Assembly: GCF_025854375.1 (NCBI RefSeq)
Contig: NZ_CP107575.1
Coordinates: forward strand, 744,001 to 808,000
DNA from: Glutamicibacter sp. JL.03c
GTDB taxonomy: Bacteria > Actinomycetota > Actinomycetes > Actinomycetales > Micrococcaceae
Length of the DNA stretch: 64,000 bases
Reading direction: 5' to 3'
Positions 1 through 64,000 of the stretch are shown piece after piece; position 1 is the stretch's first letter; every line of letters begins with the position of its first letter. The notes under the pieces were generated by a model. It was not told the origin of the DNA, ran no database searches, and was given only the letters and a program-made list of their open reading frames with translations. The position numbers and the translations under genes were made by a program.

Positions 1-1
1 A

Positions 2-820
2 GCCATGCAGTGGGATCTGCATGAGATTGCACAGGACGACTCCTTGCCTGAAATCGCCCGACAGGCAATTCTTGGTGGGCGGAAGGAGATTCTCTTCATT
101 GAAGGAGAAACGACGAGCCATGATCTGAGCCTTTACAAGGTGCTCTTCCCAGATTGGCTACTGGTGCCTAGCGGAGGATGCGATACGCTCATCCGGTCAG
201 TGTCTGGCCTGCGGAATAGTGAGAGTTTCCATTGGGTCAGAGCACGCGGTTTGGTTGATGGGGACTGGCGGTCTGAGCAGGAAATTGAATCCTTATTTAG
301 TCTTGGTATTCATGTTCTGCCAGTGAGCGAAATTGAGAACCTCTACTACACTTCGGAAGTGCTACAGGCAGTAGCAGAGCAACAAGCTTCGACGTTTGGC
401 GACGATCCTCAGGTCAAAGTTGAGGAGGCCAAGAGTGCGGCCATGAAGGCGCTAGGAAAGAATGAGACGTTAGAAAGACTGACCGGACACCTTTCGAAAT
501 CTGTGGTCGCGAGGAAACTAGTCGAGTACATGCCAGATGTGGTTGATGAGAACGCAATCGAGATCAACTTTGACTCGCCATTTCCACAAATTCTCAGGCA
601 GATGAAGGATCATCTTACTGCTGGTGCGTATGACGAGCTGATCAAAGCGCTACCGATTCGTAACACCAGCATGAGAATTGAAATTGCTAGGCACCTCGGT
701 TTTCAGAGTATCCAGGACTATGAAACTGCGGCCCTTCATCGCATCCGTAATTCTCCGCCGCTGCAAATCGACTTGCATATCCCCATCGAGAAACAGTCAG
801 GTCGAGAGCCCTCTGGATAA
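2..820 (+). CDS. DUF4435-type protein, C-terminal part (5' end outside window)
   Basis: The frame is open to the left edge, so this is probably the C-terminal part of a longer protein; the first visible ATG is at 5. The visible 271 residues carry a Toprim-like DUF4435 pattern: a strand ending FIEGET near residue 30, a Gly-Gly after VPS near 57, then GLVDGD near 82 and EIENLYY near 108. In the family this domain often follows an AAA or SMC-like ATPase domain, and such proteins occur in mobile and defence loci. GC is clearly lower than in the genes to the right (hand counts of two 60-base lines gave about 57% and 43%), which suggests acquired DNA. The specific function is unknown. The domain call is from pattern memory only. 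Confidence 0.6.
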   Translation, partial: AMQWDLHEIAQDDSLPEIARQAILGGRKEILFIEGETTSHDLSLYKVLFPDWLLVPSGGCDTLIRSVSGLRNSESFHWVRARGLVDGDWRSEQEIESLFSLGIHVLPVSEIENLYYTSEVLQAVAEQQASTFGDDPQVKVEEAKSAAMKALGKNETLERLTGHLSKSVVARKLVEYMPDVVDENAIEINFDSPFPQILRQMKDHLTAGAYDELIKALPIRNTSMRIEIARHLGFQSIQDYETAALHRIRNSPPLQIDLHIPIEKQSGREPSG

Positions 821-950
821 ACCATACAGAGAACTCTAACGGGGTACGGTCCTAAGGAATTCTTGGTGCGGTGCGGTGGGATGAGAACCCGCATACCCGA
901 TTGTGGTGTCCATTCAATCCGCAGAGCGCAACGCCGCGAAGTAGACGCGA

Positions 951-985
951 AAAAACCGGCAGCCCAAGCGGGCTACCGGCTTTTT
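951..985. terminator. Hairpin terminator after MHS transporter 1
   Basis: CCGGCAGCCC pairs with GGGCTACCGG around an AAGC loop with one mismatch. It is flanked by an A-run on the left and a T-run on the right, so it can work in both directions. It lies between the transporter stop at 1000 and the DUF4435-type gene. Confidence 0.75.
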
Positions 986-999
986 GATCCCTGCAGGTC

Positions 1000-2388
1000 C
1001 TATAGCGCGTCCTGCGGAACGGGCTGCGTCACGGCCCGCTTGTCGAAGACCAGCGCGCCAACTTCCTGCTCGGCCTGGTTGCCGATGCCCAAATCGATGC
1101 CGCTGCGATCACGCACCAGGCTGACCGCCGCCAGCGACACCGCGGTGAGCGCGAACAGGTACCAGCCGACCCCCGTGGTCCCGCCGGTGGCCTGCACCAG
1201 CGCGGTGGCGATCATCGGGGCGAACGCTCCACCCAGGATCGCGCCGAAGGCATAGGAGATGGAAACCCCGGAGAAGCGCACCGAAGCGGGGAAAAGCTCG
1301 GAGTACAGCGCCGCCTGCGGACCGTAGGAGAAGCCCAAGCCGATGGCGAATAGCGCGAACGCCACGTAGAGCAGCGGCAGGCTGGCGGTGTTGACCAGCC
1401 AGAACAGCGGGAAGATGCACAGCAGCTGGCTGATGAAGCCGACCTGGTAGGTGCGCTTGCGCCCGATCCTATCCGCCACGACCCCGGAGAGCAGGGTGAA
1501 GGCGAACCACATGACCGCGCCGAAGGACACCGCCAGCAGCACCTGCGTGCGGGTGAAGCCCACTGGCCCATTGGGATCCGTCATATATGCCTGCAGGAAA
1601 CCACCGGTGGTCATGTAGCCGGCGGCATTGTTGCCGGCGAAGATCAGCGCGGCAATCAGCACCAGCAGCCAGTGCTTCTTGAACAGCACCACGATCGGCA
1701 CGCGGGTCTGCGCCTTCTTCTGCGCGATCTCCTCGAAGACCGGGGATTCGTCCACCGAGCGGCGGATGAAGTAGCCCACCACGATCAGCACGAAGCTGAG
1801 CAGGAACGGCACACGCCAGCCCCAGGCCACGAACTGCTCGCCGGGGGAGATCACGCCGGTCATCAGCGCCATCATTCCCGAGGCCAGCAGCATGCCCAGC
1901 GGGACGCCGAGCTGCGGGTAGGCGCCGGCCCGCGCCCGGCGGCCCTTCGGGGCGTGCTCCACGGCCATCAGCACCGCGCCGCCCCATTCGCCGCCGGCGG
2001 AGATGCCCTGGATGATGCGCAAGAGCAGCAGCAGGATCGGGGCCAGCACGCCCGCGGTCTCATGGGTGGGCAGCACGCCGATCAGCGTGGTGGAGGCGCC
2101 CATGAGCGCCAGGGTCAGCACCAGCATGGCACGCCGGCCGATCTTGTCCCCGTAATGCCCGGCCAGGAACGCTCCCAGCGGGCGGAAGAGGAAGGAAATG
2201 CCGACGCTGGCGAAGGAAAGCAGCAGGCCGATCTGCGAGCCGGCCGGCTCGAAGAACAGCTGGGCGAAGATCAGCCCCGCTGCGGTGGCGTAGATGAAGA
2301 AGTCGTACCACTCGATGGTGGTGCCGATGACGGTGGCGAAGGCGACGCGCCGCTGGCTGGTGCCGGGGCGTGCTGTGGGTGTGCTCAT
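1000..2388 (-). CDS. MFS transporter, metabolite:H+ symporter (MHS) family
   Basis: This 462-residue, about 12-helix permease has the MHS signature: TVIGTTIEWYDFFIYATAAG near residue 20, FRPLGAFLAGHYGDKIGRR at the 2-3 loop, and GISAGGEWGGAVLMAVEH in helix 4. MHS proteins import organic acids or zwitterions such as shikimate, citrate, proline or betaine by proton symport. It is the last gene of a four-gene minus-strand operon behind P450, ferredoxin and reductase genes, 44 nt after the reductase stop, so it probably brings in the P450 substrate or a related compound. The ATG at 2388 follows a GAGGT ribosome site. A close paralogue lies at 8625-10010, sharing even the C-terminal EQEVGALVFDKR. 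The substrate cannot be read from the sequence. Confidence 0.88.
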   Translation of the reverse strand: MSTPTARPGTSQRRVAFATVIGTTIEWYDFFIYATAAGLIFAQLFFEPAGSQIGLLLSFASVGISFLFRPLGAFLAGHYGDKIGRRAMLVLTLALMGASTTLIGVLPTHETAGVLAPILLLLLRIIQGISAGGEWGGAVLMAVEHAPKGRRARAGAYPQLGVPLGMLLASGMMALMTGVISPGEQFVAWGWRVPFLLSFVLIVVGYFIRRSVDESPVFEEIAQKKAQTRVPIVVLFKKHWLLVLIAALIFAGNNAAGYMTTGGFLQAYMTDPNGPVGFTRTQVLLAVSFGAVMWFAFTLLSGVVADRIGRKRTYQVGFISQLLCIFPLFWLVNTASLPLLYVAFALFAIGLGFSYGPQAALYSELFPASVRFSGVSISYAFGAILGGAFAPMIATALVQATGGTTGVGWYLFALTAVSLAAVSLVRDRSGIDLGIGNQAEQEVGALVFDKRAVTQPVPQDAL

Positions 2389-2432
2389 GAGCTGACCTCA
2401 TTGGGATGGGAGTGATAGGAGTGCGGGGAAAA

Positions 2433-3650
2433 CTAGGCCGCGACCGGGGTGGCGTTGGCCAGTTCCTTCAGGGATGCTCCGGCGAGCATGGCTTCGGTGA
2501 TGCGCTCGCCGCGGGCCAGCAGCTTGCGGGCGGCCGCGTGGTCGGCTGCCCGGTTGACGGATTCCACCGCTACCAGCTGGCCGTCGCGCAGCAAGGCGAT
2601 GGAGAACTTTCCGCTGCCCGGGTCGCCCAGCAGCATGCTGCTGTCGGTGGGCTGGGCCAGCCCGGCGATCTGCAGCCGGTGGCGGCCCTGGATGCTCCAG
2701 AACCAGGGGACGTCCGAGTACAGCGTGGGTTCTCCGCACAGCGTGCGGGCCAGGCTGCGCGCCTGGTCCGCGGCGTTCTGCACCGATTCCAGCCGCACCC
2801 GCGTGCCGTCGCGCTCGGCATTGGCGCAGTCGCCCACGGCGTAGACGCGCTCATCGCTGGTGCGCAGCGCGGCATCCACCAGGATGCCGTTTTCGCACGC
2901 CAGTCCGGATGCTTCGGCCAGCTCCACGTTGGGCAGCACGCCGATGCCGTAGACCACCAGGTCCGCCCGGTGGCTTTCCCCGGCGGTGGATTGCACCAGC
3001 AAGTCTTCCTGCGCGTCGATGGACTGCACGCCTTCGCCCAGGCGCAGGTCAATGCCGTCCGCGCGATGCGCCTGGGTGAACCAGTCCGAGAGCTGGCGGG
3101 AGACCGAACGGTTCAGCACCCGGGGAGCGGAGTGCAGCACCGTGGCCTCGATGCCGCGGGCCCGGGCGGCGGCCGCGAATTCCAGGCCGATGAAGCCTGC
3201 ACCGGCCACCACGACCCGCTGGGCGCCGTCCAGTTGCCGGCGCAGGTTTTCCGCATCCTGCAGCGTGCGCAGGCCGATGACCCGTGGGTCCTGCGCACCG
3301 GGGCAGGACAGCACCCGGTTGCGTGCGCCGGTGGCGAAGACCAGCCGGTCGTAGCTGCGTTGCTGCCCGTCGGACAGGGTCACGGTGCGTGCGGCGCGGT
3401 CAACCGCGGTGGCGCGCGCACCGGTCAGCAGTTCGATGCGCTGCTGGGTGTAGAAGTCCTCCGAGCGCAGCGGCAGCGCTTCGGGCTCCTGGGCGGACAC
3501 GAAGTCCTTGGACAGCGGAGGGCGCTGGTAGGGCTGCTGCGCGCCCTGGTCGATCAGGGTGATGGTGCCGTCATGGCCGTTTTCGCGCAGCGATTCGGCC
3601 AGCTGCACGCCGGCGTGGCCGGCGCCGATGATCAGGATGCTCTCGTTCAT
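2433..3650 (-). CDS. FAD-dependent ferredoxin reductase (rhodocoxin/putidaredoxin reductase type)
   Basis: This 405-residue protein would pass electrons from NAD(P)H to the adjacent ferredoxin for the P450. The N-terminus has the FAD dinucleotide fold (IIGAGHAGVQLAESLRE). YQRPPLSKDF near residue 40 is typical of this reductase group. The second, NAD-binding fold is VVVAGAGFIGLEFAAAARARG near residue 150, and YAVGDCA near 285 contacts FAD. The start at ATG 3650 was chosen because the protein then begins directly at the FAD fold. The ferredoxin stop ends one base upstream (TGA-G-ATG), so the two are almost certainly co-translated. Confidence 0.92.
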   Translation of the reverse strand: MNESILIIGAGHAGVQLAESLRENGHDGTITLIDQGAQQPYQRPPLSKDFVSAQEPEALPLRSEDFYTQQRIELLTGARATAVDRAARTVTLSDGQQRSYDRLVFATGARNRVLSCPGAQDPRVIGLRTLQDAENLRRQLDGAQRVVVAGAGFIGLEFAAAARARGIEATVLHSAPRVLNRSVSRQLSDWFTQAHRADGIDLRLGEGVQSIDAQEDLLVQSTAGESHRADLVVYGIGVLPNVELAEASGLACENGILVDAALRTSDERVYAVGDCANAERDGTRVRLESVQNAADQARSLARTLCGEPTLYSDVPWFWSIQGRHRLQIAGLAQPTDSSMLLGDPGSGKFSIALLRDGQLVAVESVNRAADHAAARKLLARGERITEAMLAGASLKELANATPVAA

Positions 3651-3651
3651 C

Positions 3652-3975
3652 TCACACCTGATCGGAAGGCACGGCCACGCGGATGGACTGCAGTGCGCCG
3701 CCCAGGGACACCTGGCAGCCCAGGCGGCTGTGCTCGGTGCGCTCTGCGGTGGTGCAGTCAAGCATTTCGTCCTCGTCTTCCGAGGGTTCCGGAAGGCCAG
3801 CGGCATCCTCGGGGTTCACGTAGACGTGGCAGGTGGCGCACATGGCCTGGCCGCCGCATTCGCCGACGATTCCGGCGATGTTATTGGCGACGGCGGCGCG
3901 CATGATGTTGCCGCCCTCGGCGACCTCGACGTCGGTGGCGGTGCCGTTGGGCTGTTCAAAGGTGATGGTAGGCAT
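3652..3975 (-). CDS. [2Fe-2S] ferredoxin (rhodocoxin/adrenodoxin type)
   Basis: This 107-residue electron carrier has the adrenodoxin-type cluster ligands C40-x5-C46-x2-C49 and C87 (GECGGQAMCATCHVYV and RLGCQVS). An extra Cys at 74 sits in the acidic segment that usually docks the partner. It lies between the P450 gene and the reductase gene on the same strand, 30 nt after the P450 stop, so the three make a class I P450 chain: reductase, ferredoxin, P450. A GGAG-type ribosome site precedes the ATG at 3975. Confidence 0.94.
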   Translation of the reverse strand: MPTITFEQPNGTATDVEVAEGGNIMRAAVANNIAGIVGECGGQAMCATCHVYVNPEDAAGLPEPSEDEDEMLDCTTAERTEHSRLGCQVSLGGALQSIRVAVPSDQV

Positions 3976-4005
3976 GGAAGGCTCCTTGGAGAGTGCGTGT
4001 GGTTC

Positions 4006-5268
4006 TTAATCCCAGAGGATGGGCATTTTGGTCATGCCGCGGAAGACCCAACCGGCATCGATGCTGGCGGTGGCCGGATCCAGGCGCAGGTTGGGCAGCT
4101 TCTCGAAGACCTCCGGCAGGGCGACCTGGGCCACCTGGGCCCGGGCGATCCAGGTGCCGGCGCAGAAGTGCACGCCGCCGCCGAAGGCCAGGTGCGGCTT
4201 CTTCTCGCGGAAGATGTTGAACGTTTCGGGGTCCTCGAAGACCAACGGGTCGCGGTTGGCAGCTCCGAGCACCACGCCGAGGCGCGCACCGGCCGGCAGC
4301 CGCACCCCCTCCAGCACTAGCTCCTGCGTGGTTTCCCGCGGGTACATGCCGATCGGGGCGACCCAGCGCACCGATTCCTCGAAGGCCTTGGGGAGCAAGG
4401 CCGGGTCCTGGCGTACCGCCTGCAATTGCCCGGGGTTCTGAAGCAGCGCCCAGACAGTGGTGGCCAGCACGTCGCGCGGCTCGTTCAGCCCGCCGCCGAT
4501 GGTCATCTTCAGGTTGGCGCGGATGGCTTCGAGCGGGATCGGCATGGAGGCCAGGTTGGAGAGCAGCGAGTGGTCCGGGTTCTTCGCCAGATACGGGAGC
4601 ATCTGATCGATGGCGGCGTCGACCTCTGCCGAGGAAGCCTCTGCCTTCGCCCAGACCTCTGGGTCATCGGCATAGTTGCCGGTGCCGTCGATCATGGTCT
4701 GGCTCCAGCGCTGCATGTCCTGCTGGGTGGCATTGTGGAAGCCGCAAATCAGCCGGAGGTTCTCCGCGGTGTAGGGGGCTGCGTAGTCCCAGACGAAGTC
4801 CGCGCCCGGGCCCTTGGCGAGCAGCTGGCCCAGGTACTTCTCGTTGTTCTGCGCAAAGATCCCGTTCCAATGCTTCTTGATGGTGCCCGGGCGCAGGGTC
4901 GCGCCGTAGGAGTCGCGGTCCACCTGGTGCTCCGGGTTGTCCTTGCGCAGCATCGAGTGGCCCATGGACCGCTTCATCAGCGAGTTGCGCTCGTTGGCGG
5001 AGAAGCGGGCTTCGTCCTGCTCGATCTCATGGCAGGCGGCGTAGGAGGTCACCATGTAGCGGTTCACTGCCGGGACCCAGTGCACCGGGGCTTCGGCGCG
5101 CAGGCGCTGGTAGATCGGGAATGGATCGCGGTACAGGTCCTCGATTTTCACCCAATCGGCGACCGGGGCCTCGCGGACTGCGGACTCGGTGCTGGCGTGC
5201 GGCACTGGCGCGGTGCCGGGGGTGGCCTGCGCGCCGGTGAAGGGGCAGGTCGCTGGGGCGGTGCTCAT
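4006..5268 (-). CDS. Cytochrome P450 monooxygenase, first gene of the P450 operon
   Basis: This 420-residue soluble bacterial P450 has the haem-thiolate loop FGGGVHFCAG with axial Cys369 and the K-helix ExxR at E298-R301. The I-helix is unusual: where most P450s have (A/G)Gx(D/E)T, residues 258-266 read GGGLNEPRD, so the acid-alcohol pair is replaced by Asn262-Glu263 before Pro264. The C-terminus (GWVFRG then ILWD) resembles the CYP255/CYP116 group, which includes aryl-ether O-demethylases; that placement is from memory and tentative. It heads the P450-ferredoxin-reductase-transporter operon and is divergent from a LysR gene, which probably controls it. The substrate is unknown. No signal peptide is seen. 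Confidence 0.93.
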   Translation of the reverse strand: MSTAPATCPFTGAQATPGTAPVPHASTESAVREAPVADWVKIEDLYRDPFPIYQRLRAEAPVHWVPAVNRYMVTSYAACHEIEQDEARFSANERNSLMKRSMGHSMLRKDNPEHQVDRDSYGATLRPGTIKKHWNGIFAQNNEKYLGQLLAKGPGADFVWDYAAPYTAENLRLICGFHNATQQDMQRWSQTMIDGTGNYADDPEVWAKAEASSAEVDAAIDQMLPYLAKNPDHSLLSNLASMPIPLEAIRANLKMTIGGGLNEPRDVLATTVWALLQNPGQLQAVRQDPALLPKAFEESVRWVAPIGMYPRETTQELVLEGVRLPAGARLGVVLGAANRDPLVFEDPETFNIFREKKPHLAFGGGVHFCAGTWIARAQVAQVALPEVFEKLPNLRLDPATASIDAGWVFRGMTKMPILWD

Positions 5269-5337
5269 GCTGTCTCCTTAGTGGTTCCTTGTTCATTTCC
5301 CAGTGTGAGGCAGGCCATAACCGCGGGTAAAATGGTT

Positions 5338-5352
5338 ATATTCGAGGAATAT
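5338..5352. promoter_or_regulatory. Candidate LysR operator between P450 operon and lysR gene
   Basis: The perfect inverted repeat ATATTC-GAG-GAATAT lies in the 105-bp space between the divergent P450 and LysR starts, 21 bp upstream of the preferred GTG of the LysR gene. LysR-type regulators usually bind interrupted dyads in exactly such spaces. The link to this regulator is inferred from position only. Confidence 0.5.
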
Positions 5353-5373
5353 CCACTGAGTAAGCGAGGAATA

Positions 5374-6267
5374 GTGCCGAAATTTACGCTGCGCCAGCTC
5401 GAATGCCTGGCCGCCGTGGGCCAGCTGGGCTCCATCACCGCCGCCGCGCAGTCGCTGAATCTGTCAGCCTCCGCGGTGACCGGCGGGCTCAATGAGCTTG
5501 AACGCGTGCTGAACACGCAGCTGACCATCCGGCGCAAGGCCCACGGCGTGAGCCTGACCCCGGCCGGGCGCTATGTGCTGGACGAGGCGCAGGGAATCCT
5601 GCAGGCCTCCGGGGACCTGGAGCAGATGGCCAGCGGTGCCGGCGAGGTGCTGGCCGGGAAGGTGCGGGTGGGCTGCTACTCGTCGCTGGCGCCCACGGTG
5701 CTGCCCGAGCTGCTGGCCGAATACGGGCAGCGCTACGCGCAGGTGGAGGTGGACTTCTTCGCCGGCACGCAGCAGGAGATCTTCCAGATGCTGGCCGCCG
5801 GGACACTGGATCTCGCCTTCGTCTACGACTTCGGCCTGCCCGAGGGCATCGAGCGCACCGAACTGTTCCGCACCGAACCCTATGTGCTGCTGCCCGCGGG
5901 CCATCCGCTGGCCGAGGAGCCGAAGGTGCCGCTGGTGCGGCTGGCCGGCGAGCCGATGATCCTGCTCGATGTCCCGCCGAGCCGCGAGCACACGCAGAAC
6001 CTGTTCGAATCCGCCGGGGTCGATCCGTGGATCCGCTACCGCACCGCCGACTTCGAGGTCACCCGCTCCATGGTGGCCCGCGGGCTCGGCTACGCGGTAC
6101 TTGTCCAGCGCCCGGCGGCTGACGTCTCCTACGAGGGCCTGGATCTGGTGGTGCGCCCGATCCACCCGGTGGCCCGCACCGTGCGTATCGCGCTGGCCCG
6201 CCCGCGCGCAATTGCCCCGTCCAAGGCGGCCACCGCCATGCATGAGCTGGCGCTGGAACTGCATTAA
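5374..6267 (+). CDS. LysR-family transcriptional regulator, divergent from P450 operon
   Basis: This 297-residue regulator has an N-terminal winged helix-turn-helix (FTLRQLECLAAVGQLGSITAAA, then SASAVTGGLNELER) and a C-terminal effector-binding domain from about residue 90. I chose GTG 5374 because LysR proteins usually begin just before a FTLRQLE-type segment and a GCGAGGA site lies just upstream. An in-frame ATG at 5332 would put the ATATTC dyad inside the gene. It probably controls the divergent P450 operon in response to its substrate or a product. It shares RRKAHG-x-SLT with the LysR protein at 10126, so the two are paralogues. Confidence 0.9.
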   Translation: MPKFTLRQLECLAAVGQLGSITAAAQSLNLSASAVTGGLNELERVLNTQLTIRRKAHGVSLTPAGRYVLDEAQGILQASGDLEQMASGAGEVLAGKVRVGCYSSLAPTVLPELLAEYGQRYAQVEVDFFAGTQQEIFQMLAAGTLDLAFVYDFGLPEGIERTELFRTEPYVLLPAGHPLAEEPKVPLVRLAGEPMILLDVPPSREHTQNLFESAGVDPWIRYRTADFEVTRSMVARGLGYAVLVQRPAADVSYEGLDLVVRPIHPVARTVRIALARPRAIAPSKAATAMHELALELH

Positions 6268-6351
6268 GCGCCGGGCGATACTCCCGGGGGAGCAGGCGGC
6301 TACTCCCGCCGGCCGATGCCGCAAAGTCGGCGCCCGGAGTATCCTCGGTTC

Positions 6352-7470
6352 ATGAGCACCCGTCGACGCCCGCCGCTGGCCATCCTGCCCGTCGCGGTGG
6401 CGGTGATCCAGCTCGCCGGCACGGGCGCTGTCGCCGCGCACCAGGGCCGGGCCCTGCCGCTGACGGCAATCCTCTTGCTGCTGGCCGGCCCGGCCTTGCT
6501 GCTGCTGCGCCGCCGGGCTCCGGGCCCCATGGCCGCCGGCGCAGCAATCATTGCGCTGGCCTACCTGGCCGCCGGATTCCCGTTCGGGCCCTTCCTGCTC
6601 AGCCTGCTGGCCGCCCTGGTCATTGCCGTAGTGTCCGGTGCCCGCTGGTGGGCGTGGGGCGCTGCCGTTGCATTCGGTGCCGGAGCCTGGCTGCTGGCCG
6701 CGCAGCATGCCGAGCAGCGGATCTACCTGCTGCTGGCCTGGCTGGTGGTGCTGCTGCTCATCGGCGAGCTCGCCAGGGCGGGGCGCAACCGCCGCGAGGA
6801 CCGGCGCAAGGCCGAGGCCGAACGCCGCCGGCACGAACGCGACGAGGAACGGCTGGTGCTGGCCCGCGACATCCACGATGTGGTGGCCCACTCGCTGTCC
6901 ATGATCAACGTGCAGGCCTCGGTGGCCCTGCATCTGGCGGTCAAGGACCCCGACCCGGAGCAGCTCATCGAAGCGCTGGGAAACATCAAGTCCGGTTCCT
7001 CCCATGCGCTCGCCGAGGTACGCGAGGTGCTCTCGGTGCTGCGCCACGATGCGCCGCGGATCCCCAGCCAGCGCATCGCGCAGCTGCCGCAGCTGGTGTC
7101 CCGCGTGTCCTCCGGCGAGCTGGCGGTGGAATACGAAGCGCCGGACCAGCTGCCGGGCTGGCTGGATGAGCGCGTGGAGAACACCATCTACCGGGTGGTG
7201 CAGGAATCGCTGACCAATATCGTCCGCCACGCGCACGCCACCCGGGCAGCCATCACCTTCGCCGCGGACGATACGCAGGCAGAAGTCACCGTTGCCGATG
7301 ACGGCATCGGCATGGCCGCCGCCGAAGAAGGCAACGGCCTGCGCGGGCTGCGCGAACGCGTGCAGCAGCTCGGCGGAACGGTTTCCCTCGGCCCGGCGAA
7401 CCTGCCCGGCGCTGCCCGTCCCGGCACCGCGATCACCGTGCGCATCCCGGCACCCCAGGAGGCCTCATGA
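6352..7470 (+). CDS. Sensor histidine kinase, NarL-type two-component system
   Basis: This 372-residue membrane kinase has about five hydrophobic helices in residues 8-140, a charged linker, and a HisKA_3 dimerisation domain with phospho-acceptor His175 in ARDIHDVVAHSLSM. The ATPase domain has an N-box (VVQESLTNIVRHAHA), DDGIGMA and GNGLRGLRERV. There is almost no extracytoplasmic loop, so it probably senses something in or at the membrane. The ATG at 6352 is preferred because it begins at the basic residues before the first helix. Its stop overlaps the start of the response regulator (ATGA), so they are one operon. Phosphate is passed to Asp65 of that partner. Confidence 0.92.
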   Translation: MSTRRRPPLAILPVAVAVIQLAGTGAVAAHQGRALPLTAILLLLAGPALLLLRRRAPGPMAAGAAIIALAYLAAGFPFGPFLLSLLAALVIAVVSGARWWAWGAAVAFGAGAWLLAAQHAEQRIYLLLAWLVVLLLIGELARAGRNRREDRRKAEAERRRHERDEERLVLARDIHDVVAHSLSMINVQASVALHLAVKDPDPEQLIEALGNIKSGSSHALAEVREVLSVLRHDAPRIPSQRIAQLPQLVSRVSSGELAVEYEAPDQLPGWLDERVENTIYRVVQESLTNIVRHAHATRAAITFAADDTQAEVTVADDGIGMAAAEEGNGLRGLRERVQQLGGTVSLGPANLPGAARPGTAITVRIPAPQEAS

Positions 7471-8174
7471 GCCAGACGCCCACGACATCCGAACCTAAGC
7501 AGATCGGCGTGATCATTGTCGATGACCAGTCGCTGATCCGCGCCGGATTCAGCGCGCTGCTTTCCGCCGAAGAGGACATGGCGGTGCTCGGCACCGCCGG
7601 CAGCGGCACCGAAGCGGTGCAGCTTGCCCGCGAGGCAAAACCTGACATCGTGCTGATGGATATCCGCATGCCCCACGGGGACGGGATCGCGGCGGCCGCC
7701 GCCATCACCGCAGACCCCTCTCTGGATGCCACACGGGTGATCATGCTGACCACCTTCGAACTCGATGACTACATCATCGATTCGATCCGCGCCGGCGCCA
7801 GCGGGTTCCTAGTCAAGGACACCGAACCGGCGCAGCTGATCGAGGCGGTGCGCGTGGTGGCCGGCGGGGATTCGCTGCTCTCGCCCTCGGTGACCCGCAA
7901 GCTGCTGGCCCAGGTCGCCTCCGGCACCCCGCAGGCCACGCTGCCCCAAGCCCACCGGCTGCAGGAGCTGACCGCGCGCGAACGCGAGGTGCTGGTGCAT
8001 ATCGGCCTGGGCAAGACCAACGCGGAAATCGCCGCGGCGCTGTTCATCACCCCGCTCACCGCCAAGACCCACGTCTCGCGGATCATCGGCAAGCTGGCCG
8101 TGCGCGATCGCACCTCGCTGGTGGTCCTCGCCTACGAATCCGGGCTGCTCACCCCCGGGACGCCCAGGGAGTAG
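7467..8174 (+). CDS. Response regulator, NarL/FixJ family
   Basis: This 235-residue DNA-binding regulator has a receiver domain with acidic pocket residues D19-D20 and phospho-acceptor Asp65 (VLMDIRMPHGDG). The switch Thr is in MLTTFELDDY and the Lys in GFLVKDTEP. The C-terminal LuxR-type helix-turn-helix (LTAREREVLVHIGLGKTNAE, then TAKTHVSRI) binds DNA. It overlaps the kinase gene by four bases (ATGA). Its targets are unknown; the small SHOCT gene 128 nt downstream is the nearest candidate. Confidence 0.93.
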   Translation: MSQTPTTSEPKQIGVIIVDDQSLIRAGFSALLSAEEDMAVLGTAGSGTEAVQLAREAKPDIVLMDIRMPHGDGIAAAAAITADPSLDATRVIMLTTFELDDYIIDSIRAGASGFLVKDTEPAQLIEAVRVVAGGDSLLSPSVTRKLLAQVASGTPQATLPQAHRLQELTAREREVLVHIGLGKTNAEIAAALFITPLTAKTHVSRIIGKLAVRDRTSLVVLAYESGLLTPGTPRE

Positions 8175-8302
8175 GCGCACGCGCTGCCGGGCCTGCGCAG
8201 GGAGTACGGCAAGTGGCTTCCGCAGGCCGACGCGCGAACCCACGCTGCGCGGGAGAGTGGAGTCATGGGGCAGCAAGGCCCCGAAAGACACAAGGAGCAA
8301 TC

Positions 8303-8545
8303 ATGACTACCGCACTGATCCTCTCGGCCATGCCAGCGCATTACGGGCACGGCCCGGGCTGGTTCATCCTGATCCCGATCTTCTGGATCCTGCTCATCGG
8401 CCTGATCATCTTCACTGCCCGCCGTCGGCATGTCCAGCCAGCGGCCGGCGCCGAATCGGTACTGCGCGAACGCTACGCCCGCGGCGAGATCGACGAGACC
8501 GAGTACCGCCAGCGCCTGGAGGTGCTGCGCACCAAAGTGAAGTAG
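8303..8545 (+). CDS. Small SHOCT-domain membrane protein
   Basis: This 80-residue protein has one strong transmembrane helix (about residues 18-36, WFILIPIFWILLIGLIIF) and then a SHOCT domain at the C-terminus (AESVLRERYARGEIDETEY, then RQRLEVLR). SHOCT is a short helical motif of unknown role found at the ends of many membrane proteins. ATG 8303 follows an AAGGAG site. It lies on the same strand after the two-component operon and ends at a strong terminator. Confidence 0.85.
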   Translation: MTTALILSAMPAHYGHGPGWFILIPIFWILLIGLIIFTARRRHVQPAAGAESVLRERYARGEIDETEYRQRLEVLRTKVK

Positions 8546-8559
8546 GAAGTCGAAGCAGA

Positions 8560-8599
8560 AAAGCCCGGTGGCCCGTTCGAAAACGGGCCACCGGGCTTT
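8560..8599. terminator. Bidirectional terminator
   Basis: A perfect 18-bp stem (AAAGCCCGGTGGCCCGTT with its complement) surrounds a CGAA loop. A and T ends make it suitable for both strands. It separates the SHOCT gene from the convergent MHS transporter 2. Confidence 0.9.
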
Positions 8600-8624
8600 G
8601 TCGAGGACTAGGCCTCAGCGGTGC

Positions 8625-10010
8625 CTAGGCGTCCTGGGTGGCCATTGCGGCATCTGCACGGCGCTTGTCGAAGACCAGCGCGCCGACTTCCTGCTCGGCC
8701 TGGTTGCGGAAGGACAAATCGATGCCGGAGCGGTCGCGGATCAGGGTGACCGCGGTGAAGGAAATCGCAACAACAATCAGCAGGTAGACGGCCACGGCGG
8801 TGGTGCCGCCGGTGGCCTGCACCAGTGCCTGGGCGATGGTCGGTGCGAAAGCTCCACCAACGATCGCGCCGATCGCGTAGGAGATCGAGACCCCGGAGAA
8901 GCGCACCGAGGCAGGGAAGAGCTCGGAGTACAGGGCCGCCTGCGGGCCGTAGGTGAGCCCCAGGCCGATGGAGAACAGGCCGAAGGCCAGGTAGAGCAGG
9001 CCCAGCGAGCCGGAGTTCACCAGGGCGAAGACCGGGAACAGGCTGATGGCAAGGATGATGAACCCCAGCTGGTAGGTGCGCTTGCGCCCGATCTTGTCAG
9101 CCAGGAATCCGGCCACCAGGGTCATGATCAGCCAGATGGCGGCACCGAAGGCCACCGCCACGAGCACGTCGGTGCGCTCCAGGCCCACCGGGCCCTCGGG
9201 ATCGGTGGTGTAGGACTGGAAGAATCCGCCGGTGGTCATGTACCCGGCGGCATTGTTGCCGGCGAACACCAGGGCCGCGATGATCACCAGCGGCCAGTGC
9301 TTCTTGAACAGCACCAGGATCGGCACATTGGTCTGCGCTTTGTGCTCGGCGATCTCTTCGAAGACCGGGGATTCGTCCACGGCGCGGCGCACGAAGTAGC
9401 CGACCAGGATCAACACGATCGACACGAGGAATGGCACGCGCCACCCCCAGGCCATGAAGGCCTCGCCGGGGGAGATCACGCCGGTCATCAGCGCCATGGT
9501 GCCCGAGGCGAGCAGCATGCCCAGCGGCACGCCGACCTGCGGGTAGGAGCCGGCACGGCCGCGGTGGCCTTCGGGGGCGTGCTCCACGGCCATCAGCACC
9601 GCGCCGCCCCATTCGCCGCCGGCGGAGATGCCCTGCAGGATGCGCAGCAGCAGCAGGAGCACCGGCGCCCACAGTCCGGCGGTTTCGTAGGTCGGCAGCA
9701 CGCCGATCAGCGTGGTGGAGGCGCCCATCAGGGCCAGGGTGAGTACCAGCATGGCGCGGCGGCCGATCTTGTCTCCGAAGTGCCCGGCCAGAAACGCGCC
9801 GAGCGGACGGAAGAGGAAGGACAGGCCGACCGAGGCGAAGGAGATCAGCAGCGCGATCTCCTGGCCGGCCGGTTCGAAGAAGAGCTGGGAGAAGACCAGG
9901 CCGGCGGCGGTGGCGTAGATGAAGAAGTCGTACCACTCAACGGTGGTGCCGATGACGGTGGCGAAGGCGACGCGTCGTTGGTTCGCCTTGGCGGCGTGTG
10001 CTGTGCTCAT
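8625..10010 (-). CDS. MFS transporter, metabolite:H+ symporter (MHS) family, paralogue 2
   Basis: This 461-residue proton symporter for an organic acid or similar solute aligns along its whole length with the transporter at 1000-2388: TVIGTTVEWYDFFIYATAAG, GHFGDKIGRRAMLVLTLALM, GISAGGEWGGAVLMAVEHAP and the C-terminal NQAEQEVGALVFDKR. ATG 10010 is chosen over upstream starts because MSTAHAAKANQRRVAFATV matches the N-terminus of the paralogue and a GGGAAG site precedes it. It is divergent from the LysR gene at 10126. The transporter-LysR pair is therefore a second copy of the module beside the P450 operon, here without P450 genes. Confidence 0.9.
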   Translation of the reverse strand: MSTAHAAKANQRRVAFATVIGTTVEWYDFFIYATAAGLVFSQLFFEPAGQEIALLISFASVGLSFLFRPLGAFLAGHFGDKIGRRAMLVLTLALMGASTTLIGVLPTYETAGLWAPVLLLLLRILQGISAGGEWGGAVLMAVEHAPEGHRGRAGSYPQVGVPLGMLLASGTMALMTGVISPGEAFMAWGWRVPFLVSIVLILVGYFVRRAVDESPVFEEIAEHKAQTNVPILVLFKKHWPLVIIAALVFAGNNAAGYMTTGGFFQSYTTDPEGPVGLERTDVLVAVAFGAAIWLIMTLVAGFLADKIGRKRTYQLGFIILAISLFPVFALVNSGSLGLLYLAFGLFSIGLGLTYGPQAALYSELFPASVRFSGVSISYAIGAIVGGAFAPTIAQALVQATGGTTAVAVYLLIVVAISFTAVTLIRDRSGIDLSFRNQAEQEVGALVFDKRRADAAMATQDA

Positions 10011-10088
10011 GTAGCTTCCCTTGCGAGCGGGGCCCATCGCCCCTGCGTTGTGGATCACTTCAGTGTGACACCCGATACAGGTAAGGTA

Positions 10089-10117
10089 AACTTCAATTAT
10101 CTGCAGAACTTCTGAAG
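10089..10117. promoter_or_regulatory. Candidate LysR2 binding region
   Basis: The 115-bp gap between MHS transporter 2 and its divergent LysR gene holds a direct repeat AACTTC at 10089-10094 and 10107-10112. The small palindrome CTTC-T-GAAG at 10109-10117 runs into the AAGGTGG ribosome site of the LysR gene. Binding here could affect both directions. No experimental support; position-based. Confidence 0.35.
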
Positions 10118-10125
10118 GTGGGCTT

Positions 10126-11025
10126 ATGTATTCGATGCGCCATTTGGAAATCATGGCCGAGCTGCCCGGGCATGGCACCCTGGGCTCGGCCGCCAGCGAA
10201 TTGCGCATCTCCGAATCGGCCTTGTCGCAGGCCATCACCGCGATCGAAAGGCAGGCAGGGGAGAGCCTGTGCCTGCGCCGCAAGGCCCACGGTTTTTCGC
10301 TCACCGCCTCCGGGCATCACTTCGCGCAGATGGCCCGCAAGATCTTGGCCGAGGTCGGCGAACTGCGCGCCACCTTCCCGCAAACCGAGGGCGCGCTGCG
10401 CGGACCGGTCCGCTTCGGCTGCTTCGCCTCGCTCTCCCCGCACCTGATCCCGGCTACCCTGGAAGGGTTCGACCACCCCGAGGTGCAGCTCGATGTGCGG
10501 GTGGGAACCCATGACGAGCTGCTGCCTGCCCTGCGCAACGGGGAGCTGGACGTCGCCTTCGTCTACGACCTGCAGCTGCCCGCCGACATGGACAAGCAGC
10601 CGATCTACCAGACCGAGATGCAGGTGGTGCTGCACCCCGAGCACCGGCTGGCCAAGCTGAAGCGGCCGCTGGAACTGGCCGACCTGGCCGCGGAATCGCT
10701 GATCATGTACGAGTCCGAACCGAGCACCGAGCACCAGATGCAGCTCTTCGCCTCCCAGGGCCTGGTCCCGAAGATCACCGCCGCCGTCCCGCAGATGATC
10801 CTGGTCTCCGCCATGGTCGGGCGCGGGCTGGGCTACGGGCTGCTCATGCGCCGCCCGAACAACGCCGAAGTCTCCGTGGAGGGCCGGCCGCTGGCCTTCC
10901 GCGAGCTCAAGGCGCCGAACTACCCCAACGCGGTCGTGGCGATCACGCCCAGGGGAGTGCGCATCCCGGCCCGCGTGCAGGCGCTGATCGAGCACTGCAC
11001 CTGCGCAATGGCTGAGTCCTGGTAG
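10126..11025 (+). CDS. LysR-family transcriptional regulator, divergent from MHS transporter 2
   Basis: This 299-residue protein has an N-terminal helix-turn-helix (SMRHLEIMAELPGHGTLGSA, then SESALSQAITAIER) and a substrate-binding domain from about residue 88. ATG 10126 has an AAGGTGG ribosome site five bases upstream; a second ATG at 10135 is possible but lacks that spacing. It shares RRKAHG-x-SLTA-G with the LysR protein at 5374. By position it controls the divergent MHS transporter. Confidence 0.9.
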   Translation: MYSMRHLEIMAELPGHGTLGSAASELRISESALSQAITAIERQAGESLCLRRKAHGFSLTASGHHFAQMARKILAEVGELRATFPQTEGALRGPVRFGCFASLSPHLIPATLEGFDHPEVQLDVRVGTHDELLPALRNGELDVAFVYDLQLPADMDKQPIYQTEMQVVLHPEHRLAKLKRPLELADLAAESLIMYESEPSTEHQMQLFASQGLVPKITAAVPQMILVSAMVGRGLGYGLLMRRPNNAEVSVEGRPLAFRELKAPNYPNAVVAITPRGVRIPARVQALIEHCTCAMAESW

Positions 11026-11057
11026 ACGCGGGCCGTCGCCGCGCGGATAATGGCCAC

Positions 11058-11414
11058 ATGATTGGCACATGGCAGGCCATGGTCATCGACTGCGAGGACC
11101 CCGATGCACTGGCCGGATTCTATGAACAGCTCCTCGGAATGGTGCGCATCGACAACGAGCCCGACTGGGTCTCCATTGGCGATGCCCCGGATCATCCTGC
11201 GCTCGCCTTCCAAGCGGTCAGCCCGTACGTGGCCCCGCAATGGCCCGGGCATGTGCACCCGCAGCAGGCGCATATCGACGTCAAAGTCGCCGACCTGGAT
11301 CTGGCTGAGGAGCAGGTGCTGCACCTGGGTGCCAAGGCCACCGGCGAAGGCACCAAGACCTTCAGGGTGTACCTGGATCCGCAGGACCACCCGTTCTGCC
11401 TGGTGAGCTGGTAG
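11058..11414 (+). CDS. VOC (glyoxalase/bleomycin-resistance fold) family protein
   Basis: This 118-residue single-domain protein begins WQAMVIDCEDPDALAGFYEQ and ends TFRVYLDPQDHPFCLVSW, the usual N- and C-terminal beta-alpha-beta-beta-beta halves of a VOC module. HIDVKVADLDLAEEQ starts the second half. VOC proteins use a divalent metal for isomerase, dioxygenase or resistance reactions, or merely bind ligands; the substrate here is unknown. Its 3' end overlaps the convergent response regulator gene by 53 bp, which is unusual. Confidence 0.85.
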   Translation: MIGTWQAMVIDCEDPDALAGFYEQLLGMVRIDNEPDWVSIGDAPDHPALAFQAVSPYVAPQWPGHVHPQQAHIDVKVADLDLAEEQVLHLGAKATGEGTKTFRVYLDPQDHPFCLVSW

Positions 11415-12018
11415 CCCCGTAGGCGATCCTCGCCGCCTGCAGCCGCGTGGAGACCCCGAGCTTGGCCAGCACCTGGGAGACGTGCGTCTTCACGGTGCTC
11501 TGCCCGATGCCCAGGCGCTGCGCCAGCTGCGGATTGCTCAGCCCTTCGCCGATGCCCTGCAGCACCTCGCGTTCCCTGCCGGTGAGCTCAGGCAGCGCCG
11601 CGGCCTCGGGCACGGCCAGCGCCCGGGCCAGGATCCGTGCAGTCACCTGCGGATCCAGCACCGATTCGCCGCGCGCGGCGGCCCGCACGCCGAAGATGAT
11701 CTCCTGCGGCTGAGCGCTCTTGAGCAAGAACCCATGCGCGCCGGCCTGCAATGCGCCGAACAGGTATTCGTCGTCGTCGAAGGTCGTGAGCACCACGACC
11801 CGGTGCTTCTCGTGCAGCGCCTTGGTGGCCTCGATGCCATCGAGCACCGGCATGCGCAGGTCCATCAGGACCACGTCGGGGGACAGGGCCCGGGCCATGG
11901 ACAGGGCCGAACGCCCGTCCGCCGCCTCGCCGACGACCTCCAGGTCCTCGGCGGCCTGCAGCACCAGCCGGATGCCCATGCGGACGGTGGCATGGTCATC
12001 GACGATCAGCACTTTCAT
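11362..12018 (-). CDS. Response regulator, NarL/FixJ family (second system)
   Basis: This 218-residue protein has a receiver domain with D7-D8, phospho-acceptor Asp53 (VLMDLRMPVLDG), Thr in VLTTFDDDEY and Lys in GFLLKSAQP. The LuxR-type helix-turn-helix is LTGREREVLQGIGEGLSNPQ and STVKTHVSQV. The last 18 or so residues are coded in the stretch that also encodes the C-terminus of the VOC protein on the other strand. Its ATG overlaps the stop of the kinase gene (ATGA), so the pair forms one operon. Confidence 0.92.
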   Translation of the reverse strand: MKVLIVDDHATVRMGIRLVLQAAEDLEVVGEAADGRSALSMARALSPDVVLMDLRMPVLDGIEATKALHEKHRVVVLTTFDDDEYLFGALQAGAHGFLLKSAQPQEIIFGVRAAARGESVLDPQVTARILARALAVPEAAALPELTGREREVLQGIGEGLSNPQLAQRLGIGQSTVKTHVSQVLAKLGVSTRLQAARIAYGATSSPGRTGGPADPGTP

Positions 12019-13169
12019 TCGTCCTCCGTTGCTTCCGGGAATTGCACATGCACCGCGAACTGGGCGCCGCTGCGCAGCTCGAAACGACCGTTCAGCGCCG
12101 CGACGCGGGTCTTGATGTTCTCCAGCCCGGTCCCGGCGCCCGGGGTGGACCCGGCATCCCGGCCCCGAGGGTTGCGCGCGGTGATGGCCAGGTGACGGTC
12201 CTGGACCACGCGCAGCTCGAGCTCGGTGCCCGGGGCATGCTTGGCATGGTTGACCAGCAGCTCGGCGACCGTGCGGTGCGCGGCAGTGTGCACAGCCCGG
12301 GAGAAGCGCTGCGGCTGCGCCACCCGGTATTCGCAGCGCACCGGGCTGCCGAACCCTGCCACCAGCTCGGGCACATCCTCGATCCGCGCCTGCAGCGCAG
12401 GCCCGCCCGAATGCAGCATCCGCACCATTTCGGCCATGTCCTGCAGCCCGGACACCGACTCGTCGCGGATGCCCTGCAGCGGGGCACGCACTGCATCGGG
12501 CGCCGCGGGCAGCAGCGCGCCGGAAAGCAGTGCGATCGAGGAGAACCGCGCCGAAAGCACGTCATGCATCTCGCGGGCCAGCGCGGTGCGCTCCTGGACC
12601 CGGGAGAACTCATGCTCCGCCACCAGCTGGTCTTCTCGGGCCGCCGCCGCTAGCTGCACCGCCTGGACCCGCTGGGCTTCGGCCGTGGCCAGGTCCTTGG
12701 CTGTGCGCACATTCTGCGCCCAGAGCATCGGGGTGAACAGGATGAAGCCGGCCATGAACAGGCCCAGCACCACCTGTTGCGGATTGCCGCTGACCAGCCA
12801 CGTCGCGATGGCCAGCACGATGGCGGCCAGGCACAGCAGCGCGAAGGCCACCGTCCGGACCCGGGCTGAGCCGAGCAGGAACAGGCCGAAGACGCACTCG
12901 AACACCAGGAAGTACCCGCCGATGCTGCCCACCGCCAGCAGGCCCACGCCGCACAGCAGCATGATCAGCGTGCTGGCGAGCAGGAACCGGCGGCGCAGCA
13001 GCACGGCGGCCAGGCCGATCAGCAGCAGCGGGATCCATTCGTAGCCGCGGATCGCGATCCACGGCGGGTTGGACAGCCCGGCCAGGTGCAGTACCACGGT
13101 CAGCACCAGATAGGTGCCGGCGACCTCGGGCTCCTTGTCGCCGCTGCCCAGCCGCCGAAGGAAGTTCAT
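12015..13169 (-). CDS. Sensor histidine kinase (second NarL-type system)
   Basis: This 384-residue kinase has about five hydrophobic helices in residues 18-150 and a coiled-coil-like stretch near 155-190. The HisKA_3 motif is AREMHDVLSARFSS with phospho-acceptor His202. The ATPase part has VAELLVNHAKHAPG and a G-box GAGTGLENIKTRV. ATG 13169 is chosen since it starts just before the first helix with GGAAG upstream. It is co-translated with the response regulator at 12018. The signal is unknown; it may relate to the divergent GAP-family membrane protein, as such kinases often control a neighbouring membrane gene. Confidence 0.9.
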   Translation of the reverse strand: MNFLRRLGSGDKEPEVAGTYLVLTVVLHLAGLSNPPWIAIRGYEWIPLLLIGLAAVLLRRRFLLASTLIMLLCGVGLLAVGSIGGYFLVFECVFGLFLLGSARVRTVAFALLCLAAIVLAIATWLVSGNPQQVVLGLFMAGFILFTPMLWAQNVRTAKDLATAEAQRVQAVQLAAAAREDQLVAEHEFSRVQERTALAREMHDVLSARFSSIALLSGALLPAAPDAVRAPLQGIRDESVSGLQDMAEMVRMLHSGGPALQARIEDVPELVAGFGSPVRCEYRVAQPQRFSRAVHTAAHRTVAELLVNHAKHAPGTELELRVVQDRHLAITARNPRGRDAGSTPGAGTGLENIKTRVAALNGRFELRSGAQFAVHVQFPEATEDE

Positions 13170-13278
13170 GCTTCCAGCATCCCCGACGCCCTGCCCGCCG
13201 GGTATCCCCCTTAAGGAGGAGATAGCGCAGACCACTGGCCGATACCGCGTTGCAGCGAGGCGCGGAAGAGTGGAAACC

Positions 13279-14061
13279 ATGGACATCATCACGGGCCATC
13301 CCGAACTTTCCCTGGTCATCCTGGCGCTGATCGACTCGACGAGCATCGGCACCCTGGTCATCCCGCTGTGGCTGCTGCTGCGCGGGCGCCGTGAGGCCAT
13401 CGCCAAGGTGCTGGCCTACCTGCTGGTCATCGCCGGGTTCTACTGGGTCATCGGGGTGCTGATGCGCAGCGGGCTGCTGCTCATCGACCCCAGCTTCTTC
13501 GAGCACCGGCTGGTCCGGCTGGCAGGGATGGCGATTGGCGCGCTGATGGTCATCTGGGCGCTGGCCTACCGCACCGACGCGCAGAAGGCTGCCAGCGCCC
13601 GGAAGAAAGCCGCGGCGCGCGTTGGCGCGGGGCCCGAAGCCCGCGCCCCGGAATCAACGGCGGCCACCGAGCAGGTGCCGCGGCGGCTGCGCGGCCGGGT
13701 GGGCGCCGCACTGGATACCCGCACCGGGTTGATCGCCCTGGCCCTGTTCGCGGGCCTCTTGGAGCTTCCCACGATGCTGCCCTACCTGGCGGCCGTCGGC
13801 GTGATGCAGGGCGCCGGGTGGGGCACCAGCGTGCAGCTGCTCGCGCTGGCCGGCTACTGCCTGGTGATGATCGTGCCTGCCTTGGCGCTGGTTGGCGCCC
13901 GTGCGCTGGCCGGCGCACGGATCGAGCTCTGGATGCAAAAGCTCGGGGACAAAGCCGGCGCCTACGCCCAGGAAACCCTGGGCTGGGTGGTGGGCATTGG
14001 CGGATTCCTGCTGATTCGCGCATCGCTTTCCGGGCAGGATCTGCACAGCTTGTTCGGCTAG
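13279..14061 (+). CDS. GAP-family (Sap-like) integral membrane protein
   Basis: This 260-residue protein of about six helices begins with a helix (LSLVILALIDSTSIGTLVIP) whose DSTSIGTL is typical of GAP/Sap proteins in the LysE transporter superfamily. A basic, Ala-rich loop at about residues 95-135 divides two three-helix halves; the second half has GLLELPTMLPYL. In mycobacteria GAP proteins are needed for glycopeptidolipid traffic to the surface. That role cannot be assumed here, and small-molecule export is equally possible. It is divergent from the second two-component system. Confidence 0.75.
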   Translation: MDIITGHPELSLVILALIDSTSIGTLVIPLWLLLRGRREAIAKVLAYLLVIAGFYWVIGVLMRSGLLLIDPSFFEHRLVRLAGMAIGALMVIWALAYRTDAQKAASARKKAAARVGAGPEARAPESTAATEQVPRRLRGRVGAALDTRTGLIALALFAGLLELPTMLPYLAAVGVMQGAGWGTSVQLLALAGYCLVMIVPALALVGARALAGARIELWMQKLGDKAGAYAQETLGWVVGIGGFLLIRASLSGQDLHSLFG

Positions 14062-14130
14062 CCACGCTGTGGGCGAAAGCGCGGGCCGCCAATTGGCCTG
14101 CGGTGGGCAGGTGGTGCGAGAATTGGTGCT

Positions 14131-14628
14131 ATGGAACCTCTAGGCAGCAGCGCGAAGCAGGGCAAAAAAGTCACCCTCAACGCCTCAACTTTGGCAATGT
14201 CCGTCATGGTCATCGTCCTTCTGGTGGCAGTGGTCTTCGCCGCCAACTCCAATGAGATCGTCGGCTGGTTTGTCGTCGTCATCTCCGCCGGCTGGCTGCT
14301 GCTGGCCGCCTTCATGATGTTCGGCCTCAAGCGCGGGGCCGAGAAGATCAACAACTCGCTGCGCGAGGCGACCGCCGCGGCCACCCCACGTGCCCAGTCC
14401 GGCACGGTTGTGGTGGATGAATCCACCAGCCAGCGCGATATGAAGCTGGACCACTCGTTCAAGATCGTCCAGGTGCAGGCCCGGGTGATTTCCGAGCAGC
14501 GCGAGGCCAAGGGCCCCGAGTCCGAGGGCATGATCGACCGGGCGCTGGAGACGATCCAGATGACCGCGGCCAATGCGCGGGACATGATCAAGCCGGCCAC
14601 GCCGATGGACGGCGAAATCATCGACTAG
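14131..14628 (+). CDS. Hypothetical membrane protein (two helices, cytoplasmic tail)
   Basis: This 165-residue protein has two adjacent hydrophobic helices (about 19-40 and 44-64: VMVIVLLVAVVFAA and VGWFVVVISAGWLLLAAFMM) and a polar tail of about 100 residues with no motif I recognise. Codon use looks native. It stands alone with its own terminator before exonuclease III. Function unknown. Confidence 0.7.
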   Translation: MEPLGSSAKQGKKVTLNASTLAMSVMVIVLLVAVVFAANSNEIVGWFVVVISAGWLLLAAFMMFGLKRGAEKINNSLREATAAATPRAQSGTVVVDESTSQRDMKLDHSFKIVQVQARVISEQREAKGPESEGMIDRALETIQMTAANARDMIKPATPMDGEIID

Positions 14629-14633
14629 CTTCG

Positions 14634-14660
14634 AGGGCAACGCAGATGCGTTGCCCTTTC
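14634..14660 (+). terminator. Terminator after hypothetical membrane protein
   Basis: AGGGCAACGC pairs with GCGTTGCCCT around a short AGAT loop and is followed by TTCTCTTT. Confidence 0.8.
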
Positions 14661-14719
14661 TCTTTCGGCTCAGGGGTGATCAGCGCGTAATCAGGCGCAG
14701 AATTTTGTAAGCTGGTTAG

Positions 14720-16585
<1,866 letters not shown>

Positions 16586-16586
<1 letters not shown>

Positions 16587-17092
16587 TGGAATACACCCTG
16601 GGCGTCGTGATCCCGGTGCCGCAACCGCACCGGGATGCCCTGCGCGCGTGGCGCCAGGAATTCGGGGGAGCGGCCACCGAGCCGATCGCCCCGCATATCA
16701 CCCTGGTGTCCGGGTCCTACCTCAATACCTGGGAGCAGGCCGCCGCGCAGGTGCGCCAGGTGGCGTCGGGCACGAAGCCGTTCACCATCGAGTTGGGCGC
16801 GGCACGCACTTTCCGCCCGGCCAGCGACGTGGTGTACCTGCCGCTGCTTTCCGGGGCCGATCACTGCTGGGCGCTGCACCGGCGGCTGCTGGGTGATGCG
16901 CTGCGGCACGAATCGTCCTTCGCCTACCATCCGCACCTGACCATCGCGCAGGACGTGCCGGCCGCGCAATTGGATGCCGCGCAGGCGGCGCTGTCCACAA
17001 CGGACATGGTGTTCGAGGCGGATCGGGTGCAGCTCTTCGATACCCGCGGCGGGCAATGGAACCTCAGCGAGGACATCGACCTGGGGTCCTAG
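16586..17092 (+). CDS. 2'-5' RNA ligase / 2H phosphoesterase family protein
   Basis: This 168-residue protein has the two HxT motifs that define the 2H phosphoesterase fold: PHITLVSGSY near residue 36 and PHLTIAQDV near residue 113. Relatives hydrolyse cyclic phosphodiesters or make and break 2'-5' RNA bonds; the natural substrate is usually unknown. It overlaps trpS by one base, and the operon ends at the terminator just after it. Confidence 0.88.
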
Positions 17093-17096
17093 AAAA

Positions 17097-17130
17097 GGAA
17101 AAACGCCAGCCTCGCGGCTGGCGTTTTTCC
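17097..17130. terminator. Bidirectional terminator between 2H protein and catalase
   Basis: A perfect 15-bp stem, GGAAAAACGCCAGCC with its complement, surrounds a TCGC loop, with A- and T-rich ends for both strands. Confidence 0.92.
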
Positions 17131-17135
17131 TTTCG

Positions 17136-18593
17136 CTACTCGGCGCGCACGTTGGCCTCGATCTTCGCTCCGGTGTCCGCGTCGATGTTCTTCCAGTACG
17201 CGATCGCGTTGGACAGCACCGGCTCGATGACACCGTCCAATGCCTCGGTGACCGTCTGCACCAGTTCAGCGCGCTGGGCATCGTCCATCACCTCGCGGAC
17301 CAGGATGCCGGGCTGGACGAAGTCCCCGTCGTCCCTGCGCAGCGTGTAGGCTTCGCGGACCAGTTCGCCGTCGGCTTCGAAGGATGTCTCCGCCGGACCG
17401 GTGTCATCGCTCCACGAGTCACCGAAGGAGTTCGGCGCGTAGACGCGGCGATCGCCGGTGTGCTCGTACGTCATATTGCCCTCGAAGTTGTAGGAGTGCA
17501 CCGGGCACTTCGGCTGGTTGACCGGCAGCTGCTGGAAGTTGGTGCCGATGCGGTAGCGCTGCGCGTCAGCATAGGCGAAATTGCGTCCCAGCAGCATCTT
17601 GTCCGGGCTCATGCCCATGCCCGGGACCATGTTCCCGGGGGAGAAGGCGGCCTGCTCGATCTGCGCGAAGAAGTTCTCCGGGTTCCGGTTCAGCGTCATG
17701 GTGCCGACCTTGATCCGCGGGTAGTCCTTCTTGGACCAGACCTTGGTCAGGTCGAAGGGGTTGAACCGGTAGGTCTTGGCTTCCTCGTAGGGCATGATCT
17801 GCACGTACAGGTCCCACTGCGGGAAATTGCCGGACGCGATCGCGTCGAACAGGTCGCGGCGGTGGAAATCGGCGTCGGATCCGGCTAGTTCCTCGGCCTG
17901 CGCCCCGCCCATGGTCTCGAACTTCTCGGATTGCTTGTTCAGGAAGTGGTACTTGACCCAGAATTTTTCGCCGGCGGCATTGACCCACATGTAGGTGTGC
18001 GAGCCGTAGCCATTCATCTCGCGCCAGGTCTTGGGCAGGCCGCGCTGGCCCATGATGTAGGTGACCTGGTGGGCTGACTCTGGATTCTGCGTCCAGAAAT
18101 CCCATTGCATGGTGCCATCGCGCAGCCCGGAATCGGGCAGCCGCTTCTGCGAGCGGATGAAGTGCGGGAACTTCATCGGGTCGCGCACGAAGAACACCGG
18201 GGTGTTGTTCCCGACCAGGTCGAAATTGCCCTCCGTGGTGTAGAACTTCATTGCGAAGCCGCGCACGTCGCGCCAGGTGTCGGGGGAGCCCAGCTCCCCG
18301 GCGACGGTGGAGAAGCGCATGAGCGTCTCGGTCTTCACCCCGGGCTGGAACAGGGCGGCCTTGGTGTACGCGGAGAGGTCCTCGGTGGTTTCGAATTCGC
18401 CGAAGGCCCCGGCACCCTTGGCGTGCGGGCGCCGTTCGGGCACGTTCATCCGGTTGAAGTGCTGCAGGGTCTCGATCAGATGGTGGTCGTGCAAGACGAT
18501 GGGACCATCGGCGCCGACGGTCAGCGAGTTGCGGTCGCTGGCTGCCTTGATGCCGGCCTGGGTGGTGGATTCCGGTTTCTGGTTGCTTGCCAT
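17136..18593 (-). CDS. katA: Catalase, small-subunit haem type
   Basis: This 485-residue monofunctional catalase breaks down H2O2. The active-site His is in [14 protein letters not shown] near residue 57, the distal Asn lies in the [12 protein letters not shown] region, and the haem-ligand Tyr is in [14 protein letters not shown] near 345. The length fits the short-subunit class (about 480-510), not the 700-residue class. ATG 18593 has GGAG upstream. It is a single-gene unit between terminators. No OxyR or Fur-type gene is adjacent. Confidence 0.96.
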
Positions 18594-18668
18594 GAGTGCT
18601 CCTTGCTGTGCGGGGAAGGGCGGGTACTGCCCACCCTGCCATAGCTGGCCGAGGAACTAAAGGCATGC

Positions 18669-18706
18669 AAAAAGCCCGGACCAAATCCTCAGGAATGGTC
18701 CGGGCT
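18669..18706 (-). terminator. Terminator after sdhB
   Basis: On the minus strand AGCCCGGACCA pairs with TGGTCCGGGCT and is followed by a TTTTT run. It closes the sdhCDAB operon. Confidence 0.9.
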
Positions 18707-18720
18707 CTTGAGCGCAGGTC

Positions 18721-19503
18721 TTAGACGGTGCGCGAGAGGATTGCCTGCTTGACCTCGGCGATCGCCTTGGTCACCTGGATGCCGCGTGGGCATGCTTCGG
18801 AGCAGTTGAAGGTGGTGCGGCAGCGCCACACGCCTTCCTTGTCGTTCAGGATCTCCAGGCGCATGTCGCCGGCATCATCGCGGGAGTCGAAGATGAAGCG
18901 GTGTGCGTTCACGATTGCAGCTGGGCCGAAGTACTGGCCATCGGTCCAGAATACTGGGCAGGAGCTGGTGCACGCAGCGCACAGGATGCACTTGGTGGTG
19001 TCGTCGAAGCGCTCGCGGTCCTCGGCGGACTGGTAGCGTTCCTTGGTTGGCTCGTGGCCCTTGGAGATCAGGAATGGCATGATCTCGCGGTAGGACTGGA
19101 AGAACGGTTCCATGTCGACGATGAGGTCCTTTTCAAGGGGCAGGCCCTTGATGGCTTCAACGGTGATCGGCTTGGTGGTGTCCAGGTCCTTGAGCAGGGT
19201 CTTGCAGGCCAGGCGGTTGCGGCCGTTGATGCGCATGGCATCGGAGCCGCAGACGCCGTGGGCGCAGGAGCGGCGGAAGGACAGCGTGCCGTCCTGTTCC
19301 CACTTGACCTTGTGCAGGGCATCGAGCACGCGGTCGGTGCCGTACATGGTCAGCTTGAAGTCTTCCCAGTAGGCATCCGCGGTGGCCTCTGGCAGGTAGC
19401 GGCGAACGCGCAGGGTGATGTCGAAGCTTGGGATTTCTCCGCCGCCGCCAACACCTGGCTTCAGCTCGATCTTTGACGCTGGTTCTGGCAGTTCGGTGCT
19501 CAT
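18721..19503 (-). CDS. sdhB: Succinate dehydrogenase iron-sulfur subunit
   Basis: This 260-residue subunit of complex II carries electrons from SdhA to quinone. Three cluster sites are visible: [2Fe-2S] RSCAHGVCGSDAM and later Cys in NRLACKTLL, [4Fe-4S] CILCAACTSSCP, and [3Fe-4S] CRTTFNCSEACPRGI. Its ATG shares a base with the TAA of sdhA (TAATG). It is the last gene of sdhCDAB. Confidence 0.97.
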   Translation of the reverse strand: MSTELPEPASKIELKPGVGGGGEIPSFDITLRVRRYLPEATADAYWEDFKLTMYGTDRVLDALHKVKWEQDGTLSFRRSCAHGVCGSDAMRINGRNRLACKTLLKDLDTTKPITVEAIKGLPLEKDLIVDMEPFFQSYREIMPFLISKGHEPTKERYQSAEDRERFDDTTKCILCAACTSSCPVFWTDGQYFGPAAIVNAHRFIFDSRDDAGDMRLEILNDKEGVWRCRTTFNCSEACPRGIQVTKAIAEVKQAILSRTV

Positions 19504-21290
19504 TAGTACTTACGCTCCATTGGCTGGTAACGGGTAAAGACCACTGGCTTGGTCTCCATGCGGATGCCCTTGATGTCCTCGGTGACGGCTTCGCCATCGC
19601 GGTAGGACATCGAGTGCTTCATGAAGTTCTCGTCGTCGCGGTTCGGGAAGTCTTCGCGGTAGTGGCCGCCGCGGGATTCCTTGCGGTGCAGGGCCGCGAC
19701 GGTGATGACCTCGGCCAAGTCGAGCAGGAAGCCCAGCTCGATGGCTTCGAGCAGATCCAGGTTGAAGCGCTTGCCCTTGTCCTGGACGCTGATGTTCTTG
19801 TAGCGGCGGCGCAGATCCTCGATCACGTCGCGGGCTTCCTTCAGCGAACGCTCGTCGCGGAACACCTGGACGTTGGCGTCCATGGTCTCCTGCAGGGTCG
19901 AGCGCAGGTCGGAGACGCGCTCGGTGCCGTTGCCGCTGAGCACGCCTTCGATCTGGGCGGTGACGAATGCTTCCGGGTTCTCTGGCAGCTCGACGAAGTC
20001 GGCGGTCTTGGAGTACTCGGCAGCAGCCACACCGGCACGCTTGCCGAACACGTTGATGTCCAGCAGGGAGTTGGTGCCCAGGCGGTTGGAGCCGTGCACC
20101 GAAACGCAGGCCACCTCGCCGGCGGCGAACAGGCCAGGAACGACGGTGTCGTTGTCCTGCAGCACCTCGGTGTTGATGTTGGTCGGCACGCCACCCATGG
20201 CGTAGTGCGCGGTGGGGTACACCGGCACTGGATCGGTGAATGGCTCCACACCCAGGTAGGTGCGGGCGAATTCGGTGATGTCAGGCAGCTTGGATTCGAT
20301 GTGCTCTGGCTCCAGGTGGGTCAGATCCAGCAGCACGTAGTCCTTGTTAGGACCGCAACCGCGGCCTTCGCGCACTTCGTTGGCCATGGCGCGGGCCACG
20401 ATGTCACGAGGCGCGAGGTCCTTGATGGTCGGGGCGTAGCGCTCCATGAAGCGCTCGCCATCCGAGTTGCGCAGGATCGCGCCTTCGCCGCGGGCACCCT
20501 CGGTGAGCAGGATGCCCAGGCCTGCAAGGCCCGTTGGGTGGAACTGGAAGAATTCCATGTCCTCCAGCGGCAGACCCGAACGGAAGGCGATGGACATGCC
20601 GTCGCCGGTCAGGGTGTGGGCGTTGGAGGTGGTCTTGAAGACCTTGCCGGCGCCGCCGGAGGCGAAGACCACGGACTTGGCCTGGAAGACGTGCAGTTCG
20701 CCGGTGGCCAGGTCGTAGGAGACGACGCCGGCGACGCGCTTCTGCTTGTAGGCGGTGCCGTCCTCGCGGTAGGCATCCTCTTCAACCATCAGCAGGTCGA
20801 GCACGTAGTACTCGTTGTAGAACTCGACGTTGTGCTTGACGCAGTTTTGGTACAGGGTCTGCAGAATCATGTGGCCGGTGCGGTCTGCTGCGTAGCAGGC
20901 GCGGCGCACGGCGGCTTTGCCGTGGTCGCGGGTGTGGCCACCGAAACGACGCTGGTCGATCTTGCCCTCAGGGGTGCGGTTGAAGGGCAGGCCCATCTTT
21001 TCCAGGTCGAGCACGGCGTCGATGGCTTCCTTGGCCATGACCTCGGCTGCGTCCTGGTCAACCAGGTAGTCGCCACCCTTGATGGTGTCGAAGGTGTGCC
21101 ATTCCCAGTTGTCTTCCTCGACGTTGGCAAGCGCTGCGCACATGCCGCCCTGGGCTGCACCGGTGTGCGAGCGGGTTGGGTAAAGCTTGGTTAGCACTGC
21201 GGTGCGTGCGCGCTGACCGGATTCGATCGCTGCACGCATGCCTGCACCACCGGCACCGACGATGACTACGTCGTACTTATGTACCTGCAT
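19503..21290 (-). CDS. sdhA: Succinate dehydrogenase flavoprotein subunit
   Basis: This 595-residue catalytic subunit oxidises succinate to fumarate. FAD fold: VVIVGAGGAGMRAAIE at the N-terminus. The likely covalent FAD His is H42 in RSHTGAAQGG. Substrate-binding and catalytic residues are seen in FQFHPTGLAG, the TEGARGEGAIL loop and HYAMGGVPTN. It lies downstream of the membrane anchors, 57 nt after sdhD. Confidence 0.97.
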   Translation of the reverse strand: MQVHKYDVVIVGAGGAGMRAAIESGQRARTAVLTKLYPTRSHTGAAQGGMCAALANVEEDNWEWHTFDTIKGGDYLVDQDAAEVMAKEAIDAVLDLEKMGLPFNRTPEGKIDQRRFGGHTRDHGKAAVRRACYAADRTGHMILQTLYQNCVKHNVEFYNEYYVLDLLMVEEDAYREDGTAYKQKRVAGVVSYDLATGELHVFQAKSVVFASGGAGKVFKTTSNAHTLTGDGMSIAFRSGLPLEDMEFFQFHPTGLAGLGILLTEGARGEGAILRNSDGERFMERYAPTIKDLAPRDIVARAMANEVREGRGCGPNKDYVLLDLTHLEPEHIESKLPDITEFARTYLGVEPFTDPVPVYPTAHYAMGGVPTNINTEVLQDNDTVVPGLFAAGEVACVSVHGSNRLGTNSLLDINVFGKRAGVAAAEYSKTADFVELPENPEAFVTAQIEGVLSGNGTERVSDLRSTLQETMDANVQVFRDERSLKEARDVIEDLRRRYKNISVQDKGKRFNLDLLEAIELGFLLDLAEVITVAALHRKESRGGHYREDFPNRDDENFMKHSMSYRDGEAVTEDIKGIRMETKPVVFTRYQPMERKY

Positions 21291-21347
21291 TCTTGATGCT
21301 CTCTTTTCTAAAAATCTATCTGGCTATCGGCTGAAACTAGGGGAGTT

Positions 21348-21794
21348 TCACAAGCACTGCTGCAGCTGGCTGCCAGCTACGCATGGATCGAAGGTGAAGA
21401 TCACCAGGGAACCGAGCACGATGATGAAGATCGTTGCGACGTACAGGATGCCCTTGAGCCACGCACGGGTTGCGTGCTTCTCTGCGTAGTCGTTGATGAT
21501 GGTGCGAACACCGTTGGTGCCGTGGAGCATGGCGAGCCACAGCAGAGCCAGGTCCCAGAACTGCCAGATTGGCGAGGCCCACTTGCCGGCGACGAAGCCG
21601 AAGCTGATGCCGGAGATGCCTTCTCCGACCATGAGGTTTGCGAAGAGGTGGCCGAAGATCAAAACGATCAGCACAACGCCGGACAGGCGCATGAACAGCC
21701 AAGCCAGCATCTCGAAGCTGCCGCGGGACTTTGGCCCGCGCTTGTACTTAGGATCAATGCGCTGGCTGCGCGGAGCAGGAATAGAAACGCTCAT
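21348..21794 (-). CDS. sdhD: Succinate dehydrogenase hydrophobic membrane anchor
   Basis: This 148-residue anchor has three transmembrane helices. The first contains LAWLFMRLSGVVLIVLIFGH with the likely haem-ligand His, and the second has LALLWLAMLHGTNGVR. It holds SdhAB on the membrane and helps form the quinone site. It starts three nt after the sdhC stop, ahead of sdhA. Confidence 0.9.
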   Translation of the reverse strand: MSVSIPAPRSQRIDPKYKRGPKSRGSFEMLAWLFMRLSGVVLIVLIFGHLFANLMVGEGISGISFGFVAGKWASPIWQFWDLALLWLAMLHGTNGVRTIINDYAEKHATRAWLKGILYVATIFIIVLGSLVIFTFDPCVAGSQLQQCL

Positions 21795-21797
21795 GGC

Positions 21798-22178
21798 TTA
21801 GTGGCTCCCAAATGCGATCGACAGGTGACGGATTGCGAAGCCCGCGAAGACGATAACCCAGAGGATCAGAACACCCCAGAGCATCTGGCGCTGGTACTTG
21901 GTGCCCTGCTTCCAGAAGTCAACCAGGATCAAACGCAGACCGTTGAATGCGTGGAAGAGGATTGCGGCAACCAGGCCGGTTTCACCCAACGCCATCCACG
22001 GGGTCTGATAGGTGCTGATGATTGCGTCATATGCATTGGCGTCAACGCGGACCATGGCCGTGTCCAGCACGTGCACCAGCAGATAGAGAAAAATAACGAC
22101 ACCGGTGACTCGGTGTCCCACCCAGGACCACATGCCTTCATGGCCGCGGTATAGGGTGCCTGACGAAGTCTTCGACAC
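21798..22178 (-). CDS. sdhC: Succinate dehydrogenase cytochrome b556 subunit
   Basis: This 126-residue three-helix haem-binding subunit has GHEGMWSWVGHRVTGVVIFL and later LVHVLDTAM and LFHAFNGLRLILVD, with conserved Ser/Arg and His residues of the SdhC family. The GTG at 22178 is chosen because a strong TTGGAGGT site lies about nine bases upstream. A further in-frame ATG at 22226 lacks such a site. First gene of sdhCDAB. Confidence 0.9.
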   Translation of the reverse strand: MSKTSSGTLYRGHEGMWSWVGHRVTGVVIFLYLLVHVLDTAMVRVDANAYDAIISTYQTPWMALGETGLVAAILFHAFNGLRLILVDFWKQGTKYQRQMLWGVLILWVIVFAGFAIRHLSIAFGSH

Positions 22179-22457
22179 TGAACTAAACCTCCAAGGCTCG
22201 CAACGGCGCATGTGTATATTGCACACAATGAGATTTGACGCACTTGTGCGAGCGTTCCTTGTGCGAGTCTAAACCACTTGATGCACTGCAATCTATTTCG
22301 TGTCGAGTTCGTGTGAGGAGGTTCACCGAATCGCCGTGAAAATGCGCTCAATGGTTGAAATTCCGCTCGTAATAACACATGGATGCATTTCGTATTTCCG
22401 GTGTTTGCCAGATGTTGATGGGCCGGATTATCCACCGGATGAACTAGTCTGGAATGC
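22179..22457. promoter_or_regulatory. Divergent sdhC / manC-like intergenic region
   Basis: This 279-bp AT-richer space lies between divergent starts and must hold the promoters of both. An imperfect dyad TGTGT-N7-ACACA sits at 22211-22227, about 33 bp upstream of the sdhC GTG. It is reminiscent of, but not spaced like, a CRP/GlxR site. I see no RNA gene or reading frame here. Confidence 0.4.
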
Positions 22458-23573
22458 GTGAATGCAGACCTATTATCCAGATTCCACGGCGTGATTCCCG
22501 CCGGAGGTGTCGGTACCCGATTGTGGCCCCTGTCCAGGGCATCCGCTCCCAAGTTTTTGCACGATCTCACCGGGTCGGGGTCAACCCTGATCCGTGCCAC
22601 CTATGACCGGCTGGTGCCGCTGGCAGGCGAAAGCATCATGGTCGTCACCGGGCGGGCCCACCGCGGAGCCGTCGTGAGCCAGCTTCCCGAGCTGTGCGAC
22701 GAGGATCTGGTCCTTGAGCCGGAGCCGCGCGACTCGGCCGCCGCCATCGGCTTGGCTGCCGCCATCCTCTACCGCCGCAACCCCGATATCATCATGGGCT
22801 CCTTCGCCGCCGACCAGGTGATCGAGCCGGTGGAAGTCTTCCAGGCCGCGCTGAGCGAAGCGATCCATACCGCCGCAACCGGCAAGATCGTGACCATTGG
22901 CATCCACCCCACCCACCCGTCCACCGGCTTCGGCTACATCCGCACCGGTGAACCACTGAATGTGCCCAACGCGCCGACCGCGCGCGGCGTCGTGGAGTTC
23001 GTGGAGAAGCCCGACGAGGACACTGCCCGCAAGTACCTGGCGGCCGGCGGGTTCTTCTGGAACGCCGGCATGTTCGTCGCTCCGGTCAGGCTGATGCTCA
23101 AGCACCTCGAAGCCAATGAGCCGCAGCTGTACTCGGGCCTGATGCAGATCGCCGACGCGTGGGACACCGATCGCCGCGACGAGCTCATGCGCGAGATCTG
23201 GCCGGGCCTGCCGAAGATCGCCATCGACTACGCGGTGGCCGAGCCTGCCGCCGAAGCCGGCGACGTGGCAGTGATTCCCGGGGTCTTCAACTGGGACGAC
23301 GTGGGCGATTTCGCCGCGATCGGCCGCTTGAACAAGGCCAGTGCCGAGGAAGGGATCATCAACCTCGGCGACAAGCAGGTGCGCGTTTATGCCGATAACG
23401 CCACCGGCGTGGTCTACTCGGATCGCCCGCGGGTGATCGCGCTGGTGGGCATCGAGGATGTCGTGGTGGTGGATACCGCTGACGCGCTGCTGGTGACCAC
23501 CAAAGAGCACGCGCAGAAGGTGAAGCAGACCGTCGAGGCGCTGAAGGCCGACGGGGCCACCGAGGTGCTCTAG
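22458..23573 (+). CDS. manC: Mannose-1-phosphate guanylyltransferase
   Basis: This 371-residue nucleotidyltransferase makes GDP-mannose from mannose-1-phosphate and GTP for glycan synthesis. Visible are the nucleotide loop GVIPAGGVGTRLWPLSR, FAADQVI, VEFVEKPDED and FFWNAGMF. The family-typical C-terminal part has NWDDVGDF and VVVDTADALLV. It lacks the phosphomannose isomerase domain of long fused versions. The GTG start at 22458 places the motif near residue 10. Confidence 0.92.
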   Translation: MNADLLSRFHGVIPAGGVGTRLWPLSRASAPKFLHDLTGSGSTLIRATYDRLVPLAGESIMVVTGRAHRGAVVSQLPELCDEDLVLEPEPRDSAAAIGLAAAILYRRNPDIIMGSFAADQVIEPVEVFQAALSEAIHTAATGKIVTIGIHPTHPSTGFGYIRTGEPLNVPNAPTARGVVEFVEKPDEDTARKYLAAGGFFWNAGMFVAPVRLMLKHLEANEPQLYSGLMQIADAWDTDRRDELMREIWPGLPKIAIDYAVAEPAAEAGDVAVIPGVFNWDDVGDFAAIGRLNKASAEEGIINLGDKQVRVYADNATGVVYSDRPRVIALVGIEDVVVVDTADALLVTTKEHAQKVKQTVEALKADGATEVL

Positions 23574-23689
23574 GCTAGCCGCCGCTGGTGTTCACGCCGG
23601 GATGCGCCTTTCGAAACCGTGGCGTGTCTCGGTGTGATCTGTCGTGACTGGTTTGTGAATTTCTAACTGAATACTTCGGTAAAACCGCT

Positions 23690-23718
23690 TTGACCTGTTG
23701 TTTATCTTGAACTATTTT
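23690..23718 (+). promoter_or_regulatory. Predicted promoter of the choline-betaine operon
   Basis: A -35 TTGACC at 23690-23695 and a -10 TATTTT at 23713-23718 are separated by 17 bp. This would give a leader of about 70 nt before the ATG at 23798. Consensus match only. Confidence 0.5.
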
Positions 23719-23797
23719 GTACGTCTGCAGGCATAAATAAAACTCGCTGCGCGCGGGCGGGTCCGGCGATCTGTGCCGGGTTGATACGTTGGACGGT

Positions 23798-25972
23798 ATG
23801 ACTACGGCCAAGATGAGTCCTGAATCGTCCATGCCCGAAAATAGCCGGATGAACAACAACCCGCTGGCGAGCAGCGGGCCACCCGGACCGCCCGACGCTG
23901 ATCGAACCCGCATCAACAAGGTGGTGTTCTTCGGCTCGGCCCTGCTGGTGCTGGCTATCGCCCTGTGGGCGATGATCGACCGCGAGTCGGCCAGCAGCGT
24001 CATCACCGCCACGGTGGCCTGGATCGGCAAGAACTTCGGCTGGTACTACACCCTGATTGTTGTCACCGTCCTGGTCTTCGTGGTGGGCATCGCGATCTCC
24101 AAGGTCGGCAAGACCCGGCTCGGCCCAGACCACTCACGGCCGACCTTCAACATGTTCACCTGGGCGGCGATGCTCTTCGCCGCCGGCATCGGCATCGACT
24201 TGATGTTCTTCTCGGTCGCCGAACCGGTGACACAATACTTGGCGCCGCCAGCCATCGAGGGCTCGACCGTGCAGGCCGCGCGCCAGGCGATGGCCTGGAC
24301 GCTGTTCCACTACGGCCTGCTCGGCTGGGGGCTGTATGCGTTGATCGGCCTGGCGCTGGGCTACTTCGCCTACCGCCACAACCTGCCGCTGTCCATCCGC
24401 TCGGCCCTCTACCCGATCCTGGGCCAGCGCACCGAAGGCTGGATCGGGCACAGCGTGGACATCGCGGCGATGCTCGGCACGATCTTCGGCATCGCGACCT
24501 CGCTGGGCATCGGGGTGGCGCAGCTGAACTACGGCCTGAATTTCATGTTCGGCATCCCGGAAAACCGCTCATGGCAGATCATCCTCATTGTCATCGCCGT
24601 GATCATGGCCACGGTCTCGGTGCTCACCGGTGTCGAGAAAGGCATCCGCCGGCTTTCCGAGCTCAACGTGCTGCTGTGCATCGCGCTGATGCTCTTCGTG
24701 CTGATCGCCGGTTCCACCGCGTACCTCTTCGATGGCATCGTGAACAACATCGGCGACAGCATCGCGATGTTCCCCTCGATGGCGCTGGATACCTTCGCCT
24801 ACGACCGGCCCGATCAGTGGCTGAACGGCTGGACGCTGTTCTTCTGGGCCTGGTGGATCGCCTGGGCGCCGTTCGTCGGCCTGTTCCTGGCCCGGATCTC
24901 CCGTGGCCGCACCATCCGCCAGTTCGTCATCGCCGTGCTGGTGGTTCCCTTCGCATTCATCCTGCTGTGGATCTCGATCTTCGGCAACAGCGCGCTGGAG
25001 CTGGTCCGCTCCGGCAACGCCGCCTTCGGCGAGGTGGCCATGAATACCCCGGAACGAGCCTTCTACTCGCTGCTCGAGCAGCTGCCAGGCGCACCGATCA
25101 CCGCGGCGATCGCGACCTTCACCGGGCTGCTGTTCTACGTCACCAGCGCCGACTCCGGTGCCCTGGTGATGGCCAATTTCACCTCGCACCTGAAAGATGC
25201 GCAGGCCGACGGATCCAAGCCGGTGCGCCTGTTCTGGTCGCTGGCCACCGGCCTGCTGACCCTGGGCATGCTCTTTGTGGACGGGGTTCCCACCCTCCAA
25301 GGAGCCACGGTGATCATGGGCCTGCCGTTCTCCTTCGTCCTGGTGTTCATCATGCTCGGCCTGTTCAAGTCCCTGCGGTTGGAAACCGCGCTGGCCGACA
25401 GCTACCAGAACAACATGCACAAGGTGCTCTCCAGCCGCATGGGATCCACCGCGGATCGGCGCAATTGGAAACAGCGCATGACGCGGGCCATGACCTATCC
25501 GGGGCATCGCTCGGCGGAGAAATTCCTGGCCGAGCTCGCCCTGCCGGCGCTGCAGGAAGTCAGCGAGGAATTCACCGTCCGCGGTGCGCAGGTCGCCTTG
25601 CAGGTCGAGCCGGTGGATCACCTGGAGTTGAATTCGCTGGACCTGGTGGTGGCCAATGGCGCCGAGCGCCCGTTCAAGTACCAGGTCTATCCGGTGCAAT
25701 TGCCGGTGCCAAGTTTTGCCCGGGTTTCCTCGGGCAAGAACGTCTACTACCGCATCGAGGTCTTCTCGCAGGAAGGAAGCCACGGCTACGACCTGATGGG
25801 GCTGACCAAGGAGCAGCTGATCTGCGATGTGCTGGACCAGTACGAAGCGCATCTGGTGTTCCTCGAAACCCAGACCGAACTTGCCGGCCCGAGCCAGATC
25901 AATGCCAGCGGCGCCGCCAAGACGCACTGGGAAGCAGATTTTGAAACGACCCCGAAAGAAGAGGAAGCATGA
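23798..25972 (+). CDS. betT: BCCT-family choline transporter (BetT type)
   Basis: This 724-residue, 12-helix secondary transporter has the BCCT signature FFWAWWIAWAPFVGLFLARI near residue 350 and the long cytoplasmic C-terminal extension (about 180 residues) typical of BetT-like proteins. Substrates of the family carry a quaternary ammonium group. The next two genes oxidise choline to betaine, so choline is the likely substrate. ATG 23798 is used; an in-frame TTG at 23789 is less likely and the ribosome site is weak. Its stop overlaps the start of betB (ATGA). No betI-type repressor is present nearby. Confidence 0.92.
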   Translation: MTTAKMSPESSMPENSRMNNNPLASSGPPGPPDADRTRINKVVFFGSALLVLAIALWAMIDRESASSVITATVAWIGKNFGWYYTLIVVTVLVFVVGIAISKVGKTRLGPDHSRPTFNMFTWAAMLFAAGIGIDLMFFSVAEPVTQYLAPPAIEGSTVQAARQAMAWTLFHYGLLGWGLYALIGLALGYFAYRHNLPLSIRSALYPILGQRTEGWIGHSVDIAAMLGTIFGIATSLGIGVAQLNYGLNFMFGIPENRSWQIILIVIAVIMATVSVLTGVEKGIRRLSELNVLLCIALMLFVLIAGSTAYLFDGIVNNIGDSIAMFPSMALDTFAYDRPDQWLNGWTLFFWAWWIAWAPFVGLFLARISRGRTIRQFVIAVLVVPFAFILLWISIFGNSALELVRSGNAAFGEVAMNTPERAFYSLLEQLPGAPITAAIATFTGLLFYVTSADSGALVMANFTSHLKDAQADGSKPVRLFWSLATGLLTLGMLFVDGVPTLQGATVIMGLPFSFVLVFIMLGLFKSLRLETALADSYQNNMHKVLSSRMGSTADRRNWKQRMTRAMTYPGHRSAEKFLAELALPALQEVSEEFTVRGAQVALQVEPVDHLELNSLDLVVANGAERPFKYQVYPVQLPVPSFARVSSGKNVYYRIEVFSQEGSHGYDLMGLTKEQLICDVLDQYEAHLVFLETQTELAGPSQINASGAAKTHWEADFETTPKEEEA

Positions 25973-27483
25973 GTTTTCCAAGCAACCAGAATCCGCGCCT
26001 GCACGGCGGGCAGACGCTGTTCATCAACGGCGTCTTCGAAGCAGCCAGCAGCGGCTCCACCCGTGCGATCACCTGCCCGGCCAACGGCGTCCAGGTCGCC
26101 ACGGTCTCCGAGGCCGGCCAGGCCGACTCCGAGCGCGCCATCGCCGCGGCCCGCACGTCCTTCGACTCCGGAGTGTGGTCGCAGGTGCCCGCGGGGCAAC
26201 GCGGCGACTTCCTGCTGAAGGTCGCCCAGAAGCTGGTGGAGCGCAAGGACGAATTCGCGCTGGCCGAAACCCTGGACACCGGCAAGCGGCTGGTGGAATC
26301 CGAAATTGATATGGATGACATCACCGCCTGTTTCCGCTACTTCGGCAAGCTGGCCGGAGCGGACGCCGGACGCCTGGTGGACGCGGGAGACGCGAACGTG
26401 CTCAGCCGGATCAGCTACGAGCCGGTGGGCGTGGCCGCGATGATCACCCCCTGGAACTACCCGCTGCTCCAGGCGGCATGGAAGATCGCCCCGGCGCTGG
26501 CTGCCGGCTGTTCCTTCGTGCTCAAGCCGGCAGAGCTCAGCCCTTCCACCGCGATCCTGATGATGGAGATCCTCGACGAGCTGGGCCTGCCAGCGGGCGT
26601 GGCCAACCTGGTGACCGGCACCGGTGCCGAAGCCGGCGCGATCCTCTCCGAGCACCGGGACGTCGACCTGGTGTCCTTCACCGGCGGCCTGGCCACCGGC
26701 CGCAAGGTGGCCGCGGCCGCTGCCGGCACGGTGAAGAAGGTCGCGCTGGAACTAGGCGGCAAGAACCCGAACGTCATCTTCGCCGATGCCGACTTCGACG
26801 CCGCGGTGGACAATGCGCTGAATGCTGCCTTCGTGCACTCCGGCCAGGTCTGCTCGGCCGGCGCCCGGCTGGTAGTGGAAGAAACCATCGCCGAGAAGTT
26901 CGTCGACGAGCTGGTGCGCCGGGCACGGCAGATCACCATCGGCCTGCCGTTCGATGAGCACGCCGAAACCGGCGCGCTGATCTCCGAAGACCACCTGGCC
27001 AAGGTGGACGCCTATGTGCAGGCGGGCATTGCCGAGGGGGCGCGCGTGCGCTGCGGCGGACGGCGGGCCACCGCCGAAGACGGCGCCGGCCTGGAGTCGG
27101 GCAGCTTCTACCTGCCCACCGTGCTGGATCAGGTCGCCCGCGGCATGTCGGTGGTCGTGGACGAAGCCTTCGGGCCGGTGGTCACCGTGGAAACCTTCAG
27201 CACCGAAGACGAGGCGGTGGGGATCGCCAACGACACCGACTACGGATTGGCCGGAGCGGTGTGGAGCCAGGACGCGTCCAAGACCCAGCGCGTGGCCGCC
27301 CGGCTGCGCCACGGCACCATCTGGATCAACGACTTCCACCCCTACCTGCCGCAGGCCGAATGGGGCGGCTTCGGCCAGTCGGGCGTAGGCCGCGAGCTGG
27401 GCCCCACCGGGCTGGGCGAATACCAGGAAGCCAAGCATATCTACCAGAACCTGGCCCCGCAGGTCACCGGTTGGTTCAAGTAA
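25969..27483 (+). CDS. betB: Betaine-aldehyde dehydrogenase
   Basis: This 504-residue NAD(P)-dependent aldehyde dehydrogenase makes glycine betaine, the second step from choline. Motifs are MITPWNYPLLQAAWKIAPAL, FTGGLATGRKV, catalytic Glu in ALELGGKNPN, catalytic Cys in HSGQVCSAGARL, and the C-terminal EAFGPVVTVETF. It overlaps the transporter gene by four bases and is followed ten nt later by betA. Confidence 0.94.
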   Translation: MSFPSNQNPRLHGGQTLFINGVFEAASSGSTRAITCPANGVQVATVSEAGQADSERAIAAARTSFDSGVWSQVPAGQRGDFLLKVAQKLVERKDEFALAETLDTGKRLVESEIDMDDITACFRYFGKLAGADAGRLVDAGDANVLSRISYEPVGVAAMITPWNYPLLQAAWKIAPALAAGCSFVLKPAELSPSTAILMMEILDELGLPAGVANLVTGTGAEAGAILSEHRDVDLVSFTGGLATGRKVAAAAAGTVKKVALELGGKNPNVIFADADFDAAVDNALNAAFVHSGQVCSAGARLVVEETIAEKFVDELVRRARQITIGLPFDEHAETGALISEDHLAKVDAYVQAGIAEGARVRCGGRRATAEDGAGLESGSFYLPTVLDQVARGMSVVVDEAFGPVVTVETFSTEDEAVGIANDTDYGLAGAVWSQDASKTQRVAARLRHGTIWINDFHPYLPQAEWGGFGQSGVGRELGPTGLGEYQEAKHIYQNLAPQVTGWFK

Positions 27484-27493
27484 GGAGAGCACA

Positions 27494-29053
27494 GTGCAGG
27501 AATTCGATTACATCGTTATCGGCGGCGGTTCTGCCGGAGCAGCGGTCGCAGCGCGGCTGAGTGAAGACCCATCGGTGCAGGTGGCCCTCGTGGAGGCCGG
27601 TCCCGACGACCGCAATCATGATGAAGTGCTCCAGCTGGACCGGTGGATGGAGCTGCTGGAATCGGGCCTCGACTGGGACTACCCGATCGAGGAGCAGGAG
27701 AACGGCAACTCGTTCATGCGCCACGCCCGCGCCAAGGTCATGGGCGGCTGCTCCAGCCATAACTCGTGCATCGCCTTCTGGGCCCCGCGCGAGGACATCG
27801 ATGAGTGGGAGTCGAAGTTCGGCGCGGCCGGCTGGAACTCCGACATGGCCTACCGGCTCTACAAGAAGCTGGAAACCAATGAGGATGCAGGCCCCGATGC
27901 CCCGCACCACGGGGACAGCGGTCCGGTGAAGCTGATGAATGTGCCGGCCAATGACCCATGCGGCGTGGCCCTGCTGGATGCCTGCGAGCAGGCGGGCATT
28001 CCGCGCGCCAAGTTCAACAACAACCAGACGGTGCTCAACGGGGCGAACTTCTTCCAGATCAACCGCCGTGCCGATGGCACCCGTTCCTCGTCGTCGGTCT
28101 CCTACATCCACCCGATCCTTCAGCGCGAGAACTTCACCCTGCTCACCGGCCTGCAGGCCAGGAAGCTGAACTTCGACCAGGACAAGCGCTGCACCGGCGT
28201 TGACGTGGTGGACGGCGCGTTCGGACGGACCACGACGCTCACTGCCCGGCGCGAGGTGGTGCTCAGCGCCGGAGCCATCGATTCGCCGAAGCTGCTGATG
28301 CTCTCGGGCATCGGCCCCGCCGAGCACCTGGAATCCGTGGGTGTCAAGGTCCTGGTCGACGCCCCGGGCGTGGGCGAGCACCTGCAGGATCACCCCGAGG
28401 GGGTCATCCAGTGGGAGGCGAAGCAGCCGATGACCGAAACCTCCACCCAGTGGTGGGAGATCGGCATCTTCACCCCGACCCGGGAAGGCCTGGACCGCCC
28501 GGATCTGATGATGCACTACGGTTCGGTGCCTTTTGACATGCACACCCTGCGCCAGGGCTACCCGACCGGCGAGAACACCTTCTGCCTGACCCCGAACGTC
28601 ACCCATGCGAAGTCGAGGGGAACCGTGCGGCTGCGCAGCTGCGATTTCCGCGACAAGCCGAAGGTCGACCCGCGGTACTTCACCGACGCCGAAGGGCATG
28701 ACGCCCGGGTGATGATCGCCGGGATCCGCAAGGCCCGCGAGATCGTGGCGCAGTCTGCGCTGGGCGAGTGGGCCGGGGAAGAGCAGTTCCCGGGACAGCA
28801 GACGCAGAGCGATGAAGAGATCTTCGACTACATCAAGCGCACCCACAACACCGTGTACCACCCGGCCGGCACGGTGCGCATGGGGGCTGAGGATGATCAG
28901 CTGAGCCCGCTGGATCCTCAGCTGCGGGTCAAGGGCGTGAGCGGATTGCGTGTCGCCGATGCGTCGGTGATGCCGGAGCTGGTCACGGTCAACCCGAATA
29001 TCACGGTGATGATGATTGGCGAGCGTTGCGCTGAGCTGATCCGCGAAAACTAG
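27494..29053 (+). CDS. betA: Choline dehydrogenase, GMC oxidoreductase family
   Basis: This 519-residue flavoprotein would oxidise choline to betaine aldehyde. The FAD fold is YIVIGGGSAGAAVAARLSED. GMC signatures are KVMGGCSSHNSCIAF near residue 82 and LSAGAIDSPKLLMLSGIGP near residue 257. The C-terminal catalytic region has VYHPAGTVRMG and ADASVMP with VNPNITVMMIGER. GTG 27494 follows AAGGAG. With betT and betB it forms an osmoprotectant synthesis operon. Confidence 0.92.
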   Translation: MQEFDYIVIGGGSAGAAVAARLSEDPSVQVALVEAGPDDRNHDEVLQLDRWMELLESGLDWDYPIEEQENGNSFMRHARAKVMGGCSSHNSCIAFWAPREDIDEWESKFGAAGWNSDMAYRLYKKLETNEDAGPDAPHHGDSGPVKLMNVPANDPCGVALLDACEQAGIPRAKFNNNQTVLNGANFFQINRRADGTRSSSSVSYIHPILQRENFTLLTGLQARKLNFDQDKRCTGVDVVDGAFGRTTTLTARREVVLSAGAIDSPKLLMLSGIGPAEHLESVGVKVLVDAPGVGEHLQDHPEGVIQWEAKQPMTETSTQWWEIGIFTPTREGLDRPDLMMHYGSVPFDMHTLRQGYPTGENTFCLTPNVTHAKSRGTVRLRSCDFRDKPKVDPRYFTDAEGHDARVMIAGIRKAREIVAQSALGEWAGEEQFPGQQTQSDEEIFDYIKRTHNTVYHPAGTVRMGAEDDQLSPLDPQLRVKGVSGLRVADASVMPELVTVNPNITVMMIGERCAELIREN

Positions 29054-29063
29054 GGCGTGAAAC

Positions 29064-29103
29064 ACTGGTGGTGGCCATCGGGAAACCGGTGGCCACCACC
29101 AGT
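29064..29103 (+). terminator. Hairpin after betA
   Basis: A near-perfect stem, ACTGGTGGTGGCCA with its complement, continues through TCGG/CCGG to a GAAA tetraloop. It has no T-run, which is common for actinobacterial terminators. Confidence 0.7.
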
Positions 29104-29195
29104 TGCGTGCGCTGAACTGTTGCGCGCTGTGGCCAAACATTACGAAGAACTGTTATCTGCAGCTGTTGGACGAGTATCTTCGAAAGGTGTCCACC

Positions 29196-30392
29196 GTGAA
29201 TGAATATGACAATGTTGCCTCCGTCAGCGACTTCACCGAGCCGTTAATCGATCAGCTGATCGACTTCCGGCGCGAGCTGCACCGGAATCCGGAACTGTCC
29301 TTTGCGGAACACCAAACGACTCGACGCATCCTCGAAACGCTGCAGGCCGCCGGGCTCTCGCCGCAGAAGATGACCAGCACCGGCGCCTTTGTCGATATCG
29401 GGCAGGGGCCGATCCGGATTGCCTTCCGCGCGGATATCGATGCCCTGCCGGTCATCGAGGAAACCGACCTGGAGTACGCCTCCCTGGTCGAGGGAGTGGC
29501 GCACGCTTGCGGCCACGACATCCACACCACGGTGATGCTGGGCGTCGCCCTGTCCCTGGGCAAGCTCGATGAGGCGGGCCTGCTGAATGGACGCGTCCGC
29601 GTCATCTTCCAGCCGGCCGAGGAAAAGCTGCCAGGCGGCGCGCTGTCGGTGATAGAACAGGGACTGCTTGACGAAGTGCCACGCGTGCTGGCGCTGCACT
29701 GCGACCCGAGGATCGATGCCGGGCATATCGGCACCCGCATCGGCGCGATCACCTCGGCCAGCGACACCATCCGCATCGAAGTCAACGGGCGCGGCGGGCA
29801 CACCTCGCGTCCGCATCTGACCGAAGACATCGTTTTTGCCATGAGCCAGATCGCCACGCAGGTCCCTGCGGTGCTCGGCCGAAAGGTCGACGTGCGTTCG
29901 GCGGTGTCAGTGGTGTGGGGACAAATCCATGCCGGCAGCGCCCCGAACGCCATCCCTGCCACCGGCTACCTTGCCGGAACCATGCGCTGCCTCGACGGGG
30001 ACATCTGGTACGAGGCGGGCGAGCTGCTGGACAACGCGGTACGCCAGATCGCTGCGCCGTATGGCGTGGAAATCAAGCTGCAGCACACCCGCGGCGTGCC
30101 GCCGGTGGTGAACGCCCCGGCAGAGACGGCGCTGATCGAGGATGCGGCACGTCGCGAGTTCGGCGCGGACGCGATCGAGCTGACTCCGCAGTCCATGGGC
30201 GGGGAGGACTTCGCCTGGATGACCCAGAAGGTTCCAGGGGCCATGCTGCGCCTGGGCACCCGGACCCCGGGCGGCAAGACCTATGACCTGCACCGCGGGG
30301 ATTACATGCCTGATGAATCCTGCATTGGCATCGGCGTGCGCATCATGACCGCGGCCGCCATGCGGGCTGTTCGCGAAGCCAATACCAAATAG
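29196..30392 (+). CDS. M20-family amidohydrolase (hippurate hydrolase type)
   Basis: This 398-residue metallopeptidase-fold enzyme cleaves amide bonds of N-acyl amino acids or related compounds. Metal site: HACGHDIHTTVMLG; catalytic Glu in QPAEEKLPGGA; later HCDPRIDAGHIG and GGEDFAWM. The dimerisation domain contains GRGGHTSRPH. I chose GTG 29196 because a GAAAGGTG site is six bases upstream; an earlier frame start at 29103 would begin in the terminator hairpin. The substrate is not predictable. It stands after the bet operon but in a separate unit. Confidence 0.88.
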   Translation: MNEYDNVASVSDFTEPLIDQLIDFRRELHRNPELSFAEHQTTRRILETLQAAGLSPQKMTSTGAFVDIGQGPIRIAFRADIDALPVIEETDLEYASLVEGVAHACGHDIHTTVMLGVALSLGKLDEAGLLNGRVRVIFQPAEEKLPGGALSVIEQGLLDEVPRVLALHCDPRIDAGHIGTRIGAITSASDTIRIEVNGRGGHTSRPHLTEDIVFAMSQIATQVPAVLGRKVDVRSAVSVVWGQIHAGSAPNAIPATGYLAGTMRCLDGDIWYEAGELLDNAVRQIAAPYGVEIKLQHTRGVPPVVNAPAETALIEDAARREFGADAIELTPQSMGGEDFAWMTQKVPGAMLRLGTRTPGGKTYDLHRGDYMPDESCIGIGVRIMTAAAMRAVREANTK

Positions 30393-30679
30393 CGTGTTGG
30401 CCACAGTAAACTCAAAAACTTTTTAACTAGTCTTTGACACTTTCGCAATTCTTTGAGTGACTTGGGCTTTGACGTTAAGCGCTTGCCGTTTTGAAGCCGC
30501 TTAGTTATCTGTTTGTAATCTTTATCGTCTTTACCTGTGACATATCTCCGATAGGCTATGGAAACGATGGGGAAGCCAAGACTTGAGGCGTGCTCGCGTA
30601 AGGCCTAGGCAACGATGCCTTGCAAGGGTGGCTGGTGTCTGAACTCCCACATGATCTCGCACGACTTTTGGAGGAATAG
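30393..30679 (+). promoter_or_regulatory. Upstream region and predicted promoter of nucleoside transport operon
   Basis: This 287-bp AT-rich gap has a plausible promoter: TTTACC at 30530-30535, a 16-bp spacer, TAGGCT at 30552-30557. The implied leader of about 115 nt contains a small hairpin AGGCA-ACGA-TGCCT at 30607-30620 and ends in a strong GGAGGA ribosome site before ATG 30680. I recognise no riboswitch class. Confidence 0.45.
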
Positions 30680-31768
30680 ATGCGCTTCGTATCGCGCAAG
30701 ACCGGTGTGGCCACGGCCATGCTCGGCATCTCGGCTTTGGCTTTGAGCGCCTGCGGCGCTGCACCGGAAGAGTCCAGCTCAGCTGGCAAATACCCCGATT
30801 ACGTTGGCTGCATCGTTTCCGACTCCGGTGGATTCGACGACCAGTCCTTCAATGAGTCGTCCTACCGCGGCTTGAAGAACGCCGAAAAGGACCTGGGCAT
30901 CACCATCAAGGAAGCCGAGTCGAAGTCCAACGCCGACTTCGCCACCAACCTCCAGGGCATGATGGGCGCAAGCTGCAACCTGACCGTCACCGTGGGCTTC
31001 CTGCTGGCTGACGCTACCGCAGATGCCGCAGCGAAGAACCCGGATTCGCATTTCGCCATCGTCGATAACCAGTACGAAAAGAACATCGAGAACGTCAAGC
31101 CGATCATCTACGACACGGCTCAGGCTGCCTTCCTCGCCGGCTACGCAGCAGCAGCAGCTTCCGAGACCGGAACCGTCGCAACCTTCGGCGGCATCCAGAT
31201 TCCTACGGTCACCATCTTCATGGACGGCTTCGCAGATGGCGTTGCCAAGTTCAACGAGGACAAGGGCGAGAACGTCAAGCTGCTGGGCTGGGACAAGAAG
31301 AAGCAGAACGGCACCTTCTCCGGCGACTTCGAAAAGCAGGACAAGGGCAAGCAGATCACCAAGAACTTCATCTCGGCCGGAGCCGACGTGATCATGCCTG
31401 TGGCCGGCCCAGTGGGCAAGGGCGCTGGCGCTGCAGTGGCCGAAGCCAACAAGGGCGGCGAAGAGGCCAAGCTCATCTGGGTTGACTCCGATGGCTACCT
31501 GACCGCACCTGATTACAAGGAATACATGCTGACCTCGGTCGTGAAGACCATGGACCAGGCTGTTGAAGACGTGATCAAGGCTGACGCCGAGGGCAACTTC
31601 GACGCCACCCCATATGTCGGCACCCTGGAAAACGAAGGTGTCGCACTGGCACCATTCCACGATTTCGACTCCGCCATCGGCGAGGACACCAAGAAGGAGA
31701 TCGAAGCCCTGAAGGCACAGATCATCTCCGGTGACCTGAAGGTCGAATCGGCTGCCAGCCCAAAGTAG
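30680..31768 (+). CDS. BMP-family substrate-binding lipoprotein of nucleoside ABC transporter
   Basis: This 362-residue exported lipoprotein has a lipobox LSAC with modified Cys25 after the signal peptide. The mature part has the BMP/PnrA fold: SDSGGFDDQSFNESSYRGL, DNQYEKNIENVKPIIYDTAQAAFLAGYAA, and VDSDGYLTAPDYKEYMLTS. Family members bind purine or pyrimidine nucleosides. The downstream ATPase, two permeases, cytidine deaminase and thymidine phosphorylase strongly support that role. Confidence 0.93.
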   Translation: MRFVSRKTGVATAMLGISALALSACGAAPEESSSAGKYPDYVGCIVSDSGGFDDQSFNESSYRGLKNAEKDLGITIKEAESKSNADFATNLQGMMGASCNLTVTVGFLLADATADAAAKNPDSHFAIVDNQYEKNIENVKPIIYDTAQAAFLAGYAAAAASETGTVATFGGIQIPTVTIFMDGFADGVAKFNEDKGENVKLLGWDKKKQNGTFSGDFEKQDKGKQITKNFISAGADVIMPVAGPVGKGAGAAVAEANKGGEEAKLIWVDSDGYLTAPDYKEYMLTSVVKTMDQAVEDVIKADAEGNFDATPYVGTLENEGVALAPFHDFDSAIGEDTKKEIEALKAQIISGDLKVESAASPK

Positions 31769-31790
31769 CCTTTGGCGCCTGATCCATCGA

Positions 31791-31835
31791 GCGCGTCACC
31801 GCTTGCCGTTGCACGGCGAGCCGGTGACGCGCTTT
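31791..31835 (+). terminator. Hairpin between binding protein and ATPase genes
   Basis: GCGCGTCACCG pairs with CGGTGACGCGC, and an inner CTTGCCGT pairs with ACGGCGAG; TTTAT follows. It may be a partial terminator that lets the binding protein be made in excess over the membrane parts. Confidence 0.6.
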
Positions 31836-31908
31836 ATGAATGCCTAGAGGCCAACACGGCCAACGGGCTAAACTACCTCGCACAACGAACTATGAAGATG
31901 GTGGAATC

Positions 31909-33510
31909 GTGAAACTCGAACTACGGGGAATCTCGAAAGCCTTCGGTTCTTTCTACGCCAACAAGAATATTGACCTGATGGTCGATGACGCCCAGATTCA
32001 CTGTCTGCTCGGCGAAAACGGTGCTGGAAAATCCACGCTTATGAACGTGCTCTACGGTCTGTACCAACCGACCGAGGGCGAAATCCTGCTTGATGGGAAC
32101 CCCGTCGAGTTCTCCGGACCAGGCGATGCCATGGCCGCCGGAATCGGCATGGTGCACCAGCACTTCATGCTGGTCCCGGTATTCACCGTGGCCGAGAATA
32201 TCGCCCTCGGAGCCGAAACCACCAAGGCCGGCGGCGTGCTGGACCTGCAAGTCACCCGCAAGAAGATCCGCGAAATCTCCGACCGCTACGGATTCGACGT
32301 CGACCCGGACGCCGTGGTCGAGGATCTGCCGGTCGGCGTACAGCAGCGCGTGGAAATCATCAAGGCCCTGGTGCGCGAGGCCAAGATCCTCATCCTCGAT
32401 GAGCCCACCGCGGTGCTGACCCCGCAGGAAACCGACGAGCTGCTGGAGATCATGCGCCAGCTCAAGGCCAACGGCACCTCCATTGTCTTCATCTCGCACA
32501 AGCTGCGTGAAGTGCGCGCCGTCTCCGACGTCATCACCGTGATCCGCCGCGGCGAAGTCATCGACTCGGTCTCCCCCCAATCCTCCACCACCGAGCTGGC
32601 CAACCTGATGGTGGGCCGCGCCGTGGAACTGAACCTGAACAAGGCGCCAGCCACCCCGGGCGAGGCGGTGTTGCAGGTCAAGGACCTGACGGTCGTCGAC
32701 CCGGCCGGCACCACCACGCTGGACTCGGTCAACTTCGAGATCCATGCTGGCGAGATCCTTGCCGTCGCCGGCGTGCAGGGCAACGGGCAAACCGAACTCA
32801 CCGAAGCCATCTTGGGCACCCAGCCGGTCACCGGCGGCTCGGTCAAGCTGGCCGGCAAGGAACTGGTCGGCAAGTCCGTCAAGCAGGTGCTGCGCTCGGG
32901 CGTCGGATTCGTTCCCGAAGACCGCTCCGTGCACGGCTTGGTCACCGAATTCTCCATCGAGGAGAACCTGGTGCTCGACCTCTACGACCGCGCCCCGTTC
33001 GGCAAGGGCATCTCGATGAATCTGGAGGCCATCAAGAAGAACGCGACGACGCAGATCAAGGACTTCGACGTACGCACCGACAATCCGCTGAACCCGGCCT
33101 CCAGCCTCTCTGGCGGCAACCAGCAGAAGGTCGTCATGGCCCGCGAGCTGTCCCGCGATCTGCAGCTGTTCATCGCCTCCCAGCCAACCCGCGGCGTGGA
33201 CGTGGGTTCCATCGAGTTCCTGCACCGCCGCATTGTCGCAGAACGCGACAAGGGCACCCCGGTGATGATCGTGTCCACCGAGCTGGACGAAGTCATGGAA
33301 CTGGCCGACCGCATCGCGGTGCTCTACAAGGGCAAAATCAACGGCATCGTCCCGGGCAACACCTCCCGCGAGGTCCTCGGTTTGATGATGGCCGGCGTCT
33401 CGGCCGAAGAAGCCGCAGCACAAGCAGAATTTACCAAGTCAGATAACGAGCCCGTGGAAGCGGCCCCGGCTGGCGAGCGCAGCGAACACCAGGAAGGAGA
33501 AGACCAGTGA
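31909..33510 (+). CDS. Nucleoside ABC transporter ATPase (two nucleotide-binding domains)
   Basis: This 533-residue protein contains two ABC domains in tandem, as in RbsA/YufO-type transporters. The first has Walker A GENGAGKST and Walker B ILILDEPTAVL. The second has a degenerate P-loop GVQGNGQTE, then signature SLSGGNQQKVVMARE. GTG 31909 is preferred because the family starts with a strand like KLELRGISKAFG. Its end overlaps the first permease gene (GTGA). Confidence 0.94.
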   Translation: MKLELRGISKAFGSFYANKNIDLMVDDAQIHCLLGENGAGKSTLMNVLYGLYQPTEGEILLDGNPVEFSGPGDAMAAGIGMVHQHFMLVPVFTVAENIALGAETTKAGGVLDLQVTRKKIREISDRYGFDVDPDAVVEDLPVGVQQRVEIIKALVREAKILILDEPTAVLTPQETDELLEIMRQLKANGTSIVFISHKLREVRAVSDVITVIRRGEVIDSVSPQSSTTELANLMVGRAVELNLNKAPATPGEAVLQVKDLTVVDPAGTTTLDSVNFEIHAGEILAVAGVQGNGQTELTEAILGTQPVTGGSVKLAGKELVGKSVKQVLRSGVGFVPEDRSVHGLVTEFSIEENLVLDLYDRAPFGKGISMNLEAIKKNATTQIKDFDVRTDNPLNPASSLSGGNQQKVVMARELSRDLQLFIASQPTRGVDVGSIEFLHRRIVAERDKGTPVMIVSTELDEVMELADRIAVLYKGKINGIVPGNTSREVLGLMMAGVSAEEAAAQAEFTKSDNEPVEAAPAGERSEHQEGEDQ

Positions 33511-34715
33511 GCGAAACCAAAGCACCGGTCATTCCCGACTCCGGCAACACGGGCAACGACCTGTTCAAGAAGATCACCCAGGGGCCGGGACTGGTTTCGG
33601 TTCTCGGCGTGATCGTCGCGCTGGTGATCGGCGGCCTATTGATCGCCATCACCGATGAGAAGGTCGCCCAGAGTGCCGGGTACTTCTTCGCCCGGCCCAC
33701 CGACTTCCTCTCCGAGCTGTGGCGCGCTGCCACCGAAAGCTACGTGGCACTGTTCAACGGCGCCATCTACAACTCGGCCCAGGGCTTCAAGCCCTTCCTG
33801 GAAACCCTGACCGTTTCCACGCCGCTGATCTGCGCCGGCCTCGGCGTGGCCGTGGCTTTCCGCGCGGGCCTGTTCAACATCGGCGCCCAGGGCCAGATCA
33901 TCATCGGCTCGGTCCTGGCCGCCTACGTAGGCTTCGCGTGGCACCTGCCGCTGGGCCTGCACCTGCTGCTGGTCATCGTCTTCGGCCTGATCGGCGGCGC
34001 CATCTGGGGCGGGCTGGTCGGCTTGCTCAAGGCCAAAACCGGCGCCCACGAAGTGATCTTGACGATCATGTTCAACTATGTTGCGGTGTACTTCATCGAC
34101 TTCCTGATGAATACCCAGGCCTTCCGCCGTCCAGGCGAAACCAACCCGATTTCGCCGATCCTGGACTCCACCGCGGTCTTCCCGTCCATCCCCGGATCCC
34201 GCCTGCACCTGGGCTTCGTGATGGCCGTACTGCTGGTCATCCTGGTCTCCTGGATGTTCAAGCGCTCCACCGTGGGCTTCGAATTCCGCGCCGTGGGACA
34301 TAACCCCGAGGCAGCTAAGACCGCCGGCATCAACGTGGCCCGCAGCACCATCATCGCCATGGCGTTGGCTGGCGCCTTGGCCGGCGCCGCCGGTGTCGCC
34401 CAGGTGGCAGGCACCGAAAAGGTGCTCACCAGCGGCATCGCCGGTTCGCTGGGCTTCGACGCGATCACCGTGGCGCTGCTGGGCCGCTCCACCCCGTGGG
34501 GCACCTTCTTCGCTGGCCTGCTCTTCGGCGCATTCCAGGCCGGCGCGGTGAACATGCAGATCACCACCGGCACCCCGATCGACATCGTCTCGGTGGTGCA
34601 GTCGCTGATCGTGCTGTTCATCGCCGCCCCTCCACTGGTCAAGGCGATCTTCGGCATGAACCGCAAGAAGAAGCGCAGCCCTAAGCTCGAAACTACCCAG
34701 GCAGGTGCCAAGTGA
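33507..34715 (+). CDS. Nucleoside ABC transporter permease 1
   Basis: This 402-residue membrane subunit of the branched-chain/ribose permease fold has a long N-terminal segment and then about nine helices. Family signatures are AFRAGLFNIGAQGQIIIGSVLAAY near residue 118 and FRAVGHNPEAAKTAGINVARS near residue 260. GTG start overlaps the ATPase gene; its stop overlaps permease 2 the same way. Confidence 0.93.
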   Translation: MSETKAPVIPDSGNTGNDLFKKITQGPGLVSVLGVIVALVIGGLLIAITDEKVAQSAGYFFARPTDFLSELWRAATESYVALFNGAIYNSAQGFKPFLETLTVSTPLICAGLGVAVAFRAGLFNIGAQGQIIIGSVLAAYVGFAWHLPLGLHLLLVIVFGLIGGAIWGGLVGLLKAKTGAHEVILTIMFNYVAVYFIDFLMNTQAFRRPGETNPISPILDSTAVFPSIPGSRLHLGFVMAVLLVILVSWMFKRSTVGFEFRAVGHNPEAAKTAGINVARSTIIAMALAGALAGAAGVAQVAGTEKVLTSGIAGSLGFDAITVALLGRSTPWGTFFAGLLFGAFQAGAVNMQITTGTPIDIVSVVQSLIVLFIAAPPLVKAIFGMNRKKKRSPKLETTQAGAK

Positions 34716-35983
34716 CCTCTTCCACCTTGCAACCAGCAATCAGCGTATTGCCGAGCAAGAAGACCTCGATCATCCTCTCGGTGATCGCAGTGATCGTCTT
34801 CTTGTGCTTCGGCCTGATGGGCAATAGCGACAGCGCCCACTTCCAGCTCAACAGCGCCGGCGACGCGTTCGAGCTGCCGGAACTGGTATTCCCGGGCAAG
34901 GCCAGCAACATCGTCATCGGCCTGCTGCTGCTGGGCATCGCCGCGTACTCCTGGATCCAGCGCAAGAAGGGCCAGACCCTGGCCACCTGGATGATCGCCA
35001 TCGCCGCCATCCTCTTTGTGCTCTCCTTCCTGATCTGGGTCGTCTCCGGTGCGGATATCACGACCATTTCGCTGGCCAGCCTGCTCGCCGGTGCCGTGGT
35101 GCTGGCCGTGCCGCTGGTCTTCGGTTCCCTCTCGGGTGTGCTGTGCGAACGAGCCGGCGTGGTCAACATCGCTATCGAAGGCCAGCTGCTCGGCGGCGCC
35201 TTCACCGCGGCGCTGGTGTCCTCGCTGACCAAGAATGCATTCCTGGGCCTGATCGCCGCAGGCATCGCCGGCGCACTGGTCTCCCTGGTGCTGGCCTTGT
35301 TCTCCATCAAGTACGTGGTCAACCAGATCATCGTCGGCGTGGTGCTCAACGTGCTGGTTTCGGGCATCACCGGCTTCCTGTTCACCACCGTGATGCAGGA
35401 AGATCCGGAGCTGTTCAACTCGCCGGTGCACCTGCCGGTCATCGAGATTCCGCTGCTCTCGGCCATCCCGGTGCTCGGACCGATCCTGTTCAAGCAGTCG
35501 GTCATCGGCTACCTGATGTACCTGGCAGTGTTCATCGTCTGGTTCGGGCTGTTCAAGACCAAGTGGGGCCTGCGCGTCCGCGCCGTGGGCGAGCACCCGA
35601 AGGCCGCCGACACCCTGGGCATCAAGGTCAACCGCACCCGCTTCGTCAATGTCACCCTCGGTGGCATCGTGGCCGGCATCGGCGGCTCCTTCTTCACCCT
35701 GGTGGCCATCGACTCGTTCACCAAGGAAATCTCCGGTGGCCGCGGCTTCATCGCCCTGGCCGCGGTGATCTTCGGACGCTGGAATCCGATCGGAGCCTTC
35801 CTGGCGGCGCTGCTCTTCGGCTTCGCCGATAACCTGCAGGTTATCCTGACCATCATCGGCACCCCGGTGCCAAGCCAGTTCATGGCGATGATGCCTTACC
35901 TCGTCACCATCTTCGCCGTGGCCGGACTGGTGGGACGCTCCCGCGGCCCGGCGGCCGCCGGCGAACCCTATGTGAAGGAATAA
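34712..35983 (+). CDS. Nucleoside ABC transporter permease 2
   Basis: This 423-residue partner permease has an N-terminal extension with extra helices before the core. The core signatures are LCERAGVVNIAIEGQLLGGA near residue 147 and VRAVGEHPKAADTLGIKVNR near residue 289. It begins with a GTG that overlaps the previous stop and is followed ten bases later by cdd. Confidence 0.93.
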   Translation: MTSSTLQPAISVLPSKKTSIILSVIAVIVFLCFGLMGNSDSAHFQLNSAGDAFELPELVFPGKASNIVIGLLLLGIAAYSWIQRKKGQTLATWMIAIAAILFVLSFLIWVVSGADITTISLASLLAGAVVLAVPLVFGSLSGVLCERAGVVNIAIEGQLLGGAFTAALVSSLTKNAFLGLIAAGIAGALVSLVLALFSIKYVVNQIIVGVVLNVLVSGITGFLFTTVMQEDPELFNSPVHLPVIEIPLLSAIPVLGPILFKQSVIGYLMYLAVFIVWFGLFKTKWGLRVRAVGEHPKAADTLGIKVNRTRFVNVTLGGIVAGIGGSFFTLVAIDSFTKEISGGRGFIALAAVIFGRWNPIGAFLAALLFGFADNLQVILTIIGTPVPSQFMAMMPYLVTIFAVAGLVGRSRGPAAAGEPYVKE

Positions 35984-35992
35984 CCGGTACCG

Positions 35993-36415
35993 ATGACCAC
36001 CAACACCGCGCCGTGGTCGCAGCTTGAAGCTGCGGCCGCGGCCGCGCTGTCTGGGGCCTACGCACCCTACTCGAAATTCCGTGTAGGGTCCGCGGCACAG
36101 ACCAGCGACGGCCGCCTGATTTCCGGCTGCAATATCGAAAACGCCGCCTATGGCGTCACCCTGTGCGCCGAGTGCTCCATGGTCGGCCAGCTCTTCGCCA
36201 CCGGAGGCGGAACCCTGGAGTATTTCCTGTGCTTCGGCCAGCTCGCCGGCGGGGAACTGGAGCTGATCACCCCGTGCGGACGATGCCGCCAGATCCTCTT
36301 CGAGCACCGCGGAGCCAATCTCCAGATCAAGACCGCCCGCGGGATCGTGGGCATCGAAGATCTTTTGCCTGACGCATTCGGGCCGCAGAACCTCAACGTC
36401 CAGGGCCGGCAATAA
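35993..36415 (+). CDS. cdd: Cytidine deaminase
   Basis: This 140-residue zinc enzyme converts cytidine and deoxycytidine to uridine and deoxyuridine. The motif SGCNIENAAYGVTLCAEC contains the catalytic Glu and a zinc Cys, with the second Cys pair in PCGRCRQ. It is co-directional and 10 nt after the permease gene, so imported nucleosides meet the salvage enzyme directly. Confidence 0.96.
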   Translation: MTTNTAPWSQLEAAAAAALSGAYAPYSKFRVGSAAQTSDGRLISGCNIENAAYGVTLCAECSMVGQLFATGGGTLEYFLCFGQLAGGELELITPCGRCRQILFEHRGANLQIKTARGIVGIEDLLPDAFGPQNLNVQGRQ

Positions 36416-36446
36416 CCGGCCGCAAGCAGAACGGAAGGTGCCGCTC

Positions 36447-37760
36447 ATGGCTACCGAACAATTCAGCGCCGTGGAAGTCATCCGTGCCAAGCGCGATGGC
36501 GCCGAGCTGAGCAACGAGATGATCGACTGGACCATTGACGCCTACACCCGCGGGGTGATTGCCGAAGAGCAGATGTCCGCCCTGAATATGGCGATCTTCT
36601 TCCAGGGCATGAACCGCAGCGAAATCTCGCGGTGGACCACCGCCATGATCAACTCCGGTGAGCGCATGGACTTTTCCACCCTGGCCACCGCGGCGGGCCA
36701 GAAGCTGGCAACCACCGACAAGCATTCCACCGGCGGCGTGGGGGATAAGATCACCTTGCCGCTGGCTCCGCTGGTGGCCAGCTTTGGCGTCGCCGTCCCG
36801 CAGCTGTCGGGCCGCGGACTGGGACACACCGGTGGCACCCTGGACAAGCTCGAAGCCATCCCCGGGTGGCGTGCCAACCTGTCCAATGAAGAGCTATTCG
36901 CCCAGCTCTCTTCGGTGGGCGCAGTGATCTGCGCTGCCGGCGCTGGCTTGGCACCGGCGGACAAGAAGCTCTATGCGCTGCGTGATGTCACCGCCACCGT
37001 GGAGGCCATCCCGCTGATCGCCTCCTCGATCATGAGCAAGAAGATCGCCGAGGGCACCGGCAGCCTGGTCCTTGATGTCAAGGTGGGCTCCGGAGCGTTC
37101 ATGAAGGACGAAGGCATGGCCAGGGAGCTGGCCGAGACCATGGTGAACCTCGGCACCGATGCCGGGGTCAACACCGTTGCCCTGTTGACCAATATGGAAA
37201 CGCCGCTGGGCTTGACCGTTGGCAACGCCATCGAAGTCGAGGAGTCGGTGGAAGTCCTCGCCGGCGGCGGCCCGGAAGATGTTGTGGAGCTGACGATCGC
37301 GCTGGCTATCGAAATGCTGGCCGGTGCAGGTATCCACGACGTTGACGTGCGCGAGGCGCTGAACAATGGCCGGGCGATGGACAGCTGGCGTGCGATGATC
37401 GCTGCCCAGGGCGGCGATCCGGACGCCAAGCTGCCGGTGGCCAAGGAATCCCACACCGTTGTGGCGCCAGCCGAGGGCGTGCTGATCAAGCTCGACGCCA
37501 TGGACATCGGCCTGGCCGCGTGGACCCTGGGCGCGGGCCGGGCCCGCAAGGAAGACAGCGTGCAGGCCGGCGCCGGTGTGCGCATGCACGTCAAGCCAGG
37601 GGCGCTGGTGCGCCGCGGCGAGCCGATCGCGACTTTGCTGACCGATACCCCGGAGAAGATGGCCCGGGCCATCGAGCTGGTCGAGCGCGCGATCATGATC
37701 GGTTCCGAGAGCGATCGGCCAGCTATGCGTTTGATCCTCGACCGCATCGCGGCTTCCTAG
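36447..37760 (+). CDS. deoA: Thymidine (pyrimidine-nucleoside) phosphorylase
   Basis: This 437-residue enzyme splits thymidine or deoxyuridine with phosphate into base and deoxyribose-1-phosphate. Signature: SGRGLGHTGGTLDKLEAIPG near residue 110; earlier phosphate site KHSTGGVGDK. ATG 36447 is preferred over GTG 36438 because the GGAAGG site would be too close to the GTG. Last gene of the nucleoside operon before a terminator. Confidence 0.95.
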   Translation: MATEQFSAVEVIRAKRDGAELSNEMIDWTIDAYTRGVIAEEQMSALNMAIFFQGMNRSEISRWTTAMINSGERMDFSTLATAAGQKLATTDKHSTGGVGDKITLPLAPLVASFGVAVPQLSGRGLGHTGGTLDKLEAIPGWRANLSNEELFAQLSSVGAVICAAGAGLAPADKKLYALRDVTATVEAIPLIASSIMSKKIAEGTGSLVLDVKVGSGAFMKDEGMARELAETMVNLGTDAGVNTVALLTNMETPLGLTVGNAIEVEESVEVLAGGGPEDVVELTIALAIEMLAGAGIHDVDVREALNNGRAMDSWRAMIAAQGGDPDAKLPVAKESHTVVAPAEGVLIKLDAMDIGLAAWTLGAGRARKEDSVQAGAGVRMHVKPGALVRRGEPIATLLTDTPEKMARAIELVERAIMIGSESDRPAMRLILDRIAAS

Positions 37761-37777
37761 CCGGACCCTGATTGGAG

Positions 37778-37808
37778 AACCGGGACACGCCGCAGGCGTG
37801 CCCCGGTT
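37778..37808 (+). terminator. Terminator after deoA
   Basis: AACCGGG-A-CACGCC pairs with GGCGTG-C-CCCGGTT around a GCA loop, with one internal mismatch. Confidence 0.75.
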
Positions 37809-38032
37809 CATTCCATGTACGCCTGGAAGAAACTCCTGAATTGATACCGGGTTCAAAGTTCTTTGGCGCACAATGGGAACCAATTGCCCGGTGCCGGTCG
37901 TTGGATAGATGACTCCTGCCAAGGTCGGGGGTGAAAGTAGTCCACATTGCCACAAGGGTAGGATGCGCCTTCACAGCCGCTCGAGTGAAAATAGATGGAC
38001 AAGCAGCGCACCAAGCGCTTTGGGGAAAGAAG

Positions 38033-38719
38033 ATGCAAGTCCAGATGGAACTAGTAAACGAGGCTATTACGCAGGCCGCCAGTGCATGGTGGGTCCTGCC
38101 TCTGCTGTTCCTGTTCTGCATGATCGACGCAATCTTCCCTCTGGTCCCCAGCGAATCCTTCCTGGTATCCCTGGCCGCGGTCGGCATCCATTCCGGATCG
38201 CCCAACCTCTTCCTCATCGGTGCCCTCGGCGCCGCCGGAGCATTGCTGGGAGACCAGATCACCTACGCCATCGGCCGGAAAATCGGCGCCCACGGATTCA
38301 CCTGGATGCGCGGCAAACGAGCGCAGAAGGTCCTGCAGTACGCCGAAAAGAAGCTGGAAACTTCCGGAGCATTGCTGATTTTCACCGCACGCTACATTCC
38401 CGTAGGCCGAGTGGCAGTGAACCTCACGGCTGGGGCCACAGGGTTCAGCCACAAGCGATTCACCCTTTTCGACACCATCGGCGTGCTGACCTGGGCAATC
38501 TATTCGGTCAGCATCGGCGCGCTGGCCGGGAACTGGATGCATGACAATAAATTGCTGGGCATCGGCATCTCGATCGTGATCGCTGTCGTGCTCGGATTCA
38601 TCATCGACCGCATCGTCAGCTGGGCGCTGGATCGCTACCACCGACGGGCTGAGCAGGCCAAAGAACACCGGGAAAAGCTGGAGCGCGAGACGGTGCCGCC
38701 AACCACCGACGAGGGTTAA
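38033..38719 (+). CDS. DedA/SNARE-associated family membrane protein
   Basis: This 228-residue protein has about five hydrophobic segments and the DedA core: PLVPSESFLVSLA, GDQITYAIGRKIG and FTARYIPVGRVAVNLTAGATG with the conserved FxxRYxPxxR-type motif. DedA proteins help move lipid carriers such as undecaprenyl phosphate and support membrane potential. ATG 38033 follows GGGGAAAGAAG. It sits between deoA and add but does not look functionally linked to nucleosides. Confidence 0.88.
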   Translation: MQVQMELVNEAITQAASAWWVLPLLFLFCMIDAIFPLVPSESFLVSLAAVGIHSGSPNLFLIGALGAAGALLGDQITYAIGRKIGAHGFTWMRGKRAQKVLQYAEKKLETSGALLIFTARYIPVGRVAVNLTAGATGFSHKRFTLFDTIGVLTWAIYSVSIGALAGNWMHDNKLLGIGISIVIAVVLGFIIDRIVSWALDRYHRRAEQAKEHREKLERETVPPTTDEG

Positions 38720-38810
38720 CCTGCAGTATTGAGCAGGGTCACATTGTGGCTCGCAGATCTTAACCTGCAGGAGCTGTCAGTTCGCGGGAAATGCGACTAG
38801 GCTCAGTGGT

Positions 38811-40013
38811 GTGACTGAAGAATTGATTCATCCTGACTACGATCCCGAATTCGACTTCCGGGATCTGCCTAAAGTTTCGCTGCACGACCACCTGGACGGT
38901 GGCCTGCGACCTCAAACGATCATCGAACTGGCAGCCGAGATCGGCCACAAGCTGCCCGAGACCGAAGCTGAAGCTTTGGGCGACTGGTTCCGTGAATCTG
39001 CCGATTCCGGCTCTCTGCCACGCTACCTGGAAACCTTCGAGCACACCATCGCCGTGATGCAAACCCGCGACGGGCTGATCCGCATTGCCCGCGAGTTTGT
39101 CGAAGACCTCGCTGAAGACGGCGTGATCTACGGCGAAGTGCGCTACGCGCCGGAGCAGCACCGTCGCGAAGGCTTGAGCCTGGACGACGTGGTTGACGCG
39201 GTCCAGGAAGGCCTGGACCAGGCGTGCGAGCAGCTGAACAGCGAAGGCCACCCCATGCAGGTTGGCCAGGTGCTCAGCGCCATGCGCCAGTCCGATCAGG
39301 GCGTGGAGATCGCCAAGCTGGCCTTGCGCCACCGTGGCCACGGCGTCGTTGGTTTCGACATCGCCGGCCCGGAGGATGGCTTCCCGCCATCAAATCTGAA
39401 GGAGGCCTTCGACCTGTTGGCCGAAAATCTCTTCCCAACCACCATCCACGCCGGCGAAGCCGCTGGGCTGGCATCGATCAAGGACGCAATCCTGGTTGGC
39501 CGCGCACAGCGCTTGGGCCACGGCGTGCGCGTTGCCGAAGACATCGAGATCGAGTTCGGCGCCATCGACGAGAACGGCGAAGAACTCAGCGACGATACCG
39601 GCTTGGTATCCCTTGGCCCGGTAGCCAACTGGGTGCGCGAACGCGGCATTCCGCTGGAAGTCTGCCCGTCCTCGAACCTGCAGACCGGTGCCACCGCCAA
39701 GTTCGGCGAAGGCATCCGCAACCACCCGATCGATCTGCTGGTCCAGACCGGTTTCAACGTCACCATTTCGCCAGATAACCGCCTGATGTCAGGTACCAGC
39801 CTGTCTGACGAATTCGAGCTTCTGGTTGAAGCCTTCGACTACGACCTGGAAGATCTGCTGGATCTGACCCTGAACGCCGCTGAAGCGGCCTTCGTCCCGT
39901 TGGAAATGCGCGAGCTGCTCGTTGAATACATCAACGATTTCTACGACAGCCTGCTGGAAGACGACGATGATGAGGACTACGAAGAAGACGAATACGAAAA
40001 CGTCGCCGACTAG
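38811..40013 (+). CDS. add: Adenosine deaminase
   Basis: This 400-residue zinc enzyme turns adenosine into inosine. Zinc and catalytic motifs: SLHDHLDGG (HxH), TTIHAGEAAG (His and Glu), LGHGVRV, and TISPDNRLMSG (Asp). The last 20 or so residues are very acidic (EDDDDEDYEEDEYE), unusual for this enzyme. A TAGGCT -10 at 38798-38803 ends seven bases before the GTG, so the mRNA is probably leaderless. Confidence 0.94.
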   Translation: MTEELIHPDYDPEFDFRDLPKVSLHDHLDGGLRPQTIIELAAEIGHKLPETEAEALGDWFRESADSGSLPRYLETFEHTIAVMQTRDGLIRIAREFVEDLAEDGVIYGEVRYAPEQHRREGLSLDDVVDAVQEGLDQACEQLNSEGHPMQVGQVLSAMRQSDQGVEIAKLALRHRGHGVVGFDIAGPEDGFPPSNLKEAFDLLAENLFPTTIHAGEAAGLASIKDAILVGRAQRLGHGVRVAEDIEIEFGAIDENGEELSDDTGLVSLGPVANWVRERGIPLEVCPSSNLQTGATAKFGEGIRNHPIDLLVQTGFNVTISPDNRLMSGTSLSDEFELLVEAFDYDLEDLLDLTLNAAEAAFVPLEMRELLVEYINDFYDSLLEDDDDEDYEEDEYENVAD

Positions 40014-40041
40014 TTCGCAGCGCAGCTAATCTGCCACAGCG

Positions 40042-40075
40042 AAAGACCGGTTCCCCTGCAGGAACCGGTCTTTTC
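40042..40075 (+). terminator. Terminator after add
   Basis: AAAGACCGGTTCC pairs perfectly with GGAACCGGTCTTT and is followed by TCT. Confidence 0.9.
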
Positions 40076-40117
40076 TGTGTCCAGGGGAGCTTGCGCCGCC
40101 TCGCTAGCATTAGAAGC

Positions 40118-40816
40118 ATGGCGCATAACCCGACACCGACGCAGCAGCTGATGACGACCGTGAAGATCTTGCGTGAAAAATGCGCCTGGACCCAGGCGCT
40201 CACCCATGAATCGCTGCGGACCTACCTGATCGAGGAAAGCTATGAGGTCCTGGATGCCATCTCCGGGCAGAACCCCCAGCTGCTCAAGGAGGAGCTCGGC
40301 GACCTGTACTTCCAGATCCTTTTGCATGCGCTGATCGCCGACGAGCTGGGAAACTTTGATCTTGAAGATGTTTCCCAGACCCTGAACGAAAAACTGCTGC
40401 GGCGTAATCGGCATATTTTCGATGGCGACGGACGAATCCGAGGAGAAATCACCACTGACGTTCAAGAAATTATCCGCGTCTGGGACGCGGCGAAGCAGGC
40501 TGAACGCCAAGGCAAACCCAAGGCGCGCAAGAACGCCGGGCTGCCAGCCGGCTTGCCTTCCCTGGTTTTGGCTCAGAAGCTCTTGGACCGTCACACGCGA
40601 GCTGGCTCCGATAAGGCCGACGGTCATCAGGTTTCCGAGGTAACCCGCAGGAAAATCAACGATGAGCAGAGCCTGGCTGAGGCGCTCCTGGAGCTCTCTG
40701 CGCGGGCCGAAGAGCTGGGATTAGATGCAGAATCTGTATTGCGCGCAACCTTGTCGAAACAGTACGGCGCGGAAATCAACGCAACGATATCGCCTAAATC
40801 ACCCCCGAAGCGCTAG
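40118..40816 (+). CDS. mazG: MazG-family nucleotide pyrophosphohydrolase
   Basis: This 232-residue house-cleaning enzyme hydrolyses nucleoside triphosphates to monophosphates. The Mg2+-binding ExxE-type motifs are EESYEVLDAI near residue 39 and KEELGDLYFQILLHA near residue 57. The second MazG-like half (from about 140) is degenerate, as in actinobacterial members. ATG 40118 is chosen because MAHNPTPTQQL leads straight into the domain. Located upstream of eno, a common actinobacterial order. Confidence 0.9.
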   Translation: MAHNPTPTQQLMTTVKILREKCAWTQALTHESLRTYLIEESYEVLDAISGQNPQLLKEELGDLYFQILLHALIADELGNFDLEDVSQTLNEKLLRRNRHIFDGDGRIRGEITTDVQEIIRVWDAAKQAERQGKPKARKNAGLPAGLPSLVLAQKLLDRHTRAGSDKADGHQVSEVTRRKINDEQSLAEALLELSARAEELGLDAESVLRATLSKQYGAEINATISPKSPPKR

Positions 40817-40876
40817 GCTAGAGACTGGCAAAGGCGCCGACGGTCTTCTCAGCACCGCTGGCGGACCTTCCCCTAG

Positions 40877-42187
<1,311 letters not shown>

Positions 42188-42205
42188 TTACCAGTTATAG
42201 CGAAT

Positions 42206-42240
42206 AAGCTCGTCGGTAGTGGATACCGGCGAGCTTTTCG
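42206..42240 (+). terminator. Terminator after eno
   Basis: AAGCTCGTCGGTA pairs with TACCGGCGAGCTT (one mismatch) and is followed by TTCGTT. Confidence 0.85.
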
Positions 42241-42311
42241 TTATTTAATGGATATATGCGCCGTTTCCACGGCAGCACGGAACGTTTAGCACGATGGGGA
42301 ATTGGGGGAGT

Positions 42312-43151
42312 ATGGCACAGCGACCACCACGCATGCCTCGGCGTAATACTCCGAATCCGGAAGAGCAGTCGCAGAATAATTCTGTTGACCAGTCCGAATA
42401 CACTGATTCAGGATCAATTGCCGAACCACCCACCGATGCATTGCACGTAGTGGCACCGCAACAGCCAGCTAAAAAAGCCCCTGCCGTGCCGCGCCCCAAA
42501 TCCGCTGGCAGCTCGCAGAAAAAGTCTTCAAGTTCTGAGCCAAAGCCCGCACCACCGACGCGCCCTGCGTCAGATGCGTCACGTGGCTCCAAGAAATTTG
42601 CCGGCAATTACGCGTCCAAGCCGAAGCTGCCGCTGCGTGAGCGGGCCAAGGAAAAGCAGAATGAACGCCGCCGTGATGACCGCCTGAAATTCTCCGCCGC
42701 AGTACGACGCAAACCCGGCGAGAAACCGGTAGACCAGAAGCCGGTCCCCGAGGGCGAACCGGTAGCAGCACACCGTTTTTCCGGTCGTATTGCCGCGTTG
42801 ATCGTGGTTCTGGCCTTCTTCGCCGTGATGCTGGTTCCCACCGTGAATTACTACCGGACCCAGATGGCAGAACTCAATGAGCTCAACGCTTCCATTGATT
42901 CGCTGGAGGCCCAGCGGGATGATTTGAAAGCCGAGATCGCGCGCTGGGATGACCCGCTGTACATCAAGCAGCAGGCGCGCGAGCGGATAAACTTGGTCAT
43001 GCCTGGCGAAAAGCTATACATGGTCGTCGGCGACCGGCCGGAAGATCAAGAGGCGGCAACCGAAGCCAATGGCAGCACCTTCGAGGTGCGCCAGGAACTT
43101 CCATGGGTTGATGCCTTGCTTGATTCGGTCCGACGTTCCGCCACTGACTAA
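42312..43151 (+). CDS. Septum formation initiator family protein (DivIC/FtsB-like)
   Basis: This 279-residue divisome protein has a long basic and Pro-rich cytoplasmic part (residues 1-150), one transmembrane helix (about 160-180, AALIVVLAFFAVMLVP), and then a coiled coil (AELNELNASIDSLEAQRDDL) with DPLYIKQQARERINLVMPGE, a hallmark of the family. It links FtsQ/FtsL-type partners at the division site. ATG 42312 follows GGGGGAG closely; ATG 42294 is the alternative. It lies between eno and the DUF501 gene. Confidence 0.88.
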   Translation: MAQRPPRMPRRNTPNPEEQSQNNSVDQSEYTDSGSIAEPPTDALHVVAPQQPAKKAPAVPRPKSAGSSQKKSSSSEPKPAPPTRPASDASRGSKKFAGNYASKPKLPLRERAKEKQNERRRDDRLKFSAAVRRKPGEKPVDQKPVPEGEPVAAHRFSGRIAALIVVLAFFAVMLVPTVNYYRTQMAELNELNASIDSLEAQRDDLKAEIARWDDPLYIKQQARERINLVMPGEKLYMVVGDRPEDQEAATEANGSTFEVRQELPWVDALLDSVRRSATD

Positions 43152-43181
43152 CCACTTTGAACATGAAGAGAACCAATACCC

Positions 43182-43883
43182 GTGACTGAACAGCCAATCC
43201 GCGAAGCCCTTGACGCTGCCGGACGAGTACCAAGCGACGCCGACCTGGACACTCTGTCCCGACAGCTGAACCGACCCGCACGCGACGTCGTGGAAATCGG
43301 TGCGCGCTGCGTTTGCGGAAACCCGTTGGTTGCCACCACAGCACCACGGCTTTCCTCGGGGATTCCTTTCCCGACCACGTACTACCTGACCCATCCGGTC
43401 ATCACCGCAGCGGTATCCCGACTGGAAGCAGCCGGGCTGATGAACGAGATGAACGAGCGCTTGGGCGACGATACCGCGTTGGCTGAAGCCTATGTGGCCG
43501 CCCACGAGTCGTACCTTGCCAACCGCGATGCCATTGGCCAGCGTTCGGGCACGGGCGCTGTTCCTGAAATCGACGGCGTCTCCGCTGGCGGCATGCCCAC
43601 CCGCGTGAAGTGCCTGCACGTGCTGGTGGGCCATTCGCTGGCCGCCGGCGAAGGCGTCAACCCTTTGGGCGACGAAGCGCTGGCAGCGATCTCCGAGTGG
43701 TGGACCAAGGACAAGTGCTACTGCGTCGGCGCCTGGGATACCGAGTCCGAGGCCCCGAGCCGCGACCGTTCACGCCACGTGAAGACCCAGGAAATGCAGG
43801 ACCCGGCAGCCAAGCGCGCCGAACGCGCCGCCAAGCGCGCCGCCCGAGAGGCACAGGAACGTGCTGCACAGGATGAAGCCTAA
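43182..43883 (+). CDS. DUF501 family protein
   Basis: This 233-residue conserved actinobacterial protein of unknown function has the DUF501 pattern CVCGNPLVATTAPRLSSGIPFPTTYYLTHP, CLHVLVGHSLAAGEGVNPLGDEAL and KCYC. The Cys and His positions could bind a metal, which is an inference. The C-terminal 40 residues are a basic, Ala-rich helix. It starts 30 nt after the divIC-like gene, and its stop touches the ppx start (TAATG), so all three are probably one operon. Confidence 0.88.
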   Translation: MTEQPIREALDAAGRVPSDADLDTLSRQLNRPARDVVEIGARCVCGNPLVATTAPRLSSGIPFPTTYYLTHPVITAAVSRLEAAGLMNEMNERLGDDTALAEAYVAAHESYLANRDAIGQRSGTGAVPEIDGVSAGGMPTRVKCLHVLVGHSLAAGEGVNPLGDEALAAISEWWTKDKCYCVGAWDTESEAPSRDRSRHVKTQEMQDPAAKRAERAAKRAAREAQERAAQDEA

Positions 43884-44821
43884 TGCGCGTGGCCGGAATC
43901 GACTGCGGAACGAACTCCATTCGCCTGCTGATTGCTGATGTGCAGCAGGATGGGAATGGCACCCAGCTGGTAGATGTCCTTCGCACCATGCGAGTGGTCC
44001 GCTTGGGCCAGGGTGTTGACGCCACTGGGGCCTTTGCACCCGAAGCCTTGGAACGCACCTTTGCCGCGGCACGCGAGTATCGGGCCCTGTGCGATGAGCA
44101 CCAGGTCCAGGCCATCCGCTTCGTTGCGACTTCCGCTGCCCGCGACGTCTCCAATCGCGAAGTCTTCGCCGAAGAAATCACGAAGATCATCGGCGTAGCC
44201 CCGGAGGTGATCAGCGGTGGGGAAGAAGCATCGCTGTCCTTCAATGGCGCAGCCTCGGTGCGCGCCGGCCAGCCCGGCCACAGCCTGGTTATCGATCTCG
44301 GCGGCGGCTCCACGGAATTCGTCCTGGGCAATGCGTCCGGTCCGGTAGCGGCCAAGAGCCTCGATATGGGGTGCGTGCGCGTTACCGAGCGCTTTGAGCA
44401 GCAGGGCCTGGAATCCCCGGAAGCCGTGGATTTCATGGACAGCACCCTCCGGTCGCTGGACGGAGTCGTCGATGTCTCGGAAGTCGACGCGGTGATCATG
44501 GTTGCTGGAACATTCACCACCTTGACGGCGCAAGCCCTGGGTCTTGAGAAATATGAATCGGACAAGATCCACGGCGCGCAGTTGAGCTTCGAGAAGATGC
44601 GCGAGGCCACGGCTGCAATGCTTGCCTATTCGCGGGAAGAACGCGCTGCCCTGGGGTTCATGCACCCGGGCCGTGTCGACGTGATCCGTGCCGGCGCAGC
44701 GATCGTCCAGCGCATTCTTCATTACCTGGAAACGGCCAGCGGCCAGCGCCCGATGCGGTTAATTGCATCGGAACACGATATTCTCGACGGAATTGCTGCT
44801 ACTGCAGCTGCCAACGCCTAG
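43883..44821 (+). CDS. Ppx/GppA-family phosphatase (exopolyphosphatase-like)
   Basis: This 312-residue protein of the actin/Hsp70-like ATPase fold has phosphate-1 GIDCGTNSIRLLIADV, RFVATSAARDVSNRE, and phosphate-2 VIDLGGGSTEFVLG. Members hydrolyse polyphosphate or pppGpp. At 312 residues this is the short form lacking the HD-type C-terminal domain of E. coli Ppx. The ATG overlaps the DUF501 stop by one base. Confidence 0.92.
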   Translation: MRVAGIDCGTNSIRLLIADVQQDGNGTQLVDVLRTMRVVRLGQGVDATGAFAPEALERTFAAAREYRALCDEHQVQAIRFVATSAARDVSNREVFAEEITKIIGVAPEVISGGEEASLSFNGAASVRAGQPGHSLVIDLGGGSTEFVLGNASGPVAAKSLDMGCVRVTERFEQQGLESPEAVDFMDSTLRSLDGVVDVSEVDAVIMVAGTFTTLTAQALGLEKYESDKIHGAQLSFEKMREATAAMLAYSREERAALGFMHPGRVDVIRAGAAIVQRILHYLETASGQRPMRLIASEHDILDGIAATAAANA

Positions 44822-44853
44822 TCCGTTTATCCGGAACCGACCAAGGAGAACTC

Positions 44854-46386
44854 TTGAGCACAGCTCTGCGCGCTAAGAAGGCGACGGGTCTGAAAAAATC
44901 TGGCTCGCTGCTGGTCATTGCGGCGCTCGTAATGGCGACGTTCAGCGTTCTCACGCCCGCTCAGGCCGACACCATGCGTGACTCGGAGTATTGGCTGGAC
45001 TCGCTGGGTGTTACCCAGGCCCAGCAGAGCACCAAGGGTGAGGGTGTCAAGGTCGCTATCATCGATACCGGCATTGATACCTCGCATCCGGATCTCAAGG
45101 GCGCCGTGGTCGGCGGCGCTGACATGTCCGGTTTCGGCGCAGCCGAAGGCAATAAGCCAATTGGCGTCATGAGCGAGCATGGCACCTTGGTAGCGACTCT
45201 GCTGGCCGGACGCGGCAATAACAAGGGCGAGATCAATCGGGTCAAATCCGAGAATGAACGCCTCAAGGCCGCGTGGGAAAAGGCCAAGGACGAAGCCGAG
45301 GAAGCAAACGAAAAGCAGAAGGACGACGACAAGGATGTCGAAGTCCCAAAGGAACCTGAATACCAAGACGTTCCCAAGCCGACCGGTGGCAGCGATGGCG
45401 TGCTCGGCGTAGCGCCAGCAGCCGAATTGCTGTCCGTCTCGCTCTGGATGGGCGAGGGCAACCCGGCCAATATTCCGGTTGAGGAACAGATCCCCCGTGC
45501 GGTGAAGTGGGCCGTGGATTCCGGTGCCAAGGTCATCAACATGTCCCTGGGGTCCACCAGCCCTGCCTGGCCCGAAAGCTGGGATGATGCGTTCAAGTAC
45601 GCGGAAGACCACGACGTGGTGATTGTCGCCGCTGCGGGCAACCGTTCCGGTGGCATGAGCCAGGTCGGCGCCCCGGCGACGATTCCGGGCGTGCTGACCG
45701 TGGCCGGCGTGGATGAAAGCGGGAAGGCTTCCCAGGACTCGTCGACCGAAGGCATCTCCATTGGCGTGGCCGCCCCGGCAGAACAGCTGGTGGGCGGGCT
45801 TCCGGATAATGGCTACGCCCGCTGGTCCGGGACTTCCGGCGCCGCGCCTCTGGTGGCCGGTGTTGCTGCGCTGATCCGTTCCAAGTACCCGGAGATGAAG
45901 GCGCCCGATGTCATCAACCGGATTTTGAAGACTGCACGCGATACCGGTGCAGCCGGTGTTGACAACCTCTATGGCTACGGAATCATCAATGCGAATGCCG
46001 CAGTGAATAACTCTGTTGCCTCGGTATCCGTAAACCCGTTGGGAACCATCGAAGAATGGATTCGGGTCCACCGCCGGAACAATACGAAGTCGACCGAGGC
46101 GCCAGCCCCAGGCGTCTCGATGGAAAAGTCGGACCTCAAGCAGGTTGCGGCCCCCAAGCCTATCCAGCCGGATACCTCGACTCCGGTGCTTCAGCCGGTC
46201 TTGGTCATCGGAGCGGGCGTACTGCTGCTGCTGGTAATTGGCGCCGGAAGCATCCAGACCCTCGTGCGTCGTCGCCGCGAACGATTGGCGGCCAGTGCCG
46301 CTTCGGCATCGCTGAGTTCCCTGAAAGTCGGCAAGAGCGCGGGGGACCACGATCTGTTCGACGACATTCCCGAAGAAGACAAATAG
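44854..46386 (+). CDS. Membrane-anchored S8 (subtilisin) serine peptidase, mycosin-like
   Basis: This 510-residue protease has an N-terminal signal peptide (about residues 16-38) and catalytic Asp71 (AIIDTGIDTSHPD), His109 (SEHGTLVATLLAG), Asn263 (AAAGNRSGG) and Ser328 (SGTSGAAPLVAG). A C-terminal helix at about 445-470 is followed by RRRRER and a cytoplasmic tail. The layout matches mycosins, but no type VII secretion gene is in view. A highly charged helical insert of about 45 residues (about 125-170) follows the His region. TTG start with AAGGAG upstream. Confidence 0.9.
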   Translation: MSTALRAKKATGLKKSGSLLVIAALVMATFSVLTPAQADTMRDSEYWLDSLGVTQAQQSTKGEGVKVAIIDTGIDTSHPDLKGAVVGGADMSGFGAAEGNKPIGVMSEHGTLVATLLAGRGNNKGEINRVKSENERLKAAWEKAKDEAEEANEKQKDDDKDVEVPKEPEYQDVPKPTGGSDGVLGVAPAAELLSVSLWMGEGNPANIPVEEQIPRAVKWAVDSGAKVINMSLGSTSPAWPESWDDAFKYAEDHDVVIVAAAGNRSGGMSQVGAPATIPGVLTVAGVDESGKASQDSSTEGISIGVAAPAEQLVGGLPDNGYARWSGTSGAAPLVAGVAALIRSKYPEMKAPDVINRILKTARDTGAAGVDNLYGYGIINANAAVNNSVASVSVNPLGTIEEWIRVHRRNNTKSTEAPAPGVSMEKSDLKQVAAPKPIQPDTSTPVLQPVLVIGAGVLLLLVIGAGSIQTLVRRRRERLAASAASASLSSLKVGKSAGDHDLFDDIPEEDK

Positions 46387-46393
46387 TTCATGA

Positions 46394-46430
46394 ACAAAAG
46401 GGACGAAACCTCTGGTTTCGTCCCTTTTGT
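46394..46430 (+). terminator. Terminator after S8 peptidase
   Basis: A perfect 17-bp stem, ACAAAAGGGACGAAACC with its complement, surrounds a TCT loop and ends in TTTTGT. Confidence 0.9.
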
Positions 46431-46524
46431 CTTCTGGTTCCGCGGTAGCTGCCCAGTCATAAGAGGTCCGGATTCGCGATGGGAAACCGGGCAGCTGGCC
46501 CGACGTGACACATTTGACGCAATT

Positions 46525-46548
46525 AGTTAGTGAATGTTTTCACTAACT
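46525..46548. promoter_or_regulatory. Rex-like operator over the ndh promoter
   Basis: The perfect inverted repeat AGTTAGTGAA-N4-TTCACTAACT contains the core GTGAA-N4-TTCAC, which is the centre of the known Rex consensus TTGTGAA-N4-TTCACAA. It overlaps a likely -35 TTCACT (46539-46544), 17 bp from -10 TAGAAT (46562-46567). Rex senses NADH/NAD+ and is known to repress NADH dehydrogenase genes in other bacteria. Binding here is inferred; the outer bases differ from consensus. Confidence 0.6.
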
Positions 46549-46574
46549 CGGAAAATCCGCGTAGAATCAAGAGT

Positions 46575-47942
46575 ATGTCGATCATTGAATCCTCCCAGAA
46601 GCGTCCGCGCATCCTAGTCGTCGGCGGTGGCTACGTTGGCCTGTACGTCGCGATGAAATTGCAGAAGAAGGTCAAGGCCCACGGTGGCATCGTCACCGTT
46701 GTCGACCCGAACCCATACATGACCTACCAGCCTTTCCTGCCTGAAGTTGCAGGTGGCCAGATCGAGCCACGCCACGTCGTGGTTTCGCACCGCCAGCACC
46801 TGAAGCACTCGGAACTGGTTAACGGCCGTGTTTTGAGCATTGACCACGCCAACAAGAAGGCTGTCATCGCTCCAAACAACGGCGAGCAGTTCGAGCTGGA
46901 ATACACCGACGTTGTCATGTCGGCCGGTGCGATCACCCGTACCTTCCCAATCACCGGCTTGGCTGAAGCCGGCATTGGCCTGAAGACGATCGAAGAGGCC
47001 GTCGCCCTGCGCAACAAGGTTGCCGAGCGCATCGAGTCCGCTTCCAACATGACCGACCCAGTGGCCCGCAAGCGCGCACTGACCTTCGTGGTTGTCGGTG
47101 GCGGCTTCGCCGGCATCGAGACCATCGCCGAGCTGGAAGACATGGCTCGCGACCTGATCAAGCTCAACGACCGCATCGATGAGAAGGAAGCCCGCTTCGT
47201 TCTGGTTGAGGCCATGGGCCGCATCATGCCAGAAGTGACCGCCGAGCAGGCCGAGTGGGTTGTCGATCACCTGCGCAGCCGCGGCGTAGAGGTTCTGCTG
47301 AACACCTCGCTGAACAGCGCCGTGGACGGCAACCTTGAGCTGATCAACATGGCTGACAAGTCCCCAGCGGGCGAGTTCGGTGCTGACACCCTGATCTGGT
47401 GCGCCGGCGTCATGGCCAACCCAATGGTCCGTTCCACCGATTTCCCAATCGAGCAGCGCGGCCGCATCGAGACCCGCACCGACCTTCGCATCAAGGACGC
47501 CAACGGCGAACCTCTGGAAGGCGCATGGGCAGCTGGCGATATCTCGGCCGTCAAGGACGTTACCGGTGGCTTGCCCGATGGAACCTGCGTTCCAAACGCG
47601 CAGCACGCTGTGCGCCAGGCAAAGCTCTTGGCAAAGAACCTTTACGCTGCCCGCTACGGCGTTGGCACCATCAAGGAATACAAGCACTCGAACCTCGGCG
47701 CAGTTGCCGGCTTCGGCCGCAACAAGGGTGTCGCCAAGGTTGTTGGCATCAAGCTCAAGGGCTGGCCAGCATGGATGGCACACCGCGGTTACCACGGTAT
47801 GGCCATGCCAACCTTCGAGCGAAAGTTCCGCGTTGTCGGCGACTGGCTGGTTGCACTGTTCTTCAAGCGCGATGGCCTGCAGCTGAACAACCTCGAAGCA
47901 CCACGCACCGCTTTCGAAGAGTCGGCAAGCCCGAAGAAGTAG
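46575..47942 (+). CDS. ndh: Type II NADH dehydrogenase (NDH-2)
   Basis: This 455-residue membrane-associated flavoprotein oxidises NADH and reduces menaquinone without pumping protons. FAD fold ILVVGGGYVGLYVAMKLQKK at the N-terminus, NADH fold FVVVGGGFAGIETIAELED near residue 175, and WAAGDISAV near 318. The C-terminal region (RGYHGMAMPTFERKFRVVGDW) provides membrane contact. The -10 TAGAAT ends seven bases before ATG 46575, so the message is likely leaderless. The ATG at 46575 is preferred over the in-frame codon at 46530, which is inside the operator. Confidence 0.94.
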   Translation: MSIIESSQKRPRILVVGGGYVGLYVAMKLQKKVKAHGGIVTVVDPNPYMTYQPFLPEVAGGQIEPRHVVVSHRQHLKHSELVNGRVLSIDHANKKAVIAPNNGEQFELEYTDVVMSAGAITRTFPITGLAEAGIGLKTIEEAVALRNKVAERIESASNMTDPVARKRALTFVVVGGGFAGIETIAELEDMARDLIKLNDRIDEKEARFVLVEAMGRIMPEVTAEQAEWVVDHLRSRGVEVLLNTSLNSAVDGNLELINMADKSPAGEFGADTLIWCAGVMANPMVRSTDFPIEQRGRIETRTDLRIKDANGEPLEGAWAAGDISAVKDVTGGLPDGTCVPNAQHAVRQAKLLAKNLYAARYGVGTIKEYKHSNLGAVAGFGRNKGVAKVVGIKLKGWPAWMAHRGYHGMAMPTFERKFRVVGDWLVALFFKRDGLQLNNLEAPRTAFEESASPKK

Positions 47943-47970
47943 GCACAAAGCTTAGGTGATCGACTAAGTG

Positions 47971-47999
47971 GCGAGGGGTCGAGTCAATCGACCCCTCGC
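47971..47999 (+). terminator. Hairpin terminator after ndh
   Basis: GCGAGGGGTCGA pairs perfectly with TCGACCCCTCGC around GTCAA. The T-rich stretch starts only about 19 bases later. Confidence 0.75.
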
Positions 48000-48059
48000 A
48001 CACCTGCGTAGAGCAGATTTTTTATTTGCTTTGCCGATCACGTAAGATTTGAGAGTCTT

Positions 48060-48141
48060 GCCCCCATGGTGGAATTGGCATACACGGCTGACTTAAAATC
48101 AGCTGCCGAAAGGCTTGTGGGTTCGAGTCCCACTGGGGGTA
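48060..48141 (+). tRNA. tRNA-Leu (anticodon UAA)
   Basis: The 82-nt cloverleaf has acceptor GCCCCCA with TGGGGGT plus discriminator A, and an anticodon stem GCTGA/TCAGC with loop CTTAAAA giving anticodon UAA. There is a short variable arm (TGCCGAAAGGCT) and a T arm GTGGG-TTCGAGT-CCCAC. The CCA end is not encoded. A promoter-like TAAGAT lies just upstream near 48044. Confidence 0.95.
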
Positions 48142-48149
48142 CTAGCGAA

Positions 48150-48190
48150 TAGGCTCCTGCACTCCGGATTTTCCGGAGAGCAGGAGCCTA
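48150..48190 (+). terminator. Hairpin after tRNA-Leu
   Basis: TAGGCTCCTGC pairs with GCAGGAGCCTA, with inner CTCCGG/CCGGAG and an ATTTT-containing loop. Confidence 0.8.
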
Positions 48191-48407
48191 ATGCGTTTCC
48201 CAGAACGCGTTTAGCATCGAATCGGAACCTCGTTTTTTGGCACCTGCATGATAAAAGTTTCAAGAATATCGCTCAGAGAGTAGCTAGACGCCGGAAAACC
48301 AGTGAATATCATCCTTCCGACTGAGTGAATTCACAGCAATGCTCAATAGGATTGACAGCAACGAACTCTCGCACACCGCGAGCTGCACAATCGCAACCTA
48401 TGGGGGA

Positions 48408-49214
48408 ATGACGTTGAGCAACCCGGTATTTGGTTCTGGTAGCCAATCCGAGGCATGGGGAACCAAGCCCGGAAGTCCTGTTGGATTCCGTGACAATGCA
48501 AATATGAGTGCTGACCAGTTGCAGCACATGTATCAGCAGCCTGCCGCAACTGGTGCTGATATGGGTCGCATGACCATCGGCGACACCATCAACAAGACCA
48601 TCTTCTGCCTCGCCCTCGTTGTCATTGGCGCAGCAGCCGGTTGGATCATGCCAGCACTGATGCTCCCCGGCGCACTGGTCGGTTTTGTCCTCGGCTTGGT
48701 CAACGTCTTCAAGAAGCGCCCATCGCCAGCGCTGATTCTGCTGTACTCGGCAGCTCAGGGACTCTTCCTTGGCGGTCTGTCGCAATTCCTCGACGGAATG
48801 TACCCAGGTGTTGCAGTCCAGGCAGTGCTGGCAACCTTCTGTGTTGCCGGCGTAACCCTGGCGCTGTACCGCTCGGGCAAGTACCGCATGACCCCGAAGC
48901 TGAACAAGATCTTCATGGTCGGCATGATTGGTCTGGTTGTCTTCTCGCTGCTGAACATGGTCCTGATGATGACCGGCGTCATCGATGGCATGTTCGGTAT
49001 GCGCGGCGGCATGCTCGGCCTGATCATCGGTGTTGTGGCAGTCTTGCTGGCTACCTACGCACTGGTTTCGGACTTCACCATGATCGAGGAACTGTCCAAC
49101 CAGGGTGCCCCTGCCATCATGGCTTGGCGCGGTGCCTTCGGCCTGACCATGACCCTGATCTGGCTGTACACCGAGATCTTGCGTATCCTCGCCATCCTGC
49201 GTGGCGACGACTAG
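48408..49214 (+). CDS. Bax inhibitor-1/YccA family membrane protein
   Basis: This 268-residue protein has seven hydrophobic helices after a polar N-terminus of about 60 residues. The family order is visible: TINKTIFCLALVVIGAAAGW, QGLFLGGLSQFL, LYRSGKYRMTPKLNKIF and ALVSDFTMIEEL near the end. Relatives are called Bax1-I or YccA-like; the bacterial role is uncertain, possibly ion leak or protease control. ATG 48408 touches a GGGGGA site; an in-frame TTG at 48414 has better spacing and may be the true start. Confidence 0.88.
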   Translation: MTLSNPVFGSGSQSEAWGTKPGSPVGFRDNANMSADQLQHMYQQPAATGADMGRMTIGDTINKTIFCLALVVIGAAAGWIMPALMLPGALVGFVLGLVNVFKKRPSPALILLYSAAQGLFLGGLSQFLDGMYPGVAVQAVLATFCVAGVTLALYRSGKYRMTPKLNKIFMVGMIGLVVFSLLNMVLMMTGVIDGMFGMRGGMLGLIIGVVAVLLATYALVSDFTMIEELSNQGAPAIMAWRGAFGLTMTLIWLYTEILRILAILRGDD

Positions 49215-49230
49215 TCTCATAGATTCAAGG

Positions 49231-49262
49231 AAGACCAGCACCTGAGGGCGCTGGTCTTTTTT
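49231..49262 (+). terminator. Terminator after Bax1-I gene
   Basis: AAGACCAGC pairs with GCTGGTCTT with a further CC/GG in the loop, followed by TTTTTTG. Confidence 0.9.
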
Positions 49263-49552
49263 GTGCCCGGATGCTGTCATCTTTTTAGACCTGTCGTGCC
49301 TCCCAGCCGTGGGAATTCTGAACGAGCCAATGAGAGCGCTCCGCCAAGCAGGCGGTCAGACGCAAAGCAGTTGCCGCTGAGGTTGTTGTCAGAGATATTA
49401 CAGCCATTTCTGCTGGAATCCGCGCTGTGTGGCAAGTCCTGAAAACCGTGTGGGAACGACAGAAGCAGCTATCAAGTATCCATAGGCACATCAATAGTAG
49501 CCGGGTGAACAATCTGGCCATTTCTTAGAACGTTGGTAAACATATTGAAGTG

Positions 49553-49597
49553 GAAATCTGGGAGCGGTGCCCAAATCGGGCACTGCTCCTAGATTTC
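49553..49597 (+). terminator. Long orphan hairpin upstream of AI-2E permease gene
   Basis: A 20-bp stem with only two G-U pairs (left arm starting GAAATCTGGGAGC, right arm ending GCTCCTAGATTTC) closes on AAATC. It lies 340 bp past the Bax1-I stop, which already has its own terminator, so it does not obviously end a known gene. Confidence 0.65.
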
Positions 49598-49654
49598 TGT
49601 CACAATTCCGACATGGATCGAGTAGCGAAGATTCAAACGCGGTAGCGTAGTTGC

Positions 49655-50962
49655 ATGAAGAGTAGCCGGTTGGAACGTTTGCGACGTATTCGCGTCTCCC
49701 TTCCGGGCAAGGACGTAGGGAAACCCGCGCAACCCCGCGTCGAAGCCGTTGATTTTAAGGGCGCAGAAGATATGCCCTACGCGGTACGTTTGGCGGCCAG
49801 TTGGGCGTGGCGATTCTTGATCATTGTGGCAGCGTTGGGTGTCCTAATCTGGGCCCTGTCCAAGGTGTCGTTGCTAGTGATCCCGGTCCTCGTAGCGGCT
49901 CTGCTCTCTGGGCTACTTTCGCCAGTTGTCAACGCGCTCAATCGCAAGCTGGCTGTCCCGCGAGGTCTTGCCGTAGGCATTACGCTGATCGGCTTCTTGG
50001 CTTTGGTCATCGCCGGTTTATCTCTTGCCGGGCAACGCTTGTCCGCAGGATTCACCGCCTTGTGGAGCCAAGCCCTCTTCGGTATCGAACAGGTCCAAGA
50101 CTGGCTTTTCAACGGCCCGCTGAAGCTCACCAACGATGACCTGCAGGGCGTTTTGGATGATGCCTTGGCTCAACTGCGCGGCAACGCCACCAACATCCTG
50201 AGCGAAGCCATCAGCTGGACCTCGTTCATAGGCCAGTTCTTCACCGGAACTTTGCTGGCCCTCTTCGTCTTGATCTTCCTGCTGCTCGACGGGCGGAAAA
50301 TTGGGCTGTTCCTGGTCAACCTCTTGCCGCGCCGGGCCCGCCCAGCCATGGACGGAGCACTCACCCGTGGATGGGCCTCATTGGTCAGCTACATCAGAGT
50401 GCAGATGCTTGTCGCCTTCATCGATGCCATTGGCATTGGTTTTGGCGCCTTCTTCCTCGGTGTCCCGCTGGCCCTGCCGTTGGGCGTCTTGGTGTTCCTT
50501 GGCTCCTTCATCCCTGTGGTGGGTGCATTGATTACCGGTGCCTTGGCCGTCCTGCTCGCCTTGGTCGCCAACGGCTGGGTCAATGCGCTGATCATGCTGG
50601 CCGTTGTCCTCCTCGTCCAGCAGGCAGAATCCAATATTCTCCAGCCGCTGATCATGGGCAAGGCCGTCAGTCTGCACCCGCTGGCCGTCGTGCTGGCCGT
50701 CGCGGGCGGAACGATGCTCGCCGGAATCCCCGGTGCGCTATTTGCAGTGCCACTGCTCGCGGTGCTCAACGCGGTGGTTAAATACCTCTCCCGCAGGGCC
50801 TGGGAGAGCGACGAATTCGTGCTCAAGCAATACGGCATCCAGCTGCCCCCGGAACAACCGGCAAATACCGTGGCGGCGCCAACACCAGCCAGCCCGGGCG
50901 CCCCTGAACCCCACACCTCGCCGGAGAACCGGCAACCTGAGACAACAGCAGATGAGGAATAA
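49655..50962 (+). CDS. AI-2E family transporter (PerM/YdiK-like permease)
   Basis: This 435-residue integral membrane protein has about eight helices and the family signatures GLLSPVVNALNRK, LGSFIPVVGALITGALAVLLAL, QQAESNILQPLIMGK and the HPLAVVLAVAGGTMLAGIPGALFAVPLLA block. Members have been linked to autoinducer-2 export, Na+/H+ exchange or general small-molecule transport; the substrate here is unknown. The C-terminal 50 residues are Pro-rich and probably disordered. A TAGCGT six bases before the ATG suggests a leaderless message, but the -35 is poor. Confidence 0.88.
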   Translation: MKSSRLERLRRIRVSLPGKDVGKPAQPRVEAVDFKGAEDMPYAVRLAASWAWRFLIIVAALGVLIWALSKVSLLVIPVLVAALLSGLLSPVVNALNRKLAVPRGLAVGITLIGFLALVIAGLSLAGQRLSAGFTALWSQALFGIEQVQDWLFNGPLKLTNDDLQGVLDDALAQLRGNATNILSEAISWTSFIGQFFTGTLLALFVLIFLLLDGRKIGLFLVNLLPRRARPAMDGALTRGWASLVSYIRVQMLVAFIDAIGIGFGAFFLGVPLALPLGVLVFLGSFIPVVGALITGALAVLLALVANGWVNALIMLAVVLLVQQAESNILQPLIMGKAVSLHPLAVVLAVAGGTMLAGIPGALFAVPLLAVLNAVVKYLSRRAWESDEFVLKQYGIQLPPEQPANTVAAPTPASPGAPEPHTSPENRQPETTADEE

Positions 50963-50965
50963 CCC

Positions 50966-52237
50966 ATGACCACAGAAACTACGTTGCCGGTAAGCCTGGC
51001 AGATATCGAGTCAGCTGCACAGGTCTTGAAACCCGTTATTGCGTTGACTCCAGTGGAGCATTCACGTGTACTCTCCCAGCACATTGGTGCCGAGGTCTTC
51101 CTGAAGTGCGAAAACATGCAGCGTGCCGGTTCTTTCAAGGTCCGCGGAGCCTATGTGCGCATGTCCAAGCTCAGCGCTGAAGAGAAGGCACGCGGCGTGG
51201 TCGCGGCCTCGGCGGGCAACCATGCCCAGGGCGTCGCGCAAGCTTCCAGCCAGTTGGGGATCAAAGCGCGCATCTACATGCCGCGTGGTGTTGCACTTCC
51301 CAAGCTCACCGCAACTCGCGACCACGGTGCAGAGGTAGTGCTCTTCGGGGATACCGTTGACGAGGCCCTGGCCGAGGCCCAGCGCTACGCGGATGAAACC
51401 GGTGCCGTGTTTGTGCATCCCTTCGACCACCCGGACATCATTGCCGGACAGGGCACCATCGGCCTGGAGCTGCTTGAACAGCTTCCCGAGGTGGAAACCG
51501 TATTAATGGGTGTAGGCGGCGGCGGACTGCTCGCCGGAGTTGCCATCGCCTTGAAGGAAAAGGCCCGCGAATTAGGCCGTAGCATCAAGGTCATTGGCGT
51601 GCAGGCGGAAAACGCCGCAGCCTACCCGCCGTCCTTGGCTGCCGATGCGCTGGTCCCGCTGGACACCGTGCACACCATCGCTGACGGCATCGCCGTGGGC
51701 AAGCCAGGCCAGCTGCCGTTCACCATCATCAAGGAACTCGTCGACGACGTGGTGACCGTTTCCGAGGACGCCTTGGCCCGCGCGCTGGTGGTGCTCTTGG
51801 AACGCAACAAGCTCGTCGTCGAACCAGCCGGCGCCGTGGGCGTCGCAGCCCTGCTGGAAAATCGGCTCGAAGAGCACGGGATCAACCCGGCAACCACCGC
51901 GGTCATCCTCTCGGGCGGCAATATCGACCCGCTGCTCATGCTCAAGGTGATTCAGCGCGGCCTGTCCGCTGCCGGCCGATTCCTGACCGTGCGCATGATG
52001 CTTCCGGACCGTCCAGGCGCCTTGGCGCAGATCTCGCGGATCATCGCCGATTCGGATGCGAACGTGACCCGCTTGGACCACACGCGCATCGGCGGTTCGC
52101 TCTCCATGGGCGATGTGGCAATCACCATCGATCTGGAAACCAAGGGCCATGAGCATTCCAAGGCCGTGCTTAATAACCTTCGGGCCGAGGGCTTCGACCC
52201 GCAGATCACCAATAACGCTGGCGGATCCGTCGGCTGA
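50966..52237 (+). CDS. ilvA: Threonine ammonia-lyase
   Basis: This 423-residue PLP enzyme converts threonine to 2-oxobutanoate, the first step to isoleucine. PLP Lys58 lies in RAGSFKVRGAY, the Gly-rich phosphate loop is GVGGGGLLAG near residue 184, and SAGNHAQGVA near 84. The C-terminal 80 residues form one ACT-like domain (RMMLPDRPGALAQISRII), so it may be allosteric. It starts three bases after the AI-2E permease stop. A catabolic role is an alternative. Confidence 0.92.
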   Translation: MTTETTLPVSLADIESAAQVLKPVIALTPVEHSRVLSQHIGAEVFLKCENMQRAGSFKVRGAYVRMSKLSAEEKARGVVAASAGNHAQGVAQASSQLGIKARIYMPRGVALPKLTATRDHGAEVVLFGDTVDEALAEAQRYADETGAVFVHPFDHPDIIAGQGTIGLELLEQLPEVETVLMGVGGGGLLAGVAIALKEKARELGRSIKVIGVQAENAAAYPPSLAADALVPLDTVHTIADGIAVGKPGQLPFTIIKELVDDVVTVSEDALARALVVLLERNKLVVEPAGAVGVAALLENRLEEHGINPATTAVILSGGNIDPLLMLKVIQRGLSAAGRFLTVRMMLPDRPGALAQISRIIADSDANVTRLDHTRIGGSLSMGDVAITIDLETKGHEHSKAVLNNLRAEGFDPQITNNAGGSVG

Positions 52238-52250
52238 TGTAGAGCAAAAA

Positions 52251-52298
52251 AAAGTCCTCACCGGCTGCTAATACAAGTCAGCAGCCGGCGAGGACTTT
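52251..52298. terminator. Bidirectional terminator between ilvA and greA
   Basis: AAAGTCCTCACCGGCTGCT pairs with its downstream arm with one mismatch. An A-run precedes it and it serves both convergent genes. Confidence 0.9.
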
Positions 52299-52314
52299 AA
52301 GGCTTGAAGCAATA

Positions 52315-52812
52315 TCAGGAAGCTTCGTACGGCTTGGCCGAAATGATTTCGACCTTGATGTCACGGCCGTTCGGGGCCACGTAGGACAGCTTGTCGCCGA
52401 CCTTCGCGCCGTGAACGGCGACACCGATAGGGGACTGCTCCGAGTAGACCTCCAGGTCGGTGTCACCAGCGACTTCGCGGGAACCGAACAGGAAGGTGGT
52501 CTCGTCGCCAGCAATGCTTGCGACAACCAGCATGCCTGGTTCGACGACTCCGTCATCCGCCGGTGCTTCGCCGACATTGGCGCGGCGCAGCAGGTCCTTC
52601 AAGTACAGGATGCGCGCTTCTGCCTTGCCCTGCTCTTCGCGGGCAGCGTGGTAGCCGCCGTTCTCCTTCAGGTCACCTTCGGAACGGGCCTGCTCGATAC
52701 GGGCAACGATCTCGGCGCGTCCCGGGCCTGAGAGGAAAGTCAGTTCGTTCTGGAGCCGGTCGAAGGCTTCCTGAGTCAGCCAAACGACAGGTTCGTTGCT
52801 GTTGGTGCTCAC
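52315..52812 (-). CDS. greA: Transcription elongation factor GreA
   Basis: This 165-residue factor binds the RNA polymerase secondary channel and rescues backtracked complexes by stimulating transcript cleavage. The N-terminal coiled coil carries the acidic tip in ARSEGDLKENGGYHAAREEQ, and the C-terminal domain has VYSEQSPIGVAVHGAKVGD. GTG start at 52812 with AGGAAG upstream. The gene is preceded by a long leader of up to 290 nt. Confidence 0.95.
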   Translation of the reverse strand: MSTNSNEPVVWLTQEAFDRLQNELTFLSGPGRAEIVARIEQARSEGDLKENGGYHAAREEQGKAEARILYLKDLLRRANVGEAPADDGVVEPGMLVVASIAGDETTFLFGSREVAGDTDLEVYSEQSPIGVAVHGAKVGDKLSYVAPNGRDIKVEIISAKPYEAS

Positions 52813-53103
52813 GTTGTACTTCCTTTGGTCAGTTAGGACTTCGCTGTTGCTTCGTGGACTGCAAAGAGTCCCTCAAAGCCGAACGCCACCTCAAAGGTGG
52901 CGTCGACGAAGTCGGATTCGGTACGGATCTGCGGGCTTACGTTGTTCTGTTGATGCAAGCAAAGACCCCGCCAGCTTCATGGTCAGGTGCAATCCTGGAC
53001 CAATCGCGGATGCGGGGCGAAACGTATCTTTTCAACGATAGTAGTCGCCAAAACGCTTTAAACCCAATAGATTCAGCTATCAGGGAATGAACGGGCAGAA
53101 ATA
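52813..53103 (-). promoter_or_regulatory. Long leader/intergenic region upstream of greA
   Basis: This 291-bp gap between the DUF4307 stop and greA has no convincing gene. It contains a hairpin GCCACCT-CAA-AGGTGGC at about 52884-52900 and AT-rich, promoter-like sequence near 53010-53050. That implies a 5' leader of some 200 nt for greA. I recognise no known RNA class. Confidence 0.4.
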
Positions 53104-53523
53104 TTAACCCTGGTAGTCCTTGGGAACCTTGTAGCAGGACTCGACGCCGGAGGTCACTGCCGCATTATCGGTATGCAAGTCCACGTCGATCTGCTGGTTG
53201 ACCAAGCCGTTGGCCTCTCCCGGATCCAGCAGGATGGTCTTGTATCCGACAACCGCCTTCGACTCGTTCATCGCACGGATATCGCACTGGACGCGGTCCT
53301 TGGAGTTGTACTCCACAGCGATAGTCGTCTTGGTCAAGGTCGGCGAAACAACCTCATAGTGGATGTCCTGCGCGGTGATGGCGCTGTAATTGCTGAATCC
53401 AACATATGCTGCGCCGGCTACGCCAACCGTGATGGCCGAGGCGATCAGCCAATTACGCGCGGATTTACTCAGGTTGCGTTTCTTGGGGTTGTTGTAGCGA
53501 GCCGTTAAGCTTGGATCAGACAT
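53104..53523 (-). CDS. DUF4307 domain-containing membrane protein
   Basis: This 139-residue protein of unknown function, typical of actinobacteria, has a basic N-terminus, one transmembrane helix (about 27-46, NWLIASAITVGVAGAAYVGF) and an extracytoplasmic beta-rich domain. The domain has VEYNSKDRVQCDIRAMNES and a late Cys (GVESCYKVP), two Cys that may pair. ATG 53523 is chosen since the upstream extension is not conserved-looking. It lies divergent from mca, its usual neighbour. Confidence 0.85.
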   Translation of the reverse strand: MSDPSLTARYNNPKKRNLSKSARNWLIASAITVGVAGAAYVGFSNYSAITAQDIHYEVVSPTLTKTTIAVEYNSKDRVQCDIRAMNESKAVVGYKTILLDPGEANGLVNQQIDVDLHTDNAAVTSGVESCYKVPKDYQG

Positions 53524-53713
53524 TACTTGTCTTGCACCACTCTCTATGCCTTGGGCGGCATTTGAACTGGGAATGCCGTAGGTTGGTTCCTTCAACAAGT
53601 TTACCGCCTGAGCTGAAATGGGAATAACGGGCAGTCGAGTATCAGTTGATATCAATGGTGAACAGTTTCCTCTGGGTCCGCTGTTCAGCATCGTGGAGAA
53701 GGAAAGTAGATAA

Positions 53714-54631
53714 GTGGAGATTCACGACGTGAAGAAAATTGCCCCATCCCAGGGGTTGCGGCTCATGGCTATTCACGCGCACCCCGATGATGAATCTTCG
53801 AAGGGCGCTGCCACCATGGCTGCCTACGTCGACGCGGGCGCCGAAGTCATGGTGGTTTCCTGCACCGGTGGTGAACGCGGAGACATCTTGAATGCAGCGG
53901 CTGGAGAACTGGCACACGCGCACCGCGACCTTCCAGGCGTGCGCCGCACCGAGATGGCCGAGGCAGCCGCGGTGCTGGGCATCAAGCATCGCTGGCTTGG
54001 CTACGTTGACTCCGGCCTGCCCGAGGGGGACCCGCTGCCCGATCTTCCTTTCGGAGCCTTTGCACTGCAGCCGGTCGAGGTGGCCGCCGCCGGCGTTATC
54101 AAGCTGATCCGCGAATTCCGTCCGCACGTCATCACGACCTACGACGAAAACGGCGGTTACCCGCACCCGGACCACATCCACAGCCACAAGGTCGCGACCT
54201 TCGCCTTCGAGCATGCCGCCAACCCGGAAATGTATCCGGAATTTGGCGAGCCATGGTCGGTCAGCAAGCTGTACTACGACCGCGCCTTCGCCCCTGATCG
54301 CTTCCGCGCCCTGCACTATGCCATGATCGAAGCCGGCTACGATTCGCCGTACGCAGAGCGGGTGGCACAGTGGGAAGCCGACGAAGACAACCAGATGTTC
54401 AAGTGGGTTTCGCCACATACCACGACCACCCAGATCCACTGCGCGGACTTTTTCTCGCAGCGCGACCAGGCGTTGCTGGCGCACCGAACCCAGATTGACC
54501 CGGAGGGTTTCTTCTTCGCGGTGCCGGAGCACGTCTACGCCGAGCACTGGCCTTGGGAGGACTACACCTTGATCTCCTCCAAGGTCGCCACCGACCTGCC
54601 CGAGTCCGACCTCTTCGCCGGACTAAGATAG
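53714..54631 (+). CDS. mca: Mycothiol S-conjugate amidase
   Basis: This 305-residue zinc amidase cleaves mycothiol conjugates of toxic electrophiles, giving an exportable mercapturic acid. The LmbE-type metal site is AIHAHPDDES (H23, D26) with the third ligand in GGYPHPDHIHSHK. A C-terminal HTTTTQIHCADFFSQRDQALLAHRTQ segment distinguishes Mca from MshB. It marks the organism as mycothiol-producing. GTG start at 53714. Confidence 0.94.
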   Translation: MEIHDVKKIAPSQGLRLMAIHAHPDDESSKGAATMAAYVDAGAEVMVVSCTGGERGDILNAAAGELAHAHRDLPGVRRTEMAEAAAVLGIKHRWLGYVDSGLPEGDPLPDLPFGAFALQPVEVAAAGVIKLIREFRPHVITTYDENGGYPHPDHIHSHKVATFAFEHAANPEMYPEFGEPWSVSKLYYDRAFAPDRFRALHYAMIEAGYDSPYAERVAQWEADEDNQMFKWVSPHTTTTQIHCADFFSQRDQALLAHRTQIDPEGFFFAVPEHVYAEHWPWEDYTLISSKVATDLPESDLFAGLR

Positions 54632-54674
54632 TCATAAGCACTTCCTCGTTCTAGAAAAGAGTTGTCTGTACATC

Positions 54675-54956
54675 GTGAGTACGATCTTCGCGTCCTTGGC
54701 CGTAGCTTCTCAGACCACCAAGCTGGGCACGGAGACTAGTAGCGACTACGGTCCCGGATTCCTCGGCTTCCTCTTCACCGCGGTCATGGTCGTCGCGGTG
54801 ATCTTCCTGATCCGCGACATGGCCCGCCGCGTGCGCCGCGTGCGCTACACCTCGGAAGCGGAATCCAAGCAGCAGGACATGGTGGCCAAGGGCGAGTCCC
54901 GCACCCTTCAGGAACCCGAGGGACCGGCCGACCCGAAGACCGACGAAGCCCAGTAG
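54675..54956 (+). CDS. Small single-helix membrane protein next to mca
   Basis: This 93-residue protein has one transmembrane helix (about 28-46, FLGFLFTAVMVVAVIFLI), an Arg-rich cytoplasmic stretch (RDMARRVRRVRY), and a charged, Pro-rich tail. No domain is recognised. The GTG follows mca by 43 nt and precedes the thioredoxin-fold gene by 32 nt, so the three may be co-transcribed. Confidence 0.7.
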   Translation: MSTIFASLAVASQTTKLGTETSSDYGPGFLGFLFTAVMVVAVIFLIRDMARRVRRVRYTSEAESKQQDMVAKGESRTLQEPEGPADPKTDEAQ

Positions 54957-54988
54957 GTAGCATGTGAGCCACGCGATAGCATGAAGGC

Positions 54989-57094
54989 GTGGCTCAACGA
55001 CTTGCTGGCGCAGCCAGCCAATACCTCAGACAACATGCGCACCAACCAGTCGACTGGTTCCCCTACGGGGATGAGGCCTTCGAACAGGCCCGCCTGCGCG
55101 ATGTGCCGGTGATGCTCTCCATCGGCTACGCGGCCTGCCATTGGTGCCACGTGATGAGCCACGAGTCATTCGACGACCCGCAGATCGCGCAGATGCTCAA
55201 CGAGAATTTCGTGGCGATCAAGGTCGACCGCGAAGAGCATCCGCTGGTTGACGACACCTACATGATGGCGACCCAGGCGCTGACCGGTGCCGGCGGCTGG
55301 CCGATGACCATCTTTGCCCTGCCTGACGGACGCACCGTGCACGCAGGAACCTATTACCCCAAAGAGCCGCGCGGACGCACTCCCGGGTTCAGCCAGGTGC
55401 TGCAGGCTGTTCACGAAGCCTGGGAGGCCAAACGCGAAGGCCTTGAAGAGCAAGCGAATATGCTCGCCGAGCACCTGGCGGAACTCGGCAGCCGGCAGAG
55501 CGCGCTATTGACCCTGGAATCCCGGGAGCCGGCCGAAACCGCCCTGGCATCAGCCACCGAGCGCTGGATCCTTTCCACCAAGCCCGAGGGCGGTTTCACT
55601 CCAGCCCCCAAATTTCCTCCGACGTGGGCGTTGAAAACGCTGTGGCATTCGGTGATCACCCGCCAAGACAGCGCGCAGGAAGCCTTCAGCGCGGCCGCGA
55701 CCAGCTTGGAAGCCATGTTCCTCGGCGGGCTGCACGACCACATCGACGGCGGATTCGCACGCTACTGCGTGGACGAGAACTGGTCGGTGCCGCACTTCGA
55801 GAAAATGCTCTATGACAATGCCGGCCTGCTTTCGCTCGCCGCACGCAGCACGGTGCTGGCCGAAGAAGTGATGAGCCGTGCCAGCGGGGAACAAGCCGAA
55901 CGGGCGCGGAAGCTGGCGGGGCTGGCCCGGAGCAGCGCCCAGGGGATCATTGGCTTCCTCGAGGAGGAACTGCTGATCGACTCCGGTCCCCACCCGGCCT
56001 TTGCCGCCTCGCTGGACGCTGATTCAGCCCGGGATGGCGCACAGATCGAGGGCGCCTACTACAGCTATAACCGCGAGCAGATCAACGAAGCCACCGAACC
56101 GCTGCTGGCACGCCTGCCTCAAGGATTGATTCGATTCGCGCCGATCGCCGAGGACCCCGAGTACTACTGCTTCTCGCTGGCCCGGATGCCGGAGGCAGCC
56201 GAGCAGCCGGTGCTCGATGAACTGGCCGCGGCCCTGAAGTCGCTGCGCAGCTCGCGGATCCGCCCGGTGCGCGATGAAAAGGTCGTCGCCGGTTGGAATG
56301 CCTTGGCCATCGAAGCGCTCTGCGACGCGTTGGTCCTGCTGGAGGATCCCAAAGCCCTGGCGTTGGCAGAGCATGTGGCCACCTCGCTGTGGAGGGTGCA
56401 CTTCGATGACGCGTCCGGGCGTTTAGCCAGGGTGAGCTTTGCCGGCCGGCCCGCGGAAAACAATGAAGGAACCTTGCAGGACTATGCGGCCCTGGCCGTC
56501 GCGTTCCTGTCGCTGAAACGGGCCACCGGCGAGCAGCTGTGGGAGGACCGCGCAAACCTGTTGCTCGCGCGGGCCCAGGACTTCGTTGATCCAGCCACCG
56601 GGGTTCCGCGAGATGCGGTCGAGGTGGATGCCCGCATCGCTGCCCAGCGCAGTGATGTGGCGGCGGTCAGCGTGCTTGATGACGCGCTGCCTGCGGCCGG
56701 AGCGCTCTACGCCAAGGCGCTGGCCATGCGCGCGGTTCAGGGCATGGCCGAATCGAACTACTCCCAGTCCCATGCTGCCGATCTTGAGCGCGCGCGGGTG
56801 CTGTCGGCCCATGCCGTGGCGCTCGCCTCGGAGGCAGCCACGCAGGTGGCGACCGCCTTGGAAATCCAAACCATGATCGGCTCACCCGCGCACTATCTGG
56901 CCTTGAGCTCCTGGGATTCCGACCAGGCCAAGCGGGTGCGCAAGCTGGCGTGGGCTCTGGGTATCAGCGTGCATCATGCACCCGAACTAGGTGGCCAGGA
57001 CACCTTGAAGATCCAGCCGTGCCGCGAAGAGCTATGCCAGATGCCGGTTGAAGGCATCGAACAGCTGCTGGGGCTGCTGCAGGGCAGGGGCTAG
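54989..57094 (+). CDS. Thioredoxin-fold DUF255 protein (YyaL/SSP411 family)
   Basis: This 701-residue protein has an N-terminal thioredoxin-like domain with a CxxC centre (GYAACHWCHVMSHESF, near residue 46) and GGWPMTIFALPDGR (cis-Pro region). A long alpha/alpha-barrel-like part follows, with TPAPKFPP, DGGFARYCVDENW, HFEKMLYDNAGLL and EGAYYSYN. The family resembles N-acylglucosamine epimerase-type barrels; its reaction is not established. The position after mca suggests, but does not show, a thiol role. Confidence 0.88.
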   Translation: MAQRLAGAASQYLRQHAHQPVDWFPYGDEAFEQARLRDVPVMLSIGYAACHWCHVMSHESFDDPQIAQMLNENFVAIKVDREEHPLVDDTYMMATQALTGAGGWPMTIFALPDGRTVHAGTYYPKEPRGRTPGFSQVLQAVHEAWEAKREGLEEQANMLAEHLAELGSRQSALLTLESREPAETALASATERWILSTKPEGGFTPAPKFPPTWALKTLWHSVITRQDSAQEAFSAAATSLEAMFLGGLHDHIDGGFARYCVDENWSVPHFEKMLYDNAGLLSLAARSTVLAEEVMSRASGEQAERARKLAGLARSSAQGIIGFLEEELLIDSGPHPAFAASLDADSARDGAQIEGAYYSYNREQINEATEPLLARLPQGLIRFAPIAEDPEYYCFSLARMPEAAEQPVLDELAAALKSLRSSRIRPVRDEKVVAGWNALAIEALCDALVLLEDPKALALAEHVATSLWRVHFDDASGRLARVSFAGRPAENNEGTLQDYAALAVAFLSLKRATGEQLWEDRANLLLARAQDFVDPATGVPRDAVEVDARIAAQRSDVAAVSVLDDALPAAGALYAKALAMRAVQGMAESNYSQSHAADLERARVLSAHAVALASEAATQVATALEIQTMIGSPAHYLALSSWDSDQAKRVRKLAWALGISVHHAPELGGQDTLKIQPCREELCQMPVEGIEQLLGLLQGRG

Positions 57095-57214
57095 CAAAAC
57101 TGGGAATCCTCCTGTTTTTCGACGCTGCGATGGGCAGATCGATAAAGCGCCGGGGGATTCGCGGTAGATTTAGAACCTAGACTTTTTTGGATTCGATTGA
57201 AAGGCAGTGCCACG

Positions 57215-57976
57215 GTGCAGCTTCCCAACCTTGCGTACCGTTACTACGAACGGCGCTTGGCGAAGTCACTGCCCGCTGACAAGCTCCCGCACCATATCGG
57301 AGTCATGGTTGACGGCAACCGCCGTTGGGCCAAGCTCGCCGGTTCGCCAACCATGGCCGGCCATCAAGCTGGGGCGGACAAGATCCTTGAATTCCTGGAC
57401 TGGTGCGAAGACCTGAATATCAAGATGGTCACGCTCTACATGCTCTCCACGGACAACTTGAATCGCGAGGCGAACGAACTGCGCGACCTCTTGGAAGTCA
57501 TCGGCGGAACCCTGGATCGCCTGGGTGAAACCAATCGGGTCAAGGTCCAGCAGGTCGGTGCCAAGGACTTGCTTCCAGAGGATTTGGCGCAGAAGCTGGC
57601 TGCCTTGGAAACGATCACCGAGAACCGCACCGGAGTGCATGTGAACGTGGCCATCGGCTACGGCGGCCGACGCGAAATCCTCGATGCCTTCAAGGCGTTG
57701 CTGTGCCAAGCGGCCGAGGAAGGCCGGACCGTTGAAGAAGTGGCGGAAAACCTGTCCACGGACGATATCGAATCCGCTTTGTACACCAAGGGCCAGCCCG
57801 ACCCCGACCTGGTCATCCGCACCAGTGGCGAGCAGCGCCTGAGCGGATTCCTCACCTGGCAGAGCGCGTATTCAGAGTTCTACTTCTGCGAAGCGCTGTG
57901 GCCTGACTTCCGGCGTGTTGATTTCTTGCGAGCCCTGCGCGACTTTGCCGATCGCCAACGCAGGTTCGGCGCCTAG
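57215..57976 (+). CDS. uppS: Isoprenyl (polyprenyl) diphosphate synthase, cis-type
   Basis: This 253-residue cis-prenyltransferase builds the polyprenyl carrier for cell-wall synthesis. Conserved: VMVDGNRRWAK with catalytic Asp33, LYMLSTDNLNR, VAIGYGGRREI, and PDPDLVIRTSGEQRLSGFLTWQSAYSEFYF in which the RTSGEQR binds diphosphate. GTG 57215 is preferred over TTG 57197, as actinobacterial members begin with a VQLP-like segment. Product chain length is not predictable from this alone. Confidence 0.93.
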   Translation: MQLPNLAYRYYERRLAKSLPADKLPHHIGVMVDGNRRWAKLAGSPTMAGHQAGADKILEFLDWCEDLNIKMVTLYMLSTDNLNREANELRDLLEVIGGTLDRLGETNRVKVQQVGAKDLLPEDLAQKLAALETITENRTGVHVNVAIGYGGRREILDAFKALLCQAAEEGRTVEEVAENLSTDDIESALYTKGQPDPDLVIRTSGEQRLSGFLTWQSAYSEFYFCEALWPDFRRVDFLRALRDFADRQRRFGA

Positions 57977-58020
57977 CGCCCGATGAGGCGAACAGAGTTT
58001 AAATAATCGTTACCCAGAAG

Positions 58021-58200
58021 TTGCTTGCTAGTGGTCGTGCAAGGACTATGGTGATCATAAGGCCGGGGCATCAAGCTCCAGCTGATCGAAGGGTTCCGCA
58101 CTAGATGACCACAAGCAGCGCCAGCCGGTACAGCTACCGGACACGCCTTGGACATCCGGTGTCGGGCTTCCCCACTAACGCGTGGGGAAAGTCCCCACGC
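58021..58200 (+). ncRNA. Candidate structured 5' leader (regulatory RNA) of phoH
   Basis: Nested pairings suggest one long folded domain: TGCTT/AAGCA (58022-58026 with 58113-58117), GTGGTC/GACCAC (58031-58036 with 58107-58112), GTGC/GCAC (58037-58040 with 58098-58101), GATCA/TGATC (58053-58057 with 58083-58087), and GGGGC/GCTCC (58065-58069 with 58075-58079). Then come CCGGTA-CAGC-TACCGG (58125-58140) and two mutually exclusive hairpins sharing GTGGGG: TTCCCCAC/GTGGGGAA (58168-58189) or GCGTGGGG/CCCCACGC (58180-58200). The ATG of phoH follows 25 bases later. I match it to no riboswitch class I know. Confidence 0.5.
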
Positions 58201-58225
58201 CGGATTCGAGAATGGGTGCGCTGCC

Positions 58226-59542
58226 ATGAGCCGAACTGCCGAACAGGACGTACGAACCTACGTCATTGACACCTCGGTCTTGCTTTCAGATCCGAAGGCG
58301 ATGTTCCACTTTGAAGAGCATCATGTGGTGATTCCTTTGACTGTGGTCACCGAGCTGGAGAACAAGCGCAAGGATCCCGACCTCGGATATTTTGCGCGCC
58401 AGGCCCTGCGCCTGCTCGATGACCTGATCGCCAGCCACGGGGGACTTGCCCAGGCGGTTCCCGTGTCATCGGCCGGCGGCACGTTGCGCATTGAACTGAA
58501 CCATATTGCTCCTGAAGTTCTCCCGGTCGGAATGCGCTCGGGGGATAACGACGCCCGCATCCTCGCCGTCGCCAAGCACCTGCTGGATTCAGGACTTGAT
58601 GTTGCCCTGGTGACCAAGGACCTGCCCATGCGCATCAAGGCGTCAGCGATGGGGATCCACGCCGAGGTGTACCGCAACGAGCTGATCGCCTCCACTGGCT
58701 GGACCGGAATACAGCAGCTGGACCTGGACGAGGAATCGATGGCGGGGCTCTATGAGCGAGAACAGCTCTCCAACCTGCCCGCGGTTGCCGAAGCGCCCAT
58801 CAATACGGGCTTCGTGATCACGTCGCCGCGTGGCAGCGCATTGGCCCGCAAAACCGATGAGAGCACGCTGAAGCTGGTTCGCGGAGATCAGCAGGCCTTT
58901 GGGCTGCATGGCCGCAGCGCAGAGCAGCGGATCGCCTTGGACTTGCTGATGGACCCTTCAGTGGGCATCGTGTCCCTTGGCGGTAACGCCGGTACCGGCA
59001 AGTCGGCACTGGCACTGTGTGCCGGGATGGAAGCGGTCCTGGAGCGCCGCGAGCACCGCAAGATCACCGTCTTCCGTCCGCTCTACGCAGTGGGCGGCCA
59101 GGAGCTGGGCTACCTTCCGGGTTCCGAGGGCGAGAAAATGGGGCCCTGGGCCCAAGCGGTATTCGATACCCTCGGCTCGATTGTCTCGAAGAACGCGATC
59201 GACGAGGTCCTGGAACGCGGAATGCTCGAAGTCCTGCCGCTGACGCATATCCGCGGACGTTCCCTGCATGACTCGTTTGTCATTGTCGACGAGGCCCAGT
59301 CCCTGGAACGCAACGTGCTGCTTACCGTGCTCTCGCGCATCGGGCAGAACTCCAAGGTGGTGCTCACCCATGATGTGGCCCAGCGGGACAACCTGCACGT
59401 GGGGCGCCACGACGGCATCGCCGCAGTGGTAGAGCAGCTCAAGGGACATTCCCTGTTTGGCCACGTGACGCTCACCCGTTCGGAGCGTTCAGCTATTGCC
59501 GCCCTGGTGACCGAAATGCTCGATTCGCCGTCGCTGCGCTGA
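58226..59542 (+). CDS. phoH: PhoH family protein with N-terminal PIN domain (PhoH2 type)
   Basis: This 438-residue fusion of a PIN RNase domain and a PhoH ATPase has PIN residues [13 protein letters not shown] (Asp15), [16 protein letters not shown] and [13 protein letters not shown]. The ATPase has Walker [13 protein letters not shown] near residue 253 and Walker [13 protein letters not shown] near 350, with [10 protein letters not shown] later. PhoH2-type proteins have been reported as RNA helicase/RNase enzymes, sometimes after an antitoxin gene; none is seen here. ATG 58226 was chosen because it leads directly into the PIN fold. Confidence 0.93.
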
Positions 59543-59556
59543 TTCTCGGACAAAGG

Positions 59557-59609
59557 ACTGGCTTCCGCCTCTTCAACTCAGTGAAGGGGTGGAAGCCAGT
59601 TCGTTTTTT
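59557..59609 (+). terminator. Terminator after phoH
   Basis: ACTGGCTTCCGCCTCTTCA pairs with TGAAGGGGTGGAAGCCAGT, followed by TCG and a seven-T run. Confidence 0.92.
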
Positions 59610-59630
59610 TGACGAGCATCAGGGTCGATC

Positions 59631-60416
59631 CTATGAGCGCACTACCGGCTGGTCGAGCCAATGCACTTTCTGGAAGTGCGAATTGATGTAGTACTCATCC
59701 TGGGCCAGCACCCGCAGCTTCAGATCAGGAGCTGTCCGGGCCGGACCGGATCCGGTGAGCACCTGGCGCAGGAGGACCACTCCGGTTGCCTGATCCAAAA
59801 TCAACAGCGTGCGGGTATCAGCGGGAACCAAGGCGAAGTCCGCCAATGCGGGCTGGTAGGTGTGCCCTGCGCTGAGCACCGCGGCAATACCTGGACGCCC
59901 TTCATAGGATATTTCACTCAGTTCATGGATGTAAGTGGGATGATCAAAAGCCAGGTCGTGGGCGGCCGGTTCACTGCCGGCGATCTCGACCGGATCCAAT
60001 ACCGCGGCCCAATAATCCAACGGCATCAGACCATGGAATCCAGCGATTTCTGGCCGGCGCAGCACCAGATGGTCTGCCGTGTAGACGGGCGTGATCAGCG
60101 TGGAGGGCAGTGCCCATGACGAACTGGTGGCCGCGACATAATCGCGGCTGCGTTGAGCGCTAAAGGTCTCGTCCTGGAAGACCAGGTTACCGGCGGCATC
60201 GTGCACGACGATGGCCTCGCGTTGGCGCAGCTTGGCGGTCACTGTGCCGGCAAGACCTCGTGGAGGATCGCTGAGTTCCTCGGGAATGGCAATTTCAATG
60301 TTCAATGAGGTGCTCAGCCATGGCGCGGAGCGGGCCAGGGCACGGAACTTACGCCGCGCGGTGGAGTCTGGCATCGGCGAACCAGGGAAGTGCAACGGGG
60401 CTGATGGTACGTCCAT
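59631..60416 (-). CDS. Hypothetical protein
   Basis: This 261-residue protein of native-looking codon use has no signal peptide, membrane helix or motif that I recognise. It is rich in beta-type segments (TVTAKLRQREAIVVHDAAGN, TLLILDQATGVVLLRQVL) and ends QKVHWLDQPVVRS. A TACAAT -10 at 60423-60428 lies six bases before the ATG, with TTGTGA 16 bp further up, so it is probably expressed from a leaderless message. It is divergent from the prepilin peptidase gene. Confidence 0.7.
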   Translation of the reverse strand: MDVPSAPLHFPGSPMPDSTARRKFRALARSAPWLSTSLNIEIAIPEELSDPPRGLAGTVTAKLRQREAIVVHDAAGNLVFQDETFSAQRSRDYVAATSSSWALPSTLITPVYTADHLVLRRPEIAGFHGLMPLDYWAAVLDPVEIAGSEPAAHDLAFDHPTYIHELSEISYEGRPGIAAVLSAGHTYQPALADFALVPADTRTLLILDQATGVVLLRQVLTGSGPARTAPDLKLRVLAQDEYYINSHFQKVHWLDQPVVRS

Positions 60417-60499
60417 AATCCAATTGTAGAAGTGCCTGAATTATTCACAAGGGCAGCTTGCGCGTCCCACGGCTTGTGCCTGGTGTTTATGCTCTATAC

Positions 60500-61003
60500 A
60501 TGTCGCAGATTTGGAGCATTGCCCTGGAAGGACCCGTCGAGGCGGTCCTTGCGGCGTTGCAGGTGCTCTGCTTTATTGTTTTTGGATTCCTGCTGTCCAA
60601 GGAAGATATCACCAGTCATCGACTGCCGAACCGGCTTGTGGGCCTGTGGTTCCTTGCCAGCCTGGTCCTTGTTATTAGCTTGGGCATCAGCCGCGATGGG
60701 CTGCCCGGGATTCTGCAAGGCGCCTTGGGGATGGCATTGCTGGGCGGGGGATATTTGCTGATCAGCCTGATTTCTGCCGGAGCCATGGGCATGGGCGATG
60801 TGAAGCTGGCGGCGGTGCTCGGCTTGAACCTTGGCTATTATTCTTTGTCCTCTCTGTTCCTGGCCACATTGCTGACTTTTGTCGCGGCAACATGCTGGGT
60901 GATTGCGGGAGTGGTGGCGCGCAAGCTGACGTTGAAGTCCGCGGTACCCTTCGGTCCGTTCATGATCCTTGGAGCATTCGCCGTGCTGCTTATGGCACGA
61001 TGA
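60500..61003 (+). CDS. A24 family (type IV) prepilin peptidase
   Basis: This 167-residue integral membrane aspartic protease would cleave prepilin leaders. The two catalytic Asp lie in SKEDITSHRLPNRL near residue 36 and AGAMGMGDVKLAAVLG near residue 98. It lacks the N-terminal zinc/methylase domain of longer PilD forms. TATGCT at 60488-60493, six bases before ATG 60500, suggests a leaderless message. No pilin genes are in the window. Confidence 0.88.
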   Translation: MSQIWSIALEGPVEAVLAALQVLCFIVFGFLLSKEDITSHRLPNRLVGLWFLASLVLVISLGISRDGLPGILQGALGMALLGGGYLLISLISAGAMGMGDVKLAAVLGLNLGYYSLSSLFLATLLTFVAATCWVIAGVVARKLTLKSAVPFGPFMILGAFAVLLMAR

Positions 61004-61007
61004 ATGC

Positions 61008-61472
61008 ATGGCAACTCCGGAATTCATCACCAAGCTGCGTACACATATAGGTCATGAGCTGCTGTGGCTCTCCGGGGTGAAAGTCGTCGTGTTCCATGGC
61101 GAGCAGGTGTTGCTGGTGCGTCGCGCCGATAACGGCTTGTGGACCTTGCCTGCCGGAATCATCGACCCGGGCGAGGAACCTTCGCATACCGCCCGGCGTG
61201 AGGTGCTTGAGGAGACGGGAGTCTCGTGCGAGGTGACAGATTTGATTGGCGTGGGAGTGACTGCGCCAACTGTTTATCCCAATGGCGACCACGCTCAGTA
61301 CCTTGATATCGTCTTCCGAGCTCGGCATCTGAGTGGCGAGGCATTGATCAACGATGACGAAAATCTTGAGGTGGGATACTTCGACCTGCTGGATCGTCCG
61401 GAACTTCCTCCATTGCACGAGCGGGCCTTGTCGTGGGCCTTGGCTCCACGTCCGGGCGGCTACTTCGCATAG
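61008..61472 (+). CDS. NUDIX hydrolase
   Basis: This 154-residue protein has a complete Nudix box at about residues 52-74: Gly at its start, Glu seven residues on, then REVLEETGV. The fold hydrolyses nucleoside diphosphates linked to other groups; the substrate is unknown. The N-terminal VKVVVFHGEQVLLVRRADNG-like strand and C-terminal DENLEVGYFDL fit the family. It begins four bases after the prepilin peptidase stop. Confidence 0.92.
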   Translation: MATPEFITKLRTHIGHELLWLSGVKVVVFHGEQVLLVRRADNGLWTLPAGIIDPGEEPSHTARREVLEETGVSCEVTDLIGVGVTAPTVYPNGDHAQYLDIVFRARHLSGEALINDDENLEVGYFDLLDRPELPPLHERALSWALAPRPGGYFA

Positions 61473-61485
61473 TCCTCAGCAAAAA

Positions 61486-61555
61486 AGCATCGGGGCGCGA
61501 ACCACATGGTTCGCGCCCCGATGCTCTGGCAGCTGCAGTGGACTGCAGCTGCCAG
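61486..61555. terminator. Tandem hairpin terminators between convergent genes
   Basis: Two back-to-back perfect hairpins: an 18-bp stem (AGCATCGGGGCGCGAACC with its complement, loop ACAT, 61486-61525) and directly next to it CTGGCAGCTGCAGT/ACTGCAGCTGCCAG (61526-61555). On the minus strand the first ends in six T, so it terminates the MFS gene; it can also stop the NUDIX gene. Confidence 0.85.
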
Positions 61556-61559
61556 AGGG

Positions 61560-63302
<1,743 letters not shown>

Positions 63303-63968
63303 TCAGTCGTTGCTGCGTCTCAGGGGCTGGCCCATGATGTGCTGAATCCTGGTCATCAGATCCAAGAATTCCTCAGCCAGCGGGCGCTTGCCGGACGCGT
63401 CAACGTAGGCTTCGATGGCTTGGAGGGTGGTGTGCTTGAGGATGTGCAAGAGGCTTGAGAGCAATGGATCCTGCGGATCCATTCCTTCGCGTGATGCGAT
63501 GAGTTCACGGAACTCTGCCTCTTTTTTGGGCCCAGTCTGCACCATGTGCTGCAGTAGCTCGGGGTCGCGGTGGGCAATGGTGAAAAAGCCGTGGGCGTTG
63601 ACGATGTCGGTTTCGTCAAAGCTCAGTCGTTCGGCGGTCATCTCCACCAAATCCGCCAGCAGTGTAGGGGAAATGCCGGTAATGGCCTTGGGGCGGGCAG
63701 CCATAAAACGCTCGATGATGCCTTCTGGCATGGCATCGGAGTCATGGCCGAAGACCGCGTCGATCTTGCTGGGGAAGTAGTTGAAAAAGGTGCGGCGTGA
63801 AATGCCGACACGCTCGCACACCTGTTCAATGGTGAAACCGTTGAAACCGAACTCTGCCGTCAACTCGCGGCTATGGCGAGTGATGGCTGTGCGGGTTTTT
63901 TGCATGCGTCCACTCAACGTCGGCGCCTGGATGGGCGACCCCATGCCACTTTTTGCACTATCATCCAT
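63303..63968 (-). CDS. TetR-family transcriptional regulator
   Basis: This 222-residue repressor has an N-terminal helix-turn-helix (FTIEQVCERVGISRRTFFNYF, positions about 47-67) and a divergent ligand-binding domain. ATG 63968 is listed, but ATG 63944 is a good alternative because it would leave all three operator half-sites and a likely -10 outside the coding sequence. It is the first gene of an operon with the DHA2 exporter and is probably autoregulated. Confidence 0.9.
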   Translation of the reverse strand: MDDSAKSGMGSPIQAPTLSGRMQKTRTAITRHSRELTAEFGFNGFTIEQVCERVGISRRTFFNYFPSKIDAVFGHDSDAMPEGIIERFMAARPKAITGISPTLLADLVEMTAERLSFDETDIVNAHGFFTIAHRDPELLQHMVQTGPKKEAEFRELIASREGMDPQDPLLSSLLHILKHTTLQAIEAYVDASGKRPLAEEFLDLMTRIQHIMGQPLRRSND

Positions 63969-63988
63969 ATAGTGCATTATTGCACTAT
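63954..63988. promoter_or_regulatory. TetR operator: three TGCACTAT half-sites
   Basis: The perfect dyad ATAGTGCA-TTAT-TGCACTAT (63969-63988) is joined by a third half-site TGCACTAT at 63954-63961, which forms a second dyad with the middle half-site. It lies over the start of the TetR gene, as expected for an autoregulated TetR-exporter operon. Confidence 0.7.
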
Positions 63989-64000
63989 GGAACAAAGGGT

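Follow-up and report, generated by a model that had tools for sequence, protein, structure and literature searches.

A conserved cis-regulatory leader upstream of phoH2 in Glutamicibacter sp. JL.03c, with a candidate upstream open reading frame attenuator

Introduction

PhoH2, an RNase/helicase of wide distribution, is still poorly understood. In Glutamicibacter sp. JL.03c its gene is preceded by a strongly folding intergenic region, and the question raised by the locus is whether this region controls phoH2 and by what kind of mechanism. A preliminary description, made from the letters of the DNA, took the region for a cis-regulatory RNA with mutually exclusive hairpins, possibly responding to a metabolite or stress signal. 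We followed this up in the window, a stretch of 64,000 nucleotides at positions 744001-808000 of the 3.59-Mb single-contig genome, by comparison with the genomes of its genus (counts of 18 include the window's own genome) and with phoH2 loci of other actinomycetes.

Results

The region fills the gap between the end of the isoprenyl transferase open reading frame (57976) and the phoH2 start codon (58226), flanked and preceded by the following features.

57197 to 57976, + strand: undecaprenyl diphosphate synthase family gene (isoprenyl transferase; PF01255, E 1.3e-74), open reading frame as listed, start codon putative
58047 to 58052, + strand: predicted -10 box TATGGT, from the alignment of 18 genus leaders, comparative evidence only
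58058 to 58061, + strand: predicted transcription start, 6-9 nt past the -10 box, placed from that box and the onset of conservation
58226 to 59542, + strand: phoH2, ATG at 58226, PIN domain plus PhoH ATPase, 438 aa (PF13638 PIN_4, E 3.5e-26; PF02562 PhoH, E 4.5e-49)

The gene is present in 18/18 genomes of the genus, and its top public matches (80 taken from at least 591) come mostly from Arthrobacter and genera allied to it, with protein identities of about 70%. The leader DNA is far more restricted: in a search of 58 genomes it was matched once each in the window genome and in 16 of the 17 other genus genomes, one of these matches (G007) covering only 71 of 224 bases, and in 0/40 genomes of other genera; the single genus leader missed by the search (L115) was located by position. 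Conservation in the genus alignment begins abruptly at a TAnnnT hexamer (58047-58052) with variable inner bases, the relatives having TATCGT, TAAGGT, TAGCCT or TAGGCT and the T, the A and the last T being invariant in 18/18. We read this hexamer as a -10 box and infer an RNA start near 58059; a scan with a generic sigma-70 consensus finds no promoter in the leader region. The preliminary description had staked its RNA on a start no further downstream than 58120, and the predicted start lies upstream of that point.

The same promoter assignment bears on the nested helices that had been drawn as closing a 96-nt domain (58022-58117). Counted over 16 of the 18 genus sequences (L017 and L115 left out), the pairs of this domain with a 5' base upstream of 58047 are formed in 156/288 cells (54%), against 92/112 standard pairs (82%) for those starting in 58047-58061 and 98/112 (88%) for the inner hairpin at 58062-58082. 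As the 5' arm lies on and upstream of the conserved -10 box it is probably promoter DNA and untranscribed, and the domain as drawn was rejected; the inner hairpin is real.

Downstream of the predicted start, the RNA from about 58059 to the phoH2 ATG is conserved in the 18 genus genomes, one of which (L017) is without hairpin P4 and its surroundings. The strong folding noted earlier stands: 58010-58225 folds at -98.2 kcal/mol (z -4.81, 0/200 shuffles as stable). RNAalifold, applied to all 18 genus leaders (alignment A1), gives a consensus structure with these parts.

58062 to 58082, + strand: hairpin P1 at the RNA 5' end (helix 1, 91.1% of cells paired, 2/5 pairs changed on both sides)
58092 to 58110, + strand: weak hairpin P2, GGUU/GACC, with the start codon of an upstream open reading frame at the loop edge (helix 2, 97.2% paired, one double-change pair)
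58115 to 58121, + strand: 5' strand GCAGCGC of closing helix P3, pairing with 58218-58224 (helix 3, 96.8% paired, 2/7 pairs changed on both sides)
58125 to 58140, + strand: hairpin P4 (helix 4, 4/6 pairs changed on both sides)
58145 to 58148, + strand: anti-Shine-Dalgarno (anti-SD) GCCU, pairing with GGGU 58214-58217 (helix 5, 92.6% paired, no double changes)
58155 to 58204, + strand: long hairpin P5, UCCGGUG 58155-58161 with CGCCGGA 58198-58204, enclosing the A:B pairing described below (helices 6-8, nearly invariant)
58214 to 58218, + strand: SD2, the Shine-Dalgarno sequence of phoH2, GGGUG (AGGUG in three relatives; genus alignment)
58218 to 58224, + strand: 3' strand GCGCUGC of P3, one base from the phoH2 start codon (RNAalifold, alignment count)

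Over the 18 leaders 95.5% of 782 cells are paired, against 36.5-50.5% in slid-partner controls, an advantage that is in part built in by predicting the structure from the same alignment. Nine pairs carry double changes where shuffles give 3.9, and covariation is 0.173 against 0.126 (0/500). The compensatory changes among relatives on which the preliminary description had made its case depend are thus present, and the perfect small hairpin it had pointed out at 58125-58140 (P4) is borne out by them, both partners being replaced in 4/6 pairs across the 18 genus sequences, of which 17 have the hairpin. All double changes sit in helices 1-4, with none in the anti-SD helix 5. P5, A:B and the segments A, B and C within P5 vary so little that covariation has no purchase on them. 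As the sequences stand, the SD region of phoH2 is predicted to pair with a leader segment that starts 8 nt past the start codon of an upstream open reading frame (uORF).

This uORF had no place in the preliminary description and is a new, predicted part of the leader.

58088 to 58093, + strand: SD1 of the uORF, GAAGGG (GAAAGG in some relatives), an SD-like match 11 nt before the uORF ATG
58105 to 58269, + strand: uORF of 54 codons overlapping the phoH2 start in another frame, its ATG at 58105 invariant in 18/18, its length and end varying in relatives

The conserved stretch GAAGGGUUCC.CACUAGAUGACC contains both the SD-like sequence and the ATG 11 nt further on, a spacing longer than usual; the pattern GAA[AG]GGTT, 3-4 nt, CACTnGATG is found in 18/18 genus leaders, so that each has the SD and conserved start codon expected of a uORF-dependent translational attenuator, with translation predicted. 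The frame that follows is less constant. It has 54 codons in 12 of the leaders, 41 in three and 34, 32 and 30 in one each, ending exactly on the phoH2 start (ATGA) in L011, L013, L014 and L017, 16 nt before it in L012 and 22 nt before it in L115. It is kept up to an HPV...T.AWG stretch in 16/18 (IPV...T.AWG in L115, lost in L017), and the rest of the genus peptide beyond that stretch is unconserved. With a uORF in the leader, ribosome-dependent attenuation or coupling becomes the likely mechanism in place of ligand sensing.

We read the RNA from about 58059 to 58225 as the transcribed 5' leader of phoH2, gated by its uORF, a reading to which, mechanism included, we give somewhat better than even credence. 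On this reading a ribosome at the uORF, or paused in its first codons, would keep GCAGCGC (58115-58121) unpaired and so expose the phoH2 SD (the ON state); with no ribosome loaded, or once the ribosome had moved on, GCAGCGC would close over the SD again (OFF). The conserved feature would then be ribosome loading and not peptide sequence. The prediction was examined by folding at 30 C with a ribosome-sized footprint in 53 leaders of three clades. With the footprint on the uORF start, SD2 openness rises in 41/53 leaders and falls in 10/53, the mean going from 0.37 to 0.49 in the genus (0.38 with footprints elsewhere), from 0.44 to 0.53 in Arthrobacter (0.47 elsewhere) and from 0.37 to 0.53 in Mycobacteriaceae (0.41 elsewhere). 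This modelled effect is small, and the uORF start is the best footprint position in 19/53 leaders only (9/18 genus, 4/18 Arthrobacter, 6/17 Mycobacteriaceae). In the window leader openness starts from 0.37 in the free RNA, reaches 0.53 with a ribosome at codon 1, stays at 0.43-0.47 over codons 3-11, drops to 0.25-0.37 over codons 13-25 and climbs again to 0.46-0.52 over codons 27-29 (these labels count from 58104, one base before the true first base of the uORF, 58105); given the second rise, the start is not the only position with this effect.

The competing hairpins of the preliminary description are also present, as segments A, B and C, although the distance it gave from GTGGGG (58182-58187) to phoH2 was wrong: the motif ends 38 nt before the ATG and not 25.

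58170 to 58175, + strand: segment A, CCCCAC, identical in 13/18 genus leaders
58180 to 58187, + strand: segment B, GCGUGGGG, containing GTGGGG, identical in 18/18
58193 to 58200, + strand: segment C, CCCCACGC, with CCCCAC at 58193-58198, pairing with B instead of A, identical in 17/18

Invariance is to be expected where a segment has two partners, and the variants found in the genus leaders retain G-U pairs; the same invariance keeps covariation from proving either pairing. P4, which has no competing partner, is rewritten with compensation across the genus. In free RNA the mean predicted probability is 0.96 for A:B and 0.01 for B:C, with A:B at 0.89 or above in 17/18 leaders and undecided only in L012 (0.47). 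Once a ribosome-sized mask ends at A, B:C takes over, with a mean of 0.98 and values of at least 0.96 in 18/18 leaders; in the window leader this occurs in the masked folding with ribosomes at uORF codons 15-21. Genus mean SD2 openness is the same with or without B:C formation (0.34 and 0.34), and SD masking does not therefore explain A/B/C. A uORF ribosome further downstream would flip A:B to B:C and may add a step of transcriptional pausing, termination or RNA processing; the switch would serve such another step (pausing, Rho, an RNase), a mid-ORF ribosome not opening phoH2. At the DNA level the segment GCGTGGGGAAAGTCCCCACGC (58180-58200 of the window) is a perfect palindrome with a 3-nt spacer and arms nearly invariant in the genus, which makes a protein operator an alternative role for it.

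The leading alternative is that the leader acts as a transcription attenuator: B:C, or in other clades their GC hairpin, would be a terminator without a U-run or would lie near a Rho-dependent site, uORF translation relieving or enforcing termination. We regard this as possible, at rather under even odds. It would make direct use of the shift of B:C from 0.01 to 0.98 with a uORF ribosome over A in 18/18 genus leaders, and Rho-dependent termination has been reported together with uORFs for other M. tuberculosis leaders (PMC12810186, PMC11260477). The published M. tuberculosis RNA-seq also bears on it: Table 8 of PMC3207917 gives phoH2 a 210-nt 5' UTR with an RPKM of 208 against 44 in the coding region, a UTR/CDS ratio of 4.7 in exponential phase, and the corresponding ratio in stationary phase is 11.9 (PMC3207917). 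These values agree with overproduction of the leader relative to the coding region, and the 4.7-11.9-fold excess of leader reads in that source is what attenuation would give, but it is equally explicable by processing or stability. B:C is moreover disfavoured in free RNA, and the region has no T-run terminator, 0 terminator-like sites (hairpin plus U-run) being found in 57970-58260.

Whether the leader extends beyond the genus was judged from the upstream DNA of 80 public phoH2 loci, those ranking highest among at least 591 matches. An exact-string search for the genus motifs in these other loci gave scattered matches only. A reading of the leader as a genus-only element, drawn from those scattered matches, was dropped when the upstream sequences themselves were read and a shared layout appeared. 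The same order of parts in different letters lies upstream of phoH2 in Arthrobacter, Streptomyces, Cellulomonas and Mycobacteriaceae, and the full layout of -10 box, 5' hairpin, SD1 plus uORF start, further hairpins and phoH2 is found in the window and in alignments of Mycobacteriaceae (A2: 18/22 loci, with L137, L141, L146 and L149 left out) and of the Arthrobacter group (A3: 23/28 loci picked, with L022, L035, L044, L048 and L059 left out). SD1 with a start codon occurs in 44/80 of these loci (shuffled mean 1.4, max 4) and in 18/22 Mycobacteriaceae loci, and a GGCCAC-type motif in 12 more of the 80, mostly Microbacteriaceae going by record titles; neither was found in 24/80.

In A3 the order of parts is -10, P1, GGGGAGG, ATG, a GGAGGCC..GGCCUC hairpin, a last hairpin, SD and GTG. 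The strict SD1-ATG pattern fits 18/23 A3 leaders, all 18 with a 23-codon uORF and no indel, whose stop at one position is TAA in 15, TAG in 2 and TGA in 1. The A2 leaders covary, 15/30 predicted pairs having double changes, most of them in the first and last hairpin; in this alignment RNAalifold pairs the SD1-adjacent GGUCC with the phoH2 SD, and that pairing has no double changes. In 23 genomes of the putative Mycobacterium genus the ATG stands about 9 nt past the -10 box, so that the ORF may be leaderless there; an ORF of 37-92 codons is found in 22/23 of them and ends on the phoH2 start codon in 13/22.

Several loci drew attention on other grounds. In L146 and L150-L171 (putative Mycobacterium) the uORF N-termini read MASDMLCC and similar, with a Cys-Cys pair in many. 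One genome of the same genus (L164; 2.5 Mb, 80% complete) is without the leader, its -10 box and ATG standing almost directly before the phoH2 SD, a deletion that offers a natural comparison for leader-bearing genomes. Two records, one titled Vibrio cholerae strain 35D (L022) and one an Acidobacteria bacterium MAG (L021), have a phoH2 resembling that of Arthrobacter, its protein 71% identical to that of the window, and upstream regions of Arthrobacter type; these assemblies are probably contaminated or mis-binned. About 50-80 nt upstream of the leader core, GTTCAC-N5-GTTCAC direct repeats with an 11-bp period occur in L024, L027, L028, L041, L043, L045, L128, L129 and others, and we take them to resemble the PHO box of PhoP. 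PHO-box-like matches of at least 10/12 are found in 17/80 public loci, 9/21 Mycobacteriaceae, 1/23 putative Mycobacterium and 0/18 window-genus promoters, the mean best match being 8.2 in the public loci and 9.3 in Mycobacteriaceae against about 7.0 in shuffles. This suggests phosphate control of phoH2 in the clades whose promoters bear such boxes.

To follow the leader by structure we used a covariance model (R2) of P1, SD1 and P2 from 17 Mycobacteriaceae leaders of A2 (L128 left out). A first model, R1, went unused, its second helix being doubtful and taken from RNAalifold. Across 99 loci R2 gave 44 matches up to E 1, comprising 2 training leaders, 1 stray match in a training locus and 41 others. 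Of these 41, 35 are on the phoH2 strand at 60-330 nt before the gene and 6 are elsewhere; with the cutoff at E 0.01 the division is 16 upstream of phoH2 and 0 elsewhere. Among 197 genomes of the class, searched with the stricter filters applied above 40 genomes, 41 have a match at E up to 0.01 at 45 places, compared by hand with phoH2 positions (G160, G192 and G085 were checked individually): 33 are upstream of phoH2 (two, in G086 and G171, being training sequences) and 12 elsewhere, and every one of the top 23 (E up to 1.8e-5), the two training sequences among them, falls upstream of phoH2. Strong R2 matches go with phoH2. Sensitivity is low, the leader being found in 33 genomes when 185/197 carry phoH2.

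The window genome itself has no R2 match, and in the genus member L115 the model reaches E 0.12 only, at the right place. The core match between genus and Arthrobacter is modest (mean 21.4; shuffled 15.4, sd 3.0, 3.5% as high; control 13.8). Kinship of the window leader to those of other clades is drawn from the layout and this core match, and given both the modest score and the missing R2 match we call it a probable, diverged member: probably a genus-specific form of a phoH2 leader that is widespread in Actinomycetes.

The association of strong matches with phoH2 is also what autogenous control predicts, in which the RNase/helicase PhoH2 would bind and unwind or cleave its own leader, the hairpins and uORF tuning the feedback. 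The protein has the PIN and PhoH domains for it, and its reported preference is for double-stranded RNA with a terminal 5' A-C-[A/U]-[A/U]-[G/C] (PMC7390352), of which ACUAG, within CACUAG of the leader, is an example in 16/18 genus leaders. A degenerate 5-mer is, however, expected by chance in a leader of this length, ACUAG is missing from 2/18 of these leaders, and it was looked for in the window genus only. We consider autogenous control unlikely, if still a serious candidate.

Discussion

The comparison places a conserved cis-regulatory leader upstream of phoH2, well supported by conservation, compensatory changes, actinomycete counterparts and the abundant 210-nt UTR of M. tuberculosis. 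As originally described, then, a cis-acting RNA before phoH2 is real. The uORF-dependent attenuator is the best explanation of its action, held with moderate confidence. Candidate signals would be binding of the leader by PhoH2 itself, stress on translation, or phosphate.

The uORF has a published counterpart to be weighed. PhoAT, as reported (PMC7390352, PMC4826407), is the product of a short co-transcribed gene upstream of phoH2 in mycobacteria; it interacts with PhoH2, and a growth defect is relieved. The PhoAT-PhoH2 locus of mycobacteria, as described in PMC7390352, PMC4826407 and PMC8165232, has the same downstream gene with a short co-transcribed ORF directly upstream, and from its position the mycobacterial uORF probably corresponds to phoAT. 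The window locus likewise has the downstream PIN-PhoH protein of a PhoAT-PhoH2 type II toxin-antitoxin pair. An operon of this type, in which the uORF encodes a PhoAT-like antitoxin and the RNA structure is secondary, has the published mycobacterial pair behind it (PMC7390352, PMC4826407), together with the alike ORF N-termini within the putative Mycobacterium genus (e.g. MASDMLCCPGGT, MASNLLCCQGGT, MASELLCCPGGT).

The peptides themselves speak against it. They look unrelated between clades when compared by eye, and even inside putative Mycobacterium the species do not agree in the frame that crosses the hairpin (RTGPGPG vs REGRPRP). The Arthrobacter uORFs have 5 synonymous and 31 other codon variants, with 1890 of 2000 column shuffles giving at least as many synonymous ones; given no synonymous excess, we make no claim of a selected peptide. 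The window-genus ORF ranges from 30 to 54 codons. With peptides differing between clades, in length and in frame, the upstream ORF does not behave as a conserved antitoxin protein. Where PhoAT is published as a protein antitoxin, here the peptide is unconserved between clades and the structured RNA is conserved, and the window-genus ORF differs from PhoAT as there described in its SD-like site and its peptide. A start site and hairpin that are kept, beside a peptide that is not, argue for a cis role of ribosome loading. We rate the toxin-antitoxin account as improbable; the mycobacterial uORF product may also bind PhoH2 as published, alongside the cis role.

A metabolite riboswitch of a new class, the possibility raised in the preliminary description, is very improbable: competing helices do stand near the ribosome-binding site and the genus leaders share the conserved stretch GAAGGGUU..CACUAGAUGACC, but SD1 and the uORF start occupy that same stretch, the large domain proposed for it is half promoter and unconserved, no conserved aptamer-like domain was seen, the core common to other clades is a simple hairpin plus SD, and Rfam gives no match. 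The preliminary description could place the leader in no known class and had named an Rfam match as what would overturn it; release 15 holds none for the leader. Searched with Rfam (release 15), the window yields tRNA only, the leader region up to E 10 three matches all far below the gathering score, 20 phoH2 loci none, and 12 loci one weak match under the gathering score plus two ASdes matches that reach it, each lying outside the leader. A literature search of titles and abstract openings found no phoH2 leader RNA or riboswitch, a description in Andrews and Arcus 2015/2019 or D'Halluin 2023 being possible. On present evidence, from Rfam release 15 and the literature searched, the leader is new as a family and of a known kind.

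That kind is represented in M. tuberculosis. The pe20 Mbox leader, as reported, combines SD1, anti-SD, SD2, uORFs and Rho (PMC12810186), and the pe20 Mbox platform and the uORF-linked B12 switches (PMC11260477) likewise have SD1 plus uORF, anti-SD and SD2 in one leader; uORF translation there reportedly affects the downstream gene, with stop/start overlap in the ppe2 case. They differ from the phoH2 leader in carrying known aptamers (Mbox, cobalamin), of which our Rfam search found none. The ilvB1 attenuator, as reported (PMC13236596), has a short ORF followed by mutually exclusive hairpins chosen by ribosome position, as proposed here, and the cysteine-responsive leaderless ORFs of mycobacteria, as cited in PMC13091356 and PMC13236596, follow the same short-ORF/hairpin logic. 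From such leader-peptide attenuators the phoH2 leader is set apart by having no run of regulatory codons common to clades, an unconserved peptide and no U-run terminator. The nearest published object is the 5' UTR of M. tuberculosis phoH2 itself (PMC3207917, Table 8), a 210-nt leader of the orthologous gene that exceeds its coding region in reads; it appears there as a table row, and structure, uORF and conservation are absent from the passages concerned.

Taken across the clades, the comparison suggests a shared but undescribed control of PhoH2 in many actinobacteria. In its widest form, an Actinomycete-wide leader whose uORF, whatever peptide it encodes, controls access to the phoH2 ribosome-binding site through ribosome loading and switches the competing hairpins, phoAT being at least in part that uORF, the proposal is tentative and would sooner fail than hold. 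The leader adds a candidate RNA family that is unmatched in Rfam release 15. It could account for M. tuberculosis phoH2 having more leader than coding RNA, and it allows the view of phoAT as an antitoxin to be tested cleanly. Because it accompanies phoH2 in soil, antibiotic-producing (Streptomyces) and mycobacterial lineages, it gives a direct handle on what triggers PhoH2. Should the proposal hold in its widest form, control of PhoH2 would lie with a leader that senses translation, and a protein antitoxin would have at most a share in it.
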